Under the pieces are notes generated by a model, which had not been told where the DNA came from, ran no database searches, and was given only the letters and a program-made list of their open reading frames with translations. A DNA stretch of 29,751 bases from a virus, in the IMG/VR virus record IMGVR_UViG_3300036832_000444, positions 1 to 29,751 of that record. One strand, written 5' to 3'. This document shows positions 1 through 29,751 of the stretch, piece by piece (positions within the stretch are counted from its first letter, which is position 1; every line of letters starts with the position of its first letter). Both the position numbers and the translations under genes were made by a program.

Positions 1-426
1 AAGGGCTACGACGCCGGCGGCAACCAGATCATCTGGTGGGGTGCTGGCGGTATCGACCAGGGCACGACGGTCACCTGCTCCGCAACGATCAAGAAGCACG
101 ACGTTGATTCCTACAACGCCAATGCGAAGGTCACCCAGGTGACCAACCTCCGGTCGATCAAGCCGGTCGAGGCCGACGCCCAGCAGACGCTAGAGGTCAC
201 CAAGACCGCTGCCGAGCGCGAGCAGGACCGCGTCCGGCGGATCAACCCCGTCGAACTCGACAAGCAGCTAGATGCGGCCATCGCCACCTACAACGACTAC
301 ACAGACTCCCTGAGCCACGCCGACGGCCAATCCTGGCGGGACTACTACGAGGAGCAGCGCAGCCGCGTAGCGAGGCTCGTGACGCGCCTGAAGGCCGATC
401 AGGAAGCGCTCAAGACCCTAAGCTGA
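1..426 (+). CDS. 3' end of a gene with an OB-fold-like segment (5' truncated)
   Basis: The reading frame is open from base 1 and ends at the TGA at 424-426, so 141 residues of a longer protein are visible. The first ~45 residues (IIWWGAGG, then TVTCSATIKKH and KVTQVTNL) have the alternating beta-strand pattern, with a VKKH-like turn, of the small OB-fold domain found at the C-terminus of phage nucleic-acid-metabolism proteins. That match is from memory and tentative. The last ~95 residues are charged and helical, rich in Glu, Arg and Lys, and probably form a coiled coil. An ATG-like start inside the segment is unlikely because the similarity begins upstream of it. A 12-bp hairpin follows the stop. 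Its job cannot be fixed without the missing N-terminus. Confidence 0.6.
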   Translation, partial: KGYDAGGNQIIWWGAGGIDQGTTVTCSATIKKHDVDSYNANAKVTQVTNLRSIKPVEADAQQTLEVTKTAAEREQDRVRRINPVELDKQLDAAIATYNDYTDSLSHADGQSWRDYYEEQRSRVARLVTRLKADQEALKTLS

Positions 427-433
427 CGCAGCG

Positions 434-463
434 CTCCGGTCGGACACCTCGGTCCGGCCGGAG
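434..463 (+). terminator. 12-bp stem hairpin after the first gene
   Basis: CTCCGGTCGGAC (434-445) pairs with GTCCGGCCGGAG (452-463) over 12 bp with one G:U, around a 6-nt loop. A short pyrimidine stretch follows instead of a T-run. It lies 8 bases after the stop codon at 426 and before the next promoter, so a terminator is the natural reading. Confidence 0.65.
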
Positions 464-502
464 TCCTCTCAATCCGAATCCGGGAACACGCCGATCCTCG
501 CT

Positions 503-508
503 TAGGCT
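503..508 (+). promoter_or_regulatory. -10-like TAGGCT upstream of the tail-fibre operon
   Basis: TAGGCT fits the actinobacterial TANNNT -10 pattern and lies in the only gap between the first two genes. The predicted start of transcription is near 515. The same TAGNNT element recurs in most other gaps of the window. No convincing -35 hexamer is seen. Confidence 0.45.
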
Positions 509-535
509 CTAGCTGTGTCCAGCGAAGGAGGATCA

Positions 536-1189
536 GTGAACGAGATCGAGCGGTTGCTGGAGTGTGGCGCGGTCCTCCTGGAGCCCGCCGGGCCGATGCT
601 CCCAACCGAATACGGCAAGCGGTGGTTGGATGAGACGTGGACCGAGCTTGAGCGCAACCGTGGCGTGCTGCTCGACGTAGCGAAGCTCGCCGAATGCGAA
701 GCCGAGATGTGGGATGAAATCGACCGGATCCTCCGCGCCGAGGGCGTCCCGACCGCGATCAGTTCCGGCGTCTCGCAGTACGGGATGCAGCACCTGATCG
801 ACCATCTGAACGGCAAGACCTCGTTCACGATGCCAGCCGTCTGCTCGGTTGCGCTCGCGACCACAGCGCCAACCTCGACCAGCACCGGGGCGCTAGGAGC
901 CAACGAAGCGGCGTACACCGGCTACGGGCGGCAGACGATTGCGGCGGCGGGCTGGAACGCGGCGACGGCAGCGACACCGTCCGTTGGCACGAACGCGGCG
1001 ACGATCACGTTCGGCAACTGCACGGCGGGCACCTCGACGTTGCTGGGGTTCATCACCGCCGACTCCGCCACGGTCAACGCGGGCAACGCGGTCTGGTACG
1101 GGACGCTGACGAGCACCGTCATCTCAACCACGCAGACGCCGCCGACGATTGCCGCCGGGGCGCTGAGCGTTAGTGTTACGGGGACCTGA
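536..1189 (+). CDS. tail-fibre-type structural protein with an extra N-terminal domain
   Basis: The protein has 217 residues from GTG 536, chosen because AAGGAGG (525-531) sits five bases upstream. A GTG at 515 is in frame and would be nearly leaderless from the TAGGCT promoter, so it remains possible. The C-terminal ~130 residues follow the plan of a small, widespread phage tail-fibre family: an opening helix (QHLIDHLNGK), a VALATTAPTS strand, a GYGRQTIAAAGWNAAT core, then two strands ending in AAGALSVSVTGT. The N-terminal ~90 residues (WDEIDRILRAE) are helical, charged and not part of that family. They look like a fused adaptor domain of unknown role. It heads a translationally coupled block and shares one base with the next gene. 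Confidence 0.7.
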   Translation: MNEIERLLECGAVLLEPAGPMLPTEYGKRWLDETWTELERNRGVLLDVAKLAECEAEMWDEIDRILRAEGVPTAISSGVSQYGMQHLIDHLNGKTSFTMPAVCSVALATTAPTSTSTGALGANEAAYTGYGRQTIAAAGWNAATAATPSVGTNAATITFGNCTAGTSTLLGFITADSATVNAGNAVWYGTLTSTVISTTQTPPTIAAGALSVSVTGT

Positions 1190-1614
1190 TGGGCGAGATC
1201 TACACGCATCCAGATACCGGCGAGGAGATCGAAATCCCCGACGGCGCGGAGATCACGTACGTCGGCAAGGGCAAAGACGCCGAGATCGCCGGGTGGTCCA
1301 ACCCGCCCGATACGCCGGAGGGCTCGCTCGCACCCGACCAGGTGGAGGACTACGAACCGAGCTTCGACCGGGCGGGCATCGAACGTCGCGTGCTGGGGTA
1401 CGTCACCGATGACGATCACGTCGGTCGCGGGCCGCGCAACACCCCAGCGCGACTGGCGCAGGAGTTGGACGAAGATCCGTTCTCGCCGTTCGTCGCCGAG
1501 GAGGACGATGTCGCGACTCACCTCGAAGCGCTCGTGGAAGCGGGCCTGGTCGAGGAGCGCGACGACGGTACCTACGCGGTGACAGACGCCGGGCGCGTCG
1601 AACTGGCGAACTAA
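1189..1614 (+). CDS. protein with a C-terminal winged-helix-like domain
   Basis: The product has 141 residues. The start ATG at 1189 overlaps the previous stop as TGATG, which implies coupled translation. The first ~30 residues look like a small beta structure (GEIYTHPDTGEEIEIPDGAE). Residues ~90-141 carry a helix-turn-helix and wing pattern: DDVATHLEALVEAGLVEER, then DGTYAVTDAGRVEL, as in MarR/PadR-type or phage-hinge winged helices. A DNA-binding regulator inside a tail-fibre operon is odd. The fold may instead serve protein-protein contact, so function is not assigned. It is very acidic overall. Confidence 0.6.
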   Translation: MGEIYTHPDTGEEIEIPDGAEITYVGKGKDAEIAGWSNPPDTPEGSLAPDQVEDYEPSFDRAGIERRVLGYVTDDDHVGRGPRNTPARLAQELDEDPFSPFVAEEDDVATHLEALVEAGLVEERDDGTYAVTDAGRVELAN

Positions 1615-1627
1615 ACAGGGGCGGGCC

Positions 1628-2254
1628 GTGAGCCTGCTGGCAACACAGCAGGACTTCGAGCCCGCTAACCCCACCGAGGGTGCGACTGCGCTCTACTACC
1701 AGCCGTACGACGGCTCGGGCTACGACATCGACGCCCCGGACTTTCAGGAGCGCTGCGACTGGCTGGTCGCGACCTACCCGCCGACCAACCAGAAGCTCGC
1801 GATCTGGGGCTGCGGGTTCGGGGCGCTAGTCAACCTGACCGTCGTCGCCGGGTACGACGCCTACGGCTTCGATGGCAGTTCGTACGCGATCTCGCGCGGC
1901 AAAGCGCTGCTGCCGACCATCGCTTCGCGCCTGTTCGTCCGCAACGCGCTCGTGTCCAAGGACGTGACAGCCTCGCGTACCGACGCCGGGTTGAGGGGCC
2001 AAGCGAAGTTCGCGCTCCTGGTCACCGAGTCAATGGTCAGCACGATGTCCGACGCGGAGATCAGCGCGATGCTGCCGCTGTTGCGTGCCTCGTCAAGCGC
2101 GGCGCAGGAGGTCCACATGGAAGTGCCTGAGGACCCAGGGGCAACTGCTGCTGGCATGAACGACTCGCGACTCAACTGGAAGTCCAGCGCGGACTGGAAG
2201 GCGCTGTTGTCGCCCGACGTTGTCTGGGACGCGGTCAACTACCAGGTCGTCTGA
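1628..2254 (+). CDS. class I SAM-dependent methyltransferase-like protein
   Basis: The protein has 208 residues from GTG 1628, with a weak GGGGCGG upstream. Residues ~58-68 (LAIWGCGFGAL) match methyltransferase motif I, a glycine-rich loop after a hydrophobic strand. Residues ~78-88 (AYGFDGSSYAI) match motif II, with the acidic residue at the end of strand 2 that binds the SAM ribose. A later FALLVTESM strand and a QEVHMEVPED segment fit strands 4-5. Substrate cannot be read: glycan, small molecule or protein are all possible, and no DNA-methylase DPPY/NPPY motif is seen. Its stop overlaps the start of the giant fibre gene by one base, so it may modify that fibre or a cell-surface target. Confidence 0.65.
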   Translation: MSLLATQQDFEPANPTEGATALYYQPYDGSGYDIDAPDFQERCDWLVATYPPTNQKLAIWGCGFGALVNLTVVAGYDAYGFDGSSYAISRGKALLPTIASRLFVRNALVSKDVTASRTDAGLRGQAKFALLVTESMVSTMSDAEISAMLPLLRASSSAAQEVHMEVPEDPGATAAGMNDSRLNWKSSADWKALLSPDVVWDAVNYQVV

Positions 2255-5200
2255 TGACCAAACAGCTTATTCGCGGTTCGCCGTACCAGTCGATCCCGTA
2301 CTACTACTCCAACCGTTGCGGGCCGTGGGTTGACAGCAACGGCAACGCCTGGATCGCCGCCTGGTCTGCTGGGTCTGCGTATAGCTGCGATGTCTGGACG
2401 TACGAGAGCACCGACGGTGGTAACACCTGGGGTCGCGTCGGCGTTGGCAGCAACAGCAACTACTTTGGCAGTCCGCTCGCTCTCGACTGCGCGTTCGATC
2501 CGGTCAACAACGTCATCTACTGCTTGACCTATGCCACTTCGCCGACACCCATCTGCCAGATTTGGACGTGGACCATCGGAACAGGCGTGTGGGCACGCTT
2601 TGACACCGGCACGTCACCGACTTTTACGGGACCAGTTGGCGGCGGAAGCACCTACAGGTACGCCTCCCTAAACCGCCTTTCGGACGGATCGTTCGTCGCC
2701 ATCTTCCAGGGTCCCGGAGCAACGAACATGGGCACGACCTACGACCAGGTTTACTACTGTCCCGTTTCGGCGGCAGGCGTGTGGGGCACGCCCGTCGTGC
2801 TCTACGGCCTGTCAGGTAGTTCGATCCACGTCGATCTAATTGGAGCAACTGTCGGCGCAAGCAACCGCATTCACGTCCTGATGAGCAACGGCGTAGCGGG
2901 TACCACGATCTACCACCGTTCGCTCAGCGGCGCGACGCTTGACACCGCCGCGACCGTCGGAACCCGCACGACGAGCGGGCCGCTACCAGGCATTGCCTAC
3001 GACGCCACGCTCGCCAAGGTGATCGCCACCGGTATCGGCACCAACTTTGTGATGCGGGCCAGTTCAATCGCCAACCCGACGTGGACGGCTGACGCAAACA
3101 GTCCCGGTTCGCCAACAAACGTCGGTGCAGCGAGCTTCATCTACGACAGCACCGGCAATACGCAGTACATCTTCTTCGGGACCGCCACCGGGCTGATGAT
3201 GAACACCGCAACGGGAACGGGCACGACGTGGGGCACGGCGGCGCAGTTCGAGACAGACACGCCGATGGGCGGCATATCCCAAGTGGGCAAAGTTGCAGCA
3301 GGGATCGGCGTCTTCTACCAGACAAGCACACCGAACTCCTACACCGACGTTTACTCGCTCGGGCCGGTCGCCGTAGCGATCACCGCCTCGGCGAACGCTG
3401 CGGCTGGAGCAACCGCCCCGGTTGTCGTGCCCGTCTCCCTGGCAGCGATGGCGGGCGTAGCGTCCCAGGCCCAGGCGACGCTAACCGCACCATCTCCGCA
3501 ATACCTCTCCTCGCCAGGGGTGACGGTTGGAGCAAAGACCTACGACCAGGTGGTCCTAGCCGATAACCCGCGCGGCTACTGGCCCCTGAACGACCCGTCG
3601 CTCCCCAGCGTTTCGGCGAGCGCTCCAGCCGGACTGATTGGCTGGTACGCAGCCGACTCGCTTCCCTTGAGCGACGGCGCGGCTGTTTCGTCCTGGCCGG
3701 ACGGGTCTTCTGCCGCTATCGGCCTAGTAACCGGAACGGGCGGTACGGCCCCGACGTTCAAAGCAAACCAGGTCAACTACCACCCTGCCGTTCTGTTCAA
3801 CGGCACGAGTGACTTTCTACAGGGCACCAACCCCGCGCTGACCAAACAGCCGCTTACCGTATTCGCGGTCTTTTCGAGCACAAGCGGCAATCGACTTTGG
3901 GGCGCTCAGGGCATACGCCTCATGCAGGGCGGCGTCACCGTGATCTACGCGGGTACCGGATTCAGTGGCCCCACGGTATCGGCAGGCTTCCACTACGGCA
4001 CCTTCATCGTCAACGGAGCTAGCTCCCAAGTTCGCATCGACGGGGCGGTTGCAGCTTCGGGCGATGCAGGTGCGAACACGCCTTCGACCACCTTCGCAAT
4101 CGGAAGCGAGGGCGATAACGCTCAATGGTGGGGCGGCGATATTGCTGAAGTGCTCATGTATAACGGCGTGCTTTCGCCGACCGACATTGCGACAGTCGAG
4201 GCGTACCTGAACAGCAAATACTTCACAGCCAGATCGGTGCAGATAGCCGACGCCTCGGGCAGAGGAAACACCGGGATGGTGGACCCGACGGTCGGAGCCG
4301 TCACGTTCGGGGCTCCTGGGATCGGTGACGGCAGTACAGCAGTCGCCTTCCGTGCCAATAAGGGCGGCGCTTGGGCGCTTCGCTTCCAGGACTTCCAATC
4401 GAACTGGCCGACCGACAACAATCAGGTCTTCGGTCCGGGTGGCGCGAACGTCACCACCATCTCGATGGAGTATTGGGCCAAGATCACCCCGAACGGCTCG
4501 TACTACTACCCGTATCTCTCGACCGTAGAGAGCTACGGCGGTGAAGCGTACCGCAGCCGTGTGGCAGGATCGAGCGGCCTGGACTTCAGCATTGTCGGTA
4601 ACACCCAGGATGCAGCCACACCAAACGGCGTGGACAACCGATGGCACCATGTTGTCGGCACGTTCGACGGTGGCGCTGCGAACACGCCGTCATGCCTCTA
4701 CCTGGACGGAGTGCTCGTCGCAACCGCATCCGGAGGTTTCACCGCACCCGAAACCCAGCAGATCTACCGTGTTCACGCGCTGTACGACGGCAGCCCGCCG
4801 CTGCTCGTGACTTCCTTCGCGAAATACGCGCTCTACGACCGTGTGCTGACCCCGGCCCAGGTGCGCACGCACTTCGCTGCCGGAAGCCAGTACAACGCGG
4901 CGGTTGTGGCCGACGCCCCGTCGTTGTTCTGGCCGATGGACGAGTCCGCATCAGTAACGAGCTTCCGCGACCTGATGGGTGGCAGCGTCGCAATCGTCTC
5001 ACAAGGAAGCCCAGGTCGCGTAACGGGGATCGGCGACGGCGCAACGGCACCGGAGTTCAGTGGTACTTATGGCATTGCGGTCTTCTCGTCGGCGATTACC
5101 GCACCATTCTCTATCGAGGCTTGGTTCAACCCCGACGTGGTGCCCCAGGCCAACACTGGCGCTCAGACCCTTAACACGCGCTATCCGTCGGAGAACGGGT

Positions 5201-8200
5201 TTGACCTTCAAATCGGCAGCGTCAATGCAACAACGGCCCACGCAGACATCGGCTCCGGCACGGGTTGGTTGAGCACGTCTGCTGACCTGTCGGGAATCTC
5301 ACCGCCGGTTGTGGCCGGTGGGTGGCATCACGTTATCTACGCGATTGGACCGACTGGCTGGACTGGGTATGTGGATGGAGTTCAACGCGGTAGCGGCACG
5401 TTGAGCGGCACGGCGCTGCTGGTGGACGGCAACCACAACCTCGTTGTTGCGAGCAACGCCACCAACACCGACTGGGCGGGCTCGGTCGCGAAGATCGCTG
5501 TCTACCCGTTCGTTCTCAGCGCGGCCCAGGCTCAGGCTCACTTCCAGTCCCTGACAGCACCGCCGCCCCAGCCCGCTGTCGGTGCTCAGGCTGCGACCGC
5601 TGCGACTGCGACGGTCGCGATCCCGCCGCCGGTTGCGTTCCTCGCCCCGTCCGCGCAGGCCACGACGGCAGCGAGCGTCGCGGTCACGTACCCGGCGAAG
5701 CTGACTCCCACCGCCCAGGCAACGACGGCGGGGCAACTGGTCGCTACCGCCACCGCACGGCTTGCCCCGAGCGCTGCGGCGGTCACCCAGGCGCAGGTGG
5801 TCGTGACAAGCGCCCCGTCGCTGACACCGGTCGCGCAGACAGTGGGTCAAGCAACGTCCCTCGTGACGGCGGCAAGCCGCCTGACTGCAACTGCCGCGAG
5901 CGCCAGCCAGGCGACCGCTGTGGTCACCGTCGCCACGCCGATGGCGATTGCGGCGAGCGCTGGTGCCGCATCTGTCGCAACCGCTGCAATCAACGCGCCC
6001 GCTGCGCTGGCCCCTAGTGCCATCGCGGCGACCCAAGCTGTTGGCTCGGTCATCCCTGCCGTGACGCTGTCCCCGGCCGCTGGTGCCGCTACGCAAGCGC
6101 TGGTCACGCTCACCGCTGTCACTCAACTCGCGGCGAGCGTCGGGGTGGCGGCGCAGGCGACCGTAGCGATCTCGATTCCCCAGGTCGCCCAACAGCTTGT
6201 CCCGGCTGCGCAGGCGACGAGTGCCGCGTCGATCCTGGTCACGGCCACGACGCTGCTGACCGTAACCGCTGGCGCGGCGTTCGCCGCGACCGGGGTGGCA
6301 GTCGCAGCCACGCCGCTAAGCCCGACAGCCGGAGCGATCACCCAGGCGACCGCGAAGCTCACCGCCGCTGTGAGCCTCGTCGCGATCCCCAGGGTCGTGA
6401 CCGCCACTGACAACTTCAACGGGGCCGACGGAGCCATCGGTGGTACCTGGACCACCGGCTTCGACTCGCCAATGGTGATCGCCTCCCAGCAGGCGAAGGG
6501 CTCAGTCGGCGGAACGTGGACCGAGAGCCTCCAATCCGGCACGTACGGCAACGACCAGTGGTCCGAGGTCCAGATCACGGGCCAGCCGATCCCGGCTGAC
6601 TGGATCGGCGCGAGCGTCCGCACCCAGAACAACGGCCAGGATCTCTACCGGTTCATCTACTTCAACAACGCCGGGAGCTACGAGCTACGGCTCGGCAAGC
6701 GGATCTCGGGCACCGCCACGACGTTGGTGACGCTGTCGTTGGGCACCACTCCGCTGCCGCTCGGTACCACGGTCGCGATCAGCGTCCAGGGCTCGACGCT
6801 GCTGCTGTGGGTCAACGGGGCGCTCGCGAACACGACAACCGACACCAGCATCCTCGGCGGCGGCACTCCCGGCATCATCGCCTTTGGGACCACCGCCAGC
6901 GTTGACAATTGGCGCGGCGGCGAGATCACGATGGCGCGCGCTCAGGCTGTCGTGCTGATCACCAGTGGCGGAATGGCGCTCGCTCCTGCCGCGACAGCGC
7001 AGGGCCAGGCGCAGGCCCAGGCTACGGCCACCACCTGGCTGGCACCCGTCGCCGCCGCGACCAGCCAGGCGACCGTTGCGCTCAGCGTCAGCACCGCCGT
7101 GGCGCTCTCCGCGACCGCTGCCACCGCAGCAGCCGCGACGGTGATACCCGCAGTGTCGCTGACTCCTAAAGCCGGGGTCGCGACTCTCGCGACAGCCGCT
7201 ATCAGCGCACCGTCCCTCCTTGCGCTCGGAGCAGCGACCAGCAGCCAGGCGCTCGCTGCCATAGGAGTCGGTGGCGTTCCGCTCGCGGCTACGGCCACCG
7301 CCGCCACCCAGGCCGTCGTGTCGCTCACTGCCGCCCCGACGCTGACCGCAACCGCTCAGGCGACCACCCAGGCGCAGGGTGCTCTGACAGCCGCTCCGGC
7401 GCTCTCTGCCGCCAGCGCGGCCGTGACGCAGGCAACCGGTCAACTCCAAGCCCCGGCCCGTCTGAGCGTCGCAGCGAGTGCCACAGCGCAGGCCACCGCA
7501 ACTGTCGTCGTTGTCGTTCAGGTCGCACCGGCCGCTCAGACGACCGCCGCCGCGACGCTGGTGCTCACCACAGGCACGGTCACGCCCGCGCTGCTAACGC
7601 CGTACGCCCAGGCGGCCACCACTGCGACAACGGCCCTGAGAGCCGCCACAGGGCTCACAGCCGCCGCCGGCGCTGCCGGGCAGGCACAGGCATCCCTTGG
7701 CACCGGAAGCGCTCTGGTGGTCGTAGGAGCCGCCGCAGCGGCTGCTGTCGCGACGGTGGTCGTGCCTGTCGCGCTGACGCTCACCGCCGCCGCGATCAGC
7801 CAGACCTACGCACTGGTCGTCAGCCAGGGCACGTACCTGGCGCTGATCGCGAACGCAAGCTCGGCTGCGACCGCGACCGCGACCGTCACCGTCGCCCTGA
7901 CACCAGACCCTGTGGTCGCGCAGACCAGCGCCCAGGCGGAGGTGCTGACCGCCCCGCAGATCCAGCCCACGGCCCAGACGAGCACCCAGGCGAGCATGGT
8001 CGTCGGATACACGCCGTGGATCGCGCCCGCCGCCGCCGCCACCGCCGCCGCCGGCATCGCGGTTGGGTACACGCCGTGGCTGGCTGTCAGCGCCGCCAGC
8101 GCAACCCAGGCGCTCGCGGTTGTGTTCGCGCCGCACGCGGCGCTGCTGCTGTTGCCGCTGTACGCCGACGTGTCCTCTAACCGCACGGTCGTGGACGTGC

Positions 8201-8319
8201 AGGCTCCGACCGTCTACGCCGACGTTGTCTCGAACCGCACAGCCGTGGACACGCTGGACCCGATGACGTACGCCGTGGCGTTCTCGAACCGCAGCGACGC
8301 GGTGCTTGTCGAAAGCTAA
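2254..8319 (+). CDS. giant multidomain tail fibre: sialidase-like, LamG and 20-residue repeats
   Basis: The product has 2021 residues. Residues 1-370 are rich in Trp and Gly and carry one perfect Asp-box (STDGGNTW, 52-59), which suggests a beta-propeller like sialidases. Catalytic Arg and Glu residues could not be placed, so it may bind rather than cut glycans. Two repeat units follow near 375-415. A LamG-like domain starts at ~430 (VLADNPRGYWPLND), is interrupted at ~460-657 by a second concanavalin-like domain, and resumes (IADASGRGNTG) to ~875. A further LamG domain covers ~880-1098. Residues 1109-1381 and ~1563-1966 are tandem ~20-residue Ala/Thr/Gln-rich repeats, split by another jelly-roll (1384-1557, starting DNFNGADG). 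Three 18-residue repeats close the protein. It is most likely the main host-recognition fibre. Confidence 0.75.
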   Translation: MTKQLIRGSPYQSIPYYYSNRCGPWVDSNGNAWIAAWSAGSAYSCDVWTYESTDGGNTWGRVGVGSNSNYFGSPLALDCAFDPVNNVIYCLTYATSPTPICQIWTWTIGTGVWARFDTGTSPTFTGPVGGGSTYRYASLNRLSDGSFVAIFQGPGATNMGTTYDQVYYCPVSAAGVWGTPVVLYGLSGSSIHVDLIGATVGASNRIHVLMSNGVAGTTIYHRSLSGATLDTAATVGTRTTSGPLPGIAYDATLAKVIATGIGTNFVMRASSIANPTWTADANSPGSPTNVGAASFIYDSTGNTQYIFFGTATGLMMNTATGTGTTWGTAAQFETDTPMGGISQVGKVAAGIGVFYQTSTPNSYTDVYSLGPVAVAITASANAAAGATAPVVVPVSLAAMAGVASQAQATLTAPSPQYLSSPGVTVGAKTYDQVVLADNPRGYWPLNDPSLPSVSASAPAGLIGWYAADSLPLSDGAAVSSWPDGSSAAIGLVTGTGGTAPTFKANQVNYHPAVLFNGTSDFLQGTNPALTKQPLTVFAVFSSTSGNRLWGAQGIRLMQGGVTVIYAGTGFSGPTVSAGFHYGTFIVNGASSQVRIDGAVAASGDAGANTPSTTFAIGSEGDNAQWWGGDIAEVLMYNGVLSPTDIATVEAYLNSKYFTARSVQIADASGRGNTGMVDPTVGAVTFGAPGIGDGSTAVAFRANKGGAWALRFQDFQSNWPTDNNQVFGPGGANVTTISMEYWAKITPNGSYYYPYLSTVESYGGEAYRSRVAGSSGLDFSIVGNTQDAATPNGVDNRWHHVVGTFDGGAANTPSCLYLDGVLVATASGGFTAPETQQIYRVHALYDGSPPLLVTSFAKYALYDRVLTPAQVRTHFAAGSQYNAAVVADAPSLFWPMDESASVTSFRDLMGGSVAIVSQGSPGRVTGIGDGATAPEFSGTYGIAVFSSAITAPFSIEAWFNPDVVPQANTGAQTLNTRYPSENGFDLQIGSVNATTAHADIGSGTGWLSTSADLSGISPPVVAGGWHHVIYAIGPTGWTGYVDGVQRGSGTLSGTALLVDGNHNLVVASNATNTDWAGSVAKIAVYPFVLSAAQAQAHFQSLTAPPPQPAVGAQAATAATATVAIPPPVAFLAPSAQATTAASVAVTYPAKLTPTAQATTAGQLVATATARLAPSAAAVTQAQVVVTSAPSLTPVAQTVGQATSLVTAASRLTATAASASQATAVVTVATPMAIAASAGAASVATAAINAPAALAPSAIAATQAVGSVIPAVTLSPAAGAATQALVTLTAVTQLAASVGVAAQATVAISIPQVAQQLVPAAQATSAASILVTATTLLTVTAGAAFAATGVAVAATPLSPTAGAITQATAKLTAAVSLVAIPRVVTATDNFNGADGAIGGTWTTGFDSPMVIASQQAKGSVGGTWTESLQSGTYGNDQWSEVQITGQPIPADWIGASVRTQNNGQDLYRFIYFNNAGSYELRLGKRISGTATTLVTLSLGTTPLPLGTTVAISVQGSTLLLWVNGALANTTTDTSILGGGTPGIIAFGTTASVDNWRGGEITMARAQAVVLITSGGMALAPAATAQGQAQAQATATTWLAPVAAATSQATVALSVSTAVALSATAATAAAATVIPAVSLTPKAGVATLATAAISAPSLLALGAATSSQALAAIGVGGVPLAATATAATQAVVSLTAAPTLTATAQATTQAQGALTAAPALSAASAAVTQATGQLQAPARLSVAASATAQATATVVVVVQVAPAAQTTAAATLVLTTGTVTPALLTPYAQAATTATTALRAATGLTAAAGAAGQAQASLGTGSALVVVGAAAAAAVATVVVPVALTLTAAAISQTYALVVSQGTYLALIANASSAATATATVTVALTPDPVVAQTSAQAEVLTAPQIQPTAQTSTQASMVVGYTPWIAPAAAATAAAGIAVGYTPWLAVSAASATQALAVVFAPHAALLLLPLYADVSSNRTVVDVQAPTVYADVVSNRTAVDTLDPMTYAVAFSNRSDAVLVES
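5578..6396 (+). repeat. tandem 60-bp (20-residue) repeats, block 1
   Basis: About 13 units share a pattern of the type LxPxAxAxTQAxVxLTAxPx. Units start exactly 60 bases apart at 5641, 5701, 5761, 5821, 5881 and 5941, then drift by a few codons. DNA identity between units is modest, so the repeat is kept at protein level. Confidence 0.8.
6940..8157 (+). repeat. tandem ~60-bp (20-residue) repeats, block 2
   Basis: About 19 more units of the same family start near 6979. Typical units begin LTATAQATTQAQ or LAATATAATQAV. Two successive units near the end share a GYTPW segment encoded by a near-identical 15-base stretch at 8005-8019 and 8065-8079, exactly 60 bases apart. Confidence 0.8.
8161..8316 (+). 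repeat. three 54-bp repeats at the fibre C-terminus
   Basis: Units begin at 8161, 8215 and 8269 and encode YADVSSNRT, YADVVSNRT and YAVAFSNRS, each in an 18-residue period. They differ from the 20-residue family and form the extreme end of the fibre. Confidence 0.75.
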
Positions 8320-8322
8320 CTG

Positions 8323-8344
8323 CGGCACGACCCCGCCGGGCTTT
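8323..8344 (+). terminator. weak hairpin with T-run after the giant fibre gene
   Basis: CGGC (8323-8326) can pair with GCCG (8335-8338), and TTTT follows at 8342-8345. The stem is short, so this is a tentative terminator. The T-run merges directly into the next promoter element. Confidence 0.3.
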
Positions 8345-8350
8345 TAGCAT
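8345..8350 (+). promoter_or_regulatory. -10-like TAGCAT giving a leaderless start
   Basis: TAGCAT is followed by exactly six bases and then GTG at 8357, which would be +1. No Shine-Dalgarno sequence precedes that start, so the transcript is predicted to be leaderless. Confidence 0.45.
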
Positions 8351-8356
8351 TGCGGT

Positions 8357-8746
8357 GTGTCCTCTTTGCTGACCGGTGCGTGGACGATCAAGCGCGGTGC
8401 TACTTCGCCGCCGTACCGGGCGACGCTGCGCCAGGCGAACAAGACGCCCATCGACCTGAGCGGCGCTGACCACGCGAACTTCGTGATGCGGCTGCGCAAC
8501 GAAACCGTTCCGACCGTGGACGCTCAGGCGAGCATCATCCAGTCGGGCGATGCGCTGACCGGCACCGACGTTGGCGTGGTCGAGTACGACTGGGTGCTGG
8601 GCGACACCGACACGGCGGGGGTCTACGACGTGGAGTTCGCGCTCTACGACATCAACGGCGAGGTGTACGCCCGCATTCCGAACGACAGCTACCTGGAGGT
8701 TCAGATCCTGGGGAACCTCTCGTCCGTCGGACCCACCGGAACCTAG
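8357..8746 (+). CDS. BppU-like Ig-fold baseplate/fibre accessory protein
   Basis: The product has 129 residues from GTG 8357, which has no ribosome binding site and appears leaderless. The sequence runs WTIKRGATSPPYRATL, then DLSGADHANFVMR, a SGDALTG stretch, then GVVEYDWVLGDTDTAGVYDVEFAL and GEVYARIPND. This is the strand order of the N-terminal Ig-like domain of BppU-type baseplate upper proteins, which anchor receptor-binding proteins in Gram-positive phages. It is encoded alone, directly after the giant fibre, so it may attach that fibre to the baseplate. The fold call is by pattern only. Confidence 0.65.
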   Translation: MSSLLTGAWTIKRGATSPPYRATLRQANKTPIDLSGADHANFVMRLRNETVPTVDAQASIIQSGDALTGTDVGVVEYDWVLGDTDTAGVYDVEFALYDINGEVYARIPNDSYLEVQILGNLSSVGPTGT

Positions 8747-8753
8747 TCTCCAA

Positions 8754-8774
8754 GCGCATAACTTGTGCTAGTCT
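8754..8774 (+). promoter_or_regulatory. GCGCA-N10-TANNNT promoter element (copy 1)
   Basis: GCGCATAAC starts at 8754 and TAGTCT lies at 8769-8774, preceded by TGC, so this is an extended -10. The same block with the same 15-base spacing is found at 9221 and 10092. It drives the short gene at 8821 with a ~40-base leader. Confidence 0.55.
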
Positions 8775-8820
8775 GTTGGTGCGCCCGACATGGGTGCGAC
8801 ATCGACCGAGGAGCACAGAG

Positions 8821-9213
8821 ATGGACGACTGGAAGCAGATTCAAGAAGACCTCCGCGCCGGGGTTTACGGCGACTGGAACGAGATCCGCCACAACATCGC
8901 TGAAGACTTCGCCGCCGAGTCGCCGGGCCACGGCCTGGGATCAAGCGACATCAACCACATCGCCTACGGATGGGTCAAGTCCGAGCGGCTGACCAAGCCG
9001 ACCTGCCACTGGCTGATCGAGGTCGCGTCCGGCAATCCCGAACCCGACTTCCCCGAGGACCTGTACCGCACCATCGAGTGCGGTGCCCCGGTGGTTTTCA
9101 ACGAGTACGGCTCGTGGAAGTGCGAGGCCGGGCACGAGCACGTCAGCTACGACGACCCGGCGCGTGGCAGCTACGAGGCCGAGCAGGTCTACCGGGAGCG
9201 CCAGGAGGGCTAG
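8821..9213 (+). CDS. small acidic protein with a Cys/His cluster
   Basis: The protein has 130 residues. ATG 8821 is chosen because GAGGAG (8808-8813) lies seven bases upstream, and an in-frame TTG at 8776 lacks any such signal. The first half is helical and acidic (DDWKQIQEDL, NEIRHNIAEDF) with a CHWLIEVASG segment. The second half holds ECGAPVVFNEYGSW followed by KCEAGHEH, which could form a one-metal zinc site. No family is recognised. It shares a 13-base leader block (CGACCGAGGAGCA) and a promoter element with the next gene, which suggests common regulation of two small accessory genes. Confidence 0.65.
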   Translation: MDDWKQIQEDLRAGVYGDWNEIRHNIAEDFAAESPGHGLGSSDINHIAYGWVKSERLTKPTCHWLIEVASGNPEPDFPEDLYRTIECGAPVVFNEYGSWKCEAGHEHVSYDDPARGSYEAEQVYRERQEG

Positions 9214-9220
9214 GCCGTTA

Positions 9221-9241
9221 GCGCACGATACGTGCTATCCT
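9221..9241 (+). promoter_or_regulatory. GCGCA-N10-TANNNT promoter element (copy 2)
   Basis: GCGCACGAT starts at 9221 and TATCCT is at 9236-9241 after TGC, aligning base for base in spacing with the copy at 8754. A 5-bp inverted repeat, GCACG-ATA-CGTGC (9223-9235), sits just upstream of the -10 and could be an operator. A second TAGGGT lies at 9242-9247. Confidence 0.55.
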
Positions 9242-9271
9242 TAGGGTATGCAAACGACCGAGGAGCATGGC

Positions 9272-9610
9272 ATGTACTACGACGAATACGGCGACCCCCG
9301 CGATGGCGACGATGTCTACGACGCCTGGGTCGAGGCGCAGCACGAGAAGTGGGCGGAAACCGCCACCGAGTGCGGTAACTGCGGCGAGCTTTGGCAGGCC
9401 GGTTACCACCGCGCGACCAGGATCGACCCGGCCTACTACGAGATGGATACCTGCCCGTCCTGCGGCGAGTGGAGCATCGGCGACCCGGAGAAGGACGACG
9501 ACGACGAGCCCGACGATGACGACAAGCCGGTGCGTGCCGACACCGGGTGGATCAAAGACCTGTTCGCCGAACAGTTCCCACCCGACCCGTCTGAGGAGAA
9601 ACCGTTCTGA
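9272..9610 (+). CDS. small zinc-ribbon protein with an acidic tail
   Basis: The product has 112 residues from ATG 9272, with GAGGAG (9260-9265) six bases upstream. An in-frame ATG at 9248 touches the promoter and lacks a ribosome binding site. A CGNC knuckle and a CPSC knuckle about 26 residues apart form a clear zinc ribbon. A run of Asp/Glu (KDDDDEPDDDDK) and a C-terminal WIKDLFAEQF helix follow. Such small ribbons often bind nucleic acid or RNA polymerase, but no specific role is supported here. The gene ends in a 10-bp hairpin shared with a convergent gene. Confidence 0.7.
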   Translation: MYYDEYGDPRDGDDVYDAWVEAQHEKWAETATECGNCGELWQAGYHRATRIDPAYYEMDTCPSCGEWSIGDPEKDDDDEPDDDDKPVRADTGWIKDLFAEQFPPDPSEEKPF

Positions 9611-9619
9611 CGAGGTGAC

Positions 9620-9647
9620 GGCCGGGCGGAACGATGCCCGCCCGGCC
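9620..9647. terminator. bidirectional terminator between convergent genes
   Basis: GGCCGGGCGG (9620-9629) and CCGCCCGGCC (9638-9647) form a perfect 10-bp stem with an 8-nt loop. It lies 9 bases after the + strand stop at 9610 and 5 bases after the minus-strand stop at 9653, so it can serve both genes. Confidence 0.7.
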
Positions 9648-9652
9648 CACCC

Positions 9653-9811
9653 CTAGTACCAATACGCTCTGCCGCCGACCGGGCGACCAGACGCTCCCAT
9701 CGCCAGCAGGATCAGTCCCACGACCAGGACGATGATCCCGATGGTGAACAGGACCGCGAGCTTTGGCACAAGCAGTCCAACGATCAGCAGAGCCAGTCCG
9801 AGGATTACCAT
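9653..9811 (-). CDS. two-TM small hydrophobic protein (DUF6131-like)
   Basis: On the minus strand an ATG at 9811-9809 opens a 52-residue frame ending at TAG (9655-9653). It begins MVILGLALLIVGLLVP, crosses the membrane a second time with FTIGIIVLVVGLILLAMGA, and ends SGRPVGGRAYWY. Two short TM segments with a Gly-Arg-rich, Tyr/Trp-ending tail are the pattern of the tiny DUF6131-type hydrophobic proteins of Actinobacteria (recalled, not searched). It is the only minus-strand gene in the window. A TAGTCC six bases before the ATG mirrors the leaderless layout seen elsewhere, and a bidirectional hairpin closes it. Function of the family is unknown to me. It may be a host-derived cargo gene. Confidence 0.75.
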   Translation of the reverse strand: MVILGLALLIVGLLVPKLAVLFTIGIIVLVVGLILLAMGASGRPVGGRAYWY

Positions 9812-9817
9812 GCGCTG

Positions 9818-9823
9818 GGACTA
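9818..9823 (-). promoter_or_regulatory. minus-strand -10-like TAGTCC, leaderless geometry
   Basis: On the minus strand TAGTCC (9823-9818) is followed by six bases and then the ATG at 9811. The last base deviates from TANNNT. No Shine-Dalgarno sequence is present. Confidence 0.3.
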
Positions 9824-9847
9824 CCCGCAAACCGGGGGTCGCTCGCG

Positions 9848-9853
9848 TAGAGT
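9848..9853 (+). promoter_or_regulatory. -10-like TAGAGT before the small membrane protein
   Basis: TAGAGT fits TANNNT and places +1 near 9860, three bases before the GTG at 9863. It faces away from the minus-strand promoter, making 9812-9862 a divergent control region. Confidence 0.4.
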
Positions 9854-9862
9854 CGCCGGACG

Positions 9863-10066
9863 GTGGTGACCGACACGCCGTTTTACGTCCTGCTCACGGT
9901 CGTCTTCTACAACGGGCTCGTGTTCGGCGGCGGGTGGTACGGCGAAAAGCTGCTGCATCGCTACCACCGACGCATCGCCTTGCGGGTGCTCCAGGAGTCC
10001 CGTCTGCCGTGGCGCTGGCGCGAATGGATCGTCCAGGCGATCTACTGGCTGTACCCGCTGCACTGA
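9863..10066 (+). CDS. small membrane protein of unknown function
   Basis: The product has 67 residues from GTG 9863, or 66 from the adjacent GTG 9866. Neither has a clear ribosome binding site, and the transcript is predicted to start within a few bases. One hydrophobic segment (FYVLLTVVFYNGLVFGGGW) is followed by a strongly basic stretch (RYHRRIALRVLQ) and an aromatic amphipathic end (WIVQAIYWLYPLH). A holin or antiholin would usually have two clear TM segments and lie next to a lysin, which is not the case here. No family is recognised. Confidence 0.6.
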   Translation: MVTDTPFYVLLTVVFYNGLVFGGGWYGEKLLHRYHRRIALRVLQESRLPWRWREWIVQAIYWLYPLH

Positions 10067-10089
10067 GCCCCCAGAATCCATCTGAGGGC
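10067..10089 (+). terminator. hairpin between accessory genes and head operon
   Basis: GCCCCCAGA (10067-10075) pairs with TCTGAGGGC (10081-10089) with one mismatch and a 5-nt loop. It starts right after the stop codon at 10066 and ends just before the head-operon promoter. It lacks a T-run. Confidence 0.5.
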
Positions 10090-10091
10090 AA

Positions 10092-10112
10092 GCGCACAAC
10101 GGCGCTTAGTAT
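10092..10112 (+). promoter_or_regulatory. GCGCA-N10-TANNNT promoter of the head operon (copy 3)
   Basis: GCGCACAAC starts at 10092 and TAGTAT is at 10107-10112, with the same 15-base spacing as the copies at 8754 and 9221. With the preceding bases, 12 positions (CAAGCGCAYAAC) match copy 1 with one difference. +1 is predicted near 10119, two bases before the ATG at 10121. Confidence 0.6.
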
Positions 10113-10120
10113 CGAAGCCC

Positions 10121-11599
10121 ATGAGTGCGCTAGCCGAAGACACACAGATCCCTGCTGACGTAACCGTTCTGCGCGAGTCGATGTACGCGCTCTCGCGCGA
10201 CGCCGTTGAGTTCCCGCCCGAGCTAGCCGAGATGCGCGTCGAACGGCTCCTGGGCCGTGGGCTGAGCCTCCAGGAAGCGACCGCCACCGAGGCTGACGAA
10301 CGCTCCAAGCTCGTACCGCTGCACATCCTCCGACCATGCCTCGGCAAGGGCCGTGGCCGACACGTCTACGAAGCCAACATGCTGCGCGAGAACGCCCACA
10401 AGTTCTCCGGCTGGCGGCAGTACATCGACCATCTCTCACCCGAGGCACGCAAAGCCGCGAAGGGCCTGCCGCGCTCGATCCGCGACCTGGGCGGCAGGAT
10501 CGTTGAGAGCTACTGGGATCCGGCCGTCCCGGCTGACGAGTCCAAGGGCTTCGGCGAGGGCGCTGTTGTCGGGTGGTCGCTCCCGACCCCGTTCATCCGC
10601 GAGCTTGCCGAGAACGACCCCGAACTGGTCGAGGCGTCGATCTCCGCGAACGCCACGGGCGTGCAACCCACGATGCACGGTGGTCGCCGCGCGTGGCTGG
10701 TCGAAGGGATCGAGGATCACGGAAGCGTTGACTGGGTGACAGAAGCCGGTGCTGGTGGCCGCGTCGTCCAACTGATGGAGGCTGCCTACAAGGAGGACGG
10801 AATGAGTTTGCTGGAGTCGATGACGGACGAGGAGTTCGTCGCCTACGTGCAGGAGGTCCGTCCACACCTGCTGGCAGAGCAGGGCGACGGTGACGCGGAG
10901 GACGCGGCCGACCAGGGCGACGACGAGCTTGCCGAGATGGTCGCCAAGCTCAAGAAGAAGAACCCCAAGCTCTCGGACAAGCAGGCGCAGGCGATGGCGC
11001 AGCAGGCGCTCAAGAACGCCCAGGAAGCGACAGTCGAGGAAGCCAACACACAGGAGACAGATATGGGTGTGACCCCAGAGGCGCTCCAGGAAGCTCTCCA
11101 CAGTGAGGACTTCCGGGGCACGCTGAAGACGCTGGTCGAGGCGGCAATCGCCGACGAGCGCGAGTTGATCCGGGCAGAGGCACGGGCCGACTCTGACCGC
11201 CAGCTTGACCTTCGCGACATGCGCGACGCGGCGCACAAGCAGATCGCGGAGGCGAAGCTCCCGGAGGCGTTCGCGAAGGGCACGCGGAACCTGTTCGAGA
11301 TCACCGACGACGGGCCGACTCCGGCGCTCGACATCGTGGACGACGTGGACGACGACGGCAAGGTGACCAAGAAGGCGGAGGACAAGCTGGCCGAGTCTGT
11401 TGCCGCTGCGATCAGCGAGCAGCACGACCTACTCGCGGCAGCGAACCCGACCAAGGTTCGAGGCCAGGGCGTCGGCGCTCCCGCCAAGCGCGGCGAGGGC
11501 GAAGGCGGCGACAGCGAGCCCACGAAGGGCGAAGGCACCCTGTGGGGCGCGGTCCTTCAGGAAGCAGGAGTCGATCCCGCCAAGGCGTGGGACGACTGA
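10121..11599 (+). CDS. capsid maturation protease with fused scaffold domain
   Basis: The protein has 492 residues. ATG 10121 has no ribosome binding site and lies at the predicted transcript start. Residues ~75-225 match the prohead protease domain of actinobacterial phages: YEANMLRENAHKFSGWRQYI, then DLGGRIVESYWD, EGAVVGWSLPTPFI, EASISANATG and EGIEDHGSVDWV. Exact catalytic residues are not assigned. Residues ~228-492 are highly charged and helical (KLKKKNPKLSDKQAQAMAQQ, AAIADERELIRAEARADS) and end GAVLQEAGVDPAKAWDD, as in scaffolds that are cleaved out during maturation. Decoration and major capsid genes follow directly, as expected for the head operon. Confidence 0.85.
   Translation: MSALAEDTQIPADVTVLRESMYALSRDAVEFPPELAEMRVERLLGRGLSLQEATATEADERSKLVPLHILRPCLGKGRGRHVYEANMLRENAHKFSGWRQYIDHLSPEARKAAKGLPRSIRDLGGRIVESYWDPAVPADESKGFGEGAVVGWSLPTPFIRELAENDPELVEASISANATGVQPTMHGGRRAWLVEGIEDHGSVDWVTEAGAGGRVVQLMEAAYKEDGMSLLESMTDEEFVAYVQEVRPHLLAEQGDGDAEDAADQGDDELAEMVAKLKKKNPKLSDKQAQAMAQQALKNAQEATVEEANTQETDMGVTPEALQEALHSEDFRGTLKTLVEAAIADERELIRAEARADSDRQLDLRDMRDAAHKQIAEAKLPEAFAKGTRNLFEITDDGPTPALDIVDDVDDDGKVTKKAEDKLAESVAAAISEQHDLLAAANPTKVRGQGVGAPAKRGEGEGGDSEPTKGEGTLWGAVLQEAGVDPAKAWDD
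10802..11599 (+). CDS. nested scaffold protein from an internal start
   Basis: Inside the protease gene, AAGGAGG (10790-10796) is followed five bases later by an in-frame ATG at 10802, exactly at the boundary between the protease and scaffold domains. The product would be a 265-residue scaffold alone, starting MSLLESMTDEEF. This is the arrangement known from lambda C/Nu3. A second in-frame ATG at 11063 also has AGGAG (11052-11056) six bases upstream and would give a 178-residue shorter form. Internal initiation is inferred from sequence only. Confidence 0.5.
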   Translation: MSLLESMTDEEFVAYVQEVRPHLLAEQGDGDAEDAADQGDDELAEMVAKLKKKNPKLSDKQAQAMAQQALKNAQEATVEEANTQETDMGVTPEALQEALHSEDFRGTLKTLVEAAIADERELIRAEARADSDRQLDLRDMRDAAHKQIAEAKLPEAFAKGTRNLFEITDDGPTPALDIVDDVDDDGKVTKKAEDKLAESVAAAISEQHDLLAAANPTKVRGQGVGAPAKRGEGEGGDSEPTKGEGTLWGAVLQEAGVDPAKAWDD

Positions 11600-11632
11600 G
11601 GCCAACCGGGATAACGGAAAGGAGCAAGGAAC

Positions 11633-12019
11633 ATGCCGTATAACCGCCCAGGCCCAGGCGTCTACGTCACCAACGGAGGCACCGCCATCGCGCACAACTC
11701 GCCAGCCGTGGTCAACGGCTTCGCAGGGGTCGCCGTCAAGCAGAAGGTGGTGCCGTGGTCGCAGGGATACCAGTCCCCGGCGATGATCGCCGCAGGCGAG
11801 CCGTTCTTCCTGATCACGAAGGGAGTGGTCCAGGTGTCAAACGCTGGGATCACCGCCAACGTGAAGGGCGACCCGATCTACATCTCGGCAGCCGGAGCGC
11901 TCACGGCCACGGGTCCGGCAGGCGGGAAGTTTGGCCGGATCGTGGAAATCGCCGGATCGCGAGGCACCCCACTGAACCAGGTGCGGATCGACCTCGACTC
12001 GAAGGACAGCTTCGTATAG
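11633..12019 (+). CDS. capsid decoration/stabilisation protein (DUF2190-like)
   Basis: The product has 128 residues, with GAAAGGAG (11617-11624) eight bases before ATG 11633. Features typical of DUF2190-type head proteins are the VNGFAGVAVKQ segment, a GEPFFLITKGVVQV strand, VKGDPIYISAAGALTA and a KFGRIVEIAG turn before the final VRIDLD strand. These small beta proteins bind the outside of the capsid lattice or help it mature. Its place between scaffold and major capsid protein supports that role. Confidence 0.8.
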   Translation: MPYNRPGPGVYVTNGGTAIAHNSPAVVNGFAGVAVKQKVVPWSQGYQSPAMIAAGEPFFLITKGVVQVSNAGITANVKGDPIYISAAGALTATGPAGGKFGRIVEIAGSRGTPLNQVRIDLDSKDSFV

Positions 12020-12033
12020 CAGGAACTCGTCCC

Positions 12034-12080
12034 TCCCAGGTAGCCCCCTCTGGGATGCGGCTGATAGCGCCAAGGGCGCT
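12034..12080 (+). other. two short hairpins between decoration and capsid genes
   Basis: TCCCAG (12034-12039) pairs with CTGGGA (12050-12055), and AGCGCC (12066-12071) pairs with GGCGCT (12075-12080) around a 3-nt loop. They may be an attenuator or an mRNA processing/stability element that sets decoration and capsid levels apart. No promoter-like TANNNT is seen in this gap. Confidence 0.4.
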
Positions 12081-12120
12081 TTAGCGGGCTCGGATTGGCC
12101 TAGACGAAACAGGAGCAGAG

Positions 12121-13179
12121 ATGAACGGCAACCCATACGGTGTGTTCGGCAGGCCGATCCGCCTGCTGGAGGCGTACAAGGAGTGGCGCGACGAACGGAT
12201 GCTGGAGGAGGCGGACTCGAAAGCCGACTTCCCGAGCTTCCTGTACGGCCCGGTGCGCCAGTCGATGTGGACGGGCTACAGCCGTGCGCAGGCGCAGTAC
12301 CAGCGTTACACCCGGCAGGAGAACGCGCCCGACTTCCGCGAGCGGCGGCTGCGGGGTCTGAACGGCCTGCTGGGAATCGGGTACGTGGGCGACCACGGTT
12401 CCTACCCAGGGCTGCGCCGGACCGAGCGTGCACCGGCCACGCTGTCGGTGGACACGTACGGCGGCGTCTACCAGATCACCCGCCAGGCGATCATCAACGA
12501 TGACTCGAACGAGCTACTGAACCGCAACCCGGCGGACATGGGCTACGCCGCCGGCGTGTTCATCCTCCAGACCGTCATCGCGATGATCGAGAACCCCGGC
12601 AACGCGCCGGACGGCAACCCGTTCTACTCGACGGGCCGTGGCAACCAGGTCGTGACCCCGCTGGCGGAGGACGCGCTCGCGAACGCGGTCGCGTTCATGG
12701 AGTCCCAGCAGGATGACGACGGCAACCAGATCGTCGTGACCCCAGCGGTGCTGGTCGTCAAGAACGCGGCGATGCAGATGATCGCTCAGCGCATCCTCAA
12801 CTCGACCCAGACCGGCACGAACATCCAGTACACGGGTGGCACTGCCGGAGTGGGCGCGGCCCTGTTCGACAAGGGCACGATCAACCCGCTGGCAGGCATC
12901 CTTCCGGCCGACGGCGTGATCCGCGATCCGTGGTTCCACGACTCCAACGACTGGTATCTGTTCGCTGACCCGAACGACGTGCCAGCGTTCGCCGTCGGGT
13001 TCCTGAATGGTCAGGCGGAGCCGCAGGTGATGTTGCGCGATCCGATGGTCAGAATGGCGCTCGGCGCGGGCACAGACCCGTATCAGTTCGAGTTGGACTC
13101 GGTGGACTTCAAGGTTCGGTGCGACTACGGGGTCGGCGTGATCGACCCGCGCGGGGCGTATCGCGCAATCGTTCCGTAG
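12121..13179 (+). CDS. major capsid protein (HK97 fold)
   Basis: The protein has 352 residues, with AGGAG (12111-12115) five bases before ATG 12121. The segment SVDTYGGVYQITRQAIINDD is the E-loop/spine region typical of HK97-fold phage capsid proteins. NPADMGYAAGVFI and a late PDPMVRMALG-type stretch (here RDPMVRMALGAGTDPYQFEL) with VRCDYGVGVIDPRGAYRAI form the usual P-domain ending. An alternative would be a Mu gpT-like head subunit, which has the same fold. It ends the head operon and is followed by a long hairpin. Confidence 0.9.
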   Translation: MNGNPYGVFGRPIRLLEAYKEWRDERMLEEADSKADFPSFLYGPVRQSMWTGYSRAQAQYQRYTRQENAPDFRERRLRGLNGLLGIGYVGDHGSYPGLRRTERAPATLSVDTYGGVYQITRQAIINDDSNELLNRNPADMGYAAGVFILQTVIAMIENPGNAPDGNPFYSTGRGNQVVTPLAEDALANAVAFMESQQDDDGNQIVVTPAVLVVKNAAMQMIAQRILNSTQTGTNIQYTGGTAGVGAALFDKGTINPLAGILPADGVIRDPWFHDSNDWYLFADPNDVPAFAVGFLNGQAEPQVMLRDPMVRMALGAGTDPYQFELDSVDFKVRCDYGVGVIDPRGAYRAIVP

Positions 13180-13213
13180 CGAGGCGGATCGCGAGCAGCG
13201 GATACCGGCTGGA

Positions 13214-13251
13214 GTGCCCTAGCAGGCGGCGAGCAGCCGCTTGCAGGGCAC
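13214..13251 (+). terminator. long hairpin closing the head operon
   Basis: GTGCCCT-A-GCAGGCGGC (13214-13230) pairs with GCCGCTTGCAGGGCAC (13236-13251): 16 bp with one bulged A and one G:U, around a 5-nt loop. It lies 34 bases after the capsid stop. There is no T-run, as is common in high-GC Actinobacteria. Confidence 0.7.
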
Positions 13252-13286
13252 GATGGCTCGTTTGTGATCTTGGCATCGGCCGAGGG

Positions 13287-13292
13287 TAGCCT
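13287..13292 (+). promoter_or_regulatory. -10-like TAGCCT before the connector operon
   Basis: TAGCCT fits TANNNT. TTGTGA at 13262-13267 is a possible but poorly spaced -35 (19 bases). +1 would be near 13299, giving a leader that contains GAGGAG for the ATG at 13326. Confidence 0.4.
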
Positions 13293-13325
13293 TCGACTCG
13301 TAACTCCGAGACTGAGGAGACAGCA

Positions 13326-13766
13326 ATGCCACGAGGCAGTGACGCAGATGCAGCAGGCGAGGAACTCAAAGCTCGCACAGGGTTTACCCCGAACGCGGAG
13401 GACATGATCGCCGAGAACACCGCTCGCTTCACCGAGGAGCTTCGCGCCGCGAGCAACCGTCCCGTAGACCAGGAAGCTACGGACGAGATGGACGAGGACG
13501 AGGCGCAGGGCTACGTCGAGGGTGACGACGAGACGGTCGTCAACTGGGCGGTTCGCGGCCCGTTCGTGGTGCTCGTCACCGAGAACGACGAAACCGGCGA
13601 GGTGACCAAGCACGTCCACGCGATCAAGGGCCAGGAGAAGAAAGCTGAGCGGCTCGCGACCCGTGGGCAGGCGAAGAAAGCTGACGACGAGGCCGACGAC
13701 GACGACGAGCCGAAGGCCGCGCCCCGCGCCACCCAGCGCACCACCTCGGGAGCCGCGTCGAAGTAG
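13326..13766 (+). CDS. acidic head-region protein of unknown function
   Basis: The product has 146 residues from ATG 13326, with GAGGAG (13314-13319) six bases upstream. A helical N-terminus (EDMIAENTARFTEELRAA) is followed by an acidic linker, a short beta segment (NWAVRGPFVVLVTENDETG) and a low-complexity tail rich in Ala, Lys, Asp and Thr (DEADDDDEPKAA). No family is recognised. The position between capsid and head-tail adaptor, with its own promoter, suggests a minor head protein. The disordered tail suggests a flexible partner-binding protein. Confidence 0.65.
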   Translation: MPRGSDADAAGEELKARTGFTPNAEDMIAENTARFTEELRAASNRPVDQEATDEMDEDEAQGYVEGDDETVVNWAVRGPFVVLVTENDETGEVTKHVHAIKGQEKKAERLATRGQAKKADDEADDDDEPKAAPRATQRTTSGAASK

Positions 13767-13772
13767 GTTTCG

Positions 13773-14381
13773 TTGACCATCGTTGACGATCCCACCACCC
13801 CGTTCACCGGGGTGCTACCGCCGACGGTGGCGGACATCGAGGCGTGGAGCAGGCTCGACTTCTCCTCGCTGGATGCTCCGTTCACCGACGCGGACCTCCA
13901 GATCCGCCTTGACCGCACCGTCGCCTACCTGGAGGCGACCACGGGGCGGCTGTGGGACGACACGATGCCGCCGCCGCTGTTGCCCATCGCCCAGGAAGCG
14001 ACCCAGCTTCGCATCGAGCAGATCTGCTTGCAGGAGCAGGAGGACTACGCGGAGACGGTCAACGACGATCAGACCCAGTCGTTCACGGCCGGGAACTACT
14101 CCGAGTCGCGGCGCAGCCCCCGCGACCGGTACACCGGCCTGACGACCGGGCTGCCGGAGATCAACTCCAACCCGTGGCTGAACCGCGACATCTGGCTGCT
14201 TTGCACCGACGATATGCGGATGTACTGGACAGCGACGTTGCAAGGCCAGGCGGCGGTGTCGCTGATCCCGAGCTTCGCGGTGACTGAAGCGGACTGGGGC
14301 AACTACGACGGGCTGTACCCCTACTCGTGGGGGGTCGGCATGGCGCGAGGGGCGCTGGACGCGAATACTTGGGGCGCGTAG
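13773..14381 (+). CDS. head-to-tail adaptor (connector)
   Basis: The protein has 202 residues from TTG 13773, the first usable start after the previous stop, with a weak GTAGG five bases upstream. It opens PPTVADIEAWSRLDF and continues DADLQIRLDRTVAYLEATTG, then QEATQLRIEQICLQEQE. This is the helical pattern of the HK97 gp6/SPP1 gp15-type ring that sits below the portal. The C-terminal half (SESRRSPRDRYTGLTTGLPE, NPWLNRDIWLLCTDD) is aromatic-rich and longer than the core family. The next gene starts directly after its stop. Confidence 0.75.
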   Translation: MTIVDDPTTPFTGVLPPTVADIEAWSRLDFSSLDAPFTDADLQIRLDRTVAYLEATTGRLWDDTMPPPLLPIAQEATQLRIEQICLQEQEDYAETVNDDQTQSFTAGNYSESRRSPRDRYTGLTTGLPEINSNPWLNRDIWLLCTDDMRMYWTATLQGQAAVSLIPSFAVTEADWGNYDGLYPYSWGVGMARGALDANTWGA

Positions 14382-14780
14382 ATGGCGTTCCAAGGGTGCC
14401 TTGTGGACCAGGCACGCCGGGTGGTGCGAACCCCAACGCCCGTGCGGGTGGAGGGCACCACCCAGTTCGCGGATCTGAATTACCCCTGGTTCAAGTGCCG
14501 GTTCACGTACAACCCCGCGCCGGACTCCGACGACGCGCAGGCGGGGCGTAGGCGGGTGCCGCGCACCGGCACGATCATGTGCGGGCTGCGCGACCGGGAC
14601 GGCAACACGCTGGCGATCAACGCCTCCGACCGGCTGGAGGTCAACTCCAAAGAACTGGGCCGGGCGGTCTTCGAGATCACCTCGGACGGCGAACCGATCC
14701 GCAAGAAGCGCAGGATGCTCGGGTGGATGGCGAACGTCACCAGGGTCGAGGAGCACGACTTCACGAGGGCTGAGCCGTAG
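14382..14780 (+). CDS. head-to-tail stopper
   Basis: The product has 132 residues and starts at the base after the adaptor's stop. It has a beta-rich middle (FKCRFTYNPAP, RRVPRTGTIMCGLRDRDG) and a DRLEVNSKELGRAVFEITSD segment followed by a basic RKKRRM. Size, basic character and place between adaptor and gp10-like protein fit the stopper (head-completion) protein that plugs the connector. No catalytic motif is expected. Assignment rests mainly on synteny and overall fold pattern. Confidence 0.65.
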   Translation: MAFQGCLVDQARRVVRTPTPVRVEGTTQFADLNYPWFKCRFTYNPAPDSDDAQAGRRRVPRTGTIMCGLRDRDGNTLAINASDRLEVNSKELGRAVFEITSDGEPIRKKRRMLGWMANVTRVEEHDFTRAEP

Positions 14781-14869
14781 CCGACCAGGTCAAGTTCGAG
14801 GCGAAGTACATCGGCCCGAAGCTCTCGGACCTCTACAAGCCCGAGCCGCTGGAGCGCGCGGCCAGGCGA

Positions 14870-15301
14870 ATGGCGAACACGGGTGGTGACGCGCTGCAAC
14901 GCCGGATCAGGGAGAACACCCCGGTTCGCACCGGGGCGCTGCGCGAAAGCTGGATTCGCACCGAGGCCACCAAGCACGAGGACCGCTACGAGTCCCGCGT
15001 CCAGACCGACGTGGACTACGCGCCCTACGTCAACTACGGCACCGGGCTGTGGGGGCCGAAGCACATGAAGTATCTGATCGAGCCCGTGCACGCGCCGATG
15101 CTGTCGTGGATCGACCCGAAGTCCGGCAAGCGGGTGTACGCCCAGCGCGTGTGGCACCCCGGCTCGCCGGGCGCGTTCATGCTCGAATACGGCGCGGCCA
15201 AAACCGAGGCGGAGATCGAAGTGATCCTGCTCCCCGACCTGGAGCAGATGAAGGCCGAGTACGAAGCGCTGGCGGTGAAAGCGCAGGTGAAGCTGCCATG
15301 A
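14870..15301 (+). CDS. HK97 gp10-like tail completion protein
   Basis: The product has 143 residues from ATG 14870. The core TPVRTGALRESWIRTEA followed by DYAPYVNYGTG is the signature of HK97 gp10-like proteins, which join neck and tail. In the same frame the protein-like sequence continues upstream without a stop to 14774 (including KYIGPKLSDLYKPEPLERAA). That adds ~32 residues which look like genuine family sequence, but no ATG, GTG or TTG is available there. Only GTA at 14777, overlapping the previous TAG as GTAG, or CTG at 14852 could start it. The annotated start is therefore probably too short. The end overlaps the next start as ATGA. Confidence 0.75.
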   Translation: MANTGGDALQRRIRENTPVRTGALRESWIRTEATKHEDRYESRVQTDVDYAPYVNYGTGLWGPKHMKYLIEPVHAPMLSWIDPKSGKRVYAQRVWHPGSPGAFMLEYGAAKTEAEIEVILLPDLEQMKAEYEALAVKAQVKLP

Positions 15302-15876
15302 CCACGACCACACCTCCGCCGCTGGACTCGGGCCGTGCGCACATGGACGCGCTGCGCTCGGTGAAGCGCTACGTCGCCGTCGCGCTCGGCGACGACTGGG
15401 AGGTGCGCCTGTCCCGCGAGGAGGGCGCGTTCGCGAGGCCGTTCGCCCGCGTGTGGCAGGTCGCGGGAACCACGTACCCGCTGACCTCGGGGCGCTGGCT
15501 GGCGGACATGGTGCAGCCGTTCGTGATCGTCGCCTACCCGCTGCAAGGCCGCGACCCGGACCAGGCGTTGCTGTTCGCCCAGTCGGTCGAGAACACGCTG
15601 TACCAGGCGTTCCGCGTCGGCGTCGAGAACGGCCGGGCGATGCGCGTGCCGCTCTACAACTACTACCGCACGCAGGACTGGGACACCGGTACCTGGTACC
15701 CGCAGGCGTTCATGCGCGTCAACGACCTCTCCACCCAACCGTTCCCAGACCCGGACGTGAACACGCTGTGGAGCGTTGTGTGCGACGTGCGCCTCGCGTG
15801 GCGGCGCATCGCTGAGACGATCCCCGACTCCCCGACCCTGGAGAGCGTCCGGGTCGAAAGTTCATCTGTGGAGTGA
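15298..15876 (+). CDS. tail terminator protein
   Basis: The product has 192 residues from ATG 15298, which overlaps the previous stop as ATGA. The segments DALRSVKRYVAVALGDDWEV, FARVWQVAGTTYPL, ALLFAQSVENTLYQAF and NTLWSVVCDVRLAW follow the mixed alpha/beta plan of phage tail terminators (lambda gpU or gp17-like), which cap the tube next to the connector. It is the last gene of the connector block. A promoter-like element follows. Confidence 0.7.
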   Translation: MTTTTPPPLDSGRAHMDALRSVKRYVAVALGDDWEVRLSREEGAFARPFARVWQVAGTTYPLTSGRWLADMVQPFVIVAYPLQGRDPDQALLFAQSVENTLYQAFRVGVENGRAMRVPLYNYYRTQDWDTGTWYPQAFMRVNDLSTQPFPDPDVNTLWSVVCDVRLAWRRIAETIPDSPTLESVRVESSSVE

Positions 15877-15890
15877 GCAACGCCGCGCCT

Positions 15891-15896
15891 TAGTAT
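15891..15896 (+). promoter_or_regulatory. -10-like TAGTAT before the tail operon
   Basis: TAGTAT is followed by CG exactly as in the head-operon promoter (TTAGTATCG in both), and CAACG-NN-GCGC precedes it in a similar way. +1 would be near 15903, with AGAGAGGAG (15925-15933) in the leader for the GTG at 15942. Confidence 0.5.
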
Positions 15897-15941
15897 CGGC
15901 TCCAGCCCGTCCTGTGGGGTTCACAGAGAGGAGCCAACGAG

Positions 15942-16232
15942 GTGGAAACTGAAGGCGGAACCGCGCCCACGCGGAGTAGCGGCAGGTCGGGCAGCAAGAG
16001 CAAGACCGAGCCGGAAACGACCGAGCAGGAAATGACTGAGCACGCCGGCGGTGACGTACAGATGCCGGTCAGCCAGTTGATCGAGGGCGCAACCGCGTAC
16101 CTCGGATACCCATCTTGGACGGCAGCCGGGGCGCTGTCCGGCCATGACCCGGACGAGATGATGCGCATCGACGCGGCCAAGTCCGCAATCGAGGAGTGGC
16201 ACTCAACGCCGCTTGAGAGCGAGGAGGAGTAA
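15942..16232 (+). CDS. small protein preceding the tail sheath
   Basis: The protein has 96 residues from GTG 15942, eight bases after AGAGAGGAG. The first ~45 residues are low-complexity (Glu, Thr, Ser, Lys, Gly) and probably disordered. The second half (PVSQLIEGATAYLGYPSW, TAAGALSGHD, MRIDAAKSAIEEWHS) is compact and helical. No family is recognised. Its position directly before the sheath, two bases upstream of that ATG and sharing its ribosome binding site with the end of its own frame, suggests a tail assembly or neck accessory role. Confidence 0.65.
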   Translation: METEGGTAPTRSSGRSGSKSKTEPETTEQEMTEHAGGDVQMPVSQLIEGATAYLGYPSWTAAGALSGHDPDEMMRIDAAKSAIEEWHSTPLESEEE

Positions 16233-16234
16233 AG

Positions 16235-17713
16235 ATGCCGGGTTCCTTCTCCAAAGACGCCAGGCCCGTTCGCCCAGGCGCGTACTTCGACTGGGAGGCT
16301 CAGCCAACCACCACGATCCAGCCGAACATCGGCTCGGTCGTGGCACTGCCCATCGTTCACGACTGGGGGCCAAGCGAGCAGATCGTGTCGTGCTCCTCGC
16401 TCGGTGACTTCCAGGCCAAGTTCGGCCCATCGACCGACACCCCTGGCTACGCGGCGGCGCAGCAGTGCTTCCGTGGCGAGGGCGTGAACGGCCGAGGCGG
16501 CGCAGGTGGGATTCTCGCCTACCGGATGTCTGGGTCCACCGCCGCGAAAGGCACCGTCCTCCTGAAGAACACAGCAGCGGCGACCGCGATCACTCTGACC
16601 GCGCTGTACGAGGGCTCGTACTCCACCGAGAACCTGGGTGTGCGTGTGCGCGTCGGTACCGCTCCGTCAACAACGGACGTAGTGATCACGCTGCTCGGCA
16701 CGATCATCGAGGTTCACACAGCGGCGACGGCCGACACCAATGCGATGGTCGCGCAGATCAACTCGACCTCTAACTGGGTCAGTGCCGCAGTTGGGGCGAC
16801 CGGTACGGCGCTGGACACGTCGAACCCGAACACGGTTCTGCCGTTCGTTGGTGGTGACGACGGCGCGACGCTGCTGCCCGCCGACTGGACGAACATGCTC
16901 GCAGCACTGTCTGCCGCACGCTTCTCGCTGTTCGCCCCGTTCGATCTGACGGACCCCTCGATTCTCACGTCCGTGCAGGTGTGGGTCCAGCAACTGAACT
17001 CCGTCGGGAAGCGGTTCATGGCCGTTGTCGGTGGGGCAGCGGCTGACACGGCGACAACCGCTACCGCACGCTCAACCTCGATGTCGGGGCTGCCGGGCAA
17101 CGGCGGCGGGGAGAACATTGTCAACGTGGGCGTCGGGACGTTGATAGACGACGAGCTAGGGACGCTGTCCACCTCGCAGCTAGCTCCGCGTATCGCCGGG
17201 ATCCTCGCGGCCCGTGGCGAGTCGATGAGCCTCACGTTCGCCCGCATGGCGGGCTGCACCGCCGGCGTGCTGCCGTCCGACTCCGACGTGACCCTGTGCT
17301 TCAACGCCGGGGTGGTCGTGTTTGGGATGGACTCCAACCCCGATGCCCCGATTCGCGTCGAGAAGGGTTTGACGACCTACGTTGGCGGCGATGCCTCCAA
17401 GCCGTACCTGATCTACCGCAACCCGAAGTTCGTGCGCACGATGCACGGCATCGAGTTGGACATCACCGACTGGGCAACCGCTACGGCCATCGGCCTGTTG
17501 CAGGTCAACGACCAAACCAGAGCGCTGGTCGTTGGCTACGGCCACCAAGTGATGGACCAGCGTGCCGGGCTCGGAGTGATCCAGAACGGCTTCACCGTCG
17601 GTGTTGACCCGGTCCCGCCGCCGTCCGATGAGGACGAGTTCGTCGCGGTGGTGTACGGGATCGCGTTCGGCCGCTCGGTCGAGCAGATCTTCAACACCGT
17701 CTACATCTCCTAA
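16235..17713 (+). CDS. contractile tail sheath protein
   Basis: The product has 492 residues, with GAGGAGGAG (16221-16229) just upstream of ATG 16235. It begins RPVRPGAYFDWEA, like phage sheath proteins. It has the typical C-terminal signature NAGVVVFGMDSN, then RVEKGLTTYV, YLIYRNPKFVRTMHGIELDI and a final segment EFVAVVYGIAFGRSVEQIF. The middle (IVSCSSLGDFQAKFG, GGDDGATLLPADW) fits the insertion domains of the family. This gene is the main evidence that the virion has a contractile tail. The length is normal for the family. Confidence 0.9.
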   Translation: MPGSFSKDARPVRPGAYFDWEAQPTTTIQPNIGSVVALPIVHDWGPSEQIVSCSSLGDFQAKFGPSTDTPGYAAAQQCFRGEGVNGRGGAGGILAYRMSGSTAAKGTVLLKNTAAATAITLTALYEGSYSTENLGVRVRVGTAPSTTDVVITLLGTIIEVHTAATADTNAMVAQINSTSNWVSAAVGATGTALDTSNPNTVLPFVGGDDGATLLPADWTNMLAALSAARFSLFAPFDLTDPSILTSVQVWVQQLNSVGKRFMAVVGGAAADTATTATARSTSMSGLPGNGGGENIVNVGVGTLIDDELGTLSTSQLAPRIAGILAARGESMSLTFARMAGCTAGVLPSDSDVTLCFNAGVVVFGMDSNPDAPIRVEKGLTTYVGGDASKPYLIYRNPKFVRTMHGIELDITDWATATAIGLLQVNDQTRALVVGYGHQVMDQRAGLGVIQNGFTVGVDPVPPPSDEDEFVAVVYGIAFGRSVEQIFNTVYIS

Positions 17714-17749
17714 ACCCATAACGTGAGCTAAGAAGGAGGTGAACTTCTA
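17714..17749 (+). promoter_or_regulatory. tube-gene leader: strong SD in a hairpin loop, promoter-like block
   Basis: AAGGAGGTGA (17733-17742) is the strongest Shine-Dalgarno match in the window. AGAAG (17731-17735) and CTTCT (17744-17748) can pair around it, displaying GAGGTGAA in the loop. Upstream, 17714-17728 matches the promoter block at 8754 at 11 of 15 positions (CATAAC shared), but the following hexamer TAAGAA lacks the final T. Confidence 0.4.
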
Positions 17750-18298
17750 ATGGCTGAGGTTGGATCAAGTGAGGGCCTGTACCGCATCAGCGGGATGTAC
17801 GGCTACGCCATCATGGATGGCTGGGTGAGGGCCGAGATCACGAATGTGACCGCGACCATCACCATCGCCAAGGTCGAGATCCCGCTCGTCGGGGCGACCC
17901 GCATGGGGATCAAGCCAGGGCGTGAAACCCGCGAGGGCACGTTCAACATCCAGAAGATCGACACCCACTGGGAGAAGTACATCCACAACTACATGAGCCA
18001 GAGCCTCGCGCAACGCCGCGCGGCACGAGGCACGCAGGCTGGTTCGATGCGGTCGTTCTCGATGCAGGTCTGGCTGGACGACCCCGACGCGCTCGGGGCC
18101 GAGGTGTGGCAACTCAACGGGTGCATGCTGTGGGATCTGCCGTTCGGGTTCGATATCACCACCGACGTGATCGACAAGTCGCTCAGCTTCGGCTGGGAGT
18201 CAGAGAAGCCGTTGCAGAGCTTCGAGATCATCCAGGGGCAGACGAACCCGATCACCGGCCAGCCCGCAATCCGGTACCTGGACACCCTGAGCAGCTAG
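17750..18298 (+). CDS. tail tube protein
   Basis: The protein has 182 residues from ATG 17750 behind a near-perfect ribosome binding site, as expected for a protein needed in many copies. AEITNVTATITIAKVEIPLV followed by MGIKPGRETREGTFNIQKID, then SFSMQVWLDDP and FDITTDVIDKSLSFGWESE follows the beta-barrel plan of contractile-tail tube proteins (XkdM-like). It follows the sheath gene directly, the standard order in myoviruses. Confidence 0.85.
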   Translation: MAEVGSSEGLYRISGMYGYAIMDGWVRAEITNVTATITIAKVEIPLVGATRMGIKPGRETREGTFNIQKIDTHWEKYIHNYMSQSLAQRRAARGTQAGSMRSFSMQVWLDDPDALGAEVWQLNGCMLWDLPFGFDITTDVIDKSLSFGWESEKPLQSFEIIQGQTNPITGQPAIRYLDTLSS

Positions 18299-18305
18299 GC
18301 ACGCC

Positions 18306-18512
18306 GTGATCGTTGACTACGAGCGTGCCTGGCTGGAGTTGAAAGCCGCCATCGTGGAGAAGAACTCGCACGGTCAACGGGACCTTCTCTCAACCATGAG
18401 CCGCATCGAGGTGCAGTGCCGCCTGCCTGAAGGCGAGCGCAACTTCGACCCGACCCCCTTGGAACAACGGCCCGCTGTCCGACCGCTCCGCGAGGCGGCG
18501 CGACATGGCTGA
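18306..18512 (+). CDS. small protein between tube and chaperone genes
   Basis: The product has 68 residues from GTG 18306, seven bases after the tube stop, without a clear ribosome binding site. It begins DYERAWLELKAAIVEKNSHG, continues with a DLLSTMSRIEVQCRLPEGE helix and ends in a Pro/Arg-rich tail. Similar short AWxxLK...SHGxxxLL...RLPEGE proteins occur in actinophage structural regions as unassigned genes (recalled). A tail assembly helper role is possible, but nothing in the sequence proves it. Confidence 0.6.
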   Translation: MIVDYERAWLELKAAIVEKNSHGQRDLLSTMSRIEVQCRLPEGERNFDPTPLEQRPAVRPLREAARHG

Positions 18513-18554
18513 TCTGTCAAACCGTCGTGAGGCCAAAGGCCCCGAAGGAGCACC

Positions 18555-19196
18555 ATGCCAGACACCGAAGTCGTGGACTCGCCGGACGTTCGCGTCCAGC
18601 CTCCTGAACCGCCCCAGCGGCCCGTAGGCCGCGCCGCTGAGCAGCAGGCAGCGGAGGCCCTGCTGCCTCCCCCGACGAGCCTCAGAGGCCGGGAGGAACG
18701 CCCACAGGACGAGGATCGCAACACCCAGGACGTGCTTGCGGATCTCGCGGCCGACAAGTCCGTGTCCGAGCCGGAGGTCGCGTCCGCGCTCGACTGGTTC
18801 CTGTCGGAGGAGCCCGACGAGGATGTCGAGCCGACGCATGTGATCGAGATCAACGTGGGGATCGGCGAGCACCCGAAGTGGGTGCGGTGGATCGTCCGGC
18901 CCATCGACTCGGACGAGCTTCGGCGGATCCAGCGCACCACGTCAGCGCTGCGCCGTCGCGGCCGTCAGGACGATCTCGCCATCGACCAGTTGGGGAACCT
19001 GAAGGTGATCGTTGCCGGGTCGGTGGACCCGGACGTGGAGAACCTCGCCCGCGACCGAGCGCAGACGCCGGAGGCGCTGCTGCAAAAGCAGTTCCGCAAC
19101 AAGCCGGGGCTGATCGCCCAACTCGCGAATCAGATCATGGCCTTGTCGGGGTTCGATGACGAGGACGTGAGGGACGCGCTGAGCGCAAAAAACTGA
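18555..19196 (+). CDS. tail assembly chaperone, upstream product (gpG-like)
   Basis: The product has 213 residues from ATG 18555, with AAGGAG (18545-18550) five bases upstream. Residues 1-60 are Pro/Glu-rich and disordered. The rest (EVASALDWFLSEEP, VIEINVGIGEHPKWVRWIVR, DSDELRRIQR, QLANQIMALSGFDDEDVRDA) has the character of a myovirus-type tail assembly chaperone that coats the tape measure before tube polymerisation. It ends at a TGA directly after the slippery heptamer A AAA AAC. Its place just before the tape measure gene supports the call. Confidence 0.8.
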   Translation: MPDTEVVDSPDVRVQPPEPPQRPVGRAAEQQAAEALLPPPTSLRGREERPQDEDRNTQDVLADLAADKSVSEPEVASALDWFLSEEPDEDVEPTHVIEINVGIGEHPKWVRWIVRPIDSDELRRIQRTTSALRRRGRQDDLAIDQLGNLKVIVAGSVDPDVENLARDRAQTPEALLQKQFRNKPGLIAQLANQIMALSGFDDEDVRDALSAKN

Positions 19197-19450
19197 TCAA
19201 GGCCGGGGGCGAAGCACAGATGCTGTTCCTGGCCTGGAGGTACGGCAGTGAGGACCCCTACAGGCTCTACAACGGTCTTGACGTGGTGTACCGCCCGCTC
19301 GGGCACCCGGAGGAGCAGCCGCGCCCGCCGCGCTACCCCACGCGCCTGCGGCACTTCCTCTACGGGGCGGGACTGTTCGCTGCCGAGGTCGAAGCGAAGC
19401 TCTCCACCGGGGGCGGTACCGCCAGGGCGGTCAAGGTGCTGGGAGGCTAG
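18555..19450 (+). CDS. tail assembly chaperone, -1 frameshift product (gpGT-like)
   Basis: A -1 shift at 19187-19193 joins 18555-19193 to the frame 19193-19450, giving a predicted 298-residue protein. The added 85 residues begin LIKAGGEAQMLFLAWRYG, continue DPYRLYNGLDVVYRP and end with a helical GAGLFAAEVEAKL stretch. The downstream frame has an in-frame ATG at 19220 but no ribosome binding site, which favours the frameshift over independent translation. Dual chaperones of this kind, made in a fixed ratio, are known for lambda gpG/gpGT and many other tailed phages. Confidence 0.75.
19187..19193 (+). other. programmed -1 ribosomal frameshift site A AAA AAC
   Basis: The zero-frame codons are GCA AAA AAC followed by TGA, so the heptamer A-AAA-AAC fits X XXY YYZ exactly. 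After the shift the frame stays open to 19450. Downstream, AGGCC (19200-19204) pairs with GGCCT (19231-19235), and AGCA/TGCT (19213-19224) can form an inner stem, a possible stimulatory structure. Confidence 0.8.
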
Positions 19451-22400
19451 GTGGCTGTAAGCATCGAAGCAGCCTTCGTCCTGGTCGATAACGCCTCGAA
19501 GGCGCTGCGCAAAATCGAGTTGCAAGCGATTGCGACCGACAAGGCGCTCAAGAGCATGGGCGGCGCGAGCAGCGGCGGTGCGCAGGGGTGGAACCGGTCG
19601 TTCTCGACGGGGGCGACGAAGGCCATCGGCGATGTCACGAAGGCCACCAAGGACCTGAACGCGGCGACCGACGACACCGCCTCGAAGGTGGATAGCGCCA
19701 CCAAGAAGGTGCGCACCCACATGTCGGTCCTGCGGATGCTCACCTCGCCGGTCCGGTTCCTCGCAACGCACATCGGCAACCTCGCGAAAAGCACTGAGAA
19801 CTGGACGCGGAACCTGTTCAAAAACCACCCGGCGCTGGTCAAGATGGGCGGGGCGTTGGGCGCGGTCGGTGGGGGGGTGAAAGGGCTCGTCACCGCGCTG
19901 CCGCTGATGGCTTCGGCGGCGCTTGCGGCGCTAGGCCCGATAGTCGCCCTCGGTGGTGCTATCGGTGCGCTCGCGGGGTCGCTCAGCTTCGCTGTTGGTG
20001 GCGGGGCGCTGCTCGGCGGCGGGCTGCTCGGCAGCTTCGCTGTGGGGCTCGGGTCGGTCGTGGCCGTCGCGAAACCCGCGATCACGCAGCTTCAGAACTA
20101 CCAGAAGGCCGTCAAGCAACTCCAGACAGCGGAGCAGTCCGGCTCGAAAACGGCGGTCCAGGCCGCGCAACGTCGGCTCGACGCGATCAACAAGGCCAAC
20201 CCCGGTGTCGCGAAGCTGGGCGAGAACCTGAAGGGACTGGAGAACGCTTGGAAGAAGGCAACCGCGCCCGGCCGCGCTGCGTTCTTCGACCTCGCGAACA
20301 CCGCCATCGGCGAGGTTCGCAAGAACATGGGATGGCTCGCGAAGGAGGCGGACACGAACACGAAGGCGGTCGCGGACGCCTTCAAGAAGAACATCGGGCC
20401 GCTAGCCGACGCGCTACGGCCAATGATCCAACGCTTGGGCTCGATCTTCCGCGCGAACCTCCCCGGCTTCGCTGGCGGGATCACGAACATCGTCAAGGGC
20501 CTCAGCAACATCCTCAAGGTCCTGGAGCCGCAACTGAAGACGTTCGGCACCGGGTTCGACAACCTCACCAAACGCTTCGATGAGTGGACCTCCTCGAACC
20601 GGGGTCAGAAGTCAATCAAGCTGATGGGCGAGGAGTTCAAACAGTGGGGGCGCATCCTCGGCGGGGTCGCGCGCATCCTCGGCGACGTGCTCGGAGCGGG
20701 GGCCAGGGCGAGCCAGGGGACGATCAAGAACTGGGCGGACTCGATCACGAAGTTCGCGACCGTGCTTGGCGGCAAGGGCGGCACCAAGGGCGTCCAGAGC
20801 TTCTTCGCGCAGTCGCTCAAGGAGGCCGGGAAGCTCGTCAAGCCACTGGAAACCATCGCCAAGTCGCTCGGCCAGCTTTACACGCTGATGAAGCCGTTCG
20901 GCAGCGTGATCGAAACGGTCGTCGGGCACATGCCGCCGGCGTTGCTGACCGCTGGGCTCGGGATCTTCCTGGCCGCGAAGACAGCCATCGGCGCGTCGAA
21001 AGGGTACGGCGCGGTCACCGGAGCGCTGTCGAAGTTCGGGCTGGGCGGCAAGGACCGAGGCGACCGTCCCACGAACCCGCTGTTCGTGGCGGTCGTAGCG
21101 GGAGCCGCCTCGATGCTCGGCGGCGGCGGGCTGCGTGAGAGGTTCGGCAACACCAGGCTCGGCCGGAGGCTCAGCGGCACCAGATTCGGCCAGAGCAGAT
21201 TCGGCAAGTTCCTCGGTCTTGGTGGTACAGCCGAGACGGCAGTCGGCGAAGCGGAGCAGTTGGCCCTCCCCGCCGTGGAGGGAGCCGCGACAAAGGGCGG
21301 GTTCCTCAGCAGGCTGTTCAGCGGCGGCAAGGGGCTCAGCGAGCTTGGGACGGGCGCGAAGCTCCTGGAAGGTGGCGGTCTGGGGCTTGGAATGGCAGCG
21401 CTGCCGCTTGTCACCGGCCTGCTGCCCAAGGGCGTGCGGAACATCGTGAACAGCAAAGTCGGCCGGGGGTTGCAGACCATCGGCTCAGACACTGCGATTG
21501 GCGCGACCGTAGGCAGCATCGTCCCTGGGCTCGGCACCGGGATCGGGGCGGGAGTCGGGGCGGGAGTCGGAGCCGTCTCCGCGCTCGGGTGGAACCCGTT
21601 CTCCGACAAGGGCCGCAAGAAGTTCGTCAGCGACATGAAGAACACCTGGAGCGCGGTCAAGGACGGTGCGGGCAAGGCGTGGGGCGGCATCCAGAGCGCA
21701 GCGGGCACCGCTGTCGGGTTCGTCAAGAAGCACTGGGAGATCGCCGGGGCCATCGCTGGACCTGTCGGGCTTGGGGTGACAATGGCGATCAAGCACTTCG
21801 GGGCGATCAAGAGCTTCCTCGGCGGGCTCGTGGGCAGCGTCACCGGCTTCGCGAAGAAGATCGGCAGCGGGTTCGCGAGCGGAATCAAGTCCGGCGTGAG
21901 CGCCGTCGCGCACGGTATCGGCAGCGCGGCGCACGCGGTCGGCCACGTCGCCAGCGGTGCCGCTCATGCCGTCGGCGGAGCCGTCAGCAGCGCCGCGAGC
22001 GCGATCAATCCAGCCAACTGGTTCGCGCACGGCGGCAGGGTGCCGAGCACCTCCGACATTCTGGTCGGCGAGGCTGGACCCGAGGTCCTGCATGTGCCAG
22101 GCGGATCGCGCGTCACGCCGCTGACAGGCCCGTACGCGCCGTGGCCGCAGTTCGGGATGCAGACCGGGTTCCCGACACCGCTGCCACGACCAGGAGGCGG
22201 TGGGATCGGCGGCGGGCTCGGAGGGATCCTCGGCTCCGCGCTCGGGATCGACCTGTCGCCGCAGGGAATCGGGCGACTCGTCAGCGCCGTGAATGACCTG
22301 ACCAACGCGCTGACGGGCCGAGACAGCCTCCAAAGCGCACTTCAGGACGTGGGCACCCAGTTCGATGACCTCAGCAACAGCGCCCAGACCGACTGGCAGA

Positions 22401-24187
22401 GCATTGAGAAGACGACCAAGGACGCGCTGGACAGCATCACGGCGAACCTGACGAACGCCAACGACGTGCTCGCCAAGAACTACGAAACCCTGGTCGGGAA
22501 CATCCAGAAGTCCATGACCCTGGCGGTGAACGCCACCCAGCAGGGGGTCAACACGATCTTCCAGGAGATGGCGAAGGCGTTCCAAACGCTCGGAGTCAGC
22601 AGTGGCACATCCAAACGCCTCGCGAAAGCCGGGTTCGGCGGCGGTGGCAAGGCCAAGGGCAACGCGACCGGCGGACGGCTGCCCGGCGAGCCCCAGGGCG
22701 ACCATCTGCCGCTGCTCGGCCGAGGCGGAAGCCTGCTCGGGATCGCTGACGGCGGCGAACTGGTCGTCAACCGACACACCGAGAAGCGCGTGGACGCGAA
22801 GCTCGCGGCGTACGGCACCACCCTGGGTCACGAGGTCGCTGGGGAAACCCAGCCGCACTATGCGCGCGGCGGACGCATCCCCCGCTACGCGACCGGCGGC
22901 GTGATCGGAGCGGTAGACCAGTTCTTCAGCGGCAAGGGATTCGGCAAGGTCGCCATCGCAGGCATCCTCGGCAACGCGATGCAGGAATCCGGGTTGAACC
23001 CCGGCACGGCCGGCGGCGGAATGTGGCAGCAGATCTCCAACTTCGGCAGCGGAACCGGCGGGCCGCTGCTCGCGCAGATGCAACGCATGTACCCGCAGAT
23101 CGCAAGCCTGCGTGGACCGATGAACGCGGCAGCCAGCCCCGGCGCAGCCGCGACGATCTTCGAGCAGCAGTTCGAGCGGGCAGGCATCCCCGCGCTCGCG
23201 AACCGCATCCGCTACGCCAACGAAGCGTTCGCAGGGAAGCTCGGCGCGGGGCTGATGGGCGGCGCGGGGTTCCTCGGTACCGTCCCGAAACTCCGCACCC
23301 CGAACATCGGTCGCCCCGGCATGTTCGGACGACTCGGCCAGCGTGCCATCAACGCGCTAGCCGCTGCCGCGAACGGGATGATCCAGGCGCAAGGGAACGT
23401 CGCGATGGGCGGCGCTGGGGCAGCGCCGATGACCGGCCCGGCAGCCGTCCAGGCGATGGTTCGCGAAGCCGACAAGATCGCCGCCCACCACTACAACTAC
23501 GAGTGGGGCGGCGGACACGGAGCCATCGGCGTACCAGGCCACGGCAGCGGCCACGGCTCAGGACCCGGCGTTGGGTTTGACTGCTCCGGCACCGTCAGCG
23601 CGGTGCTGCACGCCGCCGGGTTGCTGAACACGCCGCTGACCTCCGGGCCGCTAATGTCGTGGGGCGCTCCCGGACCAGGCAAGAGCGTCACGATCTGGGC
23701 GTCGCCGGTCCACACGTTCATGGCGATGAACGGCCACTACTTCGGCACCAGCGGCTCGAACACTGGCGGCGGCGCTGGGTGGATCGGACAGTTCCCCGAG
23801 TCGATGCCCGCCGTCCGGCACCCGCCGGGACTGGCGATGGGCGGGCGGACCTCCAACCGATGGGCTGGGCTCGATCCCGTCGAGCGCGAGCGCCAGAAAC
23901 GCAACCCGTGGGCGATCCTGCCGGACAGGGGCTTCGCGCAAGGCGGACGTGTTCCGTGGTTCGCGTCCGGTGCTGACTTCATCGCTCGCCGTCCGACCGT
24001 GATCGGTGTCGGTGACGCGCCGGGTGGCGAGCGGGTCACGGTCACCCCGCAGCACTCGAACACAACCGCCGGGCGTCCGGTGACGATCAACATCGGGCGG
24101 ATCGAAGTCAACCGCAAGGGCGACGTGCAGAAGATCGTGGACGAGGAAATGAAGCTGCTCGCGCAGAGCATCGGGAGAACGCTGTGA
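19451..24187 (+). CDS. tape measure protein with two cell-wall hydrolase-like domains
   Basis: The product has 1578 residues from GTG 19451, after GGGAGG. The N-terminus (VSIEAAFVLVDNASKALRKI) and a long helical body are typical. A hydrophobic Ala/Gly stretch covers ~145-207 and is likely membrane-active. GGR repeats (GGRVPSTSDILVGEAGPEV at ~861, GGRLPGEPQGDHLPLL at ~1075, GGRIPRYATGG at ~1140) mark the C-terminal region. Residues ~1151-1270 look like a phage tail lysozyme domain (GILGNAMQESGLNPG, with Glu1179). Residues ~1335-1470 look like NlpC/P60: DCSG with Cys1378 and His1421 in PVHTFMAM. Such domains open peptidoglycan during DNA entry. Length implies a long tail. Confidence 0.85.
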   Translation: MAVSIEAAFVLVDNASKALRKIELQAIATDKALKSMGGASSGGAQGWNRSFSTGATKAIGDVTKATKDLNAATDDTASKVDSATKKVRTHMSVLRMLTSPVRFLATHIGNLAKSTENWTRNLFKNHPALVKMGGALGAVGGGVKGLVTALPLMASAALAALGPIVALGGAIGALAGSLSFAVGGGALLGGGLLGSFAVGLGSVVAVAKPAITQLQNYQKAVKQLQTAEQSGSKTAVQAAQRRLDAINKANPGVAKLGENLKGLENAWKKATAPGRAAFFDLANTAIGEVRKNMGWLAKEADTNTKAVADAFKKNIGPLADALRPMIQRLGSIFRANLPGFAGGITNIVKGLSNILKVLEPQLKTFGTGFDNLTKRFDEWTSSNRGQKSIKLMGEEFKQWGRILGGVARILGDVLGAGARASQGTIKNWADSITKFATVLGGKGGTKGVQSFFAQSLKEAGKLVKPLETIAKSLGQLYTLMKPFGSVIETVVGHMPPALLTAGLGIFLAAKTAIGASKGYGAVTGALSKFGLGGKDRGDRPTNPLFVAVVAGAASMLGGGGLRERFGNTRLGRRLSGTRFGQSRFGKFLGLGGTAETAVGEAEQLALPAVEGAATKGGFLSRLFSGGKGLSELGTGAKLLEGGGLGLGMAALPLVTGLLPKGVRNIVNSKVGRGLQTIGSDTAIGATVGSIVPGLGTGIGAGVGAGVGAVSALGWNPFSDKGRKKFVSDMKNTWSAVKDGAGKAWGGIQSAAGTAVGFVKKHWEIAGAIAGPVGLGVTMAIKHFGAIKSFLGGLVGSVTGFAKKIGSGFASGIKSGVSAVAHGIGSAAHAVGHVASGAAHAVGGAVSSAASAINPANWFAHGGRVPSTSDILVGEAGPEVLHVPGGSRVTPLTGPYAPWPQFGMQTGFPTPLPRPGGGGIGGGLGGILGSALGIDLSPQGIGRLVSAVNDLTNALTGRDSLQSALQDVGTQFDDLSNSAQTDWQSIEKTTKDALDSITANLTNANDVLAKNYETLVGNIQKSMTLAVNATQQGVNTIFQEMAKAFQTLGVSSGTSKRLAKAGFGGGGKAKGNATGGRLPGEPQGDHLPLLGRGGSLLGIADGGELVVNRHTEKRVDAKLAAYGTTLGHEVAGETQPHYARGGRIPRYATGGVIGAVDQFFSGKGFGKVAIAGILGNAMQESGLNPGTAGGGMWQQISNFGSGTGGPLLAQMQRMYPQIASLRGPMNAAASPGAAATIFEQQFERAGIPALANRIRYANEAFAGKLGAGLMGGAGFLGTVPKLRTPNIGRPGMFGRLGQRAINALAAAANGMIQAQGNVAMGGAGAAPMTGPAAVQAMVREADKIAAHHYNYEWGGGHGAIGVPGHGSGHGSGPGVGFDCSGTVSAVLHAAGLLNTPLTSGPLMSWGAPGPGKSVTIWASPVHTFMAMNGHYFGTSGSNTGGGAGWIGQFPESMPAVRHPPGLAMGGRTSNRWAGLDPVERERQKRNPWAILPDRGFAQGGRVPWFASGADFIARRPTVIGVGDAPGGERVTVTPQHSNTTAGRPVTINIGRIEVNRKGDVQKIVDEEMKLLAQSIGRTL

Positions 24188-25587
24188 GCGAGATCAGATC
24201 AGCGGCGCGATGGAGCAAGACGCTGACCTACAACCTCGCCGACGAGGTGTTCTACAGCGGGCAGACGTGGGCTGCGGTCTGGCAGAACACGAACCACAAG
24301 CCAGGGACGGACAACCGAAACTGGAGTTCCGTAGCGGCACCGGCCTGGTCGAGAAACGCGACCTACACCGCCGGAAGCGTCGTGTCCTACGCGGGGTATG
24401 CGTGGATCGCGACGACCACCACGGGAGGCGTGCCCGGCGGTCCAGGCTGGAACCAGATTCCGGCGTGGTCAGCATCGCCCACCTACCAGGTCAATGCGTA
24501 CGTCTTCAACGCCGGGCAGGTATGGCAGGCGACCGCCTCGAACCAGAACAATCCGCCGGGGGATCCGTGGACGCTCGTGCAACTCACCCCGTACGAGAAG
24601 GCGCTCCAGAAGGCCGACGACACCGAGAAGGCCGAGCGGTACAAGCGGGAGCTTCACGCGGGGCTTGCGGAGAGCCGTCACGACCCGCCGCCGGCACCGC
24701 CGGACGGGGTCAAGGTCACGCTGTCAGCCATCGGCGGCGGGCTGACGGTGGACAAGAGCGGCCGGGCGCTACTGCCGCAGGCGTTCGTGTTCCAGTGCGG
24801 TCCGCTGGAGCAGTACACCGTCGCGCACACCTTCAACATGGGCACCTACGACACTGTTGACGACGACCAGTTCGCCCGGCGTGGCTCCCGGCAGTTGGAC
24901 ACCTGGCAGTTCGACACGCTCGCGATGTACCTCGGCGCGACGAAGGACGGCAGGCACTACCTCCCAGGCTGGGTGCCGTACCCGACCAAGGAGCCGGGCG
25001 CTCAGCAGTATCACCGGCCCGAGTGGTACGTCGATCAGCTACGCGCCCTGTTCGACGCCGGGGCACCGTTTCTCTACGTCGCCGCGTTCAAGGGCTCGTC
25101 AACGATCCACCGCACCTACGCGCTGCTGACGGCATTCAACGAGGACTACCGCCACGGCGAGGGCGACGCGATCTACCTGTCGGCCGTGAGCTTCATGCAG
25201 TGGCGTGATCCCAGGGGCACCGGCAGCCCGCAGCAGCGGCACAGCCGCGTCCCGGCTCGCGTGCACTTCAGGAAGAACAATCTGGTGAAGAACGGGCCGA
25301 TGCTCGCGTGGGATGACAAGGTCGGCCAGGTCGGCTCCAAGGACCCCCATCGCGCCACTACCCTGTGCGACCTCGCGCGGTTCTACTACCACGACCCTGG
25401 GGAATGGCGCACCATCGCGAAGGCCAACAACTTCACGGGCGGCAGCGGCAACATCTCGATCTACGACCGCTGGAGCCCAAAGGCTTCCCGTAGCCAGCCG
25501 CTCGGGTGGTTCGTGAACGTGCCCAAGGAGCCGGAGAAGAAGCCCGCTGAGCGCAAGGTCACCAAGCAGAAGGTGAGGGCTCGATGA
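24184..25587 (+). CDS. LysM baseplate protein with three carbohydrate-binding-like repeats
   Basis: The protein has 467 residues. GTG 24184 overlaps the tape measure stop as GTGA. Residues 10-47, 55-89 and 95-129 are three copies of a W...Y..G..V.Y.G..W.A...N..P......W pattern like CBM5/12 chitin-binding modules. A charged helix follows (EKALQKADDTEKAERYKREL), then a domain with QFDTLAMYLGA and FLYVAAFKGSSTIHRTYALL as in contractile-tail baseplate proteins. A LysM-like segment (LCDLARFYYHDPGEWRTIAK) lies near residue 397-447. The LysM part is standard for gp53/XkdP-type hub partners. The glycan-binding repeats at the N-terminus are not. Confidence 0.75.
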   Translation: MSEIRSAARWSKTLTYNLADEVFYSGQTWAAVWQNTNHKPGTDNRNWSSVAAPAWSRNATYTAGSVVSYAGYAWIATTTTGGVPGGPGWNQIPAWSASPTYQVNAYVFNAGQVWQATASNQNNPPGDPWTLVQLTPYEKALQKADDTEKAERYKRELHAGLAESRHDPPPAPPDGVKVTLSAIGGGLTVDKSGRALLPQAFVFQCGPLEQYTVAHTFNMGTYDTVDDDQFARRGSRQLDTWQFDTLAMYLGATKDGRHYLPGWVPYPTKEPGAQQYHRPEWYVDQLRALFDAGAPFLYVAAFKGSSTIHRTYALLTAFNEDYRHGEGDAIYLSAVSFMQWRDPRGTGSPQQRHSRVPARVHFRKNNLVKNGPMLAWDDKVGQVGSKDPHRATTLCDLARFYYHDPGEWRTIAKANNFTGGSGNISIYDRWSPKASRSQPLGWFVNVPKEPEKKPAERKVTKQKVRAR

Positions 25588-27287
25588 CCGCGACCGCTGC
25601 CAAGGACCGTCACAAGGAGGTGCAGCGTGCGCAGAAGGCAGCCGCCATCAACCTGGCGAACATACACCTGACGCGCAAGGAGAAAACGGACGCCTCCGGT
25701 GTGAGGCTGAGCGGCAAAGCGGAGCGCCGGATTGATCGCCTCCAGCAGAGTGCGACCAGCGACCTGGAGCAGGACATTCGAGCACCTGACTTCTGGAAGA
25801 CGCGCCTGCGGCTGTTCGTGCGCTGGGAGGGGCACACCATCGACATCTCCCGGCTGTGCGACACCATCTCGTGGCAGGACGTGTCCTCCGACAACCTGCG
25901 GAACATCAACACGCAGGCGGCGATGACCGGGTCGATCACCCTGCACAAACCGCCGCTGCGCCAGTACGACAAGCTTGCGCCGCTGGTGTTCCCCGGCATC
26001 TCGTTCTCCGCACGGGTCGCGAAGGACTCCAGCTACCTCAAGCCGGGGGCGATGGGCTCGCAGATCGTCTGCCAGGTCGGGTACGGCGACACGTACTCGA
26101 ACCTGTGGGTGATGCGCGTCGTGCCGGGCTACAACCAGGACACCGCCGAGGCGGTCACCCTGTCGGACGGGTCGTGGACGCTGACGCTCGCTGACGACCT
26201 GTGGCTGCTTGCCCAGAACGTCGCGGACTTCAAGTACACGAAGGGCAAGAAGATCCGCCCGCACGGGTGGCGCTGCGACGAGATCGCACACGACCTGTGC
26301 GTGCGCTACCGCATCCCCGTGCGCACGTTGGCGCAGGGCACCAGCTACTTCGGGCTGAGCCACCCGCAAACGACGCTGACCTCCCCGATCCACGTCATCA
26401 CCGAGGCGTACCACGAGGAGACGAAACGCACCGGCCGGACGTTCATCATCCGCTGGGGTGCTCCGAACAAGCAGTTCCCGTTCGGCGCTCTGGAGGTCGT
26501 GCCGATGCGCCGCAACCGGCTGCTGTACGCCTTCCGCGAGCAGCTAACCGAGGCGTCCCTCAGCCGCAGCCAAAGCCCCGACTTCGCGACCGTGATTCTG
26601 GCGAGAGGCCAGATCGTCACCGGCACCAAGAAGAAGAAGAAGACGCGCAAGGTGGAGTACACCGCGACGAGCGACATGGCGGTCCGGCGCAACGGCTTCA
26701 TTCGCAAGACGGTCAACTTCGGCAACGTCGAGTCCGAGCATGAGCTTCGGGTGCTTGCGCAGCGGACGCTTGCGGTCAGGCTCGTTCCGATTCGCACAGC
26801 CGAGCTAACGAACCCAGGGATCGCGACCATCCGGCGCGGTGACGCGGTCCGGATCGACCTGCCGGAGGAGGGCTACACCAACGTCACCCTGCTGCCGTAC
26901 TCGGGCATGAAGAAGTCGCACAGCGCGGCGCTCCGCCAGGCTGAGAAGCTCGACCCGGCGCTGTTCAACCTGCCGACCGCGAACGTCGGTGCGATCTCGC
27001 CGCAATCGTCCAACGCGCCGCTGGACAAGAACATCCCGGTGACGCTGCCGGTCGCTAACCAGGGGATCGCGTACGTCACCTCAGCGGCGCACACCGCGTC
27101 GGCGGGGAGCTACACGATGGACCTCCAGATGGGGTTCATCAACGTCCTCGACCCTGCCGAGATGCGAGCCCAGATCGACCAGCACGTACGCAAGTACAAG
27201 GCCGACACCAAGAACGCGGCGGCGCTTGCCAAGAAGAAGGCCGCAGCCGCAGCTAAGAAGAAGGCGCTGGAGAAGAAGGGGGGCTGA
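25584..27287 (+). CDS. baseplate hub protein (gp27/XkdQ-like)
   Basis: The product has 567 residues, starting at ATG 25584 in an ATGA overlap. A charged helical N-terminus of ~65 residues precedes a beta domain (RLRLFVRWEGHTIDISRLCD, MTGSITLHKPPLRQYDKLAP). The stretch WTLTLADDLWLLAQNVADF, then WRCDEIAHDLCVRYRIPVRT and SPIHVITEAYHEETKRTGR fits the late-control/gp27 hub fold, including the helical segment that binds two peptide ligands. A lysine-rich tail (KKKAAAAAKKKALEKKGG) ends the protein. The next gene overlaps it by one base. The hub trimer would carry the spike encoded downstream. Confidence 0.8.
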   Translation: MTATAAKDRHKEVQRAQKAAAINLANIHLTRKEKTDASGVRLSGKAERRIDRLQQSATSDLEQDIRAPDFWKTRLRLFVRWEGHTIDISRLCDTISWQDVSSDNLRNINTQAAMTGSITLHKPPLRQYDKLAPLVFPGISFSARVAKDSSYLKPGAMGSQIVCQVGYGDTYSNLWVMRVVPGYNQDTAEAVTLSDGSWTLTLADDLWLLAQNVADFKYTKGKKIRPHGWRCDEIAHDLCVRYRIPVRTLAQGTSYFGLSHPQTTLTSPIHVITEAYHEETKRTGRTFIIRWGAPNKQFPFGALEVVPMRRNRLLYAFREQLTEASLSRSQSPDFATVILARGQIVTGTKKKKKTRKVEYTATSDMAVRRNGFIRKTVNFGNVESEHELRVLAQRTLAVRLVPIRTAELTNPGIATIRRGDAVRIDLPEEGYTNVTLLPYSGMKKSHSAALRQAEKLDPALFNLPTANVGAISPQSSNAPLDKNIPVTLPVANQGIAYVTSAAHTASAGSYTMDLQMGFINVLDPAEMRAQIDQHVRKYKADTKNAAALAKKKAAAAAKKKALEKKGG

Positions 27288-27652
27288 TGCTCGCACCCGA
27301 ACCGCTTGTGCTCGACGGACGCCAGTGCCTGCTCGACGCCCAGGCACTGTACGCGGGCTCGGCAATCCCGCGCGGGTTCTACACCGTCGGCTGGTACGCG
27401 ACCGCGATCTCCGACGAGCGCGGCAGCTTCGGGATCGTTGACCCGATGATGGGGCTCGCGGACTGCGTCGGCGAGATCCTCGAAGTTGACTACCGCCCGC
27501 TCGGATCGCAGGCCACGTCTAGCGTGCGGGTGTACGTGATCGGCAGCGTCCAAAACTTCGGGACGGACCTTGGGATCACTCGTCGCTGCTACATGGAGTT
27601 GGAGAAGCTCTCCATCGAGCCGCTCACCGCGAACGTGGGGATCGTCACATGA
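27287..27652 (+). CDS. small baseplate protein of unknown fold
   Basis: The product has 121 residues. ATG 27287 overlaps the hub stop as TGATG and its own stop overlaps the next ATG as ATGA. It is beta-rich: [29 protein letters not shown] and [20 protein letters not shown]. Its place between hub and spike/fibre genes in a coupled operon supports a baseplate role, but no family is recognised. Confidence 0.65.
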
Positions 27653-29751
27653 GCGGACGGCTGGCTCTCCAAGACGCGCTGAAGGCGCACAGCGAACGGG
27701 TCACACGCCGCCACAAGAGCGTTCGGCGCGGGAACGTCACGACCCTGAACCCGCTGACCGTCGAGCTTCAAGACCACGACATCCCGCTGATCGAGGACGA
27801 GGACTTCGTGCTGTCGCAGTGGGCCGAGGTGTACCGCGCGAGCACCAAGCTCCTGGTCGGCGACGTGGTGCTGATGCACCTGGAGGACAACGACTGGACG
27901 CTGACGGATGTCATCTCCGACACCGTGCCGGGCAAGATCGGCGGAGACGGCGGAGGCAGCGGTAGCAGCAGCGCAGCGCCCCTGGTGATCTCCGCACGGG
28001 CGTACCGCGCCGCCGCGTTCACGCTCCCCGCCAGCACCTGGACGAAGGTGCCGCTCGACACTGTCAACAGGGATCCGAACGGGTGCTTCAACCTCACGAA
28101 CGGGCGTTTCACGGCCCCTGTCACAGGCGTCTACGACGTGACCGCCGTGGTGCAGCTAACGAGCCTGTCAGCGACCGGCACGTACACGACGATGGGCGCG
28201 GCGATCTACAAGAACGGCGCTCAGTTCTCGCAGGCGGCAGACGTGGTGGCAGTACAGAGCTACTTCAGCGTCGAGCACCTCGACCAGATGCAGTTGACGG
28301 CCGGTGACTACCTGGAACTGTGGGCCTACAACCAGCAGGGCACGGCCGTCTCTGCCACGACAGGGAACACGTACCTCGCGGTCACGCTGTATACCGCCGG
28401 CACCGGCCCAGCCGGACCGCAGGGCATCGCTGGCCCGACCGGAACGACGGGGGCGACCGGGGCGGTTGGCGCGACAGGACCGCCCGGTCCTCAGGGCGCA
28501 GCCTCGACCGTTCCAGGACCGACCGGACCGCAAGGCGCAGTTGGGCTAACGGGCGCGACCGGCGCAACCGGTCCGGTAGGACCGACCGGTGCAGCTTCGA
28601 CTGTTCCGGGACCAACAGGGCCAACGGGCGCGACCGGCTCGACAGGTCCAATGGGGCCGATGGGCACCGTCTACGACACGGACCAGATCGGCACGATCAA
28701 AGCGTGGTCCGGCGCGGCGATTCCGACGAACTGGATGCTCGCCGACGGCAGCCCGCTCAGCCGCACCAACTACGCCGCCCTGTACGCCGCGCTCGGCAGC
28801 GCAAGTTCCCCGTGGGGGCAGGGTGACGGGTCCACCACCTTCAACATTCCCGACCTCCGCTCCCGAATGATCGTCGGGTCCGGCGCAGGGCCGGGGCTGA
28901 CGAACCGCGCGTTGGCTGCCAGGGGCGGCGAGGAAACTCACATCTTGACGATAGGCGAGATGTGCACGCACGACCACGGTGCCGTAACCGGTGGCGGGAC
29001 GACTGGCGGCGGGACGACCGGCGGGGGCACCACTGGGTTGGTGTCCAACGACCACACGCACACGTTCTCGGGCACGACCGCAACTGAGAACCAGGGGTTC
29101 AACTTCAACTACTCGGGTACAACGAGCGACGTGTCCCAGTGGAATGGCGTCCAGGGCTACAACGTCTGGTCGTGCACAGGCGGCGCGAACTTCGTGGCGA
29201 TCACCTGGGGAGCCACGCTGGTCGGTGGCGACAACCGCAAGTACAACGACTTTGCGCATCAGCACACGTACTCCGGGACCACCGCGACGCAGAACCAGAA
29301 CCACAACCACAACTACTCCGGCACCACCTCGGGGATCAGCGCCAACCACAGCCACTCCGTTCCTGGGCTCAGCGTCCCTGGGCTCTCCATTCCTGGGCTC
29401 TCGATCTCCGCTCAGGGCGGCGGGGGGGCTCACAACAACATGCCTCCGTTCGTCGCCGTCGCGATGATCGTGAAGGTCACCGGGGTCCAGGTCGATTCAG
29501 GCGGGGCAATCCAAGGAGCGACCGGCCAGCGCGGGGCGATCTGGTACATCTACAACGGGGCTGGGACGCCCCCTCCGAACACGTTCGTCGGCGAGCTTGA
29601 CGGCGATTGGGCGATTCGCAAGTCGGACGGTGAGAACTTCCAGCGCGTCAGTGGTGCGTGGGTTGACCAGGGGTTCACCAACCGCTCGACGGCGACAACG
29701 ACTTCCGCAAGGGCGTATCGCACTGCGGCTCTCACGTTGACATCGCAAGCG
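27649..29751 (+). CDS. baseplate spike/tail fibre: OB, C1q-like, collagen and collar (3' truncated)
   Basis: ATG 27649, in an ATGA overlap, opens a frame that stays open to the window edge, giving 701 residues. Residues ~20-90 ([32 protein letters not shown]) look like a baseplate OB-fold. Residues ~115-250 ([46 protein letters not shown]) look like a C1q/TNF-type trimer domain. Residues 253-338 are collagen-like GXY triplets. From ~341 a phage tail-collar domain follows ([32 protein letters not shown]) with five HxH motifs and the collar ending [15 protein letters not shown]. At 686 a second C1q-like domain starts ([12 protein letters not shown]). It is a trimeric adsorption fibre on the baseplate tip. 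Confidence 0.85.
28405..28662 (+). repeat. collagen-like GXY triplet region
   Basis: About 29 consecutive triplets encode Gly-X-Y with Pro, Thr and Ala dominant. The block [12 protein letters not shown] occurs twice, 93 bases apart (28498 and 28591), and breaks the strict GXY register both times. It forms a triple-helical shaft between the C1q-like and collar domains. Confidence 0.8.

Follow-up and report, generated by a model that had tools for sequence, protein, structure and literature searches.

A 20-residue repeat array linked to a Gp80 gene in a contractile-tailed phage: candidate rope of a chain-like fibre

Fibre I of the podophage GP4 is reportedly a chain of gp80 subunits joined by an elongated rope protein. 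A 15-fold fibre adaptor ring is expected in chain fibres of this type. The locus analyzed here resembles GP4 fibre I (Gp80, PF23140; PDB 8JOU; Zheng et al. 2023, doi 10.1016/j.jmb.2023.168258) in possessing a Gp80 gene that matches the PDB chain and a linked repeat gene. It differs from podophage GP4 in that the phage is contractile-tailed and the array protein is about 2000 aa long with lectin insertions. Another bead chain is carried by the Anabaena myophage A-1(L), in whose neck fibre (gp82-gp81-gp80) trimers of gp81 were modelled head to tail (PMC10966104). This fibre is comparable to the proposed one in being a bead chain on a myophage, with a distal carbohydrate-binding module and a pilus-like fold in the anchor, but it was modelled without a repeat rope (PMC10966104), and the name gp80 is there simply a gene number.

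The repeats can also be compared with curli/FapC-type and other beta-solenoid repeats, which have units of about 20 residues with two strands; unlike these, the array shows neither a conserved Gln/Gly/Asn ladder nor a significant fold match. Collagen-like phage fibres are found in the same genome region of two related phages (L014 and L016), but they have a GXY repeat and another fold.

The window analyzed is a 29,751-nucleotide fragment of a phage (IMG/VR virus contig IMGVR_UViG_3300036832_000444), in which PHROGs identified sheath, tape measure, capsid and fibre genes. The tail sheath gene (16235-17713, + strand; phrog_279, E 7e-51) indicates a contractile-tailed phage, and the array protein is of the fibre type, as a sequence-only reading of this DNA had proposed. 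The window ends within another tail fibre gene (27649-29751), in which collagen-like GXY runs occur.

Organization of the array protein

The array gene (2254-8319, + strand) encodes a protein of 2021 aa comprising an N-terminal region, lectin-like domains, two blocks of 20-aa repeats and C-terminal 9-aa repeats. The N-terminal 375 aa (2254-3378) gave no family match; an Asp-box-like motif, STDGGNTW, was seen there by eye, perhaps belonging to a propeller. The start of the gene is overlapped by an ORF (1628-2254) that has no more than weak methyltransferase-like matches (E 0.006-0.04). The N-terminal region is followed by two 20-aa units (3379-3498, +; profile scores 19.0 and 27.7 bits), after which comes the first lectin-like (LamG/ConA) region, at aa 461-656 (3634-4221, +), recognized by tblastn to phage structural proteins and by Laminin_G_3 stretches, four of which were detected by Pfam in the whole protein. 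A Laminin_G_3 domain with its best stretch at aa 949-1092 is located at 4969-5550 (+). Repeat block A (5572-6375, +) contains 13 units and block B (6979-8139, +) contains 18 units and one weak unit (7897-7959), both delineated by autocorrelation and a 20-column profile. They are separated by a lectin-like (LamG) domain (6376-6978, +; Laminin_G_3 E 0.0015), which when scored alone reached 19.1 bits, below the curated cut-off of 27.6 bits. This domain is of the jelly-roll class and agrees with the earlier description of an array split by a jelly-roll domain. No GXY runs of at least 8 triplets are present in the array ORF.

The protein ends with 9-aa repeats (YADVSSNRT VVDVQAPTV YADVVSNRT ...) at 8161-8316 (+), detected by TRF, which reported a period of 54 at 8160-8293, and by lag-9 autocorrelation. 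Lag 9 was also the best lag in C-terminal tails of array proteins (pooled z 16.3, 15 tails). The repeats of the window are of the xADVxSNRT type, and their period is common with the R-x-Y/F-x-V tails of unrelated array proteins. The sequence-only reading contained neither these repeats nor the units at 3379-3498 nor the Gp80 gene described below.

Downstream of the array gene is a small gene (8357-8746, +), 77% identical in L018, for which no family match was found; its assignment to a BppU N-terminal domain was dropped, as Pfam gave no support. In L014 (4075-5283) a relative of this gene is seemingly fused, as judged by eye, to a collagen-like repeat, which suggests a stalk-type exchange.

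An iterative 20-column profile found 31 clear 20-residue units in the two blocks (13 + 18) plus one weak unit, which bears out the estimate of about 32 copies made from the letters. The summed profile score was 537, whereas 200 shuffles of matched composition gave 19 +/- 9; since the profile was trained on these very units, the comparison is in part circular. Without a profile, identity at lag 20 was 0.337 in block A (z 7.8) and 0.278 in block B (z 6.4), the expectation being 0.17. BLOSUM scoring at lag 20 gave z 9.0 in block A and 7.2 in block B; the portal, capsid and sheath proteins of the phage, taken as controls, stayed at z <1. At the DNA level lag-60 identity was 0.47 and 0.42 in blocks A and B against 0.30 expected. 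The near-exact 60-base register claimed previously was confirmed: 22 of 29 within-block junctions are gapless, 1-4 residues are inserted at six, and the weak unit occupies the remaining one. Between-unit identity is 0.49 at the first codon position (0.36 expected) and 0.55 at the second (0.41 expected), but barely raised at the third (0.36, 0.33 expected); the units use a mixture of synonymous codons. The excess at the first two positions and the mixed synonymous codons indicate that the repeats are old and under selection at the protein level, as had been supposed.

The unit consensus in the window group is L-x-P-x-A-x-A-x-T-Q-A-x-A-x-V/L-x-A-P-x-x. Unit positions 1, 3, 5, 7 and 11, 13, 15, 17 are mostly small or hydrophobic (apolar), with positions 1, 3, 5, 11 and 15 more than 90% apolar, and position 9 is polar. 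About 90% of the array consists of A, T, V, S, Q, L and P, and charged residues make up 1.4%. Length variation is located between units; the turn is constant in length and the loop variable.

Spread of the repeat and its linkage with Gp80

Searches with the major capsid protein (gene at 12121-13179, +) identified about 40 related contigs. Twelve of them are large, although these may be incomplete, and have capsid proteins 74-92% identical to that of the window; with the window they make up the 13 phages compared here. Four of the 12 carry an array in the corresponding position, preceding the capsid gene; two profiles count about 29, 37-41, 32-38 and 4 units in them, and the inserted domains differ. 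The earlier proposal had been made to depend on conservation of the repeats in relatives, and they are indeed conserved, in five related soil myophages; the suggested comparison of copy number gave a range from 4 to about 40 units. L019 encodes a large second lectin protein (1387-5832) with lone 20-aa units scattered between its domains and what looks by eye like a hydrolase insert.

Profile searches with the repeat, which the sequence-only reading had also proposed, revealed arrays in phages and prophages but no family match in Pfam, PHROGs, NCBIfam or PDB profiles; PDB matches, mostly to Ala-rich designed proteins, designed helical repeats among them, were rejected as composition. Scanning viral contigs with patterns, and keeping loci with four or more units in phase, yielded at least about 25 independent array genes in unrelated uncultured phages. 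Their common consensus is L-A-A-S-A-x-A-x-A-x-A-T-A-x-L-T-x-x-x-x, and the period of 20 is kept in phages of widely differing GC content. In bacterial genomes a 45-bit DNA pattern occurred at 120 or more loci; among the matches listed just one array passed the filter (L201, a prophage), so most of the other loci are due to chance. Whole-genome profile search detected arrays in 4 of 399 Burkholderiales genomes, in none of 297 genomes from the class of a Streptomyces and in none of 385 from the class of a Methylosinus. In all, arrays occur in a few Burkholderiales and Flavobacterium prophages, and those examined in bacterial genomes adjoin tape-measure, portal, terminase or integrase genes. Whole-protein search, a one-unit DNA pattern and tblastn of arrays returned no homologues; low-complexity masking probably hides the repeats from tblastn. 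No prophage relative emerged from bacterial genomes searched with the capsid protein. Overall, the repeat is real, constrained and widespread in phages, yet uncatalogued, and the array protein is probably a large version, bearing lectin domains, of a fibre type already known.

Upstream of the array gene, at 515-1189 (+), lies the proposed bead gene, with a Gp80 domain (PF23140, GP4 fibre I protein) at about 770-1171 that scored 66.7 bits in Pfam against a cut-off of 27. A family profile seeded with the window Gp80 matched PDB 8JOU chain a (E 3.7e-22) and, weakly, CsuA/B pilins (E 0.006-0.02). Both Gp80 and the array are present in five of the 13 phages and both are absent from the other eight (Fisher p = 0.0008); among the 12 large relatives Gp80 occurs in exactly the four with an array. 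The array and Gp80 thus behave as one cassette. Some of the eight phages lacking both have collagen-like genes in the same genome region. More widely, Gp80 is located upstream on the same strand at 22 of 37 array loci, prophages and a few near-duplicates included; where more than 2 kb of sequence precedes the array, it is there at 18 of 19 loci. This linkage reflects joint function and is not proof of contact.

In most of the cultured phages tested the gene that follows Gp80 has a best period of 20: BcepIL02 (z 7.5), OH (6.3), PBC5 (4.4), phiM5 (3.7), BcepMigl (3.2), CRP-4 (2.9) and Itty13 (2.8). A weak period of 20 was seen beside Gp80 in Lietuvens and PVJ1. The C-terminal tails of the cultured-phage proteins have a period of 9 or 10, and gp55 and gp56 of BcepIL02 are both annotated as virion-associated. 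BcepIL02 (gp55/gp56), Itty13, PBC5, phiM5 and OH share with the window the arrangement of Gp80 followed by a period-20 protein with a C-terminal 9-10-aa repeat. Unlike in the window, these proteins are 180-285 aa long with roughly 5-11 units counted by eye, the units contain more Gly and charged residues, and no lectin domains were seen. The similarity between the window and BcepIL02 units is confined to period and alternation, and an equal period is not proof of homology. The presumed fibre adaptor of the cultured phages had no sequence match among the window genes.

At three further loci (L267, L331 and L286) the gene immediately after Gp80 encodes a short protein whose 20-aa repeats are in a different register and whose C terminus carries a Trp-rich 10-aa repeat. 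In Caulobacter phage CcrSC, a CbK-like giant phage, the Gp80 homologue (gp123; L385:6989-7384) lies near capsid genes and its neighbouring gene has no period of 20. A head filament is known in the CbK-like group, and the CcrSC homologue is possibly linked to it.

Predicted structure and alternative folds of the array

In two AlphaFold2 runs each unit was modelled with strands at about residues 1-7 and 10-16, in perfect 20-residue register. The two short strands per unit suggested by the sequence-only reading were thus recovered in both runs, but at low confidence: pLDDT was 59.9 and 61.8 and pTM 0.50, short of a confident single-chain stack of coils, and pLDDT hardly rose when the alignment was enlarged from 20 to 55 rows. 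Foldseek against PDB and viral models gave no match at E <= 0.001, solenoids included; the weak matches were mostly to solenoids. Low-confidence models of this kind are compatible with a solenoid but no proof of one, and would also be expected of strands that need partners. The long beta-solenoid of the earlier reading did not emerge with confidence. In the form considered here, the array alone would fold as a long beta-solenoid or stacked beta-arch stalk, with 20 residues and two strands per coil, spacing the lectin domains, and Gp80 would be a separate part of the same fibre. The strand register, the odd-position alternation around polar position 9, the confinement of length changes to sites between units and the nature of the weak Foldseek matches are all consistent with such a stalk. 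Against these stand the model confidence, the absence of a significant match and the strict co-occurrence with Gp80, which a self-sufficient stalk leaves unexplained, and we regard this explanation as unlikely. The linked Gp80 gene points instead to individual bead subunits threaded on a rope, not to a stalk standing by itself.

In another alternative, three array chains would form a trimeric fibrous fold, a triple beta-spiral or a related one, as in adenovirus or reovirus fibres. Two strands per unit, a turn of constant length with a variable loop and alternating apolar residues would suit such a fold, and an obligate trimer would give low-confidence monomer models. The defining feature of the triple beta-spiral is a conserved Gly/Pro in the turn of each unit, but unit positions 8-10 of the array are mostly A/T/S/Q, which makes the trimeric fold improbable. 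A flexible, largely disordered Ala/Thr/Pro linker between the lectin domains would account for the low complexity, the scarcity of charged residues and the modest model confidence. It is very improbable, however, in view of a fixed 20-residue register over 30 units with strongly apolar positions and of a period that stays unchanged among unrelated phages whose GC contents differ greatly.

Proposed bead-chain fibre

The repeats are inherited together with the Gp80 bead gene and for this reason most likely form the rope that strings the beads. Linkage with Gp80, the shared architecture of 20- and 9-residue repeats and the Gp80 profile match together support a chain-like fibre. We consider that the chance is somewhat better than even that an adsorption fibre of the GP4 fibre I type, built as a chain, has the array protein as its backbone ('rope') and Gp80 as its beads. 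The beads would be copies of the small Gp80-domain protein, which the 20-residue units would bind and space. The lectin-like domains, N-terminal and within the array, may contact host-surface sugars, and the 9-residue repeats conserved at the C terminus probably serve as an anchor or cap. Such a fibre would be attached at the neck or upper tail and may have a role in host attachment. A search of PDB by sequence found no rope chain, so no structure considered here shows a rope-bead contact.

The alternation of residues and the weak match to CsuA/B pilins suggested a more specific version. Each unit might dock on a single bead subunit with one beta-strand or a pair of strands, in the manner of pilus donor strands, and the number of units would set the length of the chain. 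That the array is a multi-site donor-strand rope, each 20-residue unit completing one pilin-like Gp80 subunit, with repeat number as a ruler for bead number and fibre length and lectin cassettes spliced between beads, is put forward tentatively and is itself rather unlikely.

The bead-chain reading provides a sequence signature and a partner gene, Gp80, for phage proteins now annotated as 'hypothetical' or 'head protein'. It ties hundreds of Gp80-bearing phage records (405 by tblastn with one query) to a candidate bead-chain fibre, and predicts that repeat number would scale with bead number and fibre length. Related phages swap the fibre cassette in and out, and some of those without it have collagen-like fibre genes in that genome region.
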